Shown here: positions 1-64,000 of the stretch, in pieces | How positions within the stretch are numbered: position 1 is the stretch's first letter | Layout of the letters: each line of letters opens with the position of its first letter | Assembly: GCF_009905545.1 (NCBI RefSeq) | Contig: NZ_JAAALB010000004.1 | Location: 186,001-250,000, forward strand | DNA from: Cellulophaga sp. BC115SP | GTDB taxonomy: Bacteria > Bacteroidota > Bacteroidia > Cytophagales > Spirosomataceae | Direction: 5' to 3' | DNA length: 64,000 nt | Made by a program: the position numbers and the translations under genes | The notes under the pieces: generated by a model | Told to the model about the DNA's origin: nothing | The model's input: the letters and a program-made list of their open reading frames with translations, nothing else | Databases searched by the model: none

Positions 1-324
1 AAAACCTGCCGCAAACTGATTCATGACAAAATGAGATTGCATATCATTGCGGATGTCTTGCCAAAAATTGGCAGGAACAACGTCATTAATGCCTTTGTCT
101 CCCAAAATAGCAAATTTGCGGTCAACGATAGCTAAGTAAAACAACACCCCATTTCGTTGTGCGGTTTTGTGAAGTTCGAGCTGAGCAAACACGGCTTTAG
201 CTCTCTCGAGCACGTCTCCAGGACAGAATTGTTCAACATGAACTTTGATTTCGCCCGAAGTTTCTTTCTCAGCAGCTTTGATAGCTTCGACAATGATACT
301 TTGTTGTTCTTCAGAAAGTAGCAT
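1..324 (-). CDS. TPM-domain protein, C-terminus cut by window edge
   Basis: The reading frame starts at ATG 324 and is open to the left edge, so only about 108 N-terminal residues are seen. The translation begins MLLSEEQQSIIVEAIKAAEK and continues with a TSGEIKVHVE stretch and GVLFYLAIVDRKFAILGDKGI, the typical pattern of the TPM fold (TPM_phosphatase/YgcG family). No signal peptide is visible, as in the cytosolic-facing TPM proteins that follow lemA in many Bacteroidota. It lies directly downstream of lemA on the same strand, which supports a lemA-TPM unit, although a strong hairpin separates the two genes. The biochemical role of these proteins is not settled; TPM domains have been linked to membrane-protein maintenance and to phosphatase-like activity in plants. 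Confidence 0.85.
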   Translation of the reverse strand, partial: MLLSEEQQSIIVEAIKAAEKETSGEIKVHVEQFCPGDVLERAKAVFAQLELHKTAQRNGVLFYLAIVDRKFAILGDKGINDVVPANFWQDIRNDMQSHFVMNQFAAGF

Positions 325-344
325 AAGAATATTGGAAAAAAGAA

Positions 345-409
345 AACAGCTAAATTTAAGCACTTTCTCAACAATAGTATAGCTGAGAAGTTACTTAAAT
401 TTAGCTGTT
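345..409 (-). terminator. long hairpin between lemA and the TPM gene
   Basis: A perfect 16-bp inverted repeat pairs 345-360 (aacagctaaatttaag) with 394-409, with an inner TTCTCA/TGAGAA pairing. On the minus strand it is followed by a T-rich run (TTTTCTTTTTT), the form of an intrinsic terminator. It would end or attenuate lemA transcription before the TPM gene, whose start is only about 20 bp further on. Confidence 0.7.
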
Positions 410-417
410 TCGGAGGA

Positions 418-1005
418 TTATTTAGAGAAATCTACCGATGGTGCTTTTTGAGCAGAAGCATCAGCTTCGAAATAGCCTTTTTTGCTAAAACCAGAGAAAC
501 CTGCAATTAAGCTGTTCGGGAATGTCACCACTTTATTGTTGAATTCCTTTACAGTATCATTAAAACGGTCACGTTCTTCTTTGATTCTATTTTCTGTACC
601 TTCCAATTGTGCTTGTAGTTCGGAGAAGTTTTCAGTTGCTTTCAACGTTGGATAGTTTTCAGCTACTGCCATTAATCTCGAAAGAGCACCGCTCAATTGG
701 CTTTGAGCTTCTTGGAATTTCTTCATGTTTTCAGGCGAAAGATCACTTGCGTCTAACTTGATTTGAGTCGCACTAGCACGAGCACTGATTACGTCTGTTA
801 ATGTACTTTTTTCAAAATTTGCTACTCCTTGTACTGTTTTTACAAGGTTTGGAATAAGGTCAGCACGGCGCTGATAAGCAGTTTGTACTTTTGCCCAAGA
901 TGCTTCTACATCTTGTTCGCTTGTAGCCATTCCGTTTCTTACACCGATTCCCCAGAATACTAAAACTGCTGCAACAACTAATGCAATGATGGTTCCTTTT
1001 GACAT
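418..1005 (-). CDS. lemA: LemA family protein
   Basis: A 195-residue protein with one N-terminal membrane segment at about residues 5-22 and a long helical domain. The family signature is clear: ASWAKVQTAYQRRADLIPNL around residues 36-55, then VKTVQGVANFE and the AENYPTLKA motif near residue 115. LemA proteins are single-pass membrane proteins with a helical bundle; their exact function is unknown. The length is usual for the family. A perfect Bacteroidota promoter lies upstream (1093-1122) and a TPM-domain gene follows, the common neighbourhood of lemA in this phylum. Confidence 0.95.
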   Translation of the reverse strand: MSKGTIIALVVAAVLVFWGIGVRNGMATSEQDVEASWAKVQTAYQRRADLIPNLVKTVQGVANFEKSTLTDVISARASATQIKLDASDLSPENMKKFQEAQSQLSGALSRLMAVAENYPTLKATENFSELQAQLEGTENRIKEERDRFNDTVKEFNNKVVTFPNSLIAGFSGFSKKGYFEADASAQKAPSVDFSK

Positions 1006-1092
1006 AGTCTTGGTAAATTTTAAAGTTAAAATTGTGGATAAACTCCGAGTGGATAGGTTACCCCTTGGAAGTGCCTCTTAGACGACACAAGC

Positions 1093-1122
1093 CAAATATA
1101 AGTCTCGATTTAGATTTGACAA
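1093..1122 (-). promoter_or_regulatory. Bacteroidota-type promoter of lemA
   Basis: On the minus strand TTG (1122-1120) is followed after 19 bp by TATATTTG (1100-1093), an exact match to the Bacteroidota sigma-A consensus TTG-N17-23-TAnnTTTG. It lies about 90 bp upstream of the lemA start. The rest of the 1006-1315 gap shows no gene. Confidence 0.75.
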
Positions 1123-1315
1123 GTTAAGTATTTTATATCAGGAAAAAAAAGCTTTCTCCAAAACCTAATGTCATATTAATCTCGATTCTTTGTCAAATGT
1201 ATAGTAAAAAAGACTAGCCAAAACGATTTCTAGTTGAGACGCTTTTTTTGTGGATGAATGGTAACCTGTTTATTTGAAATGCAAGAAATACCAACAACCA
1301 AACTAAGAATCTCAA

Positions 1316-2728
1316 CTACTTTTTTCGCCAACGATTTACATCAAACAATGCTTTTGGAAAGTTTACACCTATATGTACTTGATACTTTTGTTGCTCTAAA
1401 GGTGGTAGTACCGAAATCAAGTGAACCTTGTCAGCTGGAACCGAAGCCAATGCAGGTAGCCAATGTTTTACATATTCACCTTGGCTATCGTAACGAGTAG
1501 CTTGTGTCAAAATATTAAAATAGCGATTTTCGCGAGGATCATTGCCTACGCCTGCTACATAATTCCAGTTGCCCCAGTTAGAGCATACATCATAATCGAG
1601 TAGTTGACTCTCAAACCAACTAGCGCCCCAAGTCCAATCTATTTTTAAATCTTTTACCAAGAAACTAGCTACATTTTGTCGTCCGCGGTTTGACATAAAT
1701 CCTGTAGCAAGAAGCTCTTTCATATTAGCATCAATCAAAGGAATACCAGTTTCTCCGTTTTTCCAAAGCTCAAATATTCTCTTATTTCGACTCCACTGCA
1801 CGTGCTGATCTTGTTTGATACCTTTGGCTGAAAAAATTCTATTGCCATATTTCATCGAAACAAAACGGAAGTAGTCACGCCAAAGAAGCTCAAAAATCAG
1901 CCAATACGTCGAATCATTTTTGACACGCTGGTATTCATACTCTTGGACTTGCTGATAAATATGCCTTGGAGAAATACAGCCGTTTGCTAGCCAAACAGAG
2001 AACTTTGACGAAAAGTCCATACCAAGCATTTCGTTGCGGGTTTCTTTATAAACCTTTAGTAAATCTTGTTCCCAAATGTATTCTTTCAAACGTTGATTTG
2101 CTGCATCTTCACCACCTACATAATGAGTAGTAGCATCAGAGGAGTACCCTAGCAGACTTTCAGCCGTAGGCATAGTACCAATGCTTACATTAGTTTTGAA
2201 CAAAAGAGCATAAGGCGTATCAAAGCAAGAGCGTACGTTACATGACTTTTCTACTCTATTTCTAAATTGTGTAAAAACGTCTGGCAACTGGTCAATATCG
2301 AAAGGTAAATCATCAACGTGAAATAAGGTCGAAGTCCAGAAAAAGGACATCGATTTACCCATCGTCTGCAAGGCTTCTTCTACTTGTGCATCTACGCCTG
2401 TTTCTTCAGATGTTACTTCTTCTGAGCAATAGACCGCCTCAGCCTCTAATTCAATTGCTAATCTTGGGAGAATTTCTTCTGGCTTTCCAACTCTGACAAT
2501 CAAACCTGAGCTGATAGATTGAAGGTTTTTTCGAAGATTTTGAACGGATTCTATTAAAAATTGGGTTTTAAGCCATCCTGTTTTCGAAAAACCTACAGAT
2601 AGCTCCTCAAATTGCCTAGGGTCAAAAATATATACAGGGAATACGTTTGTGGTTTTTTGAGAGGCTTTCCACAAAGGCTCATGATCGTGTACTCTTAAAT
2701 CGTTGCGATACCAAACTATAATACTCAT
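1316..2728 (-). CDS. DASH-type cryptochrome / deoxyribodipyrimidine photolyase
   Basis: A 470-residue flavoprotein of the photolyase/cryptochrome family. The N-terminal alpha/beta domain starts IIVWYRNDLRVHDHEPL and continues with FPVYIFDPRQF, which binds the antenna cofactor in relatives. The C-terminal FAD domain contains LLWRDYFRF (near 285), TGIPLIDANMKELLATGFMSNRGRQ (near 330-355), and the WGNWNYVAGVGNDPRENRYF stretch near 385-404. The last is a hallmark of the DASH branch, which repairs cyclobutane pyrimidine dimers, preferentially in single-stranded DNA. The length fits bacterial DASH proteins, which lack the long C-terminal tails of plant cryptochromes. It follows the methyltransferase gene by 57 bp on the same strand, so the two may be co-transcribed. 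Confidence 0.93.
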   Translation of the reverse strand: MSIIVWYRNDLRVHDHEPLWKASQKTTNVFPVYIFDPRQFEELSVGFSKTGWLKTQFLIESVQNLRKNLQSISSGLIVRVGKPEEILPRLAIELEAEAVYCSEEVTSEETGVDAQVEEALQTMGKSMSFFWTSTLFHVDDLPFDIDQLPDVFTQFRNRVEKSCNVRSCFDTPYALLFKTNVSIGTMPTAESLLGYSSDATTHYVGGEDAANQRLKEYIWEQDLLKVYKETRNEMLGMDFSSKFSVWLANGCISPRHIYQQVQEYEYQRVKNDSTYWLIFELLWRDYFRFVSMKYGNRIFSAKGIKQDQHVQWSRNKRIFELWKNGETGIPLIDANMKELLATGFMSNRGRQNVASFLVKDLKIDWTWGASWFESQLLDYDVCSNWGNWNYVAGVGNDPRENRYFNILTQATRYDSQGEYVKHWLPALASVPADKVHLISVLPPLEQQKYQVHIGVNFPKALFDVNRWRKK

Positions 2729-2785
2729 TTTAATATGTTTTTTAGTGTATAACTTTCCGAGGGAGTTTTAGTTTTAGGAAAATTA

Positions 2786-3499
2786 TTATTGGTTAGTTTC
2801 CACGACCACCTCCCAGCGAAATGCCCAGCGCCATCGGATACGGTAATGACGAATGCCAGCTCTTTCAAGCAATGAAACTATTTCCGACTTTTTGAAGGCT
2901 CGCCAGACAGAAAGTTTGGCATCGTGCTTCACAAGATAAGATTTGAGGAAAAGCTTAGTAATCCAAGCAATCGAATGATAAGCAAACCAATGGCGATGAA
3001 TATCATTGATGACAAAACCCAAACGGCATTGTTTTTTGAGTAATTCAAAAAGTCGAATGAGCTGTTCGTCTGTAAAATGATGACAAAAAAGCGTCATACC
3101 CACAATGTCAAAAGTATGTTGTTGAAAACTTTCAGCAAAAACGTTTTCATGTAAATAGCTAATATCAGGAAAATCCTGAGTTCTTTTTTGTGCAAAATCA
3201 ATCATGAAATCGTTGGCGTCTATACCAATGAGCTTACTATTATATCCCTTTTTCTGAAGCCATCGCGCCATTAATTTTAGCATATCACCACCGCCACAAC
3301 CCAAATCACCAATTACCATAGTTTGAGCTTTATCCTGATTTTTCAAAAGGGATCGTAACCCTCCAATAGTAACTTGATTTCCCCCTAGGTATTGATTGAT
3401 GAGTGCCAATTCCTCTAAATTCTGGCGAAGAGCATCGCTATCAAGCTCAAAATCGTCGATGAGTTCAGGCTGATTGCTTCGATATGATAAGTCTGGCAT
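2786..3499 (-). CDS. class I SAM-dependent methyltransferase
   Basis: A 237-residue protein with a Rossmann methyltransferase core. Motif I is VIGDLGCGGGDMLKLM (about residues 62-77), followed by the acidic KLIGIDAN of motif II and the FDIVGMTLFCHHF stretch of motif IV. The substrate cannot be read from the sequence. Related proteins in Bacteroidota often sit beside type III polyketide synthases, but here the only co-oriented neighbour is the photolyase gene 57 bp downstream. The C-terminal part (about 150-237) is rich in aromatic and basic residues. Confidence 0.85.
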   Translation of the reverse strand: MPDLSYRSNQPELIDDFELDSDALRQNLEELALINQYLGGNQVTIGGLRSLLKNQDKAQTMVIGDLGCGGGDMLKLMARWLQKKGYNSKLIGIDANDFMIDFAQKRTQDFPDISYLHENVFAESFQQHTFDIVGMTLFCHHFTDEQLIRLFELLKKQCRLGFVINDIHRHWFAYHSIAWITKLFLKSYLVKHDAKLSVWRAFKKSEIVSLLERAGIRHYRIRWRWAFRWEVVVETNQ

Positions 3500-3730
3500 A
3501 AGGGAAAGGATGAGTTTTTTGTAGAGACCGAAGTCTTTTGGACGATAGTCACTTGAAAAGAATTTCTATAGGTAATTATCTAGTAAACGTAAGATATGTT
3601 GTATCTACTGTATAAAGAGATATTTGCCATTTTTGTTTTGTAAAAAGAGCTAAGAATACATCAGCATTTGTAACAAGAATATTGGAATGCTAATTTCAAC
3701 ATCATAAACTGTAACTAAAAGGAAACGCTA

Positions 3731-4519
3731 ATGAATTTAGATTTAAGACATAAAAATGCCATCGTATGCGGAAGTACTCAAGGCTTAGGCAAAGCGTCGG
3801 CCATAGAGTTAGCATTATTGGGTGCCAATGTAACGCTCGTAGCACGTAACGAAGCCTCTTTACAAAAAACACTTCTTGATTTAGATACTAGCCAAGGACA
3901 ACAGCATCATTATTTTGTAGCTGATTTTTCTAATCCTGAGCAAGTAAAAGTAGGAGTACAACAGCACCTAGACAAGTTTCCAGAGGTACATATTCTCGTC
4001 AATAACACTGGAGGACCTAAGGGTGGTCCTATTTTAGAGGCGACCATTGAGGAGTTTACTCAAACGTATTCCAATCATCTGGTTTGTAATCATATCCTCG
4101 TACAAGCATGCGTACCTGCGATGAAAAAAGCAGGATTCGGGAGAATCGTCAATATTATTTCTACCTCTGTCAAACAACCCATCAGTGGACTTGGAGTATC
4201 AAATACTACAAGAGGAGCTGTAGCATCATGGGCAAAAACTTTAGCAGGTGAGTTAGCCCCCTTTGGCATTACTGTCAATAATGTATTGCCAGGGTCGACC
4301 AAAACGGCGAGATTAGACTCGCTGATAGAATCGAGAATGAATTTTACAGGAGCACCTAGAGAAGAAGTAGAAAAGATTTTGCAGGTAGATATACCAGCCA
4401 AAAGGTTTGGCGAACCAGAAGAGTTTGGCGCTGCTGTGGCATTTCTATGTTCACCAGCAGCTTCTTATATTACAGGAGTAAGTTTACCTGTAGATGGTGG
4501 AAAAATCTTAGGATTATAA
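3731..4519 (+). CDS. SDR-like protein with substituted catalytic residues
   Basis: A 262-residue short-chain dehydrogenase/reductase-like protein. The nucleotide-binding motif is CGSTQGLGKA near residues 13-22, close to but not the usual TGxxxGIG. NNTGGP occurs where NNAG is expected. The catalytic region reads NIISTSVKQP then SNTTRGAVASWAKTLAGELA, so the usual YxxxK is SxxxR. This matches what is known of the BKR_like_SDR_like subgroup, which lacks a perfect NAD motif and catalytic tetrad. The C-terminal ITGVSLPVDGGKI is normal for the superfamily. The protein may bind nucleotide without classical reductase chemistry. It is monocistronic; the next gene, encoding a NUDIX protein, is convergent. 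Confidence 0.88.
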   Translation: MNLDLRHKNAIVCGSTQGLGKASAIELALLGANVTLVARNEASLQKTLLDLDTSQGQQHHYFVADFSNPEQVKVGVQQHLDKFPEVHILVNNTGGPKGGPILEATIEEFTQTYSNHLVCNHILVQACVPAMKKAGFGRIVNIISTSVKQPISGLGVSNTTRGAVASWAKTLAGELAPFGITVNNVLPGSTKTARLDSLIESRMNFTGAPREEVEKILQVDIPAKRFGEPEEFGAAVAFLCSPAASYITGVSLPVDGGKILGL

Positions 4520-4526
4520 CCTTAAA

Positions 4527-4735
4527 GAGTGTGGAGTGTTGAATTTTGAGGGCGGAGTTATAAAACCATATATTGGGGATTTCGGATGTTGGATTTCGGA
4601 AGTGTAATTTTCTATATTTTGTAAAAAATAAAGGTATTTTTCTTTATTTCCGAAATCAGAAATCCCAAATCTGCCATAGCTTGAAATCCTTCGAGCAGTC
4701 CCAACTCCACACTCAAAATTCAACACTAATCAGTG
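4527..4735. repeat. palindromic intergenic element, copy 1
   Basis: An approximately 205-bp element with nested inverted repeats. The outer arms share agtgttgaattttgag near 4535-4550 and ctcaaaattcaacact near 4712-4727. The inner arms are ggatttcggatgttggattt near 4578-4600 and tccgaaatcagaaatcccaa near 4650-4670. The core is shared with 6762-6905. It fills the gap between convergent genes; the stop codon of the NUDIX gene lies in its right arm. It resembles a MITE- or REP-like element; no protein is encoded. Confidence 0.75.
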
Positions 4736-5167
4736 CCACTTCTGGTTTATTTTTCCGACGTATTTTCCTAGTTGATTCTGAAAAAGGATATCTTGTAATT
4801 CTGCTCCAACATTGGGATACATTTCTAACTGGTTAATCTCAGAAAGAGGAATCCATTTGATTTCTAAAGCACTGGTCTCTGAAGGGTTCAATATCGGAAT
4901 TCCACCAATAACCTGCGCGATAAATACACAGTGTAATACATCTGTTTTTTGTTGGGGTAGAATTACCTCTCCCGTCAACAACATTGGACCTACCTCTATT
5001 TCTATCCCTAGTTCTTCTCTGAGTTCTCTTTCCAAAGTACCGACCAATGTTTCACCGGGATCAGTATTACCGCCGGGTAAATTATAAACTTGGGTACTAC
5101 CATATTCATAACGCATCAATAGTAGGTGGTTGTTTTCGATAATTGCTACACTTGGCCTTACTTTCAT
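4730..5167 (-). CDS. NUDIX hydrolase
   Basis: A 145-residue protein with a perfect Nudix box at about residues 32-54: G followed by five residues and E, then RELREELGI, fitting Gx5Ex7REUxEExGU. The N-terminal VRPSVAIIENNHLLLMRYEY and YNLPGGNTDPGETL are normal for stand-alone NUDIX pyrophosphohydrolases that cleave nucleoside diphosphates linked to another moiety. The precise substrate cannot be inferred. The gene is convergent with the SDR-like gene, and its 3' end overlaps the palindromic element. Confidence 0.92.
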   Translation of the reverse strand: MKVRPSVAIIENNHLLLMRYEYGSTQVYNLPGGNTDPGETLVGTLERELREELGIEIEVGPMLLTGEVILPQQKTDVLHCVFIAQVIGGIPILNPSETSALEIKWIPLSEINQLEMYPNVGAELQDILFQNQLGKYVGKINQKWH

Positions 5168-5383
5168 AAACTACTTATTTAAAATTATTGAGATGTTGAG
5201 TAATAGAAGTATACCTTTTTGTAGTTTTAGGCAAGCCCCTATTCACTTTTTTCTTAATGAAATGTTAACGTATAAAATATTCTAGGGGTAAAATACGATT
5301 GATTTGTCAGTAAGACAAATGAACCTCAGAAAAACTTCTTAATCAAAACGCCCTTAAAAAAGGCATAAACACGTATAGTTATT

Positions 5384-6103
5384 ATGAAAACTTCAAAGAA
5401 AACTCTATTCCTAAGCGTTATAGGCTTAATGATATTTACTTTAACAGGATGTTTTCTCCGAGGAGAAGAAATTAGGCCAAGATTTGAAGAAATCCAGGAG
5501 GAAGTTCGTCTCCGTAACTTTGATGGTATCGAGATGGGTAGTGGATTTAAAGTAAATGTGAGAGCTGGAAACACCTACAGTATCTATGTACGTGGGGATG
5601 TAATAGATATAAATGACCTTAATATTTATGTACGAAACGGGGTATTAATTGCGAACTATAGTTATCCTCGTAATAACCGCTATCAGGTTACTTTTGATAT
5701 TGTAATGCCATCATTGCGCTCTATCGAGTTGTATGGCGCAAGCACAGGTAAGGTATATGGTTTCGATGAAAGAGATATGGATGTTAGTCTTGAAGCTTCT
5801 TCATACCTAGACCTAAACTCAGATATACAATATTTTACTTTTAATCTCTCTGGCGGATCTACCATGGATGTATTGGGTGATACCCAAAAGATTTCTGGAG
5901 GTGTATTCGGGGCATCATTAGTTAATGGTTTTTCGATGAGAAGTGAGGAGGCATACTTAGATGTATCTGGAGCTAGTAAAGTAAGAGTAATGGCCTCTCG
6001 TTATCTCAATGTGGTAGCATCAGGAGCAAGCTCAGTATATTTTAGAGGCACTCCAGTCGTAGATGCTAAAACTTCGGGAGGCAGTGTCGTGAGACAAGAC
6101 TAG
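5384..6103 (+). CDS. head-GIN domain (DUF2807) lipoprotein
   Basis: A 239-residue exported lipoprotein. The signal peptide MKTSKKTLFLSVIGLMIFTL ends in the lipobox LTGC with Cys at residue 23. The rest is the putative auto-transporter adhesin head-GIN fold: LRNFDGIEMGSGFKVNVRAG near 43-62, then repeated beta strands rich in Ser, Gly and Asp such as LSGGSTMDVLGD and VVASGASSVYFRGTPVVDAKTSGGS at the C-terminus. The function of the family is unknown; it is very common in Bacteroidota envelopes. The gene stands alone and ends in an intrinsic terminator. Confidence 0.9.
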   Translation: MKTSKKTLFLSVIGLMIFTLTGCFLRGEEIRPRFEEIQEEVRLRNFDGIEMGSGFKVNVRAGNTYSIYVRGDVIDINDLNIYVRNGVLIANYSYPRNNRYQVTFDIVMPSLRSIELYGASTGKVYGFDERDMDVSLEASSYLDLNSDIQYFTFNLSGGSTMDVLGDTQKISGGVFGASLVNGFSMRSEEAYLDVSGASKVRVMASRYLNVVASGASSVYFRGTPVVDAKTSGGSVVRQD

Positions 6104-6139
6104 AAATCTTCATTTGACAGTATATATTTGTGGCGATTT

Positions 6140-6172
6140 AAAGAAGGCGGGATTTTCTCGCCTTTTTTCTTT
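6140..6172 (+). terminator. intrinsic terminator of the head-GIN gene
   Basis: The inverted repeat aagaaggcg / cgccttttttctt surrounds a short loop and ends in a T run, 37 bp after the stop codon. Confidence 0.75.
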
Positions 6173-6339
6173 GTTGATAGAAGTGGATGAATTTTCCAGT
6201 AATTTTGAAAAAGAAATACTCTCCATTTAAGTTATTATGACTTTTGGAGAATAACTTACTCTTAGATAGTCCACTTAGTGAGTGAATTTATTCACCCGTG
6301 ACGAAAAAGATTAAACTGCTTTTTGTAAAACAACTTGAT

Positions 6340-6744
6340 ATGAATCAACACATTGCCCATATCGCTATTGTCGTGGATGACTACGACCAAGCGATTGAGT
6401 TTTATACCCAAAAGTTACACTTCGATTTAATCGAAGATACTATCATGAGCCCAGAAAAACGTTGGGTTTTGGTAAAACCAAAAGGAGCCAAAGAATGTGC
6501 CATACTACTAGCAAAAGCAGCCAATGAAGAGCAGCAGACTAGAGTAGGCAATCAAACAGGAGGACGAGTATTTATGTTTTTATATACCGATGATATTGAA
6601 AGAGATTATCAAAACCTATTAACACAACAAATCAAAATCGTAAGAGAACCAAAACAAGAAGTGTATGGAACAGTAGCCGTATTTGAAGACTTGTATGGTA
6701 ACCTCTGGGATTTGATACAGCCCAAAAGCTTGATTGTATACTAG
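6340..6744 (+). CDS. VOC family (glyoxalase-like) protein
   Basis: A 134-residue protein of the vicinal oxygen chelate fold: HIAHIAIVVDDYDQAIEFYT at the start, KRWVLVKPKG in the middle, and EVYGTVAVFEDLYGNLWDLIQP at the end. Members include glyoxalases, dioxygenases and resistance proteins; the substrate is not predictable here. The frame is open to a GTG at 6298, but ATG 6340 gives the usual family start, so it is preferred. A palindromic element follows. Confidence 0.88.
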   Translation: MNQHIAHIAIVVDDYDQAIEFYTQKLHFDLIEDTIMSPEKRWVLVKPKGAKECAILLAKAANEEQQTRVGNQTGGRVFMFLYTDDIERDYQNLLTQQIKIVREPKQEVYGTVAVFEDLYGNLWDLIQPKSLIVY

Positions 6745-6749
6745 TTGTA

Positions 6750-6905
6750 TACGAAGGATTATGAAAACAATTATTTTGGATATCGGACGTTGGATTTCGG
6801 AACTGTAACCTTCTGTATTTTGTAAAAAATAAAGGTATTTTACTTTATTTCCGAAATCAGAAATCCCAAATCTGCAATAGTTGAAAATCCTTCGTACAGC
6901 TCTAA
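6750..6905. repeat. palindromic intergenic element, copy 2
   Basis: This shares a long core with the element at 4527-4735, including the unbroken strings ttttgtaaaaaataaaggta and tttatttccgaaatcagaaatcccaaatctgc-type arms. Outer arms tacgaaggatta (about 6750-6761) and aaatccttcgta (about 6885-6897) are again inverted. It lies between the VOC gene and the Nif3-like gene. Confidence 0.75.
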
Positions 6906-6931
6906 CTCACAATTCATCACTCGTACTTAAT

Positions 6932-8029
6932 ATGACTTTAATAAAAGATATTACCAATTATATGGAGCAATTGGCTCCACTGTTCTTACAAGAAAGCTAT
7001 GATAACGCAGGGCTTATCGTAGGCGATCCTAACGAAGAAGTAAAAGGTGTTCTAAGTACACTCGACTGTACAGAAGCTGTGGTTGAGGAGGCGATTCAGG
7101 CAGGCTGTAATTTAATTATTGCGCATCATCCGATTGTTTTTAAAGGTTTGAAAAAACTAAATGGTAAAAACTACGTTGAAAGAGTAGTCATCAAGGCCAT
7201 CAAAAATGATATTGCTATCTATGCCTCACATACCAATTTGGACCATGTAGAAGGAGGCGTAAATTTTAAGATTGCAGAAAAATTAGGCTTACAAAATGTA
7301 AAAATATTACAGCCTAAAAAAAATCTTCTTAAAAAGCTTGTAACCTTTGTGCCTGTAGAGCATGGTCAAAAAGTCTTGGATGCTTTGTACGAGGCAGGAG
7401 CTGGACAAATTGGGGATTATAAAAACTGTAGTTTCAGAGTGGAAGGAACAGGTACCTTTCGTCCTACAGGCGGAGCAAACCCCTTCATCGGTACTGTAGA
7501 CAAAGATGAGGAGGTAAAAGAGTTTAGAATAGAAGTCATTCTACAAGCACATCAGGAATATGCGATTTTGCATGCATTAAAAAAAGCGCATCCTTATGAA
7601 GAGGTTGCTTATTATTTGTCTAACTTAGAGAATGATTTAGCACAGGTAGGAGCTGGTGCCATCGGAAGTTTGGACGAAGCCTTAGAGGAATCATCTTTTT
7701 TACAATACTTAAAAGAGTCGATGGCTTTATCTACTATTCGCCATACGCCACTTTTAGGAAAAAAAATCCAGAAAGTAGCGGTATGTGGTGGAGCGGGTGG
7801 CTTTTTACTCAATGATGCTATTCGACAAGGTGCAGACGTGTTTGTGACGGCTGATTACAAATATCATGAGTTTTTTGATGCCGAAAACAAGATTATCATC
7901 TGTGACATTGGACATTATGAGTCAGAAGTTTACACAAAGGAATTAATAATTAGTTATTTATCTGAAAAATTTAGTAATTTTGCGATTCTCAAAAGTCAGG
8001 TAAACACGAATCCTGTACAGTATTTTTGA
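6932..8029 (+). CDS. Nif3-like dinuclear metal centre protein
   Basis: A 365-residue protein of the Nif3/YqfO family (Pfam NIF3). The N-terminal half has LQESYDNAGLIVGDP, then LIIAHHPIVFKGL and IYASHTNLD, whose His residues bind the two metals. The C-terminal half has AVCGGAGGFLLNDAIRQGADVFVTADYKYHEFFDA and CDIGHYESE, with the remaining ligands. The insert between them (about residues 125-230) corresponds to the PII-like domain of the long YqfO form, explaining the length near 370. The frame is open to a TTG at 6881 inside the upstream repeat, but ATG 6932 matches relatives. The next gene, for a zinc-ribbon coiled-coil protein, is a common partner of Nif3 genes in bacteria. Confidence 0.93.
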   Translation: MTLIKDITNYMEQLAPLFLQESYDNAGLIVGDPNEEVKGVLSTLDCTEAVVEEAIQAGCNLIIAHHPIVFKGLKKLNGKNYVERVVIKAIKNDIAIYASHTNLDHVEGGVNFKIAEKLGLQNVKILQPKKNLLKKLVTFVPVEHGQKVLDALYEAGAGQIGDYKNCSFRVEGTGTFRPTGGANPFIGTVDKDEEVKEFRIEVILQAHQEYAILHALKKAHPYEEVAYYLSNLENDLAQVGAGAIGSLDEALEESSFLQYLKESMALSTIRHTPLLGKKIQKVAVCGGAGGFLLNDAIRQGADVFVTADYKYHEFFDAENKIIICDIGHYESEVYTKELIISYLSEKFSNFAILKSQVNTNPVQYF

Positions 8030-8114
8030 ACAGGCGTTAGGAGTAGAGGGTAATCATTACAACATAGAACTTAACAAATAACGTTTAACGCATAACGAAT
8101 AACGTATAACGAAA

Positions 8115-8873
8115 ATGGCAGTAGTAGCTAACGAAACAACCATTGCTCAGAAATTAGAAGCACTTCTGAAACTTCAGACCATAGATTCATCTTTAGATAG
8201 TATCAAAAAAATGCGTGGCGACTTGCCAGAAGAGGTTCGTGATTTGGAGGATGAGATTGCTGGTATCGAGACACGTATCGGAAAATTCAATCGTGAGATT
8301 GCTTCATTAGAAGATGAAATTTCGAAGAATAGAAATACGAAAAAAGAATCAGAAAAGCTTGTAAACAAATACAAAGACCAACAGATGAACGTTCGTAACA
8401 ACCGTGAATACGACGCCATCTCGAAGGAAATCGAATTACAACAATTGGAAATCGAATTAGCAGACAAACGTATGCGTGAATTCGAATTCAAAATCTTAAA
8501 CAAACGTGATGATGTTTCTGAAACTGAAACTCGTCTTTTCCACCGTCAAAAAGACCTTGATGCAAAACGTAAAGAATTGGACGTTTTGATTTCTGAAAGC
8601 GAAGACGATGAGCAACGTTTGTTGAAAGATCGTGACAAGGCAGTAAAATTCGTTGAAGAACGTTTGTTGCGCCCTTACGATAAATTAAGAACAAACTATG
8701 CAAACGGACTTGCAGTAGTATTGGTTAAGCGTGGTGCTTGTGGTGGTTGTTTCAACGTAGTTCCTCCACAACGTCAGGCAGACATCAAAGACCACAAACG
8801 TATTATCGTATGTGAGCACTGCGGTCGTATCTTGGCTGGTGTTGAAGACGTTATCACAGCTTCAAAACGCTAA
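8115..8873 (+). CDS. C4 zinc-ribbon coiled-coil protein (CT398-like)
   Basis: A 252-residue protein with a long antiparallel coiled coil at about residues 10-185 (heptads rich in Glu, Lys and Leu) and a C-terminal four-Cys zinc ribbon: CGGCFNVVPP followed by VCEHCGRIL near residues 206-242. This arrangement is that of Chlamydia CT398 and Helicobacter HP0958. HP0958 acts with flagellar sigma factors and mRNA, but in non-flagellate Bacteroidota the role is unknown. It follows the Nif3-like gene by 85 bp and is probably co-transcribed with it. A strong hairpin terminator follows. Confidence 0.9.
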   Translation: MAVVANETTIAQKLEALLKLQTIDSSLDSIKKMRGDLPEEVRDLEDEIAGIETRIGKFNREIASLEDEISKNRNTKKESEKLVNKYKDQQMNVRNNREYDAISKEIELQQLEIELADKRMREFEFKILNKRDDVSETETRLFHRQKDLDAKRKELDVLISESEDDEQRLLKDRDKAVKFVEERLLRPYDKLRTNYANGLAVVLVKRGACGGCFNVVPPQRQADIKDHKRIIVCEHCGRILAGVEDVITASKR

Positions 8874-8894
8874 GAAATCTGCTGAAAATATATC

Positions 8895-8932
8895 TAAAGC
8901 CCATAACTGTTGAGTTATGGGCTTTATTTGTT
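8895..8932 (+). terminator. intrinsic terminator after the zinc-ribbon gene
   Basis: A perfect 14-bp stem pairs 8895-8908 with 8913-8926 (taaagcccataact / agttatgggcttta), followed by a T-rich stretch. Confidence 0.8.
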
Positions 8933-9022
8933 TATGGCAACTCTACAGACTAGATTAACCTTTTTGCAACTTAATCATAGTATTGACGTTATAAAACTTT
9001 CAAATAAAGGTTTCCAATAAAT

Positions 9023-10501
9023 ATGCGAAGATTAATCGTTGTCTTTCTGGTTTTGATAAATTTTCAAAGTAAAGCAAATGACTTTGACTGGAATCCAGTA
9101 TTACAAAGGGCTTATATTTCACTTTGGAAATTACGCTTGCAAGAAACCAGAGCCTTATTAGCTTCGCAAAAAAATACCTCTGGAATAAAGCTTTATCTTC
9201 AAAGCTACACAGATTTAATAGAGTTGATGGTTACAGAAGATAAGACCGATTTTGAGCAGTTCCTCGATGCTCAATCTTCTAGATTGACTTTACTGGAAGA
9301 CTTCCCTGATACTGCTCCCGAAAAACAATGGATTATAGCCGAAATGTATCTTCATTTGGCTACTGCAAAGCTCAAATTTGGTCATGAGGTAAAAGGGGCT
9401 TGGAATTTGATAAAGGCCTCTAAATTGCTCGAAAATAACTACAAGAAGTTTCCCAATTTTATCCCACAACAAAAATCACTTGGTTTGATTCATATTATGG
9501 TTGGGTCTATACCTCAGAATTTTTTGTGGGTAGCCAAACTATTGGGACTTAAAGGTTCTGTTAAGAATGGTTTGCAGGAATTGAAAAATGTAAGCAAAAA
9601 TGAACCTCGTTATGCTACCGAAGCCAACGTAATGTATTATTTGGCTCATGCTTATATTCTTGGTTTTACCCCCGTGGTTTTTCAGGATTATGAGCAGTTT
9701 TTGGATAAAAATGACGAAAGCCTTTTAATACAATTTTTAGGAGTCACCACCTACATGAAAGAGGGCAATAGCAGCCAAGCCAATGTATTGCTCAAAAAAT
9801 GTGACACCTTGAATGCTCAAACAGGTTATTGGGCGTTTCCGTTTTTGCAGTATCTACATGGTGAAATAGAGATTCAGAAAGGGAATTATACTTTGGCAAG
9901 TCGACACTATCAAGTGTTTTTACAGCAATACAAAGGCTTTAATTTTATCAAGGATACCTATTACAAACTGTTCTTATGTTTATGGCTTAATAATGAAGAC
10001 ACAAAAGCGATTGCCTACTTAGAAAAAGTAAAAACACAAGGTTCAACCATTGTGGAGTCTGATCAGTCTGCGTTACGATTTGCTGAAAAGTTTAAACTCT
10101 CTACTAAAAGCAATGCTTCAAAAATCTTAATGAAAGCTCGCTTAGCTTTTGATGGAGGGTATTATCAAAAAGCAAAAGAAGGAGTTTTAGACTTGAAAGA
10201 AAGCTATTTTTTTGATCATGCCGAAAAAGCAGAATATAATTATCGCAAAGGACGAATACATCAGAAATTACATGAAATAACCTTGGCAGAAGAACACTTT
10301 GAAAGAGCTATTATACTTAGTCAAAATTCCTCGATAAGTTATGGCGCATTAGCTTGCTTACAGCTTGGATATATCTTTCAGGAGAGCGGGCAAAAAGTAA
10401 AAGCAAAGTATTACTTCGAAAAAGTACTGACTTATTCAAAACATGAGTATAAAAACTCTGCTGACAACAAAGCCAAAGCTGCCCTGAATACTTTAATTTA
10501 G
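9023..10501 (+). CDS. exported tetratricopeptide-repeat protein
   Basis: A 492-residue protein with a short signal peptide (MRRLIVVFLVLINFQSKA) and no lipobox. The rest is helical and shows TPR-like units, clearest near the C-terminus: AEYNYRKGRIHQKLHEITLA and ACLQLGYIFQESGQKVKAKY at about residues 408-470. The middle part includes HLATAKLKFGHEVKGAWNLIKASK. TPR proteins are scaffolds for protein contacts; its partner is unknown. It is likely periplasmic and single-gene. The downstream spacer carries a fragment of the palindromic element found at 4.5 and 6.8 kb. Confidence 0.75.
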   Translation: MRRLIVVFLVLINFQSKANDFDWNPVLQRAYISLWKLRLQETRALLASQKNTSGIKLYLQSYTDLIELMVTEDKTDFEQFLDAQSSRLTLLEDFPDTAPEKQWIIAEMYLHLATAKLKFGHEVKGAWNLIKASKLLENNYKKFPNFIPQQKSLGLIHIMVGSIPQNFLWVAKLLGLKGSVKNGLQELKNVSKNEPRYATEANVMYYLAHAYILGFTPVVFQDYEQFLDKNDESLLIQFLGVTTYMKEGNSSQANVLLKKCDTLNAQTGYWAFPFLQYLHGEIEIQKGNYTLASRHYQVFLQQYKGFNFIKDTYYKLFLCLWLNNEDTKAIAYLEKVKTQGSTIVESDQSALRFAEKFKLSTKSNASKILMKARLAFDGGYYQKAKEGVLDLKESYFFDHAEKAEYNYRKGRIHQKLHEITLAEEHFERAIILSQNSSISYGALACLQLGYIFQESGQKVKAKYYFEKVLTYSKHEYKNSADNKAKAALNTLI

Positions 10502-10507
10502 TACTTT

Positions 10508-10548
10508 GTGAAGGATTAAAAAAACATTCATTTCGGATATTGGATGTT
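10508..10548. repeat. fragment of the palindromic intergenic element
   Basis: The string gtgaaggattaaaaaaacattcatttcggatattggatgtt resembles the left arm of the copy at 6750 (cgaaggattatgaaaacaat..ggatatcggacgttgga). The right arm is absent, so this looks like a truncated copy. Confidence 0.45.
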
Positions 10549-10565
10549 ATAGGCAATTATAGACG

Positions 10566-11036
10566 ATGGCAATATTAAAAAAAATAGAAGGCAATGAACT
10601 GTATTTGTACATGAACGGAAAGCTCATATACAAACGCTGGCTTGACACTGGACAATCAAAAATATTTGATGTAATGGCGTATGACAAATATACTTTGACA
10701 AGCATAAGAGACTTAGAATATGAAAACAACGGTGGACTGTTGACCGTCAAGGCAATATTAAAACTCAAATCGACAGAAGAAGGTGGACGACAAACTGGAT
10801 TTATTAGCGGTTATAGACCCAATCATGTTTTTGAATACAACGACAAAGGACAATTATTACAAACTTATATTGGCGATATAGTATTTCAAGACAAACCGAC
10901 TATTGAACCAGGAGAAGAAAGAGAAGTAACAGTTCGCTTCTTAATGAATCAACCAATTGAAAAATATTTAAATAAAGGACGAGTTTGGTGGATATACGAA
11001 GGCGACAGCCAAATTGGACAAGCTGAAATAATATGA
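10566..11036 (+). CDS. unknown protein with EF-Tu domain-3-like C-terminus
   Basis: A 156-residue protein without signal peptide. Residues about 57-156 resemble the third (beta-barrel) domain of elongation factor Tu: TVKAILKLKSTEEGGRQTGF, then SGYRPNHVFEY, IEPGEEREVTVRFL, and WWIYEGDSQIGQAEI, which parallel EF-Tu's EGGRHTPFF-GYRPQFYF, MPGDNVTITVEL and IREGGRTVGAGVV. There is no GTPase domain. The first 55 residues (MAILKKIEGNELYLYMNGKL and onward) are strand-rich and not recognised. The gene sits alone between a repeat fragment and a large terminator hairpin. The function is unknown; it could be a stand-alone barrel, and horizontal acquisition is possible. Confidence 0.7.
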   Translation: MAILKKIEGNELYLYMNGKLIYKRWLDTGQSKIFDVMAYDKYTLTSIRDLEYENNGGLLTVKAILKLKSTEEGGRQTGFISGYRPNHVFEYNDKGQLLQTYIGDIVFQDKPTIEPGEEREVTVRFLMNQPIEKYLNKGRVWWIYEGDSQIGQAEII

Positions 11037-11157
11037 TGACAGAAATAACTGCCAATAACAGCACCAGACAACAGCTTTGTGGTCAATCAAACATTAGTTT
11101 TCAAATCAAATTTTGTGGTAAAAATCCCGCCCTTCGTGTAGTTGCAAACCGTTAGTT

Positions 11158-11221
11158 AAATATAGTATCAAAAAAGGCGTTCGAAACTAGTTTTTCGAAC
11201 GCCTTTTTTGATACTATATTT
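11158..11221. terminator. bidirectional terminator between an unknown gene and accD
   Basis: A 29-bp perfect stem pairs 11158-11186 with 11193-11221, with a 6-base loop. Its inner part (aaaaaaggcgttcgaaa / tttcgaacgcctttttt) has A and T runs at both edges, so it can end transcription of the plus-strand gene and of accD. Confidence 0.75.
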
Positions 11222-11300
11222 CGAATGACACATCTTTAGACGCAAAGCATTGCGTCTTTACTAGTGAAATTCATCTTAAAATAATCACTCAATAAAGTAA
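11158..11300. repeat. repeat unit with long hairpin, copy near accD
   Basis: A long inverted repeat (11158-11221), a short agacgcaa/ttgcgtct palindrome (11238-11257), and the end string ttaaaataatcactca. The hairpin core (caaaaaagg...ccttttttgatactatattt), the gacac that follows and the end string recur in the same order at 13191-13320. Confidence 0.65.
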
Positions 11301-11303
11301 TGA

Positions 11304-12146
11304 TTATTTCAACATATTGAACAAAGCTGTAAGCTTATCTTTCAAATCTTTTCTATCTACGATAAAATCCAAGAAGCCGTGTTCTAATACAAACTCAGCA
11401 CTTTGGAAACCTTTTGGAAGGTCTTTACCGATAGTTTCGCGGATAACGCGAGGACCCGCAAATCCAATTAAAGCACCTGGCTCAGAGATATTGAAGTCAC
11501 CCAACATTGCGTAAGAAGCCGTAACACCACCAGTAGTAGGGTCTGTCAACAACGATACGTAAGGGATTTTTGCTTCAGCAAGTAACGCTAATTTGGCTGA
11601 TGTTTTAGCCATTTGCATCAATGAGAAACCGGCCTCCATCATACGAGCTCCACCAGATTTTGAAATCATCAAGAATGGAATTTTGTGCTTTAGAGAATAG
11701 TCAATCGCACGAGCAATTTTTTCGCCTACTACTGAGCCCATCGAACCACCAATAAATGAAAAGTCCATGGCTGCGATTACAACCTCAACATCATTCATTT
11801 TACCGTGCGCAGTACGAACAGCATCTTTCAAGCCAGTTTTCTTTTCTGTAGCTTTGATACGATCAGGATAGCGTTTGGTATCTTCGAATTTGAGAGGGTC
11901 GCCCGACGACATAAAGGCATCTAGCTCTGTATAACGTGATTGGTCGAAAAGTAGCTCGAAGTAATCTTGTGAACCGATTTTTTCGTGGTAGTTACACGAC
12001 GAACAAGTCCAAGCAAATAGGCGATGTTCGCGCGTATGCATTACTTTTTTACAAGAAGGACACTGATACCATAGACCATCTGGTGCTTCTCTTTTAGCTT
12101 CGGTTGGGGTCAAAATCCCCTTATCTTTTCTGGTAAACCAAGACAT
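11304..12146 (-). CDS. accD: acetyl-CoA carboxylase carboxyltransferase subunit beta
   Basis: A 280-residue AccD. The N-terminal zinc ribbon has Cys29, Cys32, Cys48 and Cys51 (CPSC and CSSC). The crotonase-like domain includes [20 protein letters not shown] near 127-146, [20 protein letters not shown] near 163-182, [20 protein letters not shown] near 198-217 and [14 protein letters not shown]. With AccA it transfers carboxyl from carboxybiotin to acetyl-CoA, giving malonyl-CoA for fatty acid synthesis. The length is usual. It is a single gene with its own promoter at 12231-12265 and a strong shared terminator. Confidence 0.98.
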
Positions 12147-12230
12147 ATTTCTTTTTCAATTAAAGATTTTACGTGTTTTTTAGGAAAAGAAACACTAGGT
12201 AAAATACTCGTTGTGAGTGATAATGAATCG

Positions 12231-12265
12231 CAAAGATAAAACTTAAGCAATCGAGAATTAACAAA
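12231..12265 (-). promoter_or_regulatory. Bacteroidota-type promoter of accD
   Basis: On the minus strand TTTG (12265-12262) is followed after 23 bp by TATCTTTG (12238-12231), fitting TTG-N17-23-TAnnTTTG at the upper spacing limit. It lies about 85 bp upstream of the accD start. Confidence 0.6.
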
Positions 12266-12408
12266 AACTTGAATTTTATCTAAGCTTTTTCGTTTTAGTA
12301 GCTGATTTTAAGTCCAGAAATTTACAGATAAAGTGTTGATTTTGACAACATTTTCCGTAATTTATTGGTCTATATAACTAAAAACGCAACAATCTAAGTT
12401 CTTTTGAA

Positions 12409-13065
12409 ATGAAAAAAATAGCCTCATTTTTGATAATCTGCTTTTTATCTTATCATACTAAAGCCCAATCCTACCTTGAAACTCCCGATGGGAGAGTCTT
12501 GTTCGATGGACATGAAGTCAATGTAGAAGGTACAGTTTATATTCCTCAGGAGTTTAAAAAAGGATATTTGAAGTTTTCGAACGAAAGGAAAATGACAATC
12601 CCTCAAGTCCGATTTAATTCTTACGACAATCGCATAGAGTTTAAAGAGGGTAAGGAAGAAAAGGTCTTGACCTTACCAATTGTAGAATTTGGGTTTGAGG
12701 AGGCTGCTGGCAGTATGCGTGTATTCAAAAAAGGATTTCCTGCTATTGACCGCCAGACTGATGGTACTTTTTATGAAGTGGCGTATGATGGAAAAATCAA
12801 ATTACTAAAATATTTTAAAGCCCATAAGTTTGATGTTTCGGGCTATAATTCGGCAACCAAAACGATGAAATTTGATATTAATGAGACCTTATATCTCTTG
12901 AAGTCAGATAATACCATCGTGAAAGTAAAGAAAGACAAGAAATCTTTACTGGAAGCTTTAGGCAAAGATGAGAGTGTAGTGAAAGAATGGTGGAGTAAGG
13001 AAAAGCCTAATCTAAAAAATGAAACAGACTTAAAAGCATTCTTAACTTATTTGGATACTTTGTAA
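12409..13065 (+). CDS. secreted protein of unknown function
   Basis: A 218-residue protein with a signal peptide MKKIASFLIICFLSYHTKAQ cleaved after AQ-like residues and no lipobox. The mature part has strand-rich repeats such as LETPDGRVLFDGHEVNVEGT and ATKTMKFDINETLYLLKSDN, and a C-terminal helical segment (KDKKSLLEALGKDESVVKEW). I do not recognise the family. It is likely periplasmic or outer membrane-associated. It is divergent from accD and followed by a repeat element, so it appears to be a single gene. Confidence 0.7.
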   Translation: MKKIASFLIICFLSYHTKAQSYLETPDGRVLFDGHEVNVEGTVYIPQEFKKGYLKFSNERKMTIPQVRFNSYDNRIEFKEGKEEKVLTLPIVEFGFEEAAGSMRVFKKGFPAIDRQTDGTFYEVAYDGKIKLLKYFKAHKFDVSGYNSATKTMKFDINETLYLLKSDNTIVKVKKDKKSLLEALGKDESVVKEWWSKEKPNLKNETDLKAFLTYLDTL

Positions 13066-13082
13066 AGGATGAGTCATCCCAA

Positions 13083-13340
13083 ATTTAGTGATTTAGTGAT
13101 TGAGCGAGTGAGTGATTATGTAAAAATTTGTATTCCATCAGTAGAGACGCAATGATTGCGTCTCAAGCCATTCATATCTAGCATAGTTTTATCAAAAAAG
13201 GGGTCGAAAAATATTTTTCGACCCCTTTTTTGATACTATATTTCAGAGTGACACTTCCTAAGACGCAAATTATTAGGTTGTTACAGGTGTTTTTCCTTAA
13301 AATAATCACTCATTCACTCAATCTCAATTCACTAAATTTA
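13083..13340. repeat. MITE-like element with terminal inverted repeats
   Basis: The left end (13083-13122, aaatttagtgatttagtgattgagcg and onward) is the imperfect inverse of the right end (about 13301-13340, ataatcactcattcactcaa and onward). Inside are a gagacgcaat/attgcgtctc palindrome (13144-13164) and a 21-bp hairpin (13191-13211 with 13214-13234). The element is about 258 bp, AT-rich and codes for nothing. The stop codon of the adjacent protease gene lies in its right end. Confidence 0.65.
13191..13234. terminator. bidirectional terminator between convergent genes
   Basis: A 21-bp perfect stem (atcaaaaaaggggtcgaaaaa and its inverse) with a 2-base loop and A/T runs at both edges. It can end both the 12409 gene and the protease gene. 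Confidence 0.75.
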
Positions 13341-15962
13341 GCGATGGCTAATCAATTTTTTGACATACAATTTATCATCAACCATCATGCGGAGGATATA
13401 TGTGCCTGAGCTTGCAGAAGATAAATCTATGATTTGAGAAAATTCAGTTCCTACTTTTTCGAAACTAGCTTGTGATATTTCCTGACCAAGCATATTAGCT
13501 ACACTCAAGCGTAATTTTGTTGCTGGTTTTTCGAAAGTAGCCTTCAGTAAAAATTGACCCGTATTGCTTGGATTAGGGCTTACCGTGAACAATTGAGTTT
13601 CATCAAATTCTGTTCCTAGCACTACCACTTTAGGAGGATTTGGATTAGGACCTTGGATATTTAAATTATCAACAGCCCAGCCCCAGCCGTGCGCACCAAC
13701 ATCAGCCAACAAACGGAAGCGAATTAAGACTTGATCTCCAGCTTTAAAATCGCCAGATTTGAGCATATCTATTTCACGAGGCTTGAATAAGGCTTGAGTT
13801 CCTGCTGCTAATGAATTGCCATTGGCATCCGAAGAGCTATTCCAAGCAGCTAACCATGTAGCATTACTCGCTGCATCCCAACCGTCTTGAAACCATTTCC
13901 ACGTATTACCTCCATCTTTGGAGCCTTCCACGATTACGTAATCAAAAAAGTTTCTATTTGGAACGCCATTACTTGCAAAAGAAACACCTTTGTCTCCTGG
14001 CTCAACAAGCGCAATTTCATCGAAATAAATTTTGGCAGTATCACCTCTTAAAATGATAGGCTTTTGCAAGTTGAAGGTAAAGTTGCTATAAGTATCTGAA
14101 GGATCAGAGGCCGTAAATGGAAATTCTGTTCCGTCTTTGTAAGGATGGTCAGAGTGCATCCCTTTACTAGTAAAACCAGAAGGCTGTGTTACGCTAAAGC
14201 CTTTGGTATAAAAATCGTCTGTAGCAACACTTTCAAAGGTTGTAATATATGAGTTAACAGCAGCAAGGATTTTTTGTACACTAAACTCATAGTAACCTGT
14301 GCTCGGAGAGTAGGTTGTGTTTTTTGCTTTTGTTCTATCTTTTACCACAATTCTGTATTGAATCTTTTCTCCTCCTTTGAATAAGCCACTAGCAAATGTA
14401 AACTTGCCCGTAAAAGGATATGCAATCCCACCACTCAATAAATCCCCCGATTGACCTCTGGTTAGACCAAAGGCTGTTTGAGCTTTTCCGTCAATCAAAT
14501 ATTCAACATAAACCGTATCAATATCGATATTATCGGCTACGGTTAATGACGGCAAAGTTACTTGTGTATCAGAAGGCTTTACCAATGAGATATTATTTAC
14601 AAAATCGATAACTGGCTTAACAGTATCTGCTGCAATTTTAACTTTATAGAAATTAATATTGGCAATACTTCCAGATGCTTCTGCTGGTGTGGTAAATGTT
14701 TTTTTCTTACTGTCGACTGCTGTGAAATAATAACTTAACGTTTGGTCATTTCCTTTGTTTGGTAAGCTAAAAGTATAATTCCCAGTTTTACCATTTCGAG
14801 TCATTAATACTTCTGTTTTATCCTTGGTAATATCACCATACGAGTATACAAGTTTGACAGAAGTTGAGTCAAAGCCACTGTCACCAAAAACCTTTACCGC
14901 GAAAGAAAGCGGATTAACTAAGTCTTCTGTGTCTTTTAGGCGTTTATGGCTAATGGTATTGCCAATCCATCCCATGTCATTGAAAAAGCCTAACATAATT
15001 GGGCCAGGGTTGTGAATTGCTTCAGCTCTGGCAAATTGTGGAGACATTAAGGCATTGACTGTGCCTGTACGGTAAGTAACTTCATCCCAGTGGCTATAGC
15101 TGGAACCTTGGTCATAAGGGTTTGGCGCATACAATCTGGCTCTCAAACTATCATTCACAGCAATAATAGAAGGTGAATTCATATAAAGTTGCCCTCCAAC
15201 CACTTGCTGATGAAGTTCTACTGAGGGATTTTTGAAAACACTTGAATTGAGTAGTCTTTGTCCACTTTGACTCTCTCCAAATACATCGTAGATATAAGGA
15301 ATACCACCATCCGTAATAACACCAAGCGTTGCATCTGAGCTTGCTTCGCGCAGCGAGCCAAAAAATCCTAGACCATGCCCAATTTCGTGGAGAACAACAG
15401 AAACGAGGTCATATTTATTAGCAGGAACGACTCCATCTGTTCCATAATACCATGCAAAGTCGCCATTGAATTGAGCAACAATATCAGGATTATTACCATT
15501 AAGGTTGGTATGTGCCATTTTTTCAGCTAATGCAACGGCGTACCAAGTTTGAGCTTTGGTAGCTCCTGGGAAGTCTCTATAGGCACCTGTTGTAGAGGCA
15601 GAGCCTAAAACACTAGTTCCTAAACTTTGCCAATTAGCAGTTATGCGAACAGGTACATCTGAAACCAGTATAGACTGCCATATATCTACAGCCTTTTGAA
15701 AAGCGGCTTTTGCATCAGCAGGAAAGTCATTATAAGTAACAATAAATTGAGATTTGTCTGCTGTAACTTTTGCAGCCCTATTTTGCTTGAGCAAATACTC
15801 AAGTGGTGGAGCTACATAGCTTTTTACGGCAGGCGCATTTGGATCTGAAGGAGGGCAATAAATGCTTCTGCCGGGGCCTACAAATTTGTCAAGCTTTGAT
15901 TGAGCCCGAATAAAAGGAATTGAAAAAAGCGTCAACAAAAGTAGTAAAAGTTGCTTTTTCAT
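13338..15962 (-). CDS. T9SS-exported metalloprotease-like protein
   Basis: An 874-residue secreted protein. ATG 15962 gives a clean signal peptide (MKKQLLLLLLTLFSIPFIRAQ). A gluzincin/metzincin-like motif VLHEIGHGLGFFGS sits near residue 190; HExxH is intact but a His is not at the metzincin third-ligand position. Beta-rich modules follow (about 330-560), then a lectin-like region with FDEIALVEPGD and WGWAVDNLNIQGPNP near 780. The last about 75 residues are a type A T9SS sorting domain: VSPNPSNTGQFLLKATF, NMLGQEI, and the end GTYILRMMVDDKLYVKKLI. The protein is probably cleaved and displayed on, or released from, the cell surface. Its gene lies downstream of susD on the same strand, beyond a terminator, suggesting a role in breaking down a peptide-containing substrate. 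Confidence 0.88.
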   Translation of the reverse strand: MKKQLLLLLLTLFSIPFIRAQSKLDKFVGPGRSIYCPPSDPNAPAVKSYVAPPLEYLLKQNRAAKVTADKSQFIVTYNDFPADAKAAFQKAVDIWQSILVSDVPVRITANWQSLGTSVLGSASTTGAYRDFPGATKAQTWYAVALAEKMAHTNLNGNNPDIVAQFNGDFAWYYGTDGVVPANKYDLVSVVLHEIGHGLGFFGSLREASSDATLGVITDGGIPYIYDVFGESQSGQRLLNSSVFKNPSVELHQQVVGGQLYMNSPSIIAVNDSLRARLYAPNPYDQGSSYSHWDEVTYRTGTVNALMSPQFARAEAIHNPGPIMLGFFNDMGWIGNTISHKRLKDTEDLVNPLSFAVKVFGDSGFDSTSVKLVYSYGDITKDKTEVLMTRNGKTGNYTFSLPNKGNDQTLSYYFTAVDSKKKTFTTPAEASGSIANINFYKVKIAADTVKPVIDFVNNISLVKPSDTQVTLPSLTVADNIDIDTVYVEYLIDGKAQTAFGLTRGQSGDLLSGGIAYPFTGKFTFASGLFKGGEKIQYRIVVKDRTKAKNTTYSPSTGYYEFSVQKILAAVNSYITTFESVATDDFYTKGFSVTQPSGFTSKGMHSDHPYKDGTEFPFTASDPSDTYSNFTFNLQKPIILRGDTAKIYFDEIALVEPGDKGVSFASNGVPNRNFFDYVIVEGSKDGGNTWKWFQDGWDAASNATWLAAWNSSSDANGNSLAAGTQALFKPREIDMLKSGDFKAGDQVLIRFRLLADVGAHGWGWAVDNLNIQGPNPNPPKVVVLGTEFDETQLFTVSPNPSNTGQFLLKATFEKPATKLRLSVANMLGQEISQASFEKVGTEFSQIIDLSSASSGTYILRMMVDDKLYVKKLISHR

Positions 15963-16150
15963 AAGTCTAGGATTAAGTGAGAATGGACAAATGTTTTCAA
16001 GTGGAATCAATGTTGATTACAAAAATTAAGAAGATATTATACTTATTGTAAAGACCAACTTAAGAAGAAATTAGTTGCACTAAATCACAAGGATAGCATA
16101 AGGTCATCAAAGCAACATTTCAAACTTGAATAGTTTAAAATTAGTTTTTT

Positions 16151-16195
16151 TTATATAAAAAAAGAAGCTTCCTTCTTGATAAAGGAAGCTTCTTT
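16151..16195 (-). terminator. intrinsic terminator of the susCD operon
   Basis: A 14-bp stem pairs 16161-16174 (aaagaagcttcctt) with 16182-16195. On the minus strand it is followed by a run of T, 64 bp after the susD stop. Confidence 0.85.
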
Positions 16196-16258
16196 CAAAG
16201 ATTATAGTATTCATGACTAAATCAAATAAATAATCATGATATATACCTCAAAAATTGA

Positions 16259-17569
16259 TTAATACCCTGGGTTTTGAGTCATGTTAGGGTTTGAATCTCT
16301 TTCTCTTTGTGGAATTGGCAATAATGCTTGTGTACTTGCCCAGTTAGTCAGCGTAGCTGCTGCACGTCCAGTACGAACCAAGTCAAAGAAATAATGACCT
16401 TCCAATGCTAACTCTAATCTTCTTTGTGTAAAGATTTCGGTTTTCAATGCTGTTGGGTTCGATACCAATGTTGCATCTGCATCACCAATACCAGCACGGT
16501 TACGAATCAAGTTCAAAGCTGTTAAAGCTTCAGCATTTCTTCCTAGTTCAGCCAACGCTTCAGCTCTGTTCAAAATAACTTCAGCATAACGGAAAAGCAC
16601 AGGGAAGTCTGTTCCATTAATTCTGAAATATTTCAATTGAGCATCGTAAGAAGTCGTCAAAATACGACGAGTATCTGTTGCTGAATAAGCAGACGCCAAA
16701 GTGGTATTTGGACGAATCTCATTTCTACCACCCAAAGCCGTAGAGAATAAGAAGAATGCCAAAGTATTACTGTTTGTCGTTTCAAAACTAAGCTCCCAGA
16801 TACTTTCAGACGTTCCTTGTGTCGCAAAAATATTAGAGAAAGTAGGCACCAAAGAGTGCTGTCCTGAAGCAATAATTTGATCACACAATGACACTACTGC
16901 AGCATAATCTTTTTGGTAAAGAGCAGCTCTTGCTTTCAATGCCAACGCTGCATTTTTCGTAGCTTTTCCTTTATTTGTTGTTGGCAAATATGGAAGTGCT
17001 GCATCAATATCAGCATAGATTTGCTTGTACACATCGGCAGTTGAGCTACGAGATACTTTCAACGTTTCGTTTGCTTGCTCAGTTGGATCTAATACCAATG
17101 GCACATCGCCCCACCATCTTACCAAGTTGAAATAGTTAAACGCTCTCAAGAACTTAGCTTCTGCTACAATTTGGTTTTTAGCAGCGTCAGTAAAGCCTGA
17201 TTCGTTAATCGATGGAACATACTTAATCAAGAAGTTGTCACGCAAAATAGACGTATAAATTTGCGTCCACATACCTGTTACCGACGTGTTGTTGGTAAGG
17301 ATTGAGCGGTTAGCAATCTCTGCAAAATCAGAGAAAGTACCAGTGTGACGAAGGTTTCCTGATTGCAAATCTGGTAGTAATTGGTAGCGAGTACCAATAT
17401 AGTTAGCAGATTGTAAACCATTGTAAGCACCGTTAAGTGCAGCACGTGCCGTCGAAGCATCCTTAATTTCGGATACTACGGAAGTTTGGGGAAGTTGGTC
17501 TAGTACTTGTTCACAAGCTGTACTGCCCAAAACAAGAGTACTAAATATAAATATTTTTAGTTTATTCAT
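16259..17569 (-). CDS. SusD/RagB family nutrient-binding lipoprotein
   Basis: A 436-residue SusD-like outer membrane lipoprotein. The signal peptide MNKLKIFIFSTLVLGSTAC ends at Cys19. Family features are LDQLPQTSVVSEIKDASTARAALNGAYNGL at the N-terminus, AEAKFLRAFNYFNLVRWWGDVPLVL near 136-160, the RYAEVILNRAEALAELG TPR-like segment near 325, and the C-terminal FTQRRLELALEGHYFFDLVRTG with LLPIPQRERDSNPNMTQNPGY. SusD proteins form the lid of the paired SusC channel. At 436 residues it is on the short side. It follows susC by 70 bp. The substrate is not fixed by sequence. Confidence 0.96.
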   Translation of the reverse strand: MNKLKIFIFSTLVLGSTACEQVLDQLPQTSVVSEIKDASTARAALNGAYNGLQSANYIGTRYQLLPDLQSGNLRHTGTFSDFAEIANRSILTNNTSVTGMWTQIYTSILRDNFLIKYVPSINESGFTDAAKNQIVAEAKFLRAFNYFNLVRWWGDVPLVLDPTEQANETLKVSRSSTADVYKQIYADIDAALPYLPTTNKGKATKNAALALKARAALYQKDYAAVVSLCDQIIASGQHSLVPTFSNIFATQGTSESIWELSFETTNSNTLAFFLFSTALGGRNEIRPNTTLASAYSATDTRRILTTSYDAQLKYFRINGTDFPVLFRYAEVILNRAEALAELGRNAEALTALNLIRNRAGIGDADATLVSNPTALKTEIFTQRRLELALEGHYFFDLVRTGRAAATLTNWASTQALLPIPQRERDSNPNMTQNPGY

Positions 17570-17639
17570 GGCTTCAAAATCTTTAAAATGAATAACTTAC
17601 TGTAAAACAATAATACCTACAAATCAAGTGGTTGTACTA

Positions 17640-20600
17640 CTAGAAAGTTAAGTTTACACCAAATGTAATTGTTCTAGGTTGTGGGAAAGTCAAGAAATCT
17701 GTACCTAAAGCAGCATTGGCTGATGAGTTACCATTTGCACCTGCTGTGAAAGTACTTACTTCTGGGTCTAAGCCTTTGTATTTAGTAAATGTCAACAAGT
17801 TTTGTGCTTGCGCATAAACTCTTACACGCTCAATACCAACTTTGTTTGTTACAGATTTAGGTAATGTGTAACCCAAAATCACGTTTTTCAAACGCAAGTA
17901 TGAACCATCTTCGATGAAACGGTCAGATACACGACGGTTGTTGTTAGGGTCACCATATACAGCTCTTGGAATATCTGTGTTTGTATTTGTTGGAGTCCAA
18001 CGGTTCAATACAGCATCTGTTTGTCCAAATACACCGTTCATACCTTCAGAGAAGTTACGAGTATAATTCAAGATTTTGTTGCCATACACAAACTGCGCGA
18101 AAATTTTCAAATCGAAACCTTTGTATGTGAAGTCGTTTGTTAAGCTACCAAAGAATTTTGGTTGAGCAGAACCCAAAACTTGCTGATCAGCCGAATTGAC
18201 AACACCATCTCCGTTCAAATCTTTGAACTTAATATCACCAGGAGCCGTAGCTGCTACTTGATAGTAAGTAAAACCTTTTGCTTTTGCCGCAGCGTTAGCA
18301 GCAGCTACTTCATCAGCAGATTGGAAGATTTTGTCTACAACATATCCTCTGAATGCACCTAACTCTTCACCTTCCGCCAACCAGCTTGCAAAACCGTAAG
18401 GAGTTGGTGTTCCGTTGAAGATTTTCATCACTTTGTTTTTGTTGAAAGTGATGTTGAAGCTAGTGTTCCAAGTGAAGTCTTTACCTTTGATATTTTCAGT
18501 AGAGATACCCAATTCAAAGCCATTGTTCTGCATTTCACCAATGTTTTGGAGTACCGAAGTAAAACCAGAAGTAGCAGGAATCGTAGCATTCAACAACAAG
18601 TCATTAGTGTATTTGTGGTAATAACCAGCATTGATTGTAATACGGTTTTTAAGTAAACCTAAGTCCAAACCAATTTCTGAAGTAGTTGTAGTTTCCCATT
18701 TCAAATCAGGATTTGATAATTGAGAAGGAACTAATGCACCGTTTAACTGGTACGCAACACCACTACCAAATAAACCTAAAGAACCAAAGTTAGTGATTTC
18801 AGAGTTACCTGTTTTACCATAACTAGCACGGATTTTTAAGTCACTAACAGCTGGTACTGATTCCATGAATTCTTCTTTAGAAGCTCTCCATGCAAACGAG
18901 ATAGAAGGGAATGTTCCCCAACGGTTGTTAGCACCAAATCTTGATGAAGCATCTGTTCTGAATACCCCTTGTACTAAGTATTTACCATCGTAGTCATAGT
19001 TCAAACGACCATAGTAAGATACCAAGCCCCAAGATGTAGCAAATGATGTAGCATCAGTTTTGTTTGCACCAGCAGATACTTTTTTAATCGCATTGCCTGG
19101 GAAGTTTGTTGCAGAAGCCAATACATAATCATAAGAAGATTGTTGGTAGTCTGCACCTGCCGTAGCCGAAATAGAGTGAATATTGTTGAACGAACGGTTG
19201 TAGGTCAAGTAATTACTTGTTGACCAGTTCAATTCACCACCATTAGTAGCGGTAGCCGAACCATTCAACCCTGAAGCTGCGTTCAATGTGTTTGGCAAGA
19301 AACGGTCTTCTTTGAATGATACTTGGTCCATATTCCAGTTTGTTCTTACTTTCAAACCATCTATCAAAGAAGCTTCTGCAAATACAGTTCCTAACAAACG
19401 ACCACTAGTTGACAAGTTATATGGTTCAACAGCTGCAGCCAATGGGTTTTCTGTAGATGACGAAGCATCTTTACCATAAGAACCATCAGCAAAACGAACA
19501 GGAATATCAGATGCCATCAAAATAGCAGTACTCAATACACCATAAATGTTGTTATCGTTGTTGATACGGTTTTGCAATGAACGAGTATATGCCATTTGCG
19601 CACCTGTTTTTACTCTTTTGCTGATTTGGTGCTCTAAGTTAATTCTACCTACCAAACGCTTGTAGTCAGAACCCAAGATAATACCTTTTTGATCAAACAA
19701 TGAACCCGATACAAAGAAGGTTGTTTTGTCGTTACCACCTCTTGCTGAGATATCGTATTGGCTAATTGGAGCATTTCTGAAAATCAAGTCTTGCCAGTTA
19801 GTACTAATTGCTTGTGATGGGTTTTGGAATACATTTACTGTACGAATTCCTCTAGCTTTTGATGTTGCAGATTCGATGGTATATAATTGTCCTCCTGCAT
19901 TTACACCTGCGTTACTATCTGATTGCCAGAACCAAGCTGCTGCATCAGCTGCCGACGCCCATACACTTGTACCTGTACCAAAACCTGGAGTTGTTAAACC
20001 ACCTGCACTGTTGTAAACACCATAACGGTTGATTACCATTTCTTGCAATAACTTTGTTTCTTCAGCACCAGAGATAGGACTTAATCTATTGCTAGCTTTC
20101 TGACCAAAACCAGTGTAGTAGTTAAAGTTAACTTGAGTTTTGCCTGCTTTACCTTTTTTAGTCGTAATCAAAACAACACCATTAGCTGCACGAGAACCAT
20201 AAATAGCTGCTGCTGCTGCGTCTTTCAAAATGTCGATTGATTCAATATCGTTTGGTGCAATATCATTCAAGGCATTTGATGATTGGTTACCAAATCCTAA
20301 TTGAGAGTAACTACCTGTGTTGATTGGAATACCATCTACAACATATAAAGGCTCGTTACTTGCAGTAATAGAGCTACCACCACGAAGACGTACCGTAACA
20401 CCACCACCAGGAGTACCTGAGTTTGACGTAACCAATACACCTGCCGCACGACCTTGCATAGCTTGGTCAACCCCTGTAACAGGAAGGTTTTTTAATTCAT
20501 CACTTTTGATTGAGGATACCGAGTAAGTAGCTTTATTTTTTGCCTGAGTACCATAACCTACAATTACAACCTCGTCAAGGTCAGTAGTAGATGATTTCAA

Positions 20601-20882
20601 AGTAACATTGATGATAGTTTTTGAACCAACTGCAATTTCTTGAGAGTTGAATCCTACAAAACTATAAACCAAAACAGACTTTGCTGGAGCACTGATACGA
20701 TAAGAACCGTCTGAAGCAGTGGTGGTTCCTTTCGAAGACCCTTTGATAGTAACATTGACACCTGCTAGTGTCGAACCATCTTCTGATGAAGTTACCTTTC
20801 CTGAAATTGCTATGTCTTGGGCGATTGTGCTAAATATAAGCGACAACACCAAAACAAAGCTCATTAGTAGCTTTCTTTTCAT
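17640..20882 (-). CDS. SusC/RagA family TonB-dependent transporter
   Basis: A 1080-residue outer membrane transporter. ATG 20882 gives the signal peptide MKRKLLMSFVLVLSLIFSTIAQ; the longer frame to 20951 runs into the promoter. The mature protein starts with a CarboxypepD_reg-like domain (ISGKVTSSEDGSTLAGVNVTIKG and onward), then DEVVIVGYGTQAKNKATYSV, the TonB box region, and the plug domain with RGGSSITASNEPLYVVDGIP and IESIDILKDAAAAAIYGSRAANGVVLITTKKGK. A long beta-barrel follows to the terminal strand RTITFGVNLTF. It imports bulky nutrients with SusD, driven by TonB. Only one SusCD pair is present and no glycoside hydrolase is near; a secreted protease-like gene and peptidases suggest a peptide or amide substrate, which is inference. 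Confidence 0.97.
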   Translation of the reverse strand: MKRKLLMSFVLVLSLIFSTIAQDIAISGKVTSSEDGSTLAGVNVTIKGSSKGTTTASDGSYRISAPAKSVLVYSFVGFNSQEIAVGSKTIINVTLKSSTTDLDEVVIVGYGTQAKNKATYSVSSIKSDELKNLPVTGVDQAMQGRAAGVLVTSNSGTPGGGVTVRLRGGSSITASNEPLYVVDGIPINTGSYSQLGFGNQSSNALNDIAPNDIESIDILKDAAAAAIYGSRAANGVVLITTKKGKAGKTQVNFNYYTGFGQKASNRLSPISGAEETKLLQEMVINRYGVYNSAGGLTTPGFGTGTSVWASAADAAAWFWQSDSNAGVNAGGQLYTIESATSKARGIRTVNVFQNPSQAISTNWQDLIFRNAPISQYDISARGGNDKTTFFVSGSLFDQKGIILGSDYKRLVGRINLEHQISKRVKTGAQMAYTRSLQNRINNDNNIYGVLSTAILMASDIPVRFADGSYGKDASSSTENPLAAAVEPYNLSTSGRLLGTVFAEASLIDGLKVRTNWNMDQVSFKEDRFLPNTLNAASGLNGSATATNGGELNWSTSNYLTYNRSFNNIHSISATAGADYQQSSYDYVLASATNFPGNAIKKVSAGANKTDATSFATSWGLVSYYGRLNYDYDGKYLVQGVFRTDASSRFGANNRWGTFPSISFAWRASKEEFMESVPAVSDLKIRASYGKTGNSEITNFGSLGLFGSGVAYQLNGALVPSQLSNPDLKWETTTTSEIGLDLGLLKNRITINAGYYHKYTNDLLLNATIPATSGFTSVLQNIGEMQNNGFELGISTENIKGKDFTWNTSFNITFNKNKVMKIFNGTPTPYGFASWLAEGEELGAFRGYVVDKIFQSADEVAAANAAAKAKGFTYYQVAATAPGDIKFKDLNGDGVVNSADQQVLGSAQPKFFGSLTNDFTYKGFDLKIFAQFVYGNKILNYTRNFSEGMNGVFGQTDAVLNRWTPTNTNTDIPRAVYGDPNNNRRVSDRFIEDGSYLRLKNVILGYTLPKSVTNKVGIERVRVYAQAQNLLTFTKYKGLDPEVSTFTAGANGNSSANAALGTDFLTFPQPRTITFGVNLTF

Positions 20883-20940
20883 GTGACAATTTTTTAGTTT
20901 GTTAATACTAAACTGACAGTGGATTAATTTCCAATTTAAA

Positions 20941-20973
20941 CAAAAATACAAACAGAAAAACTTCTAAACCAAA
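20941..20973 (-). promoter_or_regulatory. Bacteroidota-type promoter of the susCD operon
   Basis: On the minus strand TTTG (20973-20970) is followed after 21 bp by TATTTTTG (20948-20941). It lies about 60 bp upstream of the susC start chosen here. No anti-sigma/ECF gene pair adjoins it. The rest of 20974-21545 is AT-rich and shows no gene. Confidence 0.7.
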
Positions 20974-21545
20974 TTTTATATGTTGGAACATTAGATTTCG
21001 GTTAGTAACGTTTCACATATTTTACGTTTCGCCTAAAAAAGTGATTCTCCTTTCATAACACTAATAAATAATATTTTGTTTACAAAAGCCTCTAATAAAA
21101 GATAAATATATCTTTTTAGAAATAATGACCAATTAGCAAGAATTTACATTTTATAATACAATTAAGAGGATAATTATTGGATTTTTCAAATGTAATGCCA
21201 TTTGCAATTCCTCTAATATAACACCTGAAAATTTAGAGTTAAAGCTTTACAGAGCCTTGAAAAAGTACTATTCAAAAGGATATTTATTTTTTTGGGAAAA
21301 TTTGAAATGTGTAGACGTAACTGTATGAACTGTTGATTAATATACGTAAATTTTTAGTCTCTGATGCTTAAATAAGCCTATTAAAATAGTATGCTTCTGG
21401 GGCACAGTAATCCTTAATATGCTTTATTCTCAAATGGATTCTTCTTGGAATATTCTTAATAACTTCTTAATTTCATAAAAGTGTAGTACCCAAATTTGAC
21501 ATTGCACATGGTATAATTGTCATCACACAAACCTTAACACATTTC

Positions 21546-22874
21546 ATGAAAAAAATAGTACTTTCTGGTGCTTTGCTCTTAGGCGCCTATATGTCATTTG
21601 CCCAGACCGCAGCCCTCAAAGCTAAAGTGGCACAAAAAGCTCAGTCGCTTGAGTCGAAAGTTGTAACTTGGCGTCGTGACTTTCACCAAAATCCTGAATT
21701 GAGTAATCGTGAATTTAAGACCTCTGAAAAAGTTGCGGCTCATCTTCGTTCGCTGGGTATTGAAGTACAAACGGGCGTAGCAAAAACGGGTGTTGTGGGA
21801 ATTTTGAAAGGAGGCAAGCCAGGTCCTATAATTGCATTACGTGCCGATATGGACGCCCTTCCTGTAAAAGAAAGAGTGGATATCCCTTTTGCTTCAAAAG
21901 CAATGGGTGAATATAACGGCCAACCTGTAAGCGTGATGCATGCCTGTGGTCATGACTCGCACGTGGCCATTTTGATGGGTACTGCCGAAATTTTGGCTAG
22001 TATGAAAAGTGAATTGAAAGGTACCGTAAAATTTATTTTCCAACCTGCCGAAGAGGGCGCTCCTGAAGGGGAAGAAGGTGGTGCTGGTTTGATGGTAAAG
22101 GAGGGGGTACTTGAAAATCCTAAAGTTGATGCTATTTTCGGACTTCATATTAGTGCACAAGCACCTGTTGGAACGATTCGTTACCGCCCTAAAGGTACAA
22201 TGGCTGCTTCTGACTGGTTCAAAATCAAATTGAAAGGCAAACAGGCTCATGGTGCTACTCCTTGGCAAGGTATCGACCCTATTGTAACTGCTTCACAAAT
22301 CGTGATGGGCTTGCAAACAATTGTCAGCCGAAATGCTCCCCTTACAGAATCAGCGGCTGTTGTAACTGTTGGTCAAATCAATGCTGGGGTAAGAAGCAAT
22401 ATCATTCCTGAAGAATTGAATATGAATGGAACCATTCGTACGCTTGATACGCAGGTTCAGGACATGATTCATGCTCGAATGAAGCAAGTGGCTACAAATA
22501 TTGCCGAAAGTGCTGGTGCCATCGCTGAAGTAAGTATTACTAAAATGTGCCCTGTAACTTTTAATGACCCTTCTTTGACAGAAAAAATGGTTCCAACATT
22601 AGAAGCGGTTGCTGGAAAAGAAAATGTATTCTTGACATCGGCGGCTACTGGCGCAGAAGACTTTGCATTTTACCAAGAAAAAGTACCGGGATTGTTCTTC
22701 TTCCTTGGAGGTGCTCCAAAAGGAAAGAAAGAGTCTGAAACAGCCTCGCATCATACGCCTGACTTCTATATCGACGAAGGTGGTTTTGTGTTAGGTATGA
22801 AAGCCATGACAAACTTGACGCTTGACTATATGGAAATGAATGCTGGAAAAGCTATTAACGCAACAGGAAAGTAA
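21546..22874 (+). CDS. exported M20 family amidohydrolase
   Basis: A 442-residue metal-dependent amidohydrolase (hippurate/IAA-amino acid hydrolase branch of M20D) with a signal peptide MKKIVLSGALLLGAYMSFAQ. Catalytic features are TWRRDFHQNPELSNREF near 41, IALRADMDALPVKE near 98, MHACGHDSHVAILMGTAEIL near 130-150 with metal ligands, FIFQPAEEG near 166, and the C-terminal ATGAEDFAFY and ASHHTPDFYIDEG with the last His. It removes acyl or aromatic groups from amino acid conjugates in known relatives. Being periplasmic and divergent from susCD, it may process the imported substrate. A bidirectional terminator follows. Confidence 0.93.
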   Translation: MKKIVLSGALLLGAYMSFAQTAALKAKVAQKAQSLESKVVTWRRDFHQNPELSNREFKTSEKVAAHLRSLGIEVQTGVAKTGVVGILKGGKPGPIIALRADMDALPVKERVDIPFASKAMGEYNGQPVSVMHACGHDSHVAILMGTAEILASMKSELKGTVKFIFQPAEEGAPEGEEGGAGLMVKEGVLENPKVDAIFGLHISAQAPVGTIRYRPKGTMAASDWFKIKLKGKQAHGATPWQGIDPIVTASQIVMGLQTIVSRNAPLTESAAVVTVGQINAGVRSNIIPEELNMNGTIRTLDTQVQDMIHARMKQVATNIAESAGAIAEVSITKMCPVTFNDPSLTEKMVPTLEAVAGKENVFLTSAATGAEDFAFYQEKVPGLFFFLGGAPKGKKESETASHHTPDFYIDEGGFVLGMKAMTNLTLDYMEMNAGKAINATGK

Positions 22875-22901
22875 ATTCATGCATTCGAACTATCGATAAA
22901 G

Positions 22902-22936
22902 AAAAAGGGGATAATGACATCATTATCCCCTTTTCT
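22902..22936. terminator. bidirectional terminator
   Basis: A 15-bp stem (aaaaggggataatga at 22903-22917 and its inverse at 22920-22934) with A and T runs at its edges, placed between the convergent amidohydrolase and SDR genes. Confidence 0.85.
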
Positions 22937-22939
22937 ATT

Positions 22940-23734
22940 TTATGATTTTTTTAATCGTAAAGTCTTGTAAACGAAATTTGGAAAGAAGCGTTTGAGATAC
23001 ACACCCATTACTTCGTACCATCCACCGATATATACTTCTGATTTTTTAGTAATAATCGCTCGGACAATTTGGCGAGCACATTCATCAGGAAGCATTCCTT
23101 TAGCTTGATTAGCATCCATTTGATTATGTTTACTACCATCTCCCGAAAGTGCATTAAACGAAATTTGCGTTTTGATATATCCCGGACAAATAACAGTCAC
23201 ATCAATATTGTCAGGAAAAACTTCTGCTCTCAACGAGTCAAAAAAAGCAATTACAGCATGTTTTGTAGCGCCATAACCACCACGTAATGGTGTTCCAATT
23301 TTACCTGCCACACTACTGATTGCTACAAAATGTCCTCTTTGTCTTTGAGTAAAATGCGGTAAAACAGCCTGTGTCAACGCTACAATGCTAAAGAAGTTAA
23401 TTTCCATTAAGTCTCTATAAACCTGAAAAACGGTATCTTTTACCATCGAACGCTGAGACACTCCAGCATTTTGTATTACGATATCAATATAACCAAAACG
23501 TTGTATTACATCCTCTACTTTTTGCGACATCGAAGATATATCCAACATATCCATGGGTAATACAAAAAGGTCTTTGGAAGACAACCCTGTCAGTAATGCC
23601 ACTCGTTCTAGCTCATCTTTTCGACGAGCCGACAGAACTAATTTGACTGGAAATTTTGCTAATTCTAGCGCTAGCGCTTCTCCAATTCCTGAAGAGGCTC
23701 CTGTTATCCAAATGACTTTTTGATCGAGATACAT
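22940..23734 (-). CDS. SDR family oxidoreductase (DHRS7-like)
   Basis: A 264-residue classical short-chain dehydrogenase. TGASSGIGEALALELAKF near residues 10-27 binds NAD(P); IQNAGVSQRSMV holds the structural Asn; ISSVAGKIGTPLRGGYGATKHAVIAFFDSL supplies the catalytic Ser, Tyr and Lys; VICPGYIKTQIS is the PG motif. The pattern resembles the DHRS7/DltE-like classical SDRs that act on lipids or retinoid-like ketones. The frame extends to an ATG at 23788, but ATG 23734 (MYLDQKVIWITG) fits relatives better. The C-terminus is basic and hydrophobic (YLKRFFPNFVYKTLRLKKS), possibly touching the membrane. The gene appears to be single. Confidence 0.9.
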   Translation of the reverse strand: MYLDQKVIWITGASSGIGEALALELAKFPVKLVLSARRKDELERVALLTGLSSKDLFVLPMDMLDISSMSQKVEDVIQRFGYIDIVIQNAGVSQRSMVKDTVFQVYRDLMEINFFSIVALTQAVLPHFTQRQRGHFVAISSVAGKIGTPLRGGYGATKHAVIAFFDSLRAEVFPDNIDVTVICPGYIKTQISFNALSGDGSKHNQMDANQAKGMLPDECARQIVRAIITKKSEVYIGGWYEVMGVYLKRFFPNFVYKTLRLKKS

Positions 23735-23983
23735 AGTTTTGTATAAGTTAGCAGTTAAAATTGAAAGAGTTTTACCTGCCATAGGCATTAAGCTATATGC
23801 CGTATGCTGAAAGTATAAAAGTGTTTATAATAAAACCATGAATACATTTTTGCCTAATGCGTATTAATGCAATTTTATTTTACATTAATATATAATAGTA
23901 GTAAGCTTATAATTGAATTGAGCTGTCACAAAACACTAGAAGCATTTTTTATATCAAGCTACTAGTATCTAAAAGCTATTTCC

Positions 23984-26041
23984 TTACACTAAATTCAAAA
24001 TAAAAGCATAATCTCTGGCAACTTCTTTAAATCTTTGGAAGCGTCCTGATGCGCCACCATGCCCTGTCGACATATCGCAGTGCATAAGCAATATATTATT
24101 GTCGGTTTTCAACTCTCTTAGTTTAGCTACCCATTTGGCTGGCTCCCAATATTGAACTTGCGAGTCATGCAAACCTGTTGTGACCAACATATTTGGATAT
24201 TGCTGTGCTACCACATTGTCATAAGGAGAGTAAGATTTCATATAATCATAATACTCTTTTTCTTTAGGATTACCCCATTCTTCCCATTCGCCTGTGGTAA
24301 GTGGAATTGTTTCATCCAACATGGTCGTAACAACATCGACAAAAGGAACAGCTGCTAGTATACCCTTATATAAGTCTGGGCGATAATTGATAATAGCGCC
24401 CATCAATAAACCACCAGCCGAGCCACCATTGGCAAAAAGTTTATCTTTCGAAGTCCATTTTTCTTGAATCAAATACTCTGAAACATCGATAAAATCAAAG
24501 AAAGTGTTTTTCTTTTGAAGCATTTTCCCATTTTCATACCAAGGACGCCCCATTTCTTGTCCCCCGCGGATATGGGCAATGGCAAAGGCAAACCCTCTAT
24601 CTAATAAGCTCAAACGTGCAGCCGAGAAATATGGGTCAATAGAATAGCCATACGAGCCATACGCGTATTGCAACAAAGGTTGCGAGCCTTCTTTTTTGAA
24701 TCCTTTTTTATAAACAATCGAAATAGGTATCTGTACGCCATCACGCGCAGTTGCAAAGAGTCTTTCTGTCTGATAATCTTCTTTATTAAATACCCCAAGA
24801 ACTTCTTGCTCTTTCATAAGCGTTTTCTCTTGTGTATCCATATTATAATCGAATACCGAACTAGGGGTAGTCAATGAAGTATAATGAAAGCGGAGTAAAT
24901 CAGTATCAAAGTTGGGATTGTATCCAACACCTGCATCGTAGGCAGGTTCACCAAAGTTTAAATAATGTTCTTTTTGTGTACGTTGGTCGATTACTCTTAA
25001 ATGAATTAGTGCATTACTACGTTCTGTTAATACCAAATGATGACGAAAAACATCTATGCCCTCCAAATAAGTATCCTCACGGTGTGCGATTACTTCTTTC
25101 CAGTTTTTAATATCATACGACTCATTTTCAGTAACTTCCATTAGTTTGAAGTTGGTCGCATTACCCACATTTGTTCGGATATAGAATTTGTCCTCAAAAT
25201 GTTCTATCGAATATTGTAAGCCATGCTGGCGAGGGTAAAATGCCTTGAAGTCACCATCAGGGTTTGATGCCTCTAACAAGCGATATTCTGTAGAAACACC
25301 ATTATGATCAGAAACTGAAACAATGTATTTTTTAGATTTCATACGCCCCAATCCCATATAAAACTGAGGGTCTTCCTCTGTATATACCAAAACATCCTCT
25401 GAGGCTGAAGTACCTAATTTATGGCGATAAACCTTTGATGCTAATAAAGTTTGAGGGTCACGTTGCAGATAAAAAATGGTTTGATTGTCGGCTGCCCAAG
25501 CATAAGCACCACCTTCGGTATTCTCAATTGTTTCTGGATATAACTCGCCAGTTTGAAGGTTTTTAAAATAAAGCGTATAGTTACGACGGCTGATAGTGTC
25601 GATACTGTAAGCTAATATTTGATCGTTGTCCGAAATATCATAGCCACCAATCGAGAAATACTCATGTCCTTCGGCAAGAGCATTACCATCTAAAAGAATT
25701 TCTTCTTCTGCTTCCATTGAATGTTTTTTGCGACAATACAACGGATATTCTCCACCTTCGATATAGCGAGAATAATAGTAGTAATCTCCATCACGGTAAG
25801 GAACAGATTCGTCCTGCTCTTTTATTCTCCCTTTCATTTCTTCAAAAAGCTCTTCTTGAAAAGCTTTTGTTGGAGACATAACCGTTTCTGTATAAGCATT
25901 TTCTGCTTCAAGGTAGGCAATTACTTCTGGATTTTCACGGTCATTTAGCCAATAATAATTATCAACACGAGTATCCTCGTGGATGGTCATAGGATAAGGT
26001 TTGATAGGAGCCTTTGGCGCTGGAATACCTTGAATGTTCAT
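23984..26041 (-). CDS. S9 family peptidase, oligopeptidase B-like
   Basis: A 685-residue prolyl-oligopeptidase-family serine peptidase without signal peptide. The N-terminus PYPMTIHEDTRVDNYYWLND is typical of oligopeptidase B. A seven-bladed propeller follows (about 75-400). The hydrolase domain has YGSYGYSIDPYFSAARLSLLDRGFAFAIAHIRGGQEMGRPWYENGK, the nucleophile motif FANGGSAGGLLMGAIIN near 546, VTTGLHDSQVQYWEPAKWVAKL with the catalytic Asp, and CDMSTGHGGASGRF with the catalytic His. It cleaves short peptides after basic residues in the known family. It is cytosolic and a single gene. Confidence 0.95.
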   Translation of the reverse strand: MNIQGIPAPKAPIKPYPMTIHEDTRVDNYYWLNDRENPEVIAYLEAENAYTETVMSPTKAFQEELFEEMKGRIKEQDESVPYRDGDYYYYSRYIEGGEYPLYCRKKHSMEAEEEILLDGNALAEGHEYFSIGGYDISDNDQILAYSIDTISRRNYTLYFKNLQTGELYPETIENTEGGAYAWAADNQTIFYLQRDPQTLLASKVYRHKLGTSASEDVLVYTEEDPQFYMGLGRMKSKKYIVSVSDHNGVSTEYRLLEASNPDGDFKAFYPRQHGLQYSIEHFEDKFYIRTNVGNATNFKLMEVTENESYDIKNWKEVIAHREDTYLEGIDVFRHHLVLTERSNALIHLRVIDQRTQKEHYLNFGEPAYDAGVGYNPNFDTDLLRFHYTSLTTPSSVFDYNMDTQEKTLMKEQEVLGVFNKEDYQTERLFATARDGVQIPISIVYKKGFKKEGSQPLLQYAYGSYGYSIDPYFSAARLSLLDRGFAFAIAHIRGGQEMGRPWYENGKMLQKKNTFFDFIDVSEYLIQEKWTSKDKLFANGGSAGGLLMGAIINYRPDLYKGILAAVPFVDVVTTMLDETIPLTTGEWEEWGNPKEKEYYDYMKSYSPYDNVVAQQYPNMLVTTGLHDSQVQYWEPAKWVAKLRELKTDNNILLMHCDMSTGHGGASGRFQRFKEVARDYAFILNLV

Positions 26042-26144
26042 AGAATTTATGGAATTGTCAGACTGAGTAAAAACGGTAATGTTTTCGATAAATAAAATAA
26101 TTTGTATTTAACCTCAACGTAGGTCATTAGCTAAACGCATTGCT

Positions 26145-26152
26145 CAAAGATA
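26145..26152 (-). promoter_or_regulatory. possible -7 element for the S9 peptidase gene
   Basis: TATCTTTG on the minus strand matches TAnnTTTG about 105 bp upstream of the peptidase start, but no TTG is seen at the right distance, so this is weak. Confidence 0.35.
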
Positions 26153-26348
26153 AAGTTTTCTTAGAGAAATCTTAAACTGGATACAGGCAAGTTCCAATTA
26201 CACAATATTTGGACCTAATATTTTAAAGATAAATTGACTACTAAAAAAATGACCTTTAGGGCTTAGTGATTAGTCTAAAGAGGTGCAAATCAATCTAGAA
26301 GAAAAATTGAAAGAATAGGCTTTTATACGAAAATTTTCCTTGTAATTA

Positions 26349-26380
26349 TTTGTATATCGTCATGATATTCAGTAATTTTG
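26349..26380 (+). promoter_or_regulatory. Bacteroidota-type promoter of rplM-rpsI
   Basis: TTTG (26349-26352), 20 bp, then TAATTTTG (26373-26380): an exact fit to the consensus. Transcription would start near 26387, leaving a leader of about 110 bases before rplM. Confidence 0.8.
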
Positions 26381-26386
26381 CATTCC

Positions 26387-26497
26387 CATTTTCGACTGGA
26401 TGCCCGTTCAGAAAGGAAATAAGGCAAAATCATTGAAAATCAGGTGTATTCCGTCATCTGTAAAAGATGATTCATAACATTAAAACTTAGAACAAAA
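26387..26497 (+). promoter_or_regulatory. rplM leader, candidate ribosomal-protein regulatory RNA
   Basis: The predicted 5' UTR has a TCATCT/AGATGA hairpin at 26454-26470 just before the start codon region. Autoregulatory leaders of L13 have been proposed in Bacteroidia; I cannot test the match, so this is a candidate only. Confidence 0.4.
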
Positions 26498-26941
26498 GTG
26501 GATACTTTAAGTTACAAAACCATCTCAGCTAACAAAGCTACCGTAGAGAAGGGATGGGTAATCGTAGATGCAGAAAACCAAATCGTAGGTCGTTTAACTT
26601 CTGAGATTGCTAAAATCTTACGTGGTAAACACAAGCCAAGCTACACTCCGAATGTTGACTGTGGTGATAACGTTATCGTAATCAATGCTGATAAAATCCG
26701 TTTTACTGGCAAGAAATTAACTGATAAAGTTTACACTCGTCACACTGGTTATCCAGGTGGACAGCGTTTTGCTACTCCAAGAGAAGTGTTGAGCAAAAAC
26801 CCTAGAGGTGTAGTTGAAGCAGCAGTAAAAGGTATGCTTCCAAAAAACCGTTTAGGTCGTCGTTTGTTCACAAACTTGCACGTTTATGCAGGTACTGAAC
26901 ACCCACACGTAGCTCAACAACCAAAAGAAATTAAATTCTAA
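26498..26941 (+). CDS. rplM: 50S ribosomal protein L13
   Basis: A 147-residue L13. It starts at GTG 26498 with MDTLSYKTISANKATVEKGW, the usual Bacteroidota N-terminus. It continues with WVIVDAENQIVGRLTSEIAK, HKPSYTPNVDCGDNVIVINA, KVYTRHTGYPGGQR and VKGMLPKNRLGRRLFTNLHVYAG. It is an early assembly protein of the large subunit. rpsI follows after 59 bp, the conserved L13-S9 pair. The GTG start is read from the sequence; no in-frame ATG would keep the conserved N-terminus. Confidence 0.99.
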   Translation: MDTLSYKTISANKATVEKGWVIVDAENQIVGRLTSEIAKILRGKHKPSYTPNVDCGDNVIVINADKIRFTGKKLTDKVYTRHTGYPGGQRFATPREVLSKNPRGVVEAAVKGMLPKNRLGRRLFTNLHVYAGTEHPHVAQQPKEIKF

Positions 26942-27000
26942 TAATCGTTATTAGTTGTAGTTGGGAGCGCCACTATGACCGATAACTTCTCTATAAAACA

Positions 27001-27390
27001 ATGGCAGAAGTAACTAATACATTAGGAAGAAGAAAAACGGCTGTTGCGCGTCTTTACATGACTCCAGGTAAGGGCGAAATCATCATCAACGGTCGTGAAA
27101 TTAAAGAATATTTTCCATCAGAAATTTTACAAATCATCGTTAACCAGCCTTTCGCTTTAACAAAAACTGAAGGTGCTTATGATGTTAAAGTAAACGTTGA
27201 TGGCGGTGGTATCAAAGGACAAGCAGAAGCAATCCGTTTAGCTATTTCTAGAGCATTGCAAGAAATCGATAGCGAATTGCGTCCTCCATTGAAGAAAGAA
27301 GGCTTCTTGACTCGTGACCCTCGTATGGTAGAACGTAAGAAACCAGGTCGTCGTAAAGCACGTCGTAGATTCCAGTTCTCGAAACGTTAA
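27001..27390 (+). CDS. rpsI: 30S ribosomal protein S9
   Basis: A 129-residue S9: [20 protein letters not shown] at the N-terminus, [20 protein letters not shown] near 62-81, and the conserved basic C-terminus [29 protein letters not shown] whose last Lys-Arg residues reach the P-site tRNA. The length is normal. It is co-transcribed with rplM. Confidence 0.99.
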
Positions 27391-27404
27391 TATTTTTACG
27401 GCTT

Positions 27405-27456
27405 TTGGCTTACGAATTTCAGCCCAGCAATGGGCTGCTCGTTATTCGTATGCCAA
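27405..27456 (+). promoter_or_regulatory. stable hairpin in the rpsI-rpsB spacer
   Basis: Nested arms ttggc/gccaa, acgaat/attcgt and cagccca (27420-27426) / tgggctg (27431-27437) with a GCAA loop form a long hairpin 15 bp after the rpsI stop. A second GC-rich part follows (27470-27500). There is no T run, so it is unlikely to be a plain terminator; an RNA element for rpsB or a processing site is possible. Confidence 0.5.
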
Positions 27457-27556
27457 ATGCTTATTGCTGTTAGGCTTGCAGTGACCGATGCCGCAGCGAT
27501 TATTTACTCATATTTTTTTCATCATTTAGTGTTGAATTTATTTCAACAATACACAA

Positions 27557-28369
27557 ATGGCACAATTAGAATACAAAAACTTATTGGATGCTGGTGTTCA
27601 CTTCGGACACTTAACACGTAAGTGGGATCCAAGAATGGCTCCATACATCTTTATGGAGAAAAATGGCATTCACATCATCGATTTGAACAAGACTTTAGCT
27701 TGTTTGGACGAAGCTTGTACTGCTATTAAAGCAATCGTTCGTTCTGGACGTAAAGTAATGTTCGTTGCTACAAAGAAACAAGCTCAAGAGATCGTTTCTG
27801 AAGAAGCACGTCGTTTGAAAATGCCTTTCGTTACTGACCGTTGGTTGGGTGGTATGTTGACAAACTTTGCAACTGTTCGTAAATCTATCAAGAAGATGGG
27901 ACAGATTGAAAAGATGTTGAAAGACGAAGAAACTTTCAAGGCATTGGCTAAACGTGAGCGTTTAATGATGACTCGTGACAAAGAGAAAATGGAAAGAGTT
28001 TTAGGTGGTATCACTGATTTGACTCGTCTTCCTGCTGCTTTGTTCGTAGTTGACGTAAAGCGTGAGCACATTGCAGTTGCTGAAGCAAAACGTTTGGGTA
28101 TCCCAGTTTTCGCTATGTGCGATACTAACTCAAACCCTGATTTAGTAGACTTCCCAGTTCCAGCAAACGATGACGCTTACAAATCAATCGCATTGATTAC
28201 TTTAGCTATCGGTAAAGCTATCGAAGAAGGTTTGATGGAGCGTAAGCAAGATAAAGACGATGCTCGTATGGCTGAAGAAGAAGAGGCAAAGAAAGTTGCA
28301 GAGGAAGAAGAAGCAGCACGCGAAGCAGCGAAATTAGCAGCTAAATACGAGAAAGAAGAAGAAGCTTAG
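27557..28369 (+). CDS. rpsB: 30S ribosomal protein S2
   Basis: A 270-residue S2: AQLEYKNLLDAGVHFGHLTRKWDPRMAPYIF at the N-terminus, GRKVMFVATKKQAQEIV, RWLGGMLTNFATVRKSI, and the end of the core PDLVDFPVPANDDAYKSIALI. The last about 37 residues (KQDKDDARMAEEEEAKK and onward) are a charged Glu/Lys/Ala extension, common in Bacteroidota S2. S2 joins the small subunit late and interacts with S1. A terminator hairpin separates it from tsf. Confidence 0.99.
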   Translation: MAQLEYKNLLDAGVHFGHLTRKWDPRMAPYIFMEKNGIHIIDLNKTLACLDEACTAIKAIVRSGRKVMFVATKKQAQEIVSEEARRLKMPFVTDRWLGGMLTNFATVRKSIKKMGQIEKMLKDEETFKALAKRERLMMTRDKEKMERVLGGITDLTRLPAALFVVDVKREHIAVAEAKRLGIPVFAMCDTNSNPDLVDFPVPANDDAYKSIALITLAIGKAIEEGLMERKQDKDDARMAEEEEAKKVAEEEEAAREAAKLAAKYEKEEEA

Positions 28370-28464
28370 TAGCAAATGGGGCTATTAGCCTATAAACTTT
28401 CTTTCGTAGATTGACACCAATACTCTTAAGTTGTTAAGTGTCAATGAAATAATTATTACCATTT

Positions 28465-28500
28465 GAATAGCCCATAGTTTTCTGTGGGCTATTCTGTTAG
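28465..28500 (+). terminator. terminator between rpsB and tsf
   Basis: An 11-bp stem pairs 28465-28475 (gaatagcccat) with the inverse copy ending at 28494, followed by a short T-rich tract. It may reduce readthrough from rpsB into tsf. Confidence 0.65.
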
Positions 28501-28617
28501 TTTTGGGAGGCTATTAAGAAATGAGTAATTGTTGCAGATAAGCTATTACCAATAGGTACTAGTACTTTCAAAGCTTAGAAGTTTAATAGAAATTTTAATC
28601 TTAAAATATACAAAACG

Positions 28618-29451
28618 ATGGCTATTACAGCAGCAGACGTTAATAAACTAAGACAAATGACAGGTGCGGGCATGATGGATTGCAAAAAAGCCCTAACTGA
28701 AGCTAATGGCGATTTTGAAGCCGCTATCGATATTCTTCGTAAAGCTGGACAAAAAGTTGCAGCTAAACGTGCTGACAATGCTACTAATGAAGGAGTTGTA
28801 TTGATCTCTATCAGCGAAGATGGTTCAAATGGTAAATTGCTTGCTTTGGCTTGTGAAACTGAACCAGTATCTAAAGTAGCTGATTTCAACAACTTGGCTT
28901 CTGCTTTGTTAGAAGCTGCAGTATCAAACAATGCTGCTACTAAAGAAGAAGTATTGGCTGCTACATTGTCTGACGGACGTACTGCAGAAGAAAATATTAT
29001 CGAGTTGACTGGTAAGATTGGTGAAAAAATTACTATCGCTGGTTACGAAAATGTAACTGCAGAGAAAGTAGTTTCTTACATTCACTCAAACAACAAAATT
29101 GGTGTATTAGTAGCATTTAATAATACTTCTGGTGCTGACGTACTAGAGGTAGGTAAAGATATCGCTATGCAAATCACTGCAATGAAACCAGTTGCTTTGG
29201 ACAAAGACGGTGTTGATGCTGCTACAATCGAACGTGAAATTGAAGTTGGTAGAGAGCAAGCTCGTGCTGAAGGTAAGCCAGAAGCAATGTTAGATAAAAT
29301 TGCAACAGGTAGATTAGAGAAATTCTACAAAGAATCTACTTTGTTGAACCAACAGTTTGTGAAAGATTCTTCTATCAACATCAAACAATTGTTGGAACAA
29401 ACTCAAAAAGGTTTGACAATCACAGAATTCAAACGTATTGCTTTAGCTTAA
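28618..29451 (+). CDS. tsf: elongation factor Ts
   Basis: A 277-residue EF-Ts, the nucleotide exchange factor of EF-Tu. The UBA-like N-terminal domain reads ITAADVNKLRQMTGAGMMDCKKALTEANGD (about 3-32), followed by AIDILRKAGQKVAAKRADN with the TDFV-like functional region nearby. The core dimerisation domain includes VSYIHSNNKIGVLVAFN and the end KGLTITEFKRIALA. The order rpsB-tsf is near universal in bacteria. Strong intrinsic termination follows. Confidence 0.98.
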   Translation: MAITAADVNKLRQMTGAGMMDCKKALTEANGDFEAAIDILRKAGQKVAAKRADNATNEGVVLISISEDGSNGKLLALACETEPVSKVADFNNLASALLEAAVSNNAATKEEVLAATLSDGRTAEENIIELTGKIGEKITIAGYENVTAEKVVSYIHSNNKIGVLVAFNNTSGADVLEVGKDIAMQITAMKPVALDKDGVDAATIEREIEVGREQARAEGKPEAMLDKIATGRLEKFYKESTLLNQQFVKDSSINIKQLLEQTQKGLTITEFKRIALA

Positions 29452-29473
29452 TCGCTTGAATACCATATTTTTA

Positions 29474-29510
29474 ATAAGAGCCTCTCAAAAAGAGGCTCTT
29501 ATTTTTTATC
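29474..29510 (+). terminator. intrinsic terminator of tsf
   Basis: A stem of ataagagcctct and its inverse with an A-rich loop, ending in a T run. The rest of the gap to 29892 is very AT-rich; no gene is seen there. Confidence 0.85.
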
Positions 29511-29892
29511 ATAAAGACTAGACTTATTTATATAAAATTCAGAGTTTTTATTTCTTTTATTCTACATTTATCAGTTATATTCAATGATCAACTACTTTGT
29601 TAGATATAATTGTAGCATAATTGGTATTTTTAACGTCAATAGCTTTATAATCAGTAAATTAGGAGTTGCTTAGTGATTAAACAACAGGTGTATTTGATTA
29701 TTTTCATGTGAATACTCGTAGGATAGAGTGACGATTAATAAGATTTAGGGAACGCCACCCTATTTATATAAAGTTTTTTGTTAACTTGCCTACCTTAATA
29801 TTATGTAGACAAATGATAATAATTAAGTAATAAACACTATCTTTTTCAGTAAAACTATATGAAACCCGCCTGAGCTAAATCAAAGTCTGCTA

Positions 29893-30498
29893 ATGAAAGC
29901 TAACCTTAAAAAAGAAACGGATGAAAAGCTTGTGAAGCTTTTTATCGAAACTCAGAAGAATATCTATTTCGAGCATTTATATGATAGGTATTCAGATAAA
30001 GTATATCGCAAATGTCTCTCATTTGTAAAAGATGAAGCACGTGCCGAAGACTTCGCACATGACATCTTTCTAAAGCTAGTGATGAATATATCATCGTATA
30101 AAGAAACTGCAAAGTTTTCGACGTGGCTATATTCAATCACTTATAACTATTGTATAGACCAAACTCGTTTGGCTAAGCGCTATTCAGAAACCTTAATGGA
30201 TGAAAACTTCGATGTAGAAGATTACGACGAAGGAGCAGAATTGGCTGAAATGGAAGCAACAAAGCTTCGTAAAGCCTTATCTCAGATGCAACCAGAGGAG
30301 AAATCTATTCTGATGATGAAGTATCAGGATGATTTATCTATTAAGGAAATTTCATCTACCCTAGACATATCTGAAAGTGCCGTAAAAATGCGCTTGCTTA
30401 GAGCCAAAGAAAAAATCAGAAAGGTTTACCTTGAATCCACTCTCATTTGGGGAATAATTATCGCCAAAGCACTTAGCTTGCTGTTTGGAAATGACTAA
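29893..30498 (+). CDS. RNA polymerase sigma factor, sigma-70 family (ECF-like)
   Basis: A 201-residue sigma factor. Region 2 spans about residues 20-90 with YDRYSDKVYRKCLSFVKDEARAEDFAHDIFLKL and FSTWLYSITYNYCIDQTR; region 4 spans about 130-180 with LSQMQPEEKSILMMKYQDDLSIKEISSTLDISESAVKMRLLRAKEKIR, the helix-turn-helix for the -35-type element. There is no region 1 or 3, as in ECF sigma factors. Unusually, the last about 20 residues are hydrophobic (STLIWGIIIAKALSLLFGND). No typical membrane anti-sigma gene follows; instead a small acidic protein and an MscS-like channel gene follow closely, suggesting an operon. Confidence 0.93.
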   Translation: MKANLKKETDEKLVKLFIETQKNIYFEHLYDRYSDKVYRKCLSFVKDEARAEDFAHDIFLKLVMNISSYKETAKFSTWLYSITYNYCIDQTRLAKRYSETLMDENFDVEDYDEGAELAEMEATKLRKALSQMQPEEKSILMMKYQDDLSIKEISSTLDISESAVKMRLLRAKEKIRKVYLESTLIWGIIIAKALSLLFGND

Positions 30499-30533
30499 AT
30501 TTGGTTCCAAATACGCTAATTACTTAAATAGAT

Positions 30534-30737
30534 ATGGCTGAAAACCCCTTTAAAGATTTAGAATCTTCAGAAAAGGCTCCAGAAAGTCTCAAGCGAGCTC
30601 TTGTATCAGAGATAGATACAATTCGCAACACTTCTATAATTATAGATTTGTATGTTGGTAATTTCATCAATACCATAACTGCTTCGTTGAACACACAACG
30701 TGGCGAATCTACTATTACACCTGAAGATGAATTATAG
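30534..30737 (+). CDS. small protein of unknown function next to the sigma factor
   Basis: A 67-residue protein with ATG 30534, 35 bp after the sigma gene and 37 bp before the channel gene. It starts MAENPFKDLESSEKAPESLK and continues with SEIDTIRNTSIIIDLYVGNF, a likely helix. Similar small proteins with an ENPFK-type start sit beside sigma factor genes in other Bacteroidota, as far as I recall, but no function is known. It has no clear membrane segment, so a classical anti-sigma role is unproven. Confidence 0.7.
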   Translation: MAENPFKDLESSEKAPESLKRALVSEIDTIRNTSIIIDLYVGNFINTITASLNTQRGESTITPEDEL

Positions 30738-30774
30738 CTCTTTACTTTCATTATTATAATCGCATTTATTGATC

Positions 30775-31617
30775 ATGCCAAACATCCAAGACATTTTAAT
30801 TGATACATTTCGCAAATTATTAGAGCAGTTAACGGGTTTTGTTCCCAAGTTATTAGGAGCTACTATCTTATTGATCGTAGGTTCAATTGTGTCAAAACTT
30901 GTAAGTCGAATTTTAAAAACAGCCCTTGAAAAATCAGGATTTGATCGCTTAGGAGACAAACTAAATAAGATTGATGTTATCGCCCGATTTGGTGAGTTGA
31001 AATTAAGTTTAATTGTGTCTAAAGTATTACAGTACTTTATCATGTTAGTATTTATTACTGCCTCTACCGAAACGTTAGGCATGCAAGTACTGACAGATAT
31101 GGTAGCATCTTTAGTTAATTTAATCCCCAAATTAATAGCTTCTGCTATTTTGCTGTTTGCAGGGTTAATGATTGCAGATACATTAAAGAATACTGTAGTA
31201 AATCTATGTAATTCGTTTAAAATCGACTCAGCAAAGCTCCTTGGCAATATTGTATTTTTCTTCTTCTTTGTGATTGCGTTGATCGCCTCTCTTAAACAGG
31301 CTGGCATCGAAACTAGTCTATTGGAATCAAGCTTCAACCTAATCATCGGAGGAGTCGTTTTAGCATTTGCGATTGGATATGGCTTTGCTTCGCGTGACGT
31401 TTTAACAAATATCCTGTCTAACTTCTATAGCAAGAACAAATTCAAAGAAGGACAAGTCATTGAAGTGAATGGTGTAAAAGGTATCATCGTTTCATTTGAC
31501 ACCACCTCTTTAACACTACAAACTGGCGAAACACAGACAATTTTACCTTTAAATGTCTTACAAAAGGAAAAAATTGAAATTTTTGCACATGACTCAAAGG
31601 TAGAATCAGACCTGTAG
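30775..31617 (+). CDS. MscS-like mechanosensitive channel protein
   Basis: A 280-residue membrane protein. Start ATG 30775 (MPNIQDILIDTFRKLLEQL) is preferred to the TTG six bases earlier. Two conserved TM_helix-type repeats are seen: GFVPKLLGATILLIVGSIVSKL near 19-40 and LIPKLIASAILLFAGLMIADTL near 120-141. Two more segments follow (IVFFFFFVIALIASL and GGVVLAFAIGYGFASRDVL). The C-terminal part FKEGQVIEVNGVKGIIVSFD and TILPLNVLQKEKIEI is the start of the MscS beta domain. It is shorter than MscS proper and lacks the large cytosolic cage. It probably responds to membrane tension or scaffolds a channel. It lies between a sigma operon and mscL. Confidence 0.85.
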   Translation: MPNIQDILIDTFRKLLEQLTGFVPKLLGATILLIVGSIVSKLVSRILKTALEKSGFDRLGDKLNKIDVIARFGELKLSLIVSKVLQYFIMLVFITASTETLGMQVLTDMVASLVNLIPKLIASAILLFAGLMIADTLKNTVVNLCNSFKIDSAKLLGNIVFFFFFVIALIASLKQAGIETSLLESSFNLIIGGVVLAFAIGYGFASRDVLTNILSNFYSKNKFKEGQVIEVNGVKGIIVSFDTTSLTLQTGETQTILPLNVLQKEKIEIFAHDSKVESDL

Positions 31618-31675
31618 CGCCAGATTTGTGTTGAGAAAGAGAGTGGAAATTCTACAATCAATACATATTAGAGCC

Positions 31676-32581
31676 ATGCTGAAAAAATTTTTATTAACAC
31701 TCTCAATTTTAAGTGTAGGTTGTGCTACAATAGCACAAGAGGCTAAAAAGGATACTTCTTACTGGAAGAAGAAAACTGCTTTTGGAGCCAACTTTAACCA
31801 AGCTAGTTTTAATGGAGCTTGGAGTTCTGTTCAAGGTGCGAAAGGATCTGTTGGATTCAACGTATTTTTTAATGCAAAAGGTGAATACAATAAGGGTAAA
31901 GTCAACTGGGTAAATGATTTACAAATGCAGTATGGCTTACAAGATAATGGAAGCGGATTAAGAAAAACCATAGACAGGGTATTCTTTGATACCAAACTAG
32001 GAAATAAAATTTCTCCAAAATGGTTGTTTATCGCCAATCTTAACTTTCAGTCTCAATTTTCTAAAGGCTATAACTATGGAGCTGGGGCTGATGTGACACT
32101 TCCAGATGGAACAACTTATAAACCTGACATTCTGGTTTCTAATTTGTTTTCTCCTGCGTATATAACCGAATCCATAGGTCTTGAATGGAAACCCTCAAAA
32201 GTATTTAATATGTCTTTTGCACCAGGAGCCCTTCGTCAGACTATCGTTGCAGATAATAAGATTGCGTTTACAAAAACAGGAGAACGATATGGGGTGCCAG
32301 ATGGTAAAACCATTAAGAATGATGTAGCCTTGATGCAGATTGTTGCGACGTTAGATAAAGATGTAGCAAAAAATATTAATCTAAAGGCACGTTATGCACT
32401 GTTTATTAAATACAATGACCTTGCGGCAATGGATAATCGCTTAGATGCTAAATTTACAGCGAAGGTAAATAAATACATAAGCACTACTTTCGATATAATC
32501 GCGATGTATTTCCAAGATCAGAGTGCTAATTTACAAGTAGCTCAAAACTTAGGTATTGGTCTTTTATATACTTTTCCATGA
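31676..32581 (+). CDS. DUF3078 family exported protein
   Basis: A 301-residue protein with a signal peptide (MLKKFLLTLSILSVGCATIAQ); ATG 31676 is preferred over an upstream in-frame start at 31628. The mature part reads DTSYWKKKTAFGANFNQASFNGAWSSVQG near 26-54, the DUF3078 signature, followed by alternating beta strands (GLRKTIDRVFFDTKLGNKIS, WLFIANLNFQSQFSKGYNY) and ends LQVAQNLGIGLLYTF, ending in an aromatic residue as beta-barrel proteins do. It is likely a small outer membrane barrel. Function is unknown. It lies between two mechanosensitive channel genes, so a link to osmotic balance is possible but unproven. Confidence 0.88.
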   Translation: MLKKFLLTLSILSVGCATIAQEAKKDTSYWKKKTAFGANFNQASFNGAWSSVQGAKGSVGFNVFFNAKGEYNKGKVNWVNDLQMQYGLQDNGSGLRKTIDRVFFDTKLGNKISPKWLFIANLNFQSQFSKGYNYGAGADVTLPDGTTYKPDILVSNLFSPAYITESIGLEWKPSKVFNMSFAPGALRQTIVADNKIAFTKTGERYGVPDGKTIKNDVALMQIVATLDKDVAKNINLKARYALFIKYNDLAAMDNRLDAKFTAKVNKYISTTFDIIAMYFQDQSANLQVAQNLGIGLLYTFP

Positions 32582-32600
32582 TTTCTAAACTAAACTACTG

Positions 32601-32933
32601 ATGTTAAAAGAATTTAAAAATTTTATCTCGCAAGGTAATGTGCTTGATTTGGCAGTGGGGGTTGTAATAGGTGGAGCATTTAGCAAAATTACTACCTCAC
32701 TCGTTGAGGATATTTTGATGCCAGTGGTTGGCTTATTTCTTGGCGGAATCGATTTTTCTACTTGGAAAGTCGTACTTAAAGCCGCTAATCCTGCTGAAAA
32801 CCAAGCAGAAGTAGCCATGAAATTTGGTAGCTTTGTTCAGATTTCGGTCAACTTCCTTATTGTAGCATGGGTAATTTTCTTGGTCATTAAGGCTGCAAAT
32901 AAAGCAGGTTTGACAGAAAAGAAATTTGAATAG
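32601..32933 (+). CDS. mscL: large-conductance mechanosensitive channel MscL
   Basis: A 110-residue MscL. The pore helix TM1 is VLDLAVGVVIGGAFSKITTSLVEDILMPVVG at about residues 14-44, and TM2 is VQISVNFLIVAWVIFLVIKAANKAG near 79-103. It opens at high membrane tension and releases solutes on hypo-osmotic shock. The protein ends soon after TM2 (TEKKFE), so the C-terminal cytoplasmic helix bundle of about 25 residues in the E. coli protein (136 residues) is missing. That helix is dispensable for gating in E. coli. It starts 19 bp after the DUF3078 gene and is followed by a terminator. Confidence 0.95.
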   Translation: MLKEFKNFISQGNVLDLAVGVVIGGAFSKITTSLVEDILMPVVGLFLGGIDFSTWKVVLKAANPAENQAEVAMKFGSFVQISVNFLIVAWVIFLVIKAANKAGLTEKKFE

Positions 32934-32956
32934 ATATTCAATGGTTTCGATTTTCA

Positions 32957-32997
32957 GCAAAAGTCTGATGCTAATGGCGTCAGACTTTTGTTTTTTA
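32957..32997 (+). terminator. intrinsic terminator of mscL
   Basis: An 11-bp stem pairs caaaagtctga (32958-32968) with tcagacttttg (32980-32990), followed by a T run. Confidence 0.85.
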
Positions 32998-33172
32998 TTT
33001 TTTAAAGCATATTTGGTAAAGCGCTTTTTGATTATTTTGCAACGTCAAAAAGTCTTTCATGCAGGAAGATTTGACACTAATAAAAAATGAGTACTTTTTG
33101 ATGGGGCTTATATTGGTGGTTTGATACAAAAAACAAAATGAATTAAGGCTTTATCCCAAAAATAAAACTGTT

Positions 33173-34516
33173 ATGAAAATTGTAATCTTAGGAGGTGGTG
33201 AAAGTGGCGTAGGTGCAGCTTTGTTAGCAAAAAGTAAAGGATATGAGGTTTTTTTATCTGATAAATCGGCTTTGTCTGACAAATACAAAGAGATTTTAGA
33301 GCAGAATGATATTCCTTACGAAGAGGGGCAGCACAATGAGGAGTTTATTTTGGATGCGGATGAAATTATCAAGAGCCCAGGGATCCCTGACAAAGTTGAA
33401 TTAATAAAAAAACTGAAGTCTTTACGTAAACCAATCATATCAGAGATTGAGTTTGCTTCTCGATATACAAAAGCGAAAATTATTGCTATTACAGGAAGTA
33501 ATGGTAAAACTACGACGACTCTTTTGGTTTATCATATTCTCAAATCGGCAGGTTTAAAGGTTGGCTTGGCAGGAAATGTGGGAGATAGTTTTGCGAAACA
33601 AGTAATTGAAGATACTTTCGATTATTTTGTGTTGGAACTTTCGAGCTTTCAGCTTGATAATTGCTATGATTTCAAGGCTGATATTGCCATTTTGTTAAAT
33701 ATTACACCAGACCATCTTGACCGTTATGAGTATAATTTCCAAAATTATGTGAATTCTAAATTCCGTATTTTACAGAATATGACTCCGAGCGACCATTTTA
33801 TCTACTTTCAAGAAAGTGAAGCTTTGGCTAAAGAACTGACGCAAAAAGTGTATGCTGTTAATCATTTGCCAGTGTCGATTCAAGAAGAGGTAGCACAAGG
33901 AGCTTTTGTTCAGAATGGTGTTTTGGAGGCTAAATTTCAAGCGCGCGATTTTCAGGTAGATATAGATAAATTACCTATTAAAGGAACTCATAACAGTATC
34001 AATGCGAGTTGTGCTGTGTTGGCGTCTCAAGCTATTGGTTTGAACGACGAGCAAATTATGGAGGGGTTACTTTCATTCCAAAGTGTGGAGCATCGCTTAG
34101 AACCTGCTGGAGTAGTAAACGGAGTTACTTTTGTAAATGATTCTAAGGCTACTAATGTTGATTCGGTATTTTATGCACTAGGAAGTTTTAATGAGCCAAT
34201 TATATTGATTATGGGAGGAGTTGATAAAGGCAACGACTATAGTCAAATAGATGAGCTAGTTGCAAACAAAGTCAAAGCCCTTGTATGCATGGGGACAGAT
34301 AATCATAAATTGTTTGATTATTTTGGCAAAAAAGTACCTTTAATTTTTGACACCAAATCGATGAAAGAGGCTGTAGAAACAGGAGCAAACTTAGCTGTTG
34401 AAGGTGATGTAGTATTGTTGTCACCAGCATGTGCTAGTTTTGATTTGTTCAAAAATTATGAAGACAGAGGTCGCCAATTTAAGCAAGCTGTCCAAGAACT
34501 ACCAAACGTAAAATAA
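33173..34516 (+). CDS. murD: UDP-N-acetylmuramoylalanine--D-glutamate ligase
   Basis: A 447-residue MurD that adds D-Glu to UDP-MurNAc-L-Ala with ATP. The N-terminal Rossmann domain begins KIVILGGGESGVGAALLAKS. The ATP-binding motif is AITGSNGKTTTTLLVYHIL near 104-122. ELSSFQLD, NITPDHLDRYEYNFQNYVNSKFRI, VEHRLEPAGVVNGVTFVNDSKATNVDSV and the end region LLSPACASFDLFKNYEDRGRQFKQAV are all typical of MurD. It heads a murD-ftsW-murG run. Confidence 0.98.
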   Translation: MKIVILGGGESGVGAALLAKSKGYEVFLSDKSALSDKYKEILEQNDIPYEEGQHNEEFILDADEIIKSPGIPDKVELIKKLKSLRKPIISEIEFASRYTKAKIIAITGSNGKTTTTLLVYHILKSAGLKVGLAGNVGDSFAKQVIEDTFDYFVLELSSFQLDNCYDFKADIAILLNITPDHLDRYEYNFQNYVNSKFRILQNMTPSDHFIYFQESEALAKELTQKVYAVNHLPVSIQEEVAQGAFVQNGVLEAKFQARDFQVDIDKLPIKGTHNSINASCAVLASQAIGLNDEQIMEGLLSFQSVEHRLEPAGVVNGVTFVNDSKATNVDSVFYALGSFNEPIILIMGGVDKGNDYSQIDELVANKVKALVCMGTDNHKLFDYFGKKVPLIFDTKSMKEAVETGANLAVEGDVVLLSPACASFDLFKNYEDRGRQFKQAVQELPNVK

Positions 34517-34554
34517 TCCTTCTTTATCTTAATACCCATAGAATTCTATCAACT

Positions 34555-35703
34555 ATGATAACTAATTGGCTGAAAAAAAACCTTGAGGGGGATTATCAGA
34601 TTTGGACAATTGTGGCTTTTCTTTCGATGTGTAGTATTATCGTCGTATTTAGTGCCACAGGAAAACTGGCCATATTGTCGGGTCAGGGCACTTTTTCATT
34701 TTTGGTAAAACACACGGCTATTGTCGTGGTAAGTTTGGGAGCAATGTGGTATTTTCACAAATTTGACTATCATAAGTTTGCTACCGTTTCCAACTTTGGT
34801 GTGTTACTGTCTATTGCGTTGCTACTTTATACTTACAAATATGGCGTTTCCATTAACGATGCCCGCCGTTGGGTACGTGTACCATTGATAGGAATGACGT
34901 TTATGCCATCCGATTTGGCTAAACTTTCGTTGATTACCAATTTGGCAGGCATGTTGGCTAAGCGCCAACATGTCGAATATACCTTTGTAGAATTAGTACC
35001 CATGATTGCAAAAATCCTCATTGTGTGTACTTGTATCGCCTTAACTAACGTATCTACATCTGCATTGCTGTTTTCCACTTGTTTTTTACTAATGTTCTTT
35101 GGTAGAGTGCCTGTTCAATATTTAGTGTACACCATGATGGGGCTCTTTATGATGGGAACAATCTTGGTGATGACGGGTACAGGTAGTCGTATTGAAACCG
35201 CTCGCAATCGTATTGTTAATTACGTAGATGGTATTAAAGGCAAGAAAAAACCTGGTGCAGATAAAGATAGCGATTATCAAATAGAACGAAGCTTTTTTGC
35301 CATTGCCAACGGAGGACTTACTGGTAAAGGACCAGGCAAAAGTCAACAGCGGTATTTCCTATCTCAAGCCGATTCAGATTTTGTGTATTCTATTATTATT
35401 GAGGAATGGGGAATGCTTGGAGGCATTTTTGTATTGGGTCTTTACTTATGGTTTTTGTATCGAGGAATGAAGGCTGTCGATAGTTCTGGACGAGCCTTTG
35501 GAGGGCTACTTTCGGCAGGACTTACTTTTAGTCTGGTTATACAGGCGATGGTCAATATGTCGGTAGCTACGGGTTTAGGGCCAGTTACGGGCCAACCTTT
35601 GCCATTATTAAGTTGGGGAGGGAGTTCCTTAGTTTTTACAGGCATCACAGTTGGGATTATTATATCGGTGAGTAGAGATAAAGTGAAAGATGCAGCTCTC
35701 TAA
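34555..35703 (+). CDS. ftsW: peptidoglycan glycosyltransferase FtsW
   Basis: A 382-residue SEDS-family membrane protein with about ten membrane segments. Characteristic stretches are SATGKLAILSGQGTFSFLVKH near 29, INDARRWVRVPLIGMTFMPSDLAKLSLI near 99-126, and the C-terminal MVNMSVATGLGPVTGQPLPLLSWGGSSLVFTGITVGI near 331-367. SEDS proteins polymerise lipid II with a partner class B PBP at the septum. The position between murD and murG marks FtsW rather than RodA. The loop near 225-240 has KKKPGADKDSDYQIERSFFAIANGG, shared by SEDS proteins in part. Confidence 0.96.
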   Translation: MITNWLKKNLEGDYQIWTIVAFLSMCSIIVVFSATGKLAILSGQGTFSFLVKHTAIVVVSLGAMWYFHKFDYHKFATVSNFGVLLSIALLLYTYKYGVSINDARRWVRVPLIGMTFMPSDLAKLSLITNLAGMLAKRQHVEYTFVELVPMIAKILIVCTCIALTNVSTSALLFSTCFLLMFFGRVPVQYLVYTMMGLFMMGTILVMTGTGSRIETARNRIVNYVDGIKGKKKPGADKDSDYQIERSFFAIANGGLTGKGPGKSQQRYFLSQADSDFVYSIIIEEWGMLGGIFVLGLYLWFLYRGMKAVDSSGRAFGGLLSAGLTFSLVIQAMVNMSVATGLGPVTGQPLPLLSWGGSSLVFTGITVGIIISVSRDKVKDAAL

Positions 35704-35760
35704 CAAGAGATTTATAAGGAATCATTATCTTTAAGGTTTAATTGAAAAATAATACAACTT

Positions 35761-36858
35761 GTGAAAGCCATAAAAGTAATTATTTCGGGTGGTGGTACAG
35801 GAGGCCATATTTATCCTGCCATAGCAATTGCTAATGCCCTCAAAGAAATTAATCCTGCCGTTGAAGTACTTTTTGTAGGTGCTGAAGGAAAAATGGAGAT
35901 GGAAAAAGTACCCAAGGCTGGGTATCCTATTATTGGTTTACCAATTGCAGGGATCAACCGCTCGAATATGCTGGCAAACTTAGGTTTTCCACTGAAGCTT
36001 ATCTCGAGTTTACTACGAGCAAGAAAAATAGTAAAAGACTTTCAGCCTGACGTGGCAGTTGGAGTGGGGGGGTATGCCTCTGGTCCATTGCTTTTGTCAG
36101 CATCTTTTGCCAATGTTCCTATCTTAATTCAAGAACAAAACTCCTACGCGGGTATTACCAATAAATTCTTAGCGAAAAATGCCAAGAAGATATGTGTAGC
36201 GTATCCCAAAATGGAACAGTTTTTTCCTGCGTCTAAAATTCAGATGACAGGCAATCCTGTAAGAAAAGACATCCTCAATGTAGCAGCTAAACGACAACAA
36301 GCTTTTGAACATTTTGGACTACAGCCTGACAAACCAACCGTGTTGGTGATAGGAGGGAGTCAAGGTGCCAAAACCATCAATGAAAGTATTGATGGAGGGC
36401 TAACAAGTCTTGTAAATGAAGGTTGTCAAGTAGTTTGGCAAACAGGTAAACTCTATATCGAAAGAGCCAAAACTGCTGCCGAAGTATTCAAAGGGAAGGT
36501 ATATGTCTCTGATTTTATTTACGAGATGGATTTGGCTTATGCTATGGCCGACATTGTTGTGTCGCGTGCGGGGGCATTGTCTGTTTCAGAACTTTGTTTG
36601 GCTGGTAAACCGTCAATTTTAGTGCCTCTTCCGACTGCTGCTGAAGACCACCAAACAAAAAATGCCATGAGTTTAGTAGAAAATAATGCTGCCATACTTG
36701 TTAAAGATGTACAAGCAAGAGAAGAACTCGTAAAGGTTGCTTTGGATTTATTACATGATAAAGAGAAACAAAGTACACTGATCGATAATATTCTGAAATT
36801 AGGAAAGCCTAATGCCGCTATTGAGATTGCTCAACAAGTGCTTAGCTTGGTGAAATAG
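35761..36858 (+). CDS. murG: UDP-GlcNAc transferase MurG
   Basis: A 365-residue MurG, which makes lipid II from lipid I at the inner membrane. It starts at GTG 35761. The glycine-rich motifs are VIISGGGTGGHIYPAIAIANAL near 5-26 and VGVGGYASGPLLLSA near 100; LIQEQNSYAGITNK, MTGNPVRKDIL, VIGGSQGAKTIN, and the donor-binding VSRAGALSVSELCLAGKPSILVPLPTAAEDHQ near 263-294 follow. The length is usual. It follows ftsW by 57 bp. Confidence 0.98.
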   Translation: MKAIKVIISGGGTGGHIYPAIAIANALKEINPAVEVLFVGAEGKMEMEKVPKAGYPIIGLPIAGINRSNMLANLGFPLKLISSLLRARKIVKDFQPDVAVGVGGYASGPLLLSASFANVPILIQEQNSYAGITNKFLAKNAKKICVAYPKMEQFFPASKIQMTGNPVRKDILNVAAKRQQAFEHFGLQPDKPTVLVIGGSQGAKTINESIDGGLTSLVNEGCQVVWQTGKLYIERAKTAAEVFKGKVYVSDFIYEMDLAYAMADIVVSRAGALSVSELCLAGKPSILVPLPTAAEDHQTKNAMSLVENNAAILVKDVQAREELVKVALDLLHDKEKQSTLIDNILKLGKPNAAIEIAQQVLSLVK

Positions 36859-36887
36859 ACATTCTTTTATTTACTTTCGACTAGATT

Positions 36888-37895
36888 ATGATAAATATTG
36901 CATTAGTAGGATTTGGTCTTTCTGGACGTTATTTGCAAGCACCATTCATTACCGCAAATTCTAATTATCGACTCAAAACTATTGTAACATCCAATGCCTT
37001 GGCAAAGGAGTTATATCCTGAGGCTCAGATTGTATCTTCAATCGAAGATGTTTTGGCAGATTCGTCTATCGATTTGGTGAGTATTGCAAGTCCGAATGCA
37101 ACCCATTATGAATATGCTAAAAAAGCTTTATTAGCCAATAAGCATGTTCTGGTAGAAAAACCTCTTGCCAGTACTAGTCAAGAAGCTGAGGAGTTGATAC
37201 TATTAGCTAAGCAGCAAAATAAAGTACTTTCTGTGTTCCAAAATCGTAGATTTGATTCTGATTTTTTGACAGTACAAAAAATTTTGAAAGCCAAATTATT
37301 AGGTGATATTGTGAGCTATGAAGTAAGATATGATCGTTATAAACCCGTACTTAATCCTAAAAAATGGAAAGAAACACCATCGCCAGGAAGCGGGATTATT
37401 TATGACTTAGGACCACATATTCTTGACCAAGCTTTAGTATTGTTTGGAGTGCCTCAAAAAGTATGGGGACAAACTTACACTCAGCGTGAAGGTTCATTGA
37501 TTGACGATGCTTTTGATATTTACTTGTCATACGATAAAATGACTGTAAAACTGTCGTCTAGTTTATTAGTAAGAGAGGAAAGCCCACGCTACAGAATTAA
37601 TGGAACAAAAGGTTCGTTTGTCAAATACGGGATAGACCATCAAGAAGACCATTTAAAGGCAGATTTGTTGCCTCAAATGACAGGGTTTGGCGTTGAGCCA
37701 ATCGAAAATCAAGGAGCAATATATTCCAATATTGGCGATGTAGTTGTCAAAGGAAAAGTGGAAACGGAAGTGGGCAATTGGGGATTACTTTTCCAAAACT
37801 TATATGAAGCCATTGTTGAAGGGAAAGATTTGTTGATAAAACCAGAATTGGTACTCGAACAAATTAAGATTATTGAGGCCGTAAAACAACTATAA
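36888..37895 (+). CDS. Gfo/Idh/MocA family oxidoreductase
   Basis: A 335-residue NAD(P)-dependent oxidoreductase. The N-terminal Rossmann fold reads INIALVGFGLSGRYLQAPF near 2-20; the family signature LVEKPLASTSQEAEELI lies near 88-105; SGIIYDLGPHILDQALVLFG carries the conserved Asp and His of the active site near 170. Substrates in this family are sugars and inositols. It starts 29 bp after murG and ends 3 bp before the CYTH gene, so it is inside the cell-wall operon, though such a gene is not a usual dcw member. Confidence 0.93.
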   Translation: MINIALVGFGLSGRYLQAPFITANSNYRLKTIVTSNALAKELYPEAQIVSSIEDVLADSSIDLVSIASPNATHYEYAKKALLANKHVLVEKPLASTSQEAEELILLAKQQNKVLSVFQNRRFDSDFLTVQKILKAKLLGDIVSYEVRYDRYKPVLNPKKWKETPSPGSGIIYDLGPHILDQALVLFGVPQKVWGQTYTQREGSLIDDAFDIYLSYDKMTVKLSSSLLVREESPRYRINGTKGSFVKYGIDHQEDHLKADLLPQMTGFGVEPIENQGAIYSNIGDVVVKGKVETEVGNWGLLFQNLYEAIVEGKDLLIKPELVLEQIKIIEAVKQL

Positions 37896-37898
37896 AGC

Positions 37899-38369
37899 AT
37901 GGCTGTAGAAATAGAAAGAAAGTTTTTGGTAAAGCATGAATTATGGCATGAATTGGATAAACCAATACCAAACTTCTTAAAACAAGGGTATCTTTCTACC
38001 GACCCTGAAAAAACATTAAGAGTTAGAGCTACCAATGACAAAGGCTTTATTACAATCAAAGGAAAAACTCAAGGGATGAGTCGCTTGGAGTTTGAATATG
38101 AGATACCTAAAGATGAAGCACTGGCATTGTTAGATAATTTTACAGAACAAAACATTGAAAAGTACAGATACATAATTCCTCATGAAGGAAAAACGTGGGA
38201 AGTAGATGTATTTAAAGGAGCTAATGAAGGTTTAATTGTTGCTGAAATAGAGCTTAGCTCAGAAACAGAAACATTTGACCTACCTACTTGGGTACAGACT
38301 GAAGTTACAGACGACCCTCGTTATTACAATTCAAGACTAAGTATCGAGCCTTATTCGTCATGGCAATAG
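37899..38369 (+). CDS. CYTH domain protein (triphosphate tunnel metalloenzyme)
   Basis: A 156-residue CYTH protein. The N-terminal ExExK motif reads VEIERKFLV (residues 3-11), followed by GYLSTDPEKTLRVRATNDKGFITIKG and RLEFEYEIPKDEAL, then KYRYIIPHEGKTWEVDVFKGANEGLIVAEIELSSE. These charged strands line the tunnel that binds triphosphates and divalent metals. Relatives are adenylate cyclases, thiamine triphosphatases or inorganic tripolyphosphatases; the short bacterial single-domain type is usually a tripolyphosphatase. It is only 3 bp after the oxidoreductase gene. Confidence 0.92.
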   Translation: MAVEIERKFLVKHELWHELDKPIPNFLKQGYLSTDPEKTLRVRATNDKGFITIKGKTQGMSRLEFEYEIPKDEALALLDNFTEQNIEKYRYIIPHEGKTWEVDVFKGANEGLIVAEIELSSETETFDLPTWVQTEVTDDPRYYNSRLSIEPYSSWQ

Positions 38370-38609
38370 GCTATGAGCTTTATGCCATAAGTTAAAAGTG
38401 AATATTTCAAATGGCGTAATGGCGACTTTTTTACCTAATGCATACGACTAACCACTTAAGTATTAGTGCAAAATAAAATTCAGCTATGGGCACTAGGTAG
38501 AATAGGACGCATATTCAAACTTTTAGCCTAATGCATAAGGCGTAATGCTTACGGCAGGTAAAATTAATTTTGCCTACTAACTTAATTAACATTAACCAAA
38601 AACTGTATC
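38370..38609. other. spacer with short degenerate repeats
   Basis: No gene is seen. The spacer holds recurring short strings of the kind cctaatgcata (about 38430 and 38527), with gcataaggcgtaatgc at 38532. A related cctaatgcgtattaatgc lies near 23854. They look like degenerate mini-repeats. Confidence 0.4.
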
Positions 38610-39983
38610 GTGAACTTACAACAACTCAAATACGTATATTTCTTAGGAATAGGTGGAATCGGAATGTCGGCAATTGCTCGCTGGTTTATTGCCAACGGCT
38701 ATCAGTTGGCTGGTTATGACAAAACAGCTACGCCACTTACCCAAGCTTTGGAAAAAGAAGGTGCAAAGGTTCATTTCGAAGACAATATCAATCTTATTCC
38801 AAGTGAATATCTGACTGATACTACCCAAACGCTTGTCGTCTATACACCCGCTATACCAAAGAACCATACCGAGTTGAATTATTTTCAGGAAAATGGCTTT
38901 ACGTTAATGAAACGCTCGCAAGTATTGGGACTTCTCACGCAGAATATGTTTACCATTGGCGTTGCGGGTACACATGGTAAAACCACGACATCTTCGATGA
39001 TTGCTCATATTCTTAAAAATGCAAATCGCGATATTACGGCATTTTTGGGAGGTATTACACAAAACTATGGTACTAACTTTTTGATTAGTAGTGCGCCAAA
39101 TCCCTTAGCATGTGTTATTGAAGCTGATGAATTTGACCGTTCGTTTTTAACCCTGCATCCCGATGTTGCGATTGTAACTTCTACAGATGCAGATCACTTA
39201 GATATTTATGGAGACCACAATCATGTATTGGAGTCTTTTAGAATGTATGTCGGGCAAATTAAAGAAGGTGGTCGATTGTTCCAGCGTAAAGGTTTAGAGT
39301 TGGAAAATTATACCAAAACCTCAGCAGAGTTTTCGCTCGAAGGTGGACAATATCATGTCAATAATCTTCGTATCGAAAATGCAGAGATGGTATTTGATAT
39401 CGTATATCCAGATGGAGAAATCAAAGATTGTAAATTACTTACGCCAGGATTTCATAATGTCGAAAATGCTTTGGCAGCTACCGCAGCATGTTTAACAGTG
39501 GGTTTGAGTGCTGATGAAATTCGTGATGGAATCAATACATTTAAGGGAGTAAAACGCAGATTTGAATATCATGTTCGTCAAGAAAATGTAGTGTTTATTG
39601 ATGATTATGCGCACCACCCAACAGAAATTGAGGCTTTTTTACGTTCTGTAAAAGCGCTGTATCCTACCCGTAAACTTACGGCGGTATTCCAGCCCCATTT
39701 GTTTACTCGTACAAGAGACTTTCAAGAAGGTTTTGCTGAAAGCTTGAGCTTAGCAGATGAGCTTTTATTATTAGATATTTACCCTGCAAGAGAGCTGCCG
39801 ATAGAAGGAGTAACTTCACAAATTATTTTTGATAAGGTTACGATTGATAACAAACAAATGGTTGCTAAGAAAGATTTGTTAGACGTGCTCAAAACGAAAG
39901 ATTTAGACTTACTAGTGACGATTGGAGCTGGAGATATTGACACTCTTTTGGCTCCAATTAAGGAGATGTTAACCGCTCAATAA
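38610..39983 (+). CDS. murC: UDP-N-acetylmuramate--L-alanine ligase
   Basis: A 457-residue MurC that adds L-Ala to UDP-MurNAc. It starts at GTG 38610. Seen are YFLGIGGIGMSAIARWFIANGYQLAGYD near 10-37, the P-loop VAGTHGKTTTSSMIAHIL near 117-134, FLGGITQNYGTNFL, CVIEADEFDRSFLTLHPDVAIVTSTDADHLDIY, and VKRRFEYHVRQENVVFIDDYAHHPTEIEAFLRS near 313-345. The C-terminal domain ends in LVTIGAGDIDTLLAPI. It is normal in length. murC is usually adjacent to murG, but here two other genes lie between them. Confidence 0.98.
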   Translation: MNLQQLKYVYFLGIGGIGMSAIARWFIANGYQLAGYDKTATPLTQALEKEGAKVHFEDNINLIPSEYLTDTTQTLVVYTPAIPKNHTELNYFQENGFTLMKRSQVLGLLTQNMFTIGVAGTHGKTTTSSMIAHILKNANRDITAFLGGITQNYGTNFLISSAPNPLACVIEADEFDRSFLTLHPDVAIVTSTDADHLDIYGDHNHVLESFRMYVGQIKEGGRLFQRKGLELENYTKTSAEFSLEGGQYHVNNLRIENAEMVFDIVYPDGEIKDCKLLTPGFHNVENALAATAACLTVGLSADEIRDGINTFKGVKRRFEYHVRQENVVFIDDYAHHPTEIEAFLRSVKALYPTRKLTAVFQPHLFTRTRDFQEGFAESLSLADELLLLDIYPARELPIEGVTSQIIFDKVTIDNKQMVAKKDLLDVLKTKDLDLLVTIGAGDIDTLLAPIKEMLTAQ

Positions 39984-40219
39984 AAAAAGAGGAATCTCCT
40001 ATAAAAAAATATTCAATTTGAAATAGATTAATCACTTATTTGTTGCACTCTTGTAATAAATTCGTTGATTAAAATTGCTTTTTTAGGGTTATTAAAAATT
40101 TTAATAAAATCCTCTTAAGTAAAACATAAGAAAAAAATACTAATTTCGTGTAAATCTTGCAGCCTTAAGTGCTTGGCTAAAAAATAGTAATAACGTGTAA
40201 ACTCTAACCCCATATTGAT

Positions 40220-40990
40220 TTGCCACTAAAAGTACAATTAAAGAGAACTGTAGTGCTTATCGTATCAGTGGTAGCGGTGGTAGTTGCCATTTTTGGAGCT
40301 AACCTAATTCATAGCAAACAAAAATGTAAGGAGATTAAGGTTGTAATAGAGAGTGAAAATAAAAATCTACTTGTAAAAGAGTATGATGTTCAGAACGTAG
40401 TCACTGGAGTACCTAGCGAAGACCCTCAAGGCAAGCCTTTTAGCCGAATAAATCTGAAGGCAATTGAGCGAAAAGTTTTGGCAAACCCTTTGATTAAATC
40501 ATGTCAGGCGCACCAAGATTTGAGTGGGCAGATGACTATTACAGTACAAGAACATACTCCTATTGCAAGAATCTTGTCGAGCAAAAGCCCCAACCATACA
40601 CAATATGATAGCTACTTGGTAGAAGATGGTTCAATGATTGGGCTGTCGCCTCACCACACCGAGCGAGTTTTGTTGATTTCGGGTGCTTACTTTGTGGGTA
40701 AAAAATCGCTAAAAGATGCACAAAGTAAATCTATTATAGAACTGATAAAGTTTATTCGTGATGATGAATTTTGGAAGTCTCAAATTACCCAGCTCATCGT
40801 TGAAAAAGACGGAGGAGTTACTTTGATACCCGAATTTGGAAGTCACTTTATTGAGCTAGGACTAGCCATAGATTTAGAAGCAAAGTTTAAAAAGATAAAA
40901 ATTTTATATAAAGAGATTCTACCAGTAAAAGGGTGGGATTTTTATAAAAAAATTAGTGTTAAATATAAGAATCAGATTGTTTGTGAATAA
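40220..40990 (+). CDS. ftsQ: cell division protein FtsQ-like
   Basis: A 256-residue single-pass membrane protein: short cytosolic N-terminus, membrane segment VVLIVSVVAVVVAIFGANLI at about residues 11-30, then a periplasmic part with a POTRA-like region (VKEYDVQNVVTG, INLKAIERKVLANPLIKSCQ) and beta strands. The position between murC and ftsA is that of ftsQ, and similarity is otherwise weak, as is normal. The frame has a stop at 40205 and no ATG or GTG near, so translation must start at TTG 40220 (or ATT 40214). Its role is linking FtsL/FtsB to the divisome. Confidence 0.88.
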   Translation: MPLKVQLKRTVVLIVSVVAVVVAIFGANLIHSKQKCKEIKVVIESENKNLLVKEYDVQNVVTGVPSEDPQGKPFSRINLKAIERKVLANPLIKSCQAHQDLSGQMTITVQEHTPIARILSSKSPNHTQYDSYLVEDGSMIGLSPHHTERVLLISGAYFVGKKSLKDAQSKSIIELIKFIRDDEFWKSQITQLIVEKDGGVTLIPEFGSHFIELGLAIDLEAKFKKIKILYKEILPVKGWDFYKKISVKYKNQIVCE

Positions 40991-41103
40991 GGTTTTCAGT
41001 TGTTAATCAATAGTGTTATAGAGTGAGGCGTATTATGTAGTTTTTGCTATTACATTTATATCGGGGTTTATTGACTGAAGGATCACTAAAACTTCTAAAT
41101 CGC

Positions 41104-42474
41104 ATGAGTGAGATAATTGTTGGATTGGACATAGGTAGCAAGCAAGTAAGCGTTGTGGCTGGTAGACTCGATAACATGGGAAAGTTAGAGATACTAGGCT
41201 TGGGCAAAGGTGATACTACTGGTCAAGTTTCGAAGGGTGTTGTTTTGAACGTCAACAAAACAATCGACGCCGTTCGCAATGCGATTATGCAAGTTGAGCA
41301 ACAAGCTAATATCGATATCCGTGGAGTTATTGCAAGTGTTGCAGGTCCAAATATTGCAGGAATTAAACACAAGGCCATGATTACTCGTAACACCTCAGGT
41401 GAGGAGGTTACAGTAACCGACGTGGACCAAGTGGCTAGTGATGCAGAGCGTACCTTCATTTCTCAAGGTAACTCAATCGTACATACTTTACCACAAGAAT
41501 ACGTGGTAGACTCTAGTACAGGTATCCAAGAGCCTGTAGGTATTAGTGGTTTGAAGTTACAAGGAGATTTTCTAATGATTACATCTCCTACACTGGCTTT
41601 GGACAAAACTAAGCGCTGTATCGAGCGTGCAAAAGAGAAAATGGAAATCGAAGGTGGTTTGGTATTTTCTCCGTTGGCGGCATCATTGGCAGTACTTTCA
41701 GAGCAAGAAAAGAAAAGTGGAGTAGCGTTGGTAGACATAGGTAGTGGTACTACTGAAATTGCTATTTTCTATAAAAATATCGTTCGTTATATTTCGGTGT
41801 TACCTTATGCTGGCGACATCATTACTGCCGACGTTGAGCAAGGGTGTAATGTTTCTAATGAACATGCAGAAGTCCTAAAAGTACGATTTGGCAATGCTTT
41901 GGCTTCTCAAGTTCCTTTCGAAGAAACGATTTCAATCCCTGGTATCAACGGACGTAAACCGAAAGTCGTTTCGGTTAAAAACTTGTCTATTATTATTGAG
42001 GAGCGTTTGAAAGAAATTGCCGCACTTGTTGTTGCCGAAATTAGTCGTTCTGGCTTCGGCAATCGTTTGTCATGTGGAATCGTTCTTACGGGAGGTTCTG
42101 TACAAACGCCAAATATCTGCGAGTTGTTTGAAAAGGTAACAGGACGTGATGTTAGACTAGGCTATCCAAACGAAAATCTAGGACGTACCATCTCTGAAGA
42201 AGTGAAAAATCCTTCTTTTGCGACGGCTGTAGGGCTTGTTTGGAACGGACTTCGTTCGATTGACGAACGTGAAGATAGTTACAAAGTATTGCGTAAAACG
42301 GAGCCTAAAATTGTGCCACCAGTAGCTGTGACACCTAATACGCCAAGAAAACGTGAGCCAGAAAAAGAAAGAGAGCAAAAGCAAGCTAAGAAACAAGGCT
42401 CATGGCTAGATGGTCTCAAAAAATTCGGAAAAGGTCTTCTAGGTGATGATTTGGGCGAAGACGATAAGTATTAG
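41104..42474 (+). CDS. ftsA: cell division protein FtsA
   Basis: A 456-residue actin-like protein that anchors FtsZ to the membrane. ATG 41104 gives MSEIIVGLDIGSKQVSVVAG, the phosphate-1 motif. GVIASVAGPNIAG begins the 1C domain; ALVDIGSGTTEIAIFYKNIV near 207-226 is phosphate 2; GIVLTGGSVQTPNICELFEKV near 328 is the adenosine motif. The last 28 residues contain GSWLDGLKKFGKGLLGDD, an amphipathic membrane-targeting helix. ftsZ, which nearly always follows ftsA, is absent; the next gene is convergent. Confidence 0.97.
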   Translation: MSEIIVGLDIGSKQVSVVAGRLDNMGKLEILGLGKGDTTGQVSKGVVLNVNKTIDAVRNAIMQVEQQANIDIRGVIASVAGPNIAGIKHKAMITRNTSGEEVTVTDVDQVASDAERTFISQGNSIVHTLPQEYVVDSSTGIQEPVGISGLKLQGDFLMITSPTLALDKTKRCIERAKEKMEIEGGLVFSPLAASLAVLSEQEKKSGVALVDIGSGTTEIAIFYKNIVRYISVLPYAGDIITADVEQGCNVSNEHAEVLKVRFGNALASQVPFEETISIPGINGRKPKVVSVKNLSIIIEERLKEIAALVVAEISRSGFGNRLSCGIVLTGGSVQTPNICELFEKVTGRDVRLGYPNENLGRTISEEVKNPSFATAVGLVWNGLRSIDEREDSYKVLRKTEPKIVPPVAVTPNTPRKREPEKEREQKQAKKQGSWLDGLKKFGKGLLGDDLGEDDKY

Positions 42475-42551
42475 TCAGATTGATTTTTGATATTTTATAA
42501 AATCCTTACAAATAAAATTTCTGAAACCTTCACATCTGATGGCCAACATCG

Positions 42552-42614
42552 TATGTCGAAGTATTATTCCAATTAAGATCTCAAGGACTTAATTGGAATA
42601 TACGACCCGACATA
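42552..42614. terminator. hairpin at the 3' ends of ftsA and the symporter gene
   Basis: A 13-bp perfect stem pairs 42565-42577 (tattccaattaag) with 42588-42600; outer arms tatgtcg/cgacata extend it. It overlaps the symporter stop codon. It is the only likely terminator for the ftsA operon here, without a strong T run. Confidence 0.5.
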
Positions 42615-43958
42615 AATGGCAATCCAGCTGACAATAAGCCCGATTAGGGAAGCAGGAAACTCCGTTTTCCACACAAAATTGCAAATAAACCAAGAACCAA
42701 ATCCTAGTATCATTGAGGCAATACAGCCAATCGTATTTGCTTTTTTCCAATACAATCCTACGGTCAAGGGTACAAAAAGTGATACAAGGCTAAAAGCTGA
42801 GGATTCGCCAACTAACTCAAAGATATTTTGTCTTGAGGTTGCCATCCATATACTCGCCAGAGTCACCACAACTATAGCGCATCGAATCACAAAGAGCAAT
42901 TGACGGTCTGTTAGTTTAGGGTAAAGGGGTTTAATAATATTTTCGCCTATTACTGATGCGGGAGCTAATATAGCACCACTTGTGGTACTCAATACCGCCG
43001 AAATCAATGCGCCAAAAAATAGGATTTGTACAAATGTATTGGTGTGCTCCATGACCATGTTAGGTATAATCATGCGGGCATCTTGCTGCAAAAGTTCAGG
43101 ATGAAGGTATTTTGCCATTAAGGCAATAAACAAGGGTAACATAGCCACAGACAAATAGAGAAAACCTGCTGTAACCGAGGAGCGAACAGCTGTCTTGGCA
43201 TCTTTGGAGGCCATAACTCTTTGAAAAATATCTTGTTGTGGAATAGAGCCTAACCCAACTGTAATCCAAGCTGTCAGATAAGACGCTGATTCGAGTAAGG
43301 TAAATCGTTTGGGGACTACCCTAAAAAAATCTTGTGGCGTAGAAGCTATCACAGGCTGAAGCCCACCTGTTTTATCAAGCATAATTGCTGTGAGAATGAT
43401 TAACCCAATAATCAACAAAATGTTGTGGAAAAAATCAGTTACTGACACCGACCACATTCCGCCCATTAGCGTATAAACCATTACCAAAAGCGCACTGATT
43501 AATATCCCCATATACAAAGGCCACCCGACTACAACCTCCAAAACCGTTCCCATCGCAATAAGCTGAGCAGCAATCCAACCAAAATAAGAAGGAACCATTA
43601 AGAAAGCCGATACATATTCAGCGGCAACTCCGTATCGTAATTTGAAATAATCACAAAAAGTGAGAATGTTCAGATTGTAGAAGATTTTTGCATAAAATAG
43701 ACCTACCAAAATCAAACACAGGGCTGCACCAAAAGGCTCTTCAATAACACCTAAAATACCGTTTTCAATAAACTCTGCGGGAGCTCCCATCATAGTTTCA
43801 GAGCCAAACCAAGTAGCAAAAGTAACCATCGACGAAAGTCCAAAGGATAAACCACGTCCTGCAAGTACAAAATCTTCGGTACTCGATATTTTACTTGAAG
43901 CCCACCAGCCTACCAAAAGATTCAGTGATAAATACCCAAGGATAAAGAAAAGGAGCAT
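42573..43958 (-). CDS. sodium:solute symporter family protein
   Basis: A 461-residue integral membrane transporter of the SSS family with about 12-13 hydrophobic segments. Seen are LVGWWASSKISSTEDFVLAGRGLSFGLSSMVTFATWFGSETMMGAP near 15-60, then TLMGGMWSVSVTDFFHNILLIIGLI near 164-188, and GLGSIPQQDIFQRVMASKDAKTAVRSS near 235-261, all family signatures. The substrate (amino acid, sugar, or organic acid) cannot be told. It is convergent with ftsA and single. ndk lies upstream on the same strand behind a terminator. Confidence 0.93.
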   Translation of the reverse strand: MLLFFILGYLSLNLLVGWWASSKISSTEDFVLAGRGLSFGLSSMVTFATWFGSETMMGAPAEFIENGILGVIEEPFGAALCLILVGLFYAKIFYNLNILTFCDYFKLRYGVAAEYVSAFLMVPSYFGWIAAQLIAMGTVLEVVVGWPLYMGILISALLVMVYTLMGGMWSVSVTDFFHNILLIIGLIILTAIMLDKTGGLQPVIASTPQDFFRVVPKRFTLLESASYLTAWITVGLGSIPQQDIFQRVMASKDAKTAVRSSVTAGFLYLSVAMLPLFIALMAKYLHPELLQQDARMIIPNMVMEHTNTFVQILFFGALISAVLSTTSGAILAPASVIGENIIKPLYPKLTDRQLLFVIRCAIVVVTLASIWMATSRQNIFELVGESSAFSLVSLFVPLTVGLYWKKANTIGCIASMILGFGSWFICNFVWKTEFPASLIGLIVSWIAIYVGSYIPIKSLRS

Positions 43959-44000
43959 GTGTCGGAATTGAGGTAAATACGATAATATTTAATCAAAAAG

Positions 44001-44040
44001 CCTTAAAAAACAGAAGCTGTCGGTAAGACAGCTTCTGTGA
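44001..44040 (-). terminator. intrinsic terminator of ndk
   Basis: A 12-bp stem pairs 44010-44021 (acagaagctgtc) with 44027-44038, followed on the minus strand by a T run. Confidence 0.85.
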
Positions 44041-44075
44041 TTAATGTTGCATCTGAAGTGTTACTTAACAATAGC

Positions 44076-44495
44076 CTAGTATTGCTCAGTAGTTGCGAAG
44101 AAAAATGCACCTTCAATAGCTGCATTTTCGTCTGAATCAGAACCATGAATGGCGTTTGCACTCAAAGACTTTGCGAAGATTTTACGAATAGTACCTTCGT
44201 CAGCTTTAGCTGGGTCAGTAGCACCAATAAGCGTTCTGAAATCAAGAACAGCATTTTCTTTTTCAAGAATCATTGGTACGATAGGGCCAGAAGACATGTA
44301 TTCGCAAAGATCAGCGTAGAACGGTCTCTCAGCGTGTACTTCATAGAATTTGCCCGCCTGAGCTGGAGTCAACAATGTTTTTTTCATTGCAATAACCTTG
44401 AAGCCTGCTTCCTCAATCATTTTGATAATTGCACCTGAGTTGCCATCTGCTACAGCATCTGGCTTAATCATTGTAAAGGTTCTGTTAGTAGCCAT
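44076..44495 (-). CDS. ndk: nucleoside diphosphate kinase
   Basis: A 139-residue NDK that transfers the gamma phosphate between nucleoside triphosphates and diphosphates. The start reads [54 protein letters not shown] follows near 48-80; the phospho-His motif is [22 protein letters not shown] near 111-132. It is a single gene with a clear promoter upstream and a terminator downstream. Confidence 0.98.
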
Positions 44496-44526
44496 AAAAT
44501 GGGTATTATATGATTTTTGTTTAATA

Positions 44527-44557
44527 CAAAATTATATCTGATTATATCAAGTTCCAA
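44527..44557 (-). promoter_or_regulatory. Bacteroidota-type promoter of ndk
   Basis: On the minus strand TTG (44557-44555), 20 bp, then TAATTTTG (44534-44527), about 32 bp upstream of the ndk start codon. Confidence 0.75.
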
Positions 44558-44726
44558 GGATATTCTATTTACCATTCAAAGAAATAACTATACGGTTTTG
44601 CATGCTTGATATACTCTTTGCTTGATTTTCAAATGATTACCTAACTAATATAGCAATTTTAAGGCTAAATCACTCGAATATTTCAAAAATCTCCAAGTGA
44701 TAAATCATAAACTGTAAACTATTCTC

Positions 44727-44734
44727 TAACTTTG
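44727..44734 (+). promoter_or_regulatory. possible -7 element for the DHH operon
   Basis: TAACTTTG matches TAnnTTTG 51 bp before the DHH gene start, but no clear TTG lies 17-23 bp upstream. Confidence 0.45.
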
Positions 44735-44784
44735 TGGGCTAATTAACTTAAAATAAAACTCTTTTAGGAGAAATCACTAATAGA

Positions 44785-45807
44785 ATGCAAAACTTCGAAG
44801 CCTTTCGTGAGATAATCGCTACCCCACAAAGGATTGTGATTACCACTCACTACAAGCCAGACGCCGACGCTTTAGGTTCGTCGCTCGGCTTGGCAGGTTA
44901 TCTCAAGAAAAAAGGTCATCAAGTACAGGTAATCACTCCATCTGATTATCCTAGGTTCTTGAATTGGATGCAGGGAAATGATGAGGTTCTTAACTTTGAA
45001 GACTCAAAAGCTCAAAAGCAAGCCATAAAATATATAAACGAGGCAGACTTAATCTTTTGCCTTGACTTTTCTGCATTAGGTCGCATTGAAGCAATGGCCG
45101 AATATGTAGAAAAAGCAAAAGCTACCAAAGTGATGATAGACCATCACATCAATCCTGAAAGCTTTGCTACTTTTGTATACCATGACACAAAAGCTTCGGC
45201 AACAGCACAGTTGATTTATCAACTGATTGTGTTGTTGGGTGATAAAAGCCTCATCGATATTCCAATCGGTGAAAGTTTGTATGCTGGTATCATGACCGAT
45301 ACAGGTTCATTTAGACATCCTAGTACAACACCAGAAGTACATCGTATTGCGGCTGATATTATGGAATTGGGTGTCAACACCAATTTGGTACATCGTCGTA
45401 TCTATGATAGTACCTCGGTAGAGCGTCTGAAGTTTTTAGGATTTGTATTGTCCGAAAAAATGGTGGTATTGCCTAAATATCGAGTTGTATATTTTGTACT
45501 TACCGCTGAGGAGCTTAAAAGATACAATTCTCAAACGGGTGATACTGAGGGTATTGTTAATTATGGATTACAGGTAGAAGGCATTGTCATGTCTGTCATT
45601 ATCGTAGATCGTCCAGAAGCCGTAAAAATGTCGTTCCGTTCTGTAGAGCAATTTGCAGTAAATGGCTTGGCATCTAAATATTTCAATGGAGGAGGTCATA
45701 AAAATGCCGCAGGAGGAAAAACAACAGGATTAGGTGTTGAAGGCACGGTGGCTAAATTACTCTCAATTTTACCAGAGTATCAAGAGGAATTATTAAAAGT
45801 AGAATAG
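44785..45807 (+). CDS. DHH family phosphoesterase (NrnA-like)
   Basis: A 340-residue DHH/DHHA1 protein, probably a nanoRNase / 3'-phosphoadenosine 5'-phosphate phosphatase. Motifs are VITTHYKPDADALGSSLGL near 18-36, LIFCLDFSALGRIEAM near 91, MIDHHINPESFATFVYHDTKASATAQLIYQL with the DHH signature near 117-147, and ESLYAGIMTDTGSFRHPSTT near 167. The C-terminal DHHA1 part ends VNGLASKYFNGGGHKNAAGG. It degrades 2-5 nucleotide RNAs in relatives. The first FKBP lipoprotein gene follows at 33 bp, so these are likely in one operon. Confidence 0.93.
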   Translation: MQNFEAFREIIATPQRIVITTHYKPDADALGSSLGLAGYLKKKGHQVQVITPSDYPRFLNWMQGNDEVLNFEDSKAQKQAIKYINEADLIFCLDFSALGRIEAMAEYVEKAKATKVMIDHHINPESFATFVYHDTKASATAQLIYQLIVLLGDKSLIDIPIGESLYAGIMTDTGSFRHPSTTPEVHRIAADIMELGVNTNLVHRRIYDSTSVERLKFLGFVLSEKMVVLPKYRVVYFVLTAEELKRYNSQTGDTEGIVNYGLQVEGIVMSVIIVDRPEAVKMSFRSVEQFAVNGLASKYFNGGGHKNAAGGKTTGLGVEGTVAKLLSILPEYQEELLKVE

Positions 45808-45840
45808 AATTAAAATCAATTTTTTACAATAATCAGAAAA

Positions 45841-46704
45841 ATGCTTAAAAAACTTACCATGGTTATGGCTGCTGCTAGCTTAGTAGTTGCATGTAACAAA
45901 AATCGTGTAGAGGTAATCGAAAATGTGAAGATTCAAATTCACAACCATGACGACAAGGCGAAGAAATTAAAAGATGGCGATATCATCACTTTTACTGCCA
46001 AAATCTATAATAGCGCAGATTCATTGTTACAAGAGTCAACTGAAGCAAACCCAGCACGTGCTATGGTTCAGCCAGCAGGTGCATCAGGCTTTAAAGGTAG
46101 CTTCGAAGATGGTTTGAGATTACTTGCTCAGGGTGACAGTGCAACAATTTATGTACCAGTAGATTCATTGTCAAAAGGTGCACAACAATTGCCTCCATTT
46201 ATCAAAAAAGGAACAGATTTGAAATATTCTGTTAAAATCTTGAAAGTACAAACTCGTGCTGATTTTGATAAAGAAATGGCTGCTAATGCTCAAAAAGAAA
46301 AGCAAGCTGCTGAAGCACGCAAGACAGAACTTCCAAAATTGATTCAAGATTATATCGCAAAATCTGGAAAAACATTCAAAACTACTGCTTCAGGCTTATA
46401 CTACTCAATCACAACTGAAGGTACTGGCGCTAGTCCTAAAAAAGGAGACGTTTGTAAGTGTATGTATGTTGGTAAATTCTTGGATGGTAAAGTATTTGAC
46501 CAAAGCAAACAACCAATTGATATGCCAATCGGACAAATGATTCCAGGATTTAACGAAGCATTGACATTGATGAAAAAAGGTGGAAAAGCAACATTCGTGA
46601 TCCCTCCAGCAATCGGTTATGGCGAGCAAGGACAAGGCCCAATCCCAGGCAACTCTGCTTTGGTATTCGAGGTTGAAGTAATTGATTTCACAGCGTCAAA
46701 ATAA
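45841..46704 (+). CDS. FKBP-type peptidyl-prolyl isomerase lipoprotein 1
   Basis: A 287-residue lipoprotein: signal peptide MLKKLTMVMAAASLVVAC with lipid-attachment Cys18. An N-terminal FKBP-like half (about 30-140; KLKDGDIITFTAKIYNSADS) is degenerate. A helical linker rich in Lys, Glu and Ala lies at 145-185. The C-terminal FKBP domain (about 195-285) has MYVGKFLDGKVFDQSKQP, IGQMIPGFNEALTLMKKGGKATFVIPPAIGYGEQG and NSALVFEVEVIDF. It is probably an outer membrane lipoprotein chaperone. GldI of gliding bacteria has this architecture, but the assignment is not proven. Confidence 0.9.
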   Translation: MLKKLTMVMAAASLVVACNKNRVEVIENVKIQIHNHDDKAKKLKDGDIITFTAKIYNSADSLLQESTEANPARAMVQPAGASGFKGSFEDGLRLLAQGDSATIYVPVDSLSKGAQQLPPFIKKGTDLKYSVKILKVQTRADFDKEMAANAQKEKQAAEARKTELPKLIQDYIAKSGKTFKTTASGLYYSITTEGTGASPKKGDVCKCMYVGKFLDGKVFDQSKQPIDMPIGQMIPGFNEALTLMKKGGKATFVIPPAIGYGEQGQGPIPGNSALVFEVEVIDFTASK

Positions 46705-46730
46705 TATCAAGGTTGTAAGTAATTACGCGA

Positions 46731-46785
46731 TAAAAGTGTAGGCGGTATTCTCGGATACATCTTACACTTTTGTCTGTTTTTGGAA
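46731..46785 (+). terminator. probable terminator after FKBP gene 1
   Basis: aaaagtgta (46732-46740) pairs with tacactttt (46763-46771), then a T-rich tract. The loop is long, so it is only moderately convincing. Confidence 0.5.
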
Positions 46786-46986
46786 ATCCCTTCATTCTAA
46801 AGTGCAAAACTGCTAATTTTAACAGTTTTTAACAGCCAAGTAGCACTATTCCACAAATGCTTGTCGTTATTTTACACTATGAAAGACTGTCTATTCCAGT
46901 AAAGTGAATACTTTATGTTTAGGAGTTTTCAGTTAAAGATATTCCAAGCTAATTTTTAATCTAACAATCTGTAATTATCATCAAAG

Positions 46987-47859
46987 ATGAAAAACATCAA
47001 AAGTTTATATGTGTTGGGGCTGTTTGCGATTGTAGTGCTATTGAGTTCATGCTTATCGACAATCGTCTTAGAAAATGACGAAATCGTAAAACAGAACGAA
47101 ACCAAAATTCAGACATATTTAAGTTCACAGTCACTATCATTTACCAAAGCAACAAACGGTATTTACTATACAGCTGTGGGTGATACTAGCGGACGTGTTA
47201 TGACGGCTGGTGATACTGTAAGAGTACAATACACTATTTCAAGATTGGATGGAGTGAAAATCGATAGCTCAGTTACAGGAAAACCATTCCAGTTTATTTA
47301 TGGTAATAGTACTAGTATTTTTGTGAAAACGCTTCCTTTGTTGCACGAGAGCCAACAAGGGTCATTTATTATTCCATCTACTCAAGCATTGGGGTCACAA
47401 ACGTTTCCAAATCTACCTGCAAACTCACCGATTCGCTTAGATGTAAAATGGTTTAAAACCTACAGTGAAGCGGCTTATATTGATAACTATATCTTAGCGA
47501 ATAAGATCACTGTGACTGCAAAATACAGTAATGGCTTACGTTATATCCGTACTCAAGATGGAACAGGAGACTATATGGCAAGTGGTAAAATTGCCAAAGT
47601 TAAATATACAGGAAAGCTATTGAATGGATTTATCTTTGATTCAAACGTTGCAAAAACCGATACCTTCAAAATTACCATCGGTGGGTCATCAGCTATTACT
47701 GGTTTCCAAAGAGGGGTAGAGTTGATGAAAGTAGGAGAAAAAGCAACCCTAATTTTCCCATCATCTATTGGTTATGGCACAACAGGTTCGTTACCAAAGA
47801 TTCCAGGGGAATCACCATTGATTTTTGATGTACAAGTAATTGCTGTAAGCGATAATTAA
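46987..47859 (+). CDS. FKBP-type peptidyl-prolyl isomerase lipoprotein 2
   Basis: A 290-residue lipoprotein, signal peptide MKNIKSLYVLGLFAIVVLLSSC with Cys22. The first FKBP-like half (about 40-160) starts QTYLSSQSLSFTKATNGIYY and holds MTAGDTVRVQYTISRLDGVKID, lacking several active-site residues. The second half (about 180-288) has VKYTGKLLNGFIFDSN, ITGFQRGVELMKVGEKATLIFPSSIGYGTTG and LIFDVQVIAV. The two halves suggest domain duplication. It is a paralogue of the proteins encoded on either side and likely sits in the outer membrane. Confidence 0.88.
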   Translation: MKNIKSLYVLGLFAIVVLLSSCLSTIVLENDEIVKQNETKIQTYLSSQSLSFTKATNGIYYTAVGDTSGRVMTAGDTVRVQYTISRLDGVKIDSSVTGKPFQFIYGNSTSIFVKTLPLLHESQQGSFIIPSTQALGSQTFPNLPANSPIRLDVKWFKTYSEAAYIDNYILANKITVTAKYSNGLRYIRTQDGTGDYMASGKIAKVKYTGKLLNGFIFDSNVAKTDTFKITIGGSSAITGFQRGVELMKVGEKATLIFPSSIGYGTTGSLPKIPGESPLIFDVQVIAVSDN

Positions 47860-48069
47860 TAGTAAATATTATCTAAAGAGTTAGAAATTAGAGTAAGTAA
47901 TCCTTTCAAAGAGATAAAGTTGTAAGGAATGGTCATTTGAATACAACCATTTTGCCAGCTTTGGAGTCTTTGGGATAAGATGCTCTAACATCTAACTCTT
48001 TATTTTTGAAAGCAGATGTATGCGAAAGCGTAACATTCGCAATTTTAAACCCCAATTATTGTATTTATT

Positions 48070-48960
48070 ATGAAAAAACTCTTCTGGTTATTAACGATTG
48101 GTTATGCATTTTTGATGACTTCTTGTATGAGTAATGGCGATCCTGACCCAGCTGCAACAGAGAAACTCAAACAAAATGAAGCAGCAGTAAAGAAATATAT
48201 CACTGACAATAATCTTGCTGTACAACAACATAGTTCAGGCTTTTATTTTCAAATCAATAACTCAAACCCATCGGGTCGTGTTCCTGTAGTAGGTGATTTG
48301 TCATCGATTAACTTCGTGATTAAAAATCTTGCAGGTACTATTGTTGATAGTTCAAGAGTTAATCAGAAAATTGCTTATGATTATATTTTTGGAGCCTATA
48401 ACAGTGTATTCAATTATCCATTGAGTATAATGCGTGTAGGAGATAAAGGTAAATTTATTTTTCCTCAACTTCAAAGCAATGGCGATCCTGTGATTATTGA
48501 GATTGAGTTGTTGAATACGCTTACCGAAAATGAGAATATTGATAAGTATATCGCAACGAAATATCCTCAATTGTCATTTACTAAAACCTCTACTGATTTA
48601 CGATTTGCAATAACAAGTGCTAATCCTAGTGGGGAGTCTTTAACATCAGGCAAAAAAGTTTCATTAAAGTATACTGGAAAGTTACTTTTTGAAATGAGAA
48701 AAGTGGATGCCAATAACAAACTCTATTATGATGCTCAATTTGACGCAAATACGATGGATTTTACCGTTGGCGCAAATCTTACAATTAGAGGATTTGAAGA
48801 AGGCGTTGCAAGAATGAAAGTTGGAGAAAAAGCAGTGTTTATCTTTCCTTCAAATATTGGGTATTCAAGTGGTGGTAGTGTCAACCAAACTACTGGTGTA
48901 TATGTGATACCTCCTTATGCTTCATTACAATTTGAAGTAGAGGTAGTGTCAGTAAAATAA
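48070..48960 (+). CDS. FKBP-type peptidyl-prolyl isomerase lipoprotein 3
   Basis: A 296-residue lipoprotein, signal peptide MKKLFWLLTIGYAFLMTSC with Cys19 followed by MSNGDPDP. It resembles FKBP lipoprotein 2 in layout: an N-terminal half with VKKYITDNNLAVQQHSSGFYFQI and VPVVGDLSSINFVIKNLAG, and a C-terminal half with VSLKYTGKLLFEMRK, LTIRGFEEGVARMKVGEKAVFIFPSNIGYSSGG and LQFEVEVVSV. An insertion in the first strand pair (KVDANNKLYYDAQFD) separates it from the others. Many FKBP catalytic aromatic residues are replaced, so isomerase activity may be weak. Confidence 0.86.
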   Translation: MKKLFWLLTIGYAFLMTSCMSNGDPDPAATEKLKQNEAAVKKYITDNNLAVQQHSSGFYFQINNSNPSGRVPVVGDLSSINFVIKNLAGTIVDSSRVNQKIAYDYIFGAYNSVFNYPLSIMRVGDKGKFIFPQLQSNGDPVIIEIELLNTLTENENIDKYIATKYPQLSFTKTSTDLRFAITSANPSGESLTSGKKVSLKYTGKLLFEMRKVDANNKLYYDAQFDANTMDFTVGANLTIRGFEEGVARMKVGEKAVFIFPSNIGYSSGGSVNQTTGVYVIPPYASLQFEVEVVSVK

Positions 48961-49008
48961 TGACAGTCAGGGTAATACTCAACTGTTTTCTTTGTAGTTT
49001 TACAGAAA

Positions 49009-49048
49009 ATATCAAAGCCTTCTTCTTAACAGAGGAAGGCTTTGATAT
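49009..49048. other. hairpin between FKBP gene 3 and rdgB
   Basis: A perfect 14-bp stem pairs 49009-49022 (atatcaaagccttc) with 49035-49048. There is no T run on the plus strand, so it may stabilise the mRNA end rather than terminate. Confidence 0.55.
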
Positions 49049-49086
49049 GAAAGGTGTAGCCCGAAACTAAAATTTGAATGATTATT

Positions 49087-49668
49087 ATGAAAAAGTTATG
49101 TTTTGCAACGAACAATGCTCATAAGTTGCAAGAAATTCAAGCCATGCTCGGCGAGCAGTTCGAACTTATCTCTCTTGAAGCTACAGGATGTAAAGAAGAG
49201 TTACCCGAAACAGGTAATACCCTAGAAGCCAATTCCCTACAAAAAGCTCAATACCTTTTTGATAATTATAACAATATTAACTGTTTTGCAGACGATACAG
49301 GTTTGGAAGTGGAAGCGCTCAATGGTGAGCCAGGGGTATATTCTGCCCGTTATGCAGGAGCTCATCGTAGTAATACCGATAATATAGCGTTGCTTTTGAC
49401 CAATTTGAAAGATAAAGCAAGTCGTAAAGCAAGATTTAGAACTGTCATTACTTTGATATTAGATGGCGTAATTCACCAATTTGATGGTATAGTAGAAGGA
49501 CAAATAATTGATGAATTAAGAGGCGAAGGCGGTTTTGGTTATGACCCTATATTTGTGCCAGATGGTTATGAACAAACATTTGCAGAGATGACGATGGAAC
49601 AAAAAGCCAGTATGTCTCACCGAGGACGAGCCTTTCAAAAATTAGTCCAATTCTTGAAAGAAATTTAG
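49087..49668 (+). CDS. rdgB: non-canonical purine NTP pyrophosphatase
   Basis: A 193-residue RdgB/HAM1 protein that hydrolyses ITP, dITP and XTP to monophosphates. ATG 49087 (MKKLCFATNNAHKLQEIQAM) is preferred to an in-frame ATG nine bases earlier. Other motifs are ELPETGNTLEANSLQKAQYL near 38-57, CFADDTGLEVEALNGEPGVYSARYAG near 66-91, GEGGFGYDPIFVPDGY near 149, and the terminal SMSHRGRAFQKL with the family's SHR motif. Length is typical. Confidence 0.97.
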   Translation: MKKLCFATNNAHKLQEIQAMLGEQFELISLEATGCKEELPETGNTLEANSLQKAQYLFDNYNNINCFADDTGLEVEALNGEPGVYSARYAGAHRSNTDNIALLLTNLKDKASRKARFRTVITLILDGVIHQFDGIVEGQIIDELRGEGGFGYDPIFVPDGYEQTFAEMTMEQKASMSHRGRAFQKLVQFLKEI

Positions 49669-50044
49669 AGAAGAGTGAAAACTTCTTTTTGATTTGAAAT
49701 AAAAAATAACCTCAATGTTTAATTAACAGAATTGCATCCTCAAAAATATTCTACGCTCGTAAGCAACCAGTTATAACTTTTTCTTCGTACATATTCAATG
49801 TACGGCACATAAAAGGAATGAAGATTTGCTATACAAGATTATAGACTTATCTTCAGTAAGTTAGAGGGAATAGTGTCTTTTAATTGTCATACTAATAAAT
49901 TGTATTTTTAAGTTTCTTTTTCCAAATTTGAATAAAAAATCTCTTTAAATTAATGGCTTAGACAGCCAACTATTTAGTTTTCCGTTTACAAAATATCTAA
50001 TCACAGATTTAAAACATTATCGCCATTTAAGTTTTATCCGAGAA
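49669..50044. other. non-coding gap upstream of the DUF5686 gene
   Basis: AT-rich, no gene or RNA seen. It has a small palindrome cgtacat-attca-atgtacg at 49786-49804. No convincing promoter was found. Confidence 0.4.
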
Positions 50045-50074
50045 ATGTTGGAATCAAAATCACTTGTCTTATAC

Positions 50075-52633
50075 ATGTGCACTAAAAACCTCTTTTTATT
50101 CACAAAAATTTTAACCATTATTATCTTAACAACCCTAACTACAAAAGCACAATTCGTTATAAAAGGTAGAGTTACAGATGCAAAAAATGGTGATCCGCTT
50201 CCTTTTGCTACAGTCGGTATCAAAGGTAAAAATATAGGTGCTCAAACCAACTTTGAGGGTATTTTTACTATTCGTGCAAAAGAACTCGGCGATTCTCTCT
50301 ATGTAAGTACAGTAGGCTATAAAACTCGTACCAAAGCCATTGATAAAAAGTCAGCAAATCAAACTATTGATTTTCAGTTAGCGGGCGAAGCCAAGTCCCT
50401 AGATGAAGTAATTGTTTATTCTGGAGAAAATCCTGCCTTTAAAATTCTTCGTAAACTTCGTGAAAATAGTGATAAAAATGACCGTAAGCGCTTAAGTGCC
50501 TACGAGTATGATTCCTATTCAAAAATGGAACTTGATGTAGATAATATTTCAGAAAAGTTCAAGAAGAGAAAGGTTATGAAGCAAATCCAAGGTGCCATTG
50601 ACAAATTTGAAAAAATGGCAGGCGAAGATGGAAAGGCGGTTATTCCAACGTTTATTTCAGAAACAGTTTCTAAATATTACTACCGTGAAAGCCCTTCTCG
50701 CAAAAAAGAAATGGTGCTTAAAAACAACGTAAAAGGAGTTGGTGTCAAAGAAGGAGGATTTGTGTCGCAATTAGTTGGAGGAAACCTTTTTGCCAACTAT
50801 AACTTTTATAATAACTACGTCGCATTTTTAGGAAAAGATATTATTTCGCCAATTGGTGAAAACTGGAAAGGTACCTATAAATGGTATTTGTCAGATACCA
50901 CCGATATAGATGGACATATCTGCTATGGTATGGAGTTCGATCCAAAAAACGATAAAGATTTGGTGTTTATCGGAAAAGCTTATATCGATACCACTACTTA
51001 TGCCTTGGTTCAGATAGACGCTACTGTAGGCAAAGAAGCCAATATCAACTTTATTGATAAGATTAAAATTTCTCAAGAGTTAACACAAACTTCTGAAGGA
51101 GCGTGGCTTCCTGCCAAAACACGTTTTTTGATTGATATTGCTGAAATTTCAAAGAATTCGGCTGGTATGCTTTTGAAAATGTATATCTCCAACAAAGACT
51201 TTGTGATTAATCAACCAAAGCCTCTAGCGTTTTACGATATTCCTGTCGAGGTAGCCGAGGATTCAAAAGAAACTGACCCTAAATTTTGGGAACAAGCCCG
51301 TCATGAGCCTTTTAGCGCTCAAGACGTATTAGCGTCTAGGTTGATAGATACCGTACGTAATGTGCCTATCGTACGCACATATGTAGAGATTGCAGAGATT
51401 GTTGCAAGTGGTTACAAGCGCTTCGATGGTATCGAAATTGGCCCATATTTGTATTCTATTGCTTTCAACCGAATTGAAGGAATGCGCTTAAGAATGGGTT
51501 TTAGAACGAATGCAGCATTTAGTAAGCACTGGGTCTTTAGAGGTTTTGCAGGAATTGGAACACGAGATTTGAAGATGAAATATGGTGCGGAAGCCAACTA
51601 TATTTTGTCTAGAAGACACTGGACCGTTGCAGGATTTAAACATACCTATGACTTAGAACGCATAGGCTTAACACCTGAATTGATTTCAGACAATAAAATC
51701 TTCTATGCTTTTACGCGCTGGGGATTATATTCTGGAGCGTTTTATCGTCGAGAAAATGAAGCATTCATTAAAACAGAGCCAACAAAAGGAATTACTTTAA
51801 CGGCGTCTTTGATTCAACGAAATTTTGATCCTTTGTTTGCATTCAAGTATCGTACTAATCCCGAAATGAATCAACTGTCTCCATCAAGAGATTACTATGA
51901 TGATACTTTTTTGACATTAGAAGCTCGTTTTGCTAAAAATGAAACTTATATCATGGATGGCAACGAACGAATCACACTCGATACTAAACGCGTTCCTGTG
52001 GTTACGCTTACGTATCAACGAGGCTTGAAAGGATTTTTGAATGGCGATTTTGACTATCACAAATTTACAGCAAAAGTGTATCAAACATTTAGATTAGGTA
52101 CACTTGGTCGTTCGTCTTATTTGTTACAAGCTGGCTATACACCATCTAGTTTGCCTGCTCCATTATTGTATCCACACTTAGGAAACCAAACGCTATTCTT
52201 TAATAGAGCAGCATTTAATACAATGCACTATTTTGAATTTGTGAGTGATAAGTTTGTTTCTGTGCAATACAACCACAATTTCGAAGGATTATTATTCAAT
52301 AGAATTCCTGCAATTCGTCAATTGAAATGGCGTCTTTTGGCAACAGCCAATATATTGTACGGTAGCCAAAAACAAGGAAATCAGCAATTGATGGATGATG
52401 CAATGCCAATATTTAATCCTCGACATCCTTCTAATATGCTTGAATCAAGGTTTAATTTTTCAAGCTTAGATCCAAATATTCCGTTTGTGGAGGTTGGTTA
52501 TGGGATTGATAATATCTTTAAAATATTTAGAATTCAGGCATTTCATCGCCTCACTTACTTAGACCACTTGTCTCCATCGGGTAAATTACCAGATAAATTT
52601 ACCATAAAAGGATCAGTACATTTTTCATTCTAA
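50075..52633 (+). CDS. DUF5686 / carboxypeptidase-regulatory-like outer membrane protein
   Basis: An 852-residue exported protein. Start ATG 50075 gives a compact signal peptide (MCTKNLFLFTKILTIIILTT, ending near TKAQ); the frame extends to an ATG at 50045. The N-terminal CarboxypepD_reg-like domain reads FVIKGRVTDAKNGDPLPFATVGIKG near 27-51. The DUF5686 region follows, with LDEVIVYSGENPAFKILRKLRENSDKND near 108-135, and the rest is a predicted beta-barrel that ends in TIKGSVHFSF with a terminal Phe. The function is unknown; related proteins resemble TonB-dependent receptors without a plug. It is single, with a terminator behind. Confidence 0.9.
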   Translation: MCTKNLFLFTKILTIIILTTLTTKAQFVIKGRVTDAKNGDPLPFATVGIKGKNIGAQTNFEGIFTIRAKELGDSLYVSTVGYKTRTKAIDKKSANQTIDFQLAGEAKSLDEVIVYSGENPAFKILRKLRENSDKNDRKRLSAYEYDSYSKMELDVDNISEKFKKRKVMKQIQGAIDKFEKMAGEDGKAVIPTFISETVSKYYYRESPSRKKEMVLKNNVKGVGVKEGGFVSQLVGGNLFANYNFYNNYVAFLGKDIISPIGENWKGTYKWYLSDTTDIDGHICYGMEFDPKNDKDLVFIGKAYIDTTTYALVQIDATVGKEANINFIDKIKISQELTQTSEGAWLPAKTRFLIDIAEISKNSAGMLLKMYISNKDFVINQPKPLAFYDIPVEVAEDSKETDPKFWEQARHEPFSAQDVLASRLIDTVRNVPIVRTYVEIAEIVASGYKRFDGIEIGPYLYSIAFNRIEGMRLRMGFRTNAAFSKHWVFRGFAGIGTRDLKMKYGAEANYILSRRHWTVAGFKHTYDLERIGLTPELISDNKIFYAFTRWGLYSGAFYRRENEAFIKTEPTKGITLTASLIQRNFDPLFAFKYRTNPEMNQLSPSRDYYDDTFLTLEARFAKNETYIMDGNERITLDTKRVPVVTLTYQRGLKGFLNGDFDYHKFTAKVYQTFRLGTLGRSSYLLQAGYTPSSLPAPLLYPHLGNQTLFFNRAAFNTMHYFEFVSDKFVSVQYNHNFEGLLFNRIPAIRQLKWRLLATANILYGSQKQGNQQLMDDAMPIFNPRHPSNMLESRFNFSSLDPNIPFVEVGYGIDNIFKIFRIQAFHRLTYLDHLSPSGKLPDKFTIKGSVHFSF

Positions 52634-52640
52634 GTTATCA

Positions 52641-52678
52641 GCTCCTATTGAACGTAATGTTTGATAGGAGTTTTTTAT
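52641..52678 (+). terminator. intrinsic terminator of the DUF5686 gene
   Basis: ctcctat and ataggag form a stem, followed by a T run, 8 bp after the stop. The remaining 52680-53115 has no gene I can support; ttcgca/tgcgaa at about 53040-53063 could be a weak end-hairpin of the peptide array. Confidence 0.7.
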
Positions 52679-53115
52679 TAAGTCCCTTGTTCTGTTATAC
52701 CTTGTCAGACATCGAAAATGTCTTTGAGGAAGATAGTTTTTTTGCGATAAGGTATTTACTTTGTACAAAAAGTGTGTTTCAGCGCAGTTAATCATAGATA
52801 AGAAATGAACCTTTAGGCATATACGTATTGAGCAATGCGTATTACTGAGTATTTTCCATTATGTAAAATTACTGAGATTCTCCTCTGGTTCATTTCTATT
52901 GCATATCGCCATCTATGTGCCTCCTAAAGCCGAAGACATTAACTAAAAAAATTTGATGATTGATTGTCAAAAGCACCTTTTGACCGTATGTAAACTTGCG
53001 ATTTGAAATTTAGACTATTGTAGATTTATAATTTTAAGTTTCGCATTTGAGCGGTTTTGCGAATGTCTACAAATTAAGGATTCTTTTTGTTTTGATAATT
53101 AGAGTAAACAACTGC

Positions 53116-53301
53116 TTAGAAATTAGAGATAATCGAAGCGGTAGCATTATCATTGAAATTCGAAATGATTGATGCAGTGTACTGAGCGCCGAAGTTTGAG
53201 ATAATCGAAGCCGTTTTATGGTTAAGTGTATCTTGGTTGTTGAATTTAGCAACCGTAGATTTAGCAACAGAAAGCTTGTTGTTAGTTGTGATAGTTTTCA
53301 T
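53116..53301 (-). CDS. RiPP-precursor-like peptide, array unit 8
   Basis: A 61-residue peptide, the last in transcription order. The N-terminal part (1-29) is polar and contains LSVAKSTVAKFNN (residues 10-22), resembling the leader motif of Bacteroidota class I lanthipeptide-type precursors (L-x-L-x-K-x-T-I-A-x-L). The C-terminal part (30-61) has TASIISNF at 30-37, 42-49 and 54-61, separated by GAQY and NDNA. This copy has Thr at residue 25, where the others have Ser. There is no Cys and no GG cleavage site. It is not a recognised family; function is unknown. Confidence 0.7.
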   Translation of the reverse strand: MKTITTNNKLSVAKSTVAKFNNQDTLNHKTASIISNFGAQYTASIISNFNDNATASIISNF

Positions 53302-53359
53302 GGCAATGAGAGTTTATAAATTTTTGAATGTTGTGTTGTTACAGATAAAAGGGCTATTC

Positions 53360-53545
53360 TTAGAAATTCGAGATAATCGAAGCAGTAGCATTATCATTGA
53401 AATTCGAAATGATTGATGCGGTGTACTGAGCGCCGAAGTTTGAGATAATCGAAGCCGTTTTATGGTTAAGGCTATCTTGGTTATTGAATTTAGCAACCGT
53501 AGATTTAGCAACAGAAAGCTTGTTGTTAGTTGTGATAGTTTTCAT
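53360..53545 (-). CDS. RiPP-precursor-like peptide, array unit 7
   Basis: A 61-residue peptide with Thr3, Ala13 and Ser25. The three TASIISNF repeats (30-37, 42-49, 54-61) are identical to those in all other units. Codons in the repeats differ from neighbours without changing the protein, for example ACC-GCA in place of ACT-GCT in the second repeat, pointing to selection on the peptide. The stop TAA directly follows the last Phe, so the motif forms the C-terminus. Confidence 0.72.
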   Translation of the reverse strand: MKTITTNNKLSVAKSTVAKFNNQDSLNHKTASIISNFGAQYTASIISNFNDNATASIISNF

Positions 53546-53604
53546 GGCAATGAGAGTTTATAAATTTTTGAATGTTGTGTTGTTACAGATAAAAAGGGCT
53601 ATTC

Positions 53605-53790
53605 TTAGAAATTCGAGATAATCGAAGCGGTAGCATTATCATTGAAATTCGAAATGATTGAAGCAGTGTACTGAGCGCCGAAATTTGAGATAATCGAAGC
53701 CGTTTTATGGTTAAGGGAATCTTGGTTATTGAATTTAGCAACCGTAGACTTAGAAACAGAAAGCTTGTTGTTAGTTGTGATAGATTTCAT
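53605..53790 (-). CDS. RiPP-precursor-like peptide, array unit 6
   Basis: A 61-residue peptide with Ser3, Ser13 and Ser25, identical in protein sequence to array unit 5. The leader-like half carries LSVSKSTVAKFNN. As in all units, the predicted core is composed only of T, A, S, I, N, F, G, Q, Y and D and lacks Cys, Lys, Arg and Glu, which is unusual for a soluble domain and fits a modified or aggregating peptide. Confidence 0.72.
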   Translation of the reverse strand: MKSITTNNKLSVSKSTVAKFNNQDSLNHKTASIISNFGAQYTASIISNFNDNATASIISNF

Positions 53791-53848
53791 GGCAATAAGA
53801 GTTTTAAATTTTTGAATGTTGTGTTGTTACAGATAAAAAGGGCTATTC

Positions 53849-54034
53849 TTAGAAATTCGAGATAATCGAAGCGGTCGCATTATCATTGAAATTCGAAATG
53901 ATTGAAGCAGTGTACTGAGCGCCGAAATTTGATATAATCGAAGCCGTTTTATGGTTAAGGGAATCTTGGTTATTGAATTTAGCAACAGTAGACTTAGAAA
54001 CAGAAAGCTTGTTGTTAGTTGTGATAGATTTCAT
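53849..54034 (-). CDS. RiPP-precursor-like peptide, array unit 5
   Basis: A 61-residue peptide with Ser3, Ser13 and Ser25. The first repeat carries ATA for Ile and AAT for Asn (about 53927-53942), where most units have ATC and AAC; the amino acids stay the same. This is the clearest single example of synonymous drift in the array. Confidence 0.72.
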   Translation of the reverse strand: MKSITTNNKLSVSKSTVAKFNNQDSLNHKTASIISNFGAQYTASIISNFNDNATASIISNF

Positions 54035-54093
54035 GGCAATAAGAGTTTTAAATTTTTGAATGTTGTGTTAGTATCTGATAAAAAGGGCTATTC

Positions 54094-54279
54094 TTAGAAA
54101 TTCGAGATAATCGAAGCGGTAGCATTATCATTAAAATTCGAAATGATTGAAGCAGTGTACTGAGCGCCGAAGTTTGAGATAATCGAAGCCGTTTTATGGT
54201 TAAGGCTATCTTGGTTATTGAATTTAGCAACCGTAGATTTAGCAACAGAAAGTTTATTGTTAGTTGTGATAGATTTCAT
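54094..54279 (-). CDS. RiPP-precursor-like peptide, array unit 4
   Basis: A 61-residue peptide with Ser3, Ala13 and Ser25. Leader LSVAKSTVAKFNN and the three TASIISNF repeats are intact. The spacer before it (54280-54337) has the variant gtgttagtatctgataaaa in place of gtgttgttacagataaaa, which also appears in the spacer 54035-54093, so this pair of spacers shares a recent duplication history. Confidence 0.72.
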   Translation of the reverse strand: MKSITTNNKLSVAKSTVAKFNNQDSLNHKTASIISNFGAQYTASIISNFNDNATASIISNF

Positions 54280-54337
54280 GGCAATAAGAGTTTTAAATTT
54301 TTGAATGTTGTGTTAGTATCTGATAAAAGGGCTATTC

Positions 54338-54523
54338 TTAGAAATTCGAGATAATCGAAGCGGTAGCATTATCATTGAAATTCGAAATGATCGAAGCAGT
54401 GTACTGAGCGCCGAAGTTTGAGATAATCGAAGCCGTTTTGTGGTTAAGGCTATCTTGGTTGTTGAATTTAGCAACCGTAGATTTAGAAACAGAAAGCTTG
54501 TTGTTAGTTGTGATAGTTTTCAT
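54338..54523 (-). CDS. RiPP-precursor-like peptide, array unit 3
   Basis: A 61-residue peptide with Thr3, Ser13 and Ser25, the same protein as unit 2. Its DNA shares with units 1 and 2 a gtggttaag variant (His codon CAC) near the leader-core junction and gatcgaag in the second repeat, showing that units 1-3 form the youngest subgroup. Confidence 0.72.
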   Translation of the reverse strand: MKTITTNNKLSVSKSTVAKFNNQDSLNHKTASIISNFGAQYTASIISNFNDNATASIISNF

Positions 54524-54581
54524 GGCAATGCGAGTTTATAAATTTTTGAATGTTGTGTTGTTACAGATAAAAGGGCTATTC

Positions 54582-54767
54582 TTAGAAATTCGAGATAATT
54601 GAAGCGGTCGCATTATCATTGAAATTCGAAATGATCGAAGCAGTGTACTGAGCGCCGAAGTTTGAGATAATCGAAGCCGTTTTGTGGTTAAGGCTATCTT
54701 GGTTGTTGAATTTAGCAACCGTAGATTTAGAAACAGAAAGCTTGTTGTTAGTTGTGATAGTTTTCAT
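54582..54767 (-). CDS. RiPP-precursor-like peptide, array unit 2
   Basis: A 61-residue peptide with Thr3, Ser13 and Ser25. The last repeat has codons GCG-ACC-GCT-TCA-ATT for A-T-A-S-I, shared with unit 1, while other units use GCT-ACC-GCT-TCG-ATT; the protein is unchanged. Confidence 0.72.
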   Translation of the reverse strand: MKTITTNNKLSVSKSTVAKFNNQDSLNHKTASIISNFGAQYTASIISNFNDNATASIISNF

Positions 54768-54825
54768 GGCAATGCGAGTTTATAAATTTTTGAATGTTGT
54801 GTTGTTACAGATAAAAGGGCTATTC

Positions 54826-55011
54826 TTAGAAATTCGAGATAATTGAAGCGGTCGCATTATCATTGAAATTCGAAATGATCGAAGCAGTGTACTGAGCGCC
54901 GAAGTTTGAGATGATCGAAGCCGTTTTGTGGTTAAGGCTATCTTGGTTATTGAATTTAGCAACCGTAGATTTAGCAACAGAAAGCTTGTTATTTGTTGTA
55001 ATATTTTTCAT
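54826..55011 (-). CDS. RiPP-precursor-like peptide, array unit 1 (promoter-proximal)
   Basis: A 61-residue peptide, the first to be transcribed, with Asn3, Ala13 and Ser25. Its first codons (atgaaaaatattacaacaaat) diverge most from the other units, as expected for the array edge. The three TASIISNF repeats are intact. Upstream (55012-55186) is the divergent spacer shared with the sensor kinase gene. No full Bacteroidota promoter could be placed there on the minus strand; AACTTTG near 55076-55082 is a partial -7 match. Confidence 0.7.
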   Translation of the reverse strand: MKNITTNNKLSVAKSTVAKFNNQDSLNHKTASIISNFGAQYTASIISNFNDNATASIISNF

Positions 55012-55186
55012 GGCAAAAATCTTTTATTTATTAAGTTATGTGTCTAGTAATTAGCTTCTTGCGAAGTGATGATACAAAGTTGTTCAAAAGATTTTGGCCT
55101 ATTTATTTTATCGGATTAATCCGTTTATTATCAATCCGAATAGGAAGATTGTCTATTTTAATTTTTTAATTATCCTAAAAAATTCT

Positions 55187-56329
55187 ATGTTGAATCGAAC
55201 AGCAGATACACAGAAAAGGACTTCATGGGCTTCAAGGGAAGTAAGTACGCATGTGATGATTTGGGTCTTGTACACCATTTATTTTAGCTTACTACTTCAT
55301 TTCTTTTATGGAGAGCCCATTACACCGAAGTTTATTCTACAGGCGGTCGTGTATAGGATTGGCGATGCCATGCTGTTTTATGGGCTTGCGCTACTAGTTT
55401 TGCCCCGTTTTTTTTCAAAATCGAAAATTTTTCAGCTAATTCTGTCATTTTTAATATTGCTTGGTTTGTATTTAGGCTGGAGAGCATGGATAGAGTATAT
55501 TTTGATGCCATGGTTGTTTAGCACGATAGGGACTAAAATAGCACAAATGATATCTTTGACTATCTTTAATGCCAATACTTATGTGATGTTTAGTGTGGGT
55601 TATTTCTTTGCTCTGAAGTCGATTAAACAGCAAAAAGAAATTGCTCATCAAGAAATTGCAATTGCGGAAAAAGATGCAGAAATTGCAAGACAAGACGCAG
55701 AACTAGCTATTTTAGCAAAAGAGAAAACTCTCGCCGAAATGGCATTTTTACGTGCGCAAATCAATCCTCACTTTTTGTACAATACCCTAAATATGCTGTA
55801 CAGCAAAGTACGTGGTGCATCCAAAGAAGCAGGAAATATTATCCTGACATTTGCCGAAATGATGCGCTATGCTACCAGTACTCGTATGCAGCAAGATACC
55901 GTCGACTTAGAAGGGGAATTGGATTTTGTCAAGCAATATCTCGAACTACAAAGGCAACGTTTTAATAATAATATCTTTATTGATTATGAAGAACAAGGTG
56001 ACTTCAGCTATTTTAGAATCATGCCAATGGTATTGATTACCATTGTTGAAAATAGCTTTAAACACGGCGAGCTTCATGACCCAGAGAGTCCTCTACAAAT
56101 ACGTGCGATTCTTGAAGATGATATTTTGACGTTCTCTACCTGGAACTTGAAACGAAAGGACGATAATCCTATCACTGATAAAGGTCAAACAGGTATTGGT
56201 ATCGACAATATCAAAAAACGCCTTAAGGTTGTTCATGGCGATGCTCAAGAATTGAGCATAATTGATGATAAGGATGATTATGCTGTATTTTTTACCTTAA
56301 ACTTTAACTATAACCCGAACGGAATATGA
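55187..56329 (+). CDS. LytS-type sensor histidine kinase
   Basis: A 380-residue membrane kinase. ATG 55187 (MLNRTADTQKRTSWASREVS) is preferred over an upstream TTG. Four membrane segments lie at about residues 20-150. A coiled coil (KQQKEIAHQEIAIAEKDAEIARQDAELA) near 148-175 leads to the His_kinase domain: LAEMAFLRAQINPHFLYNTLNMLYSKVRG with the phospho-acceptor His near 193. MPMVLITIVENSFKHGELHD is the N box and GQTGIGIDNIKKRLKVVHGD the G box. Its stop overlaps the regulator start (ATGA), so the two form a unit. It is divergent from the peptide array. Confidence 0.93.
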   Translation: MLNRTADTQKRTSWASREVSTHVMIWVLYTIYFSLLLHFFYGEPITPKFILQAVVYRIGDAMLFYGLALLVLPRFFSKSKIFQLILSFLILLGLYLGWRAWIEYILMPWLFSTIGTKIAQMISLTIFNANTYVMFSVGYFFALKSIKQQKEIAHQEIAIAEKDAEIARQDAELAILAKEKTLAEMAFLRAQINPHFLYNTLNMLYSKVRGASKEAGNIILTFAEMMRYATSTRMQQDTVDLEGELDFVKQYLELQRQRFNNNIFIDYEEQGDFSYFRIMPMVLITIVENSFKHGELHDPESPLQIRAILEDDILTFSTWNLKRKDDNPITDKGQTGIGIDNIKKRLKVVHGDAQELSIIDDKDDYAVFFTLNFNYNPNGI

Positions 56330-57108
56330 TTAACTGTGTCGCAGTAGATGATGAGCAATCTGCCTTGGATATTGTGGTAGATTACATAAACGATACCCCA
56401 TTTCTAAACTTAGTTGCGGCCACCACAAATCCCATGGAAGCGGTGGGTGTTTTACAGACTAAAGAAGTTGATTTGGTATTTGCAGATATTCAAATGCCTC
56501 GTATGAATGGCATGAACTTGGTGAGTCTTTTTGATGGTCGTATGAAGTTTATCATGACTACAGGTTATCAAGAATACGCACTCAAAAGTTTTGAATATGG
56601 AGTACTCGACTATTTGGTGAAGCCGTTTTCATACCAAAGATTTTTGAAGGCTGTTAACAAAATGCCTTTTCACATGACCTTGGTTGAAGAGCCCAAACCT
56701 GCTGCTGCTCCAGAGCCACAGCCTGCCAAAAAAGAGGAATTCATTTTTGTGAAGGTAGATGTAAAAGGAAAATTCCATAAAGTGCTATTCAAAGATGTAG
56801 TGTACATGGAAGCACAAAAAAATTATGCTTCTATTTACATGAAAGACGAACGTATTTCTACGAATTTGACATTGTCAGACTTAGAAAAACGTTTGCCTTC
56901 TGACAGATTTATGCGTGTACATCGCTCGTATATTATTTCGATGGAAAAAATTACAGGCATAGAGGGTGACGAAGTGTTACTCGATAAAGTAGTGCGTATT
57001 CCAATTGGTGATACTTATTCAGAAGAATTTACAAAAGTTATTGAAGGAAGTATTTTCTTTAAAGATAAAGATAGTGCTACCTTGATTGATAAACGATTGA
57101 CAAATTAA
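56326..57108 (+). CDS. LytTR family response regulator
   Basis: A 260-residue regulator. The receiver domain (about 1-115) has NCVAVDDEQSALDIV with acidic residues 7-9, LVFADIQMPRMNGMNLV with the phospho-acceptor Asp near 55, and DYLVKPFSYQRFLKAV with conserved Lys. A Pro/Ala-rich linker (KPAAAPEPQPAKKEE) joins the LytTR DNA-binding domain (about 142-245): FVKVDVKGKFHKVLFKDVVYMEAQKNYASIYMKDER and RFMRVHRSYIISMEKITGIEGDEVLL. It partners the overlapping kinase. LytTR regulators bind direct repeats upstream of target promoters; the divergent peptide array is a plausible target. Confidence 0.94.
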   Translation: MINCVAVDDEQSALDIVVDYINDTPFLNLVAATTNPMEAVGVLQTKEVDLVFADIQMPRMNGMNLVSLFDGRMKFIMTTGYQEYALKSFEYGVLDYLVKPFSYQRFLKAVNKMPFHMTLVEEPKPAAAPEPQPAKKEEFIFVKVDVKGKFHKVLFKDVVYMEAQKNYASIYMKDERISTNLTLSDLEKRLPSDRFMRVHRSYIISMEKITGIEGDEVLLDKVVRIPIGDTYSEEFTKVIEGSIFFKDKDSATLIDKRLTN

Positions 57109-57622
57109 GGTTTTCACGGTTATACCTGTTGCTAGGATTTTTCTGAAGAATCACAAAATCAAGGACTTAATTTTGTTCGAAAACCTCAATAGCTAAACCT
57201 AAAGATATTTATTTGTTTCAATATCCATGTTCTTAGAAAAGCTGTTTTGTAGCAATACAAACAGCTTTTTTCATGTAATTCCCACTTAATTTGTATTTAT
57301 TTTGAACCCGTTGGATTATTCTAAGAACTTTTATTGCTTAATAGGTTTTGCATAAAGTTTCATTTATTTTTGTTTAGAGAGCAATTTATTATACAACAAA
57401 AGTGCTAAAATTTGAAATCGGATAGGTAAGTAGTAACTAATAGGTTATGAACTTAGAAATTCCAGTTGAACAGAAGTTATTCGGTGTTTTTATGGTAAAA
57501 ATTAGAGATAAATCTTTACTCAAAATGCACAAAAGAAAATCTTCTTGTTTCGAGAACCCAGATGTTAGACATTGCTTTTATTACAACATTCCGATTTTTA
57601 CTTAATAATCTACTAGCAAAAA
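57109..57622. other. non-coding gap upstream of plsY
   Basis: It contains the terminator at 57237-57272 and a TATTTTTG string at 57365-57372 without a TTG at proper distance. No gene or RNA is recognisable; the sequence is AT-rich. Confidence 0.4.
57237..57272 (+). terminator. intrinsic terminator of the two-component operon
   Basis: aaaagctgttttgta pairs with tacaaacagctttt (one bulge) and a T run follows. Confidence 0.8.
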
Positions 57623-58264
57623 ATGTTAACCCTACTCGTTGTTGTTTGTACAGTACTTGCCTATTTGTTAGGTTCCATCCCAACGGCTATTTGGTATGGC
57701 GAAGCTTATTTTGGAATCGACGTGCGCAAGCATGGAAGCGGTAATGCTGGCGCTACTAATACTTTTAGGGTGTTAGGCAAAAGAGCAGGAACTGTCGTGT
57801 TGTTGATTGATGCTATTAAGGGGTGGATTTCTACTTCGTTGGCATTGATGCTTTATTATGGTCACATGGTTGAATGGAACGAATGCCAAACTTTAAAGTT
57901 AATTTTTGGTTTTGCTGCTGTAGTTGGACATATTTTTCCTGTATTTTCAAATTTTAAGGGAGGCAAAGGTGTAGCAACGCTCTTGGGTATGGTAATGTCG
58001 GTGCATCCTGAGGCTGCTTTAGTATGTATGGTAATTTTCTTTGTAGTATTTATGTCGTTTCATTATGTATCATTGGGGGCTATTATTGCATCATTAGCGT
58101 TTCCTGTGCTTTTATTGTTACGTACATTTGGTAAAGAAAATGAATCGGTAATTGTCTTTGGATTTATGCTTTTTGGGATGATTGTCATTACACATCGTAA
58201 AAATATTGTACGCTTAATGAGAGGACAAGAAAGTCGTATTTATCTAAGAAAAAAGAAAGAGTAA
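57623..58264 (+). CDS. plsY: glycerol-3-phosphate acyltransferase PlsY
   Basis: A 213-residue membrane enzyme that acylates glycerol-3-phosphate from acyl-phosphate, the first step of phospholipid synthesis. Motifs: YLLGSIPTAIWYGEAYFGIDVRKHGSGNAGATNTFRVLGK at residues about 12-52, the substrate loop VVGHIFPVFSNFKGGKGVATLLG near 98-120, and IVITHRKNIVRLMRGQESRI at the C-terminal end. Five to six membrane segments. Single gene. Confidence 0.97.
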   Translation: MLTLLVVVCTVLAYLLGSIPTAIWYGEAYFGIDVRKHGSGNAGATNTFRVLGKRAGTVVLLIDAIKGWISTSLALMLYYGHMVEWNECQTLKLIFGFAAVVGHIFPVFSNFKGGKGVATLLGMVMSVHPEAALVCMVIFFVVFMSFHYVSLGAIIASLAFPVLLLLRTFGKENESVIVFGFMLFGMIVITHRKNIVRLMRGQESRIYLRKKKE

Positions 58265-58369
58265 TCTTTTAACTGGTAATATAATTCTGATGTTAATGTT
58301 TCCTTACGATTATGACGTCTGTTGATACCAAACTCGTAATGATAACTCCATAATAACTTACTATATTTG

Positions 58370-58406
58370 TACCTCCAATTACTAAGTAGTTGGAGGTATT
58401 TTTTTG
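58370..58406 (+). terminator. intrinsic terminator of plsY
   Basis: tacctccaa (58370-58378) pairs with ttggaggta (58390-58398), followed by a run of T. It starts directly after a TATATTTG string (58362-58369), so it could also shape the 5' end of the next gene's mRNA. Confidence 0.7.
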
Positions 58407-58425
58407 AAATCAATCATCAACGTCT

Positions 58426-59787
58426 ATGCAAGGCTATATTGAGCAAAATAAAGAGAAGTTTTTGAATGAACTTCTTGATTTATTGAGAATTCCATCGGTG
58501 AGTGCCGATTCAAAATTTAAGGGGGATGTACGTAAAGCAGCAGAATTTGTAGCCGAAAAAATTCAGGCAGCAGGAGCTGATTTAGTAGAGATATGCGAAA
58601 CGGCAGGCCATCCTATTGTTTTTGGACAAAAAATTATTGATGAAACCCTTCCTACGGTGTTGGTATATGGTCACTACGATGTACAACCAGCTGACCCTTA
58701 CGAATTGTGGAATTCTCCTCCATTTGAGCCAGTAGTAAAGGATGGTAAAATCTATGCTCGTGGAGCTTGTGACGACAAAGGGCAGTTTTATATGCATATC
58801 AAAGCTTTCGAAGCTATGATGGCAACAAATTCTTTGCCATGCAATGTAAAATTTATGATTGAGGGCGAAGAAGAAATTGGTTCGGACAACCTTGGTATCT
58901 TTGTGGCGGCAAATAAGGATAGATTGAAAGCAGATGTAATCTTAATTTCGGATACTGCTATTATTGCTAATGATACGCCATCTATTGATGTTGGTTTGAG
59001 AGGATTGAGCTATCTTGAAGTTGAAGTAACAGGACCTAACCGTGATTTGCATTCTGGTGTATATGGTGGTGCCGTAGCAAACCCAATCAATGTGTTGAGT
59101 AAAATGATTGCTTCGTTGCATGACGAAAATAATCATATTACCATTCCTACATTTTACGATGATGTGATCGATTTGACAGCAGAAGAGCGCGCTGCAATGG
59201 CTCAAACGCCATTCAACTTGGATGCTTACAAAGAAGACTTAGATATTAATGATGTATATGGCGAAACAGGTTATTCGACTATCGAACGTGCCTCAATTCG
59301 TCCAACGCTTGATGTAAATGGTATTTGGGGCGGTTATATTGGAGAAGGAGCCAAAACAGTTTTGCCTTCTAAAGCATACGCCAAAATCTCAATGCGTTTG
59401 GTACCAAACCAACAGTCAGATAAAATTACAGCTTTGTTCACCAAACATTTTGAGTCTATTGCTCCAGCTGGTGTACAGGTGAAAGTTCGTCCTCACCATG
59501 GAGGAGAGCCTTATGTAACGCCAACCAATTCGGTTGAGTATTTGGCAGCAGCCAAAGCAATGGAGGAAGCATTTGGTAAAAAGCCTGTTCCAACACGTGG
59601 AGGAGGAAGTATCCCAATTGTGGCTTTATTTGAGAAAGAGTTACAAGTGAAAACGGTATTGATGGGCTTTGGGTTAGATTCGGATGCGATTCACTCTCCA
59701 AATGAGCATTATGGCTTGTTTAATTTTTATAAAGGAATAGAGACAATTCCATTGTTCTTTAAATACTACACAGAAATGGCTCAGTAA
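58426..59787 (+). CDS. M20 family dipeptidase
   Basis: A 453-residue cytosolic metallopeptidase (CNDP-like/PepV-type). Seen: LLDLLRIPSVSADSKF near 17-32, VLVYGHYDVQPADPYELWNSPPF near 84-106 with the first metal His and Asp, GRGACDDKGQFYMHIKAFEAM-type stretch near 115-137 (here ARGACDDKGQ), FMIEGEEEIGSDNLGIF with catalytic Glu, VTGPNRDLHSGVYGG near 202-216, and RGGGSIPIV with the terminal HSPNEHYGLFNF. It releases amino acids from dipeptides. Single gene downstream of plsY. Confidence 0.93.
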   Translation: MQGYIEQNKEKFLNELLDLLRIPSVSADSKFKGDVRKAAEFVAEKIQAAGADLVEICETAGHPIVFGQKIIDETLPTVLVYGHYDVQPADPYELWNSPPFEPVVKDGKIYARGACDDKGQFYMHIKAFEAMMATNSLPCNVKFMIEGEEEIGSDNLGIFVAANKDRLKADVILISDTAIIANDTPSIDVGLRGLSYLEVEVTGPNRDLHSGVYGGAVANPINVLSKMIASLHDENNHITIPTFYDDVIDLTAEERAAMAQTPFNLDAYKEDLDINDVYGETGYSTIERASIRPTLDVNGIWGGYIGEGAKTVLPSKAYAKISMRLVPNQQSDKITALFTKHFESIAPAGVQVKVRPHHGGEPYVTPTNSVEYLAAAKAMEEAFGKKPVPTRGGGSIPIVALFEKELQVKTVLMGFGLDSDAIHSPNEHYGLFNFYKGIETIPLFFKYYTEMAQ

Positions 59788-60117
59788 TGAGCCTACAAGG
59801 GCTTTGCTTTGTTGTGGAGGTTTACCCATAAACAAAAGATTTGCTCTTATAGATGAAAACAAACTTTTAGTTCTGGGCAAAGGGTTGATACTCGATAGCT
59901 AGAAACTAAATTTACGCAGGTAATAGCGCAGAAATTGATTGAATCAATGTTGGGTGTAAAATAAATTTATTTAAAATTTACATTCATGATTCAGTACTAT
60001 TACTTAATTGTCACTTTGTACAATATCGCTCAATTCGATACTATGGCGGTTTAGGAGTGGGAATCTATTTCAAACCCTTCTAGAAGAAACAGACCCAATA
60101 TTTTGTTTTGTAAAACT
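59788..60117. other. non-coding gap upstream of murQ
   Basis: AT-rich sequence without a recognisable gene, RNA or hairpin. No full promoter was found; tcactttgt near 60011 is a partial -7 match. Confidence 0.4.
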
Positions 60118-60954
60118 ATGTCACAAGAAATCAACTTAGAAACACTCACAACCGAGGCAAGTTCAAAATATAATAACCTCGATGAAATGTCTATTACGGC
60201 CATTTTGGAAGGTATTAACAATGAGGACAAAACAGTACCACACGCTGTTGAGAAGGCTATTCCACAAATTGAAGCCTTAGTTAGCCAAATTGTTCCAAGA
60301 ATGAAGCAAGGCGGTCGCCTGTTTTACATTGGAGCAGGTACTAGCGGCAGATTAGGTATCGTAGATGCCTCAGAATGCCCTCCAACATTTGGTGTTCCTT
60401 TTGACTTGGTTATTGGTATCATTGCGGGTGGCGATACTGCTATTCGCAAGGCTGTAGAGTATGCCGAAGATGATGAAGAACAAGCTTGGAAGGACCTCGA
60501 ACAGTACGATATCAACGAACTAGATACAGTGGTCGGAATTGCTGCTTCTGGGCGTACACCTTATGTTATTGGCGGTCTTCGTACTGCTCGTAACAATGGG
60601 GTATTGACTGGTTCGGTTTCTTGTAACATAGGAAGTGAAATTTCAAAAGAAGCAGAGTTTCCTATTGAGGTAGTCGTAGGGCCAGAGTTTGTAACAGGTA
60701 GTACACGTATGAAATCAGGTACTGCACAAAAACTGATTCTTAATATGATTTCGACCTCTGTAATGATACAATTAGGTCGTATTCGTGGCAACAAAATGGT
60801 GGATATGCAATTGAGCAACCACAAATTAGTAGCAAGAGCCGAAAATATGATTATCAGAGAATTAGGAATCGATAGAACCCTCGCTGAAACACTCTTGCAA
60901 GAGCATGGTAGTGTGCGCAAAGCAATAGATGCTTATCGCTCTTCTTTACGTTAA
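60118..60954 (+). CDS. murQ: N-acetylmuramic acid 6-phosphate etherase
   Basis: A 278-residue SIS-domain enzyme that cleaves the lactyl ether of MurNAc-6-P, giving GlcNAc-6-P, for cell wall recycling. ATG 60118 (MSQEINLETLTTEASSKYNN) is used rather than the TTG at 60103. The SIS motif GGRLFYIGAGTSGRLGIVDASECPPTFGVPF lies near 63-93; VVGIAASGRTPYVIGGLRTA near 138; GPEFVTGSTRMKSGTAQKLILNMIST near 190-215. It is slightly shorter than E. coli MurQ (298). No murP transporter or anmK is next to it. Confidence 0.96.
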   Translation: MSQEINLETLTTEASSKYNNLDEMSITAILEGINNEDKTVPHAVEKAIPQIEALVSQIVPRMKQGGRLFYIGAGTSGRLGIVDASECPPTFGVPFDLVIGIIAGGDTAIRKAVEYAEDDEEQAWKDLEQYDINELDTVVGIAASGRTPYVIGGLRTARNNGVLTGSVSCNIGSEISKEAEFPIEVVVGPEFVTGSTRMKSGTAQKLILNMISTSVMIQLGRIRGNKMVDMQLSNHKLVARAENMIIRELGIDRTLAETLLQEHGSVRKAIDAYRSSLR

Positions 60955-61290
60955 CAAACCATTAACATAGAGCTTAGTACTTTTAGCTTAATATTGTCGT
61001 TGAAAGAGTATAGAAAAAATTTGAGAAGTACAATTATAAGATTTTCAGAATTGACAAGGCGTTTAATAGAGTTATCTCTTTTGAAAACTAATTCTTAGGA
61101 TTCTGTAGCTTTTAAAATTAAATTTTACCGAAAAATCAAGAAACACATAGGTAATGATAAATAAATCATCTTTTTGTCTTTATTTTGTATTTCGAGAAGA
61201 TTGGTGAAATAATATTTGGTAATAGGCTTACTATCTTAAATTTTATTTTACTTTATTATTCAATTCCTTAAGAAACCCTTTGAATTACAA
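60955..61290. other. non-coding gap between murQ and the cytochrome gene
   Basis: Very AT-rich; no gene, hairpin terminator or full promoter was recognised. Confidence 0.4.
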
Positions 61291-61614
61291 ATGAAAAAAG
61301 TTGTTTTGAGCTCTCTAATACTTGCTGCATTTGCGATCAATGCAAAAGCAGAAGATTTCCCAGAAGACATCAAACCATTGATGACTAAATATACTTGTAC
61401 TGCTTGTCACAAAGTAGATACTCGTTTGGTGGGTCCAGCTTACACAGATGTTGCTAAGAAAAAATATACTAACGAGAAAATCGTTGAATTGATTGCTAAT
61501 CCAAAGCCATCAAACTGGCCAGGTTATCCTCCAATGGCAGCTATGAAAAACGTTCCAAAGGACGATGCTATCAAAATTGCTACTTGGATTAACTCGTTAA
61601 GAAAGAAGAAATAA
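61291..61614 (+). CDS. small exported c-type cytochrome
   Basis: A 107-residue monohaem cytochrome c. The signal peptide MKKVVLSSLILAAFAINAKA is cleaved near residue 20. The haem motif is CTACH at residues 36-40, and VDTRLVGPAYTDVAKK follows as in class I cytochromes. A Met in YPPMAAMKNVPKDDA near residues 79-85 is the likely sixth ligand. The size and layout resemble cytochrome c-551/552 electron carriers to terminal oxidases. Single gene with terminator. Confidence 0.93.
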   Translation: MKKVVLSSLILAAFAINAKAEDFPEDIKPLMTKYTCTACHKVDTRLVGPAYTDVAKKKYTNEKIVELIANPKPSNWPGYPPMAAMKNVPKDDAIKIATWINSLRKKK

Positions 61615-61632
61615 GAATTATACGATTCTGTG

Positions 61633-61676
61633 AAAAACCTTGGTAATGTCATAATTACCAAGGTTTTTTGTTTTTT
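61633..61676 (+). terminator. intrinsic terminator of the cytochrome gene
   Basis: aaaaaccttggtaat pairs with attaccaaggttttt, followed by T runs. Confidence 0.9.
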
Positions 61677-61795
61677 AAGTCTTGAAATTCGCAGAAAGCA
61701 CAACTAATGGTCTCTTTTTTGTGTTATGATTAAAATCACTTTATGGTATATTGACTTATGAGTGGTTCAATGGTTTATATCTAATCGCTACGACT

Positions 61796-62086
61796 ATGCA
61801 CAAATATCAGGTAATATTTCAATTTGAACTGGACGAAGAGTTACTCTCAAAAGTACCTCAACATCGTAACTTTATAGGAGAGTTGATTCAGAAAGGAATT
61901 ATAGATTCGTATGCGATTTCGGCCGAGTCTACGCAAGGCTGGATTATTATGAATGCTAATAGCAAAAAAGAGGTACTACAAACTTTAGAAAAGTCGCCCA
62001 TATATCACAAGTGGGATGTAGAGGTCGAGCAACTAGTGATTTATGATTCACAGTTGTATCGTTTTCCCAAACTTGTTATGAATTAA
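61796..62086 (+). CDS. small ferredoxin-fold-like protein
   Basis: A 96-residue protein, ATG 61796 (MHKYQVIFQFELDEELLSKV); the frame is open to an upstream ATG-less start at 61751. The pattern strand-helix-strand, IDSYAISAESTQGWIIMNAN, KKEVLQTLEKSPIYHKWDVEVEQLV resembles the muconolactone isomerase/YciI-type dimeric alpha-beta barrel. No catalytic residues are assigned. It is convergent with the DUF5606 gene. Function unknown. Confidence 0.75.
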   Translation: MHKYQVIFQFELDEELLSKVPQHRNFIGELIQKGIIDSYAISAESTQGWIIMNANSKKEVLQTLEKSPIYHKWDVEVEQLVIYDSQLYRFPKLVMN

Positions 62087-62089
62087 ATG

Positions 62090-62131
62090 CATAAAAAAGG
62101 AGTGATAGAAACCTATCACTCCTTTTTTATG
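62090..62131. terminator. bidirectional terminator
   Basis: A 19-bp perfect stem pairs 62090-62108 (cataaaaaaggagtgatag) with 62113-62131 and has A/T runs at both edges, between convergent genes. Confidence 0.9.
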
Positions 62132-62147
62132 ACTTGTTCAATAACGA

Positions 62148-62576
62148 CTATTCAGCAGCAGTTTCTGTTTTTACTTCAAATGCTTCTGGCAAGTTTTTCA
62201 AAAGTGTATTGAACCAGTTGATGATTTTCTTTACATCAGATGGGTAAACACGCTCACGGTCAAAGTCTGGAGCAACTTCGCTTAAAATTGCATAAAGCTC
62301 TTCGTCTGAAGCAGTTTTTGTATTTAATTCAACACCTTCGTTATATTTTTCTTTAAGCGCAAAGAAAATGTCAGCCAAAGGAACTGAACTATCTTGATGA
62401 TCCGACATATATACTGAAATATCTTTCAAAACTGATACGCGTGCATTAGCTCCTACCACAGAACGTTCTTTTTTTCCATCAAGGCTTTCTACGATAACGC
62501 CAGTACGAGTAGGTTTTAAAATTCTGTATAATCCGCTTTTACCTGAAATATTAGCTACTTCTTTTAGTAATTCCAT
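62148..62576 (-). CDS. DUF5606 domain protein
   Basis: A 142-residue cytosolic protein typical of Bacteroidota. The N-terminal small barrel reads ELLKEVANISGKSGLYRILKPTRTGVIVESLDGKKERSVV near 2-41; a helical part with VSVLKDISVYMSDHQDSSVPLADIFFAL follows, then KKIINWFNTLLKNLPEAF near the end. Function is unknown. Its own promoter lies at 62602-62629, and yihA lies upstream on the same strand. Confidence 0.9.
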   Translation of the reverse strand: MELLKEVANISGKSGLYRILKPTRTGVIVESLDGKKERSVVGANARVSVLKDISVYMSDHQDSSVPLADIFFALKEKYNEGVELNTKTASDEELYAILSEVAPDFDRERVYPSDVKKIINWFNTLLKNLPEAFEVKTETAAE

Positions 62577-62601
62577 ATGATATCTTAATAATTTGTTTTT
62601 A

Positions 62602-62629
62602 CAAAATTAGTTATTTAAGGCTTTGACAA
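62602..62629 (-). promoter_or_regulatory. Bacteroidota-type promoter of the DUF5606 gene
   Basis: On the minus strand TTG (62629-62627), 17 bp, then TAATTTTG (62609-62602), about 26 bp before the start codon. Confidence 0.65.
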
Positions 62630-62665
62630 GAGTATTTCGTCAAAAAGACCTAAAATTATTTCTAA

Positions 62666-63268
62666 CTACGGCTTAAAGCCCTGATTAAGCTCGTCAATAT
62701 ATGCTAGAATCTCCTCACGACCAGTTCCATTAACGGATGACGTCACAAAATATTGTGGCATTTCTTCCCATGTTTCCAGCATGATTTGTTCATAAATAGC
62801 AAGATTTTTATTCACTGCCGTATTTGAAAGCTTATCGGCTTTTGTGAAAACGATGCAGAATGGAAGCCCATTTTCTCCAAGTTTTTGCATAAACTCAACG
62901 TCTACTTTCTGTGGTTCATGTCTTACATCGATGAGTACAAAAGTACATACAAGATTGGTTCTGAGTGTAAGATATTCATTAATCATTTTTTCGAATTTCT
63001 CACGCTCAACTTTGCTCACTTTAGCATAGCCATATCCTGGCAAATCGACCAAATACCAGTCTTCATTGATAAAAAAGTGATTGATAAGTTGTGTTTTCCC
63101 AGGCGTTTGGGATGTTTTAGCAAGGTTCTTTTTTCTAACAATGCTATTGATAAGAGATGACTTTCCTACGTTGGATCTTCCGATAAAGGCATATTCAGGC
63201 TTATCAGGCTTAGGACATTGCTGATAAGTGGAATTACTCATTAAAAAAGACGCTTGAGTGATTTTCAT
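62666..63268 (-). CDS. yihA: ribosome biogenesis GTPase YihA/EngB
   Basis: A 200-residue TRAFAC GTPase that assists 50S subunit assembly. G1 is FIGRSNVGKSSLINSIV near residues 28-44; G2 lies around KTSQTPGKTQLINHFF; G3 is LVDLPGYGYAKVSKVEREKF near 73-92; G4 is FTKADKL near 140; G5 is TSSVNGTGREEIL. It starts MKITQASFLMSNSTYQQC, a normal EngB N-terminus. Length is typical. Confidence 0.97.
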   Translation of the reverse strand: MKITQASFLMSNSTYQQCPKPDKPEYAFIGRSNVGKSSLINSIVRKKNLAKTSQTPGKTQLINHFFINEDWYLVDLPGYGYAKVSKVEREKFEKMINEYLTLRTNLVCTFVLIDVRHEPQKVDVEFMQKLGENGLPFCIVFTKADKLSNTAVNKNLAIYEQIMLETWEEMPQYFVTSSVNGTGREEILAYIDELNQGFKP

Positions 63269-63628
63269 GGCGCTAAATTTTATGGTGAAAAGCGATAAGC
63301 TCCTCTTTTTTTAAATTATGAATTTACTAAGTCTAGCATTTTGCAAGAAATAGTAATATATTAGCACAAATAATGCCCTCTCAGGGTGTCTTTGTGTCAA
63401 ATAAGTTTGTTAGTTTTAACAAACATCCGCAAATTTACACAATTTTAATTATCCGCTCTCTTACTCTACATATAAGAGTTAATTGTAAAATATAGTGACA
63501 GATGGGATTTGGTTACGTCTATATGACGTAATTATTGGTGACGTGGTTTATAAATGTCACTTTTTTTTTATTGTAACGACACGTAAATTTGTTATTAAAT
63601 CCTTAACACCTGATAAATTTTTCTAACC
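63269..63628. other. non-coding divergent spacer with possible promoter
   Basis: It separates yihA from the right-edge gene. TAAATTTG at 63584-63591 matches the -7 consensus 37 bp before that gene, but the upstream TTG is not at a good distance. Nothing else is recognised. Confidence 0.4.
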
Positions 63629-64000
63629 ATGAAGAAAAATTACTATTCGCTATTGTTAACGATAGCAACCCTAAGTACGGTCTCGACGGCAGTTGACGCC
63701 CAAAATGACCTACCGCCTAACGCTGTTAATGGCAAGTGTTATGCGAAATGTTTGAAGCCAGCACAATTTACCACTAAGTCACAACAATTTGTATCTAAAG
63801 AAGCAGGTAAAACTTTATCAGTAGTTCCTGCAGTATTAGGTACAGAGACAAAATCAATTGTTGTAAAAGAAGCTGCAAAACGCTTAGAAGTAGTTCCTGC
63901 TGCATACAAAACAGTTTCGGAACAAGTATTGGTAAAAGAAGCAGGTAAATCAGTTACAGTAATCCCTGCGGTTTACAAAACAGAAACAGAAACTATCTTG
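63629..64000 (+). CDS. secreted repeat protein, C-terminus beyond window
   Basis: ATG 63629 opens a frame that runs 124 codons to the right edge without stop. A signal peptide (MKKNYYSLLLTIATLSTVST, ending near VDAQ at 25) is followed by NAVNGKCYAKCLKPAQF with Cys37 and Cys41. Then come three repeats of about 23-25 residues with the pattern KEAGK-x3-VVPA-x-Y/L-x-TET (KEAGKTLSVVPAV, KEAAKRLEVVPAAYKT, KEAGKSVTVIPAVYKTETE). This head resembles that of some Bacteroidota OmpA-family proteins, but the peptidoglycan-binding domain would lie outside the window, so the assignment is tentative. Confidence 0.7.
   Translation, partial: MKKNYYSLLLTIATLSTVSTAVDAQNDLPPNAVNGKCYAKCLKPAQFTTKSQQFVSKEAGKTLSVVPAVLGTETKSIVVKEAAKRLEVVPAAYKTVSEQVLVKEAGKSVTVIPAVYKTETETIL

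Follow-up and report, generated by a model that had tools for sequence, protein, structure and literature searches.

A tandem array of Cys-free repeat-peptide genes in Cellulophaga sp. BC115SP, candidate precursors for an unlinked LanB, beside a LytS/LytTR pair

A 64,000-nucleotide stretch of the genome of the water bacterium Cellulophaga sp. BC115SP (hereafter the window) carries eight tandem genes for a Cys-free peptide with a repeated core. We consider it fairly probable that these genes encode precursors of a RiPP that is dehydrated by a LanB enzyme and left uncyclised, and that the array is controlled by the two-component pair encoded next to it.

The eight open reading frames run head to tail on the minus strand between 53116 and 55011, each with an ATG start and 61 codons, in units of 244-245 bp whose intergenic spacers measure 58-59 bp:

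54826..55011, minus strand, precursor gene unit 1 (61 aa), the first gene downstream of the promoter region
54582..54767, minus strand, precursor gene unit 2
54338..54523, minus strand, precursor gene unit 3
54094..54279, minus strand, precursor gene unit 4
53849..54034, minus strand, precursor gene unit 5
53605..53790, minus strand, precursor gene unit 6
53360..53545, minus strand, precursor gene unit 7
53116..53301, minus strand, precursor gene unit 8

Tandem Repeats Finder returns the same region as a single array (53115-55016; period 244, 7.8 copies, 96% matches, score 3339), and with the open reading frames this confirms the eight tandem 61-residue genes in 244-245 bp units described in an earlier note on this DNA. 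The placement of the genes on the minus strand was absent from that note. When the eight peptides are compared, variation is confined to residues 3, 13 and 25, and residues 30-61, identical in all eight, hold three TASIISNF units at a 12-residue period separated by GAQY and NDNA; the note had read both the variable positions and the invariant repeats correctly, as well as the codon differences (ATC in unit 1, 54826-55011; ATA and AAT in unit 5). All eight peptides lack Cys, and its exclusion of a thioether product holds in the sense that a Cys-free core cannot form one alone; lanthionine or methyllanthionine would require an external thiol. Pfam searches with three array peptides gave nothing credible (one match, to a phage terminase family, at E 0.12), and a tblastn search of 72,556 plasmid records with the peptide gave zero matches. 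Between 52600 and 55300 we found no excess over shuffled sequence of sigma-70-type promoters (13 versus 10.8, sd 3.7) or terminators (1 versus 1.5, sd 1.0).

The amino-terminal part of the peptide is of the type found in lanthipeptide leaders. Its sequence, LSVxKSTVAKF, resembles the LxLxKx5L motif given for Bacteroidetes class I lanthipeptide precursors in the available part of Walker et al. (2020; PMC7268733). Three of the eight peptides match the class I lanthipeptide leader model NF038153 (lant_leader_L1a) over residues 1-23, at E 0.0015-0.006 and 16.7-18.6 bits against a curated cut-off of 22 bits, and a scan of the genome gives 17.3-20.0 bits for all eight, none reaching that cut-off; the signal of this model in the whole genome is limited to the eight array genes. 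Motif and model thus support a Bacteroidota lanthipeptide-type leader, as had been suggested at first reading, though the model match stays below cut-off. A GG site is absent from the leader.

The genome contains a single LanB N-domain match (E 1e-144), a protein of 1029 aa with both the glutamylation and the elimination domain (PF04738 and PF14028); the earlier note had proposed looking for such an enzyme elsewhere in the genome, and it lies on another contig (G000 is the source genome):

G000:C110:100675-103761, on a different contig from the array, LanB with both LanB domains

Against the PDB, this LanB matches NisB (4wd9, E 7e-49) and chain 9g04 (E 2e-52). Orthologs with 46-100% identity to it occur in 14 genomes among 222 of the family, and these 14 LanBs group as a single clade (support 100/100) in a tree of 33 LanBs, for which 33 of 34 loci were used, the partial G117 row being left out and further LanB matches lying outside the tree. 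All 14 orthologs keep the motifs in the active-site regions of the two domains; from work on NisB, we take these regions to be the sites of catalytic residues. The LanB of G102 (43% identity) was rejected as a clade member, since it lies beside a LanC and falls outside the 14-member clade.

No precursor, LanC or transporter adjoins the source LanB among the flanking open reading frames, judged by eye, and the best LanC (PF05147) match in the source genome, at 18.8 bits, is below the cut-off of 23.2. By the marks of a class I lanthipeptide, then, the system has a LanB and a leader of the right type, and lacks a recognisable LanC and a core Cys. No LanC match lies within 1.5 kb of any of the 14 clade LanBs, and LanC over cut-off is absent from eight of the 14 genomes; it is present in G001, G005, G028, G052, G065 and G077. 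The LanC surroundings in G001 and G028 read as ordinary Cys-containing clusters, and in G065 a second LanB adjoins the LanC. In G005 the LanC lies at another locus beside a one-Cys leader peptide, and the sole LanB match is the clade member; this LanB may also serve an ordinary lanthipeptide, which counts against a strictly LanC-free role there.

The array is part of a cassette, peptide gene plus LytS/LytTR pair, beside a DUF5686 gene:

50045..52633, plus strand, DUF5686 / CarboxypepD_reg-like gene, left cassette border, also present in cassette-free genomes
55112..55143, minus strand, conserved promoter motif upstream of unit 1, candidate LytTR site, an imperfect direct repeat of ~21-bp period
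55187..56329, plus strand, LytS-type membrane histidine kinase (380 aa; PF06580, E 2e-24; same-locus orthologs), divergent from the array
56326..57108, plus strand, LytTR response regulator (260 aa; PF00072 and PF04397)
57623..58264, plus strand, plsY-like gene (named by eye), right cassette border in the genus from the empty-site comparison

By inference the source genome belongs to Flectobacillus, and the start of the kinase was picked by comparison with congeners. The four congeners G066, G037, G001 and G053 were searched, and arrays occupy the same place in G066 (three genes), G037 (seven) and G001 (seven); G053 has kinase and regulator and neither peptide gene nor LanB. Another DUF5686 copy, G066:C44, was rejected as a cassette locus; its regulator/kinase pair is a different one, and the gap holds no leader peptide. 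Outside the genus the locus was traced via the neighbouring kinase and the leader. There, next to DUF5686 and/or divergent from the kinase, the same leader is followed by other cores; TGSIISNF is one alternative among family peptides with this leader, and the cores read at the locus are as follows:

G104, MTGSISSF twice; two genes
G087, MTGGISSHP twice
G096, YTSIINSHID twice; two genes
G065, FGTGAMTM three times
G077, QTWITNV twice
G052, NVVTLWETR twice; gene divided between two contig ends
G005, one frame with MPTVISQ twice at its readable end; another gene (L063:9268-9405) with no exact internal repeat of at least three residues
G028, a TITL repeat only
G036, no exact internal repeat of at least three residues

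Taking one cassette peptide per genome, all 12 lack Cys and all 12 carry an LxLxKx5L-like (LxVxKx5F-like) leader, a match that allows hydrophobic substitutions and includes one peptide whose first motif position is Thr. In nine of the 12, the sequence after residue 20 contains an exact internal repeat of 7-12 residues, a result reached in 0 of 2000 shuffles. Ser and Thr make up 71 of 212 residues in repeat units versus 0 of 39 in spacers, a descriptive count with unit borders set by hand. It is probably the repeats, which these Ser/Thr-free spacers set apart, that serve as the functional units, either within one chain or once cut apart; the unrepeated G036 gene and the one in G005 count against a repeated core. 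By eye, leader-like peptides also adjoin other such kinase genes in G005, G028, G065 and G077, four of the five with one Cys. These peptides widen the pattern, and the leader is not exclusive to the array locus.

The peptide gene is at the locus in 13 of the 14 LanB-clade genomes; the locus in G112 is unreadable, as its contig ends there, and the other DUF5686 copy of that genome has plasmid-like neighbours. A single contig holds DUF5686, peptide, kinase and regulator in 11 of these 13 genomes (G104 has the DUF5686 side only and G052 is split); counted over all 14, peptide, kinase and regulator share a contig in 11, the other three being cut by contig ends. By contrast, the site is empty in all 11 genomes that share the gene order and are LanB-clade-negative: plsY follows DUF5686 after 9-276 nt, and no kinase, regulator or leader peptide (by pattern search) lies between the two genes in any of the 11. 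Negative here means no match at E 1e-190, the excluded G102 apart; of 16 such regions 11 were counted, since G009 (short contig), G046, G006, G063 and G102 lacked the DUF5686-plsY order. The LytS/LytTR cassette, the empty sites and the LanB co-occurrence do not feature in the earlier note.

In the region between the kinase and the first peptide gene (55012-55186 in the window), Gibbs sampling over 10 genomes recovered a 32-bp motif, with one site forced per sequence and with G066 and G037 (near-copies of G000) and G104 (contig end) left out. It reached 25.9-26.6 bits in eight runs, compared with a mean of 16.2 (sd 0.4, maximum 17.3) for 40 dinucleotide-shuffled sets at equal effort. With a leave-one-out matrix the site at 55112-55143 scores 28.0, and the next places in the window score 9.0 (an overlapping offset) and 8.7; with the full matrix the weakest true member (G028) scores 18.3 and chance places in other loci up to 14.5. 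The motif is missing at the G053 locus. An offset of ~21 bp was best or tied-best of three tried in nine of the 10 sites, and the two halves agree at 3-6 of 9 positions (3 of 9 in the window's site), an imperfect direct repeat, with exact 10-bp repeats 21 bp apart in G001 and G005. LytTR sites are described, in the accessible portion of PMC6193735, as 9-bp direct repeats, mostly with 12 bp between. Co-regulation of LanB through this motif was rejected, as it occurs in the 500 bp upstream of none of the 14 LanBs. Across 13 kinase orthologs the sensor half has a mean identity of 36%, against 60% for the kinase half. This fits a changing ligand, but fast sensor divergence is also common among kinases.

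We propose that the LytS kinase and LytTR regulator would switch on the array through the 55112-55143 site, and that residues 1-22 of each peptide would act as a leader recognised by the unlinked LanB, which would then dehydrate Ser and Thr in the TASIISNF units. Co-expression in E. coli with LanB and the GluRS/tRNA-Glu of the source organism reportedly yielded fully dehydrated peptides from Chryseobacterium and Runella (PMC9993889). The resulting dehydroamino acids of the array peptide would remain uncyclised because the peptide has no Cys and the genome no recognisable LanC. The leader, and perhaps the spacers too, would be cleaved, and the product would exit the cell. It is the action of LanB on the array peptide, the dehydration of Ser and Thr and the binding of the regulator at the motif that we infer. 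Several observations count against this reading: the LanB is unlinked and has no array motif, no protease or exporter was recognised by eye near the array among the window's open reading frames, the leader model is below cut-off, G005 has a LanC, and all of the evidence is drawn from a single bacterial family.

The kinase and regulator that accompany the peptide suggest that its product is a signal. More speculatively, and outside the confidence that we place in the main reading, the kinase may sense the peptide product itself; such autoinduction is the simplest reading because one kinase, one regulator and one peptide sit together. In its fullest form, which we put forward as a tentative possibility, this would be a Bacteroidota two-component pheromone: a short dehydroamino-acid signal made by a LanC-free LanB, with multiple copies per precursor and multiple precursors per array in the manner of yeast alpha-factor, and with the repeat rewritten between species along with the sensor half of the kinase. 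An environmentally controlled weapon is almost as probable as a pheromone. The product could be a LanB-modified antimicrobial (a bacteriocin), in which case LytS/LytTR would sense envelope stress, competitors or something else, and the core would diversify by competition; we take this to be a real possibility, short of an even chance, that parts from the favoured reading only at the last step. It would account for up to eight gene copies and for a hypervariable core behind a kept leader, and LytTR-controlled bacteriocin genes are known from the part of PMC6193735 available to us. An array of eight genes points to a demand for large amounts of product, and this suits an antimicrobial or a surface peptide as well as a signal; for a signal, such a copy number is high. 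Against an antimicrobial, no open reading frame of at least 130 aa lies between DUF5686 and the kinase in the 11 genomes that have the two on a single contig (the G005 gap includes a stretch of N), and therefore no large immunity or export gene is found there; smaller genes are possible, since the listings outside the window comprised open reading frames of at least 130 aa or short ones fitting the leader pattern, plus some full gap listings.

The peptide might instead be an unmodified structural or self-associating repeat peptide, of a biofilm or fibre, with the LanB acting on something else. Short hydrophobic repeats at fixed spacing and the unlinked position of the LanB would suit such a role, yet the NVVTLWETR, MTGGISSHP and MPTVISQ cores have no obvious common fibre pattern while the LanB-type leader is kept. 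Further, in a tree of the neighbouring peptidase, G053 and the empty-site genome G010 group with the cassette carriers (100/100; the group is poorly resolved inside), and the absences of peptide and LanB in these two are therefore joint absences within the group. We regard a structural peptide as improbable.

Somewhat more doubtful still is a precursor for another RiPP enzyme (ATP-grasp or radical SAM) encoded elsewhere, with the LanB link a phylogenetic coincidence. Modification by LanB is our deduction, and the co-occurrence of peptide and LanB clade lies within one bacterial family and is not phylogenetically independent: Fisher's test gives 2e-7 for 13 of 13 versus 0 of 12 and ignores relatedness. 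Nonetheless, the leader family is that of LanB substrates, the peptide co-occurs with a single LanB clade, and no ATP-grasp or radical-SAM enzyme was recognised by eye among window open reading frames of at least 150 aa.

The peptide is under purifying selection. All 11 variable nucleotide positions in the core (residues 30-61) of the eight copies are synonymous, with mean dN = 0 and mean dS = 0.20 over 28 pairs; in G001, seven distinct coding sequences encode one peptide, and all 25 genes in the arrays of four genomes have unbroken frames. Concerted evolution of the units is seen too, those of G001 forming one clade and those of G037 another. The claim of the earlier note that selection acts here, and not merely copying, is borne out by the synonymous-only core and is incomplete, given this concerted evolution. 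Frameshifts and core drift in related arrays, which it had named as contrary evidence, were not seen within arrays, in 25 intact genes from four genomes; the core constancy that it described holds within arrays and gives way between genera, where the core is wholly changed and the leader kept. That the array is a selfish or decaying, functionless tandem duplication is scarcely credible: array copy numbers of 8, 3, 7 and 7 across congeners and the concerted evolution would suit it, and the synonymous-only variation, the seven G001 sequences for one peptide and the unbroken frames contradict it.

As far as the available text of PMC7268733 goes, the Bacteroidetes class I lanthipeptide precursors share with the array the leader motif and a full-length, two-domain LanB in the genome, whereas the array is Cys-free, has LanC below cut-off and an unlinked LanB, and consists of tandem genes with tandem core repeats. 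The same text states that the survey dropped open reading frames whose estimated core lacked Cys; therefore the array family would go unlisted there. An ordinary class I cluster in the congener G001 (L058) has, by eye, a similar general leader type, a LanB, and a regulator and kinase nearby; it differs (also by eye) in its GG-ended leader, four-Cys core, adjacent LanC and C39-type transporter, and its LanB falls outside the cassette LanB clade. Nisin, a LanB product, switches on its own genes by way of a kinase and a regulator; it differs from the array in its thioethers, LanC, linked LanB and other kinase/regulator family. Sil is reportedly a two-component peptide signalling system with a LytTR regulator. 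In Agr, as covered in the part of PMC4227749 at hand, a peptide gene lies beside a membrane kinase and LytTR regulator, as in the array cassette. The candidate site in the array promoter resembles known LytTR sites, such as those of LytTR-controlled bacteriocins (PMC6193735, likewise in part), in its direct-repeat-like form of ~21-bp period. Unlike Agr, Sil and these bacteriocins, the array has a PF06580 LytS-type kinase, a Bacteroidota host and a putatively LanB-modified signal, and no dedicated exporter or protease was recognised near it.

Within the parts of the searched literature available to us, a search that lay mostly outside subscription journals, the system is not described. A second lanthipeptide survey (PMC11251773, in its available part) began from open reading frames near LanC; from what these two sources give, surveys have required a core Cys (PMC7268733) or a nearby LanC (PMC11251773), and LanB substrates with bare dehydroamino acids would therefore be missed by design. 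Here, a single LanB clade co-occurs with a family of Cys-free precursors that have hypervariable, mostly repeated cores and their own sensor-regulator pair. If the proposed chemistry is true, LanC-free LanB products could be sought by rule, Bacteroidota would gain a candidate peptide-signalling system open to genetic tests, and the array peptides would be candidates for a novel type of peptide with which bacteria signal or fight.

Three successive genes resembling FKBP-type prolyl isomerase lipoproteins lie at 45841-48960 of the window, followed by a HAM1/RdgB-like gene (all named by eye), and an AT-rich short tandem repeat with units of ATAACG type occupies 8072-8113. The congener G066 carries a second DUF5686 gene, 87% identical (G066:C44:3206-5779; L159), adjoined by a different regulator/kinase pair; on contig C178 of the LanB-clade genome G112 (L140), which is plasmid-like, a DUF5686 homolog adjoins Rep-, ParA- and recombinase-like genes (these named by eye).

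The cassette carrier G028 holds seven tandem genes for Cys-containing, lanthipeptide-like precursors with a GG-leader (L130:4321-5882; pattern MKKNA..KLKLDKKT.SKLN..GG), and neither LanB nor LanC was recognised on their 6.4-kb contig.

Five more small peptides with an LxLxK-type leader, from cassette carriers outside the genus, each adjoin another LytS-like kinase gene (kinases named by eye):

L066:6352-6474, G065
L128:5796-5912, G005
L127:14587-14922, G028
L126:5877-5999, G077
L125:5646-5762, G077; also adjoined by a radical-SAM-like gene

Four of these five contain a single Cys. The pairing of peptide and kinase may extend beyond the array locus.
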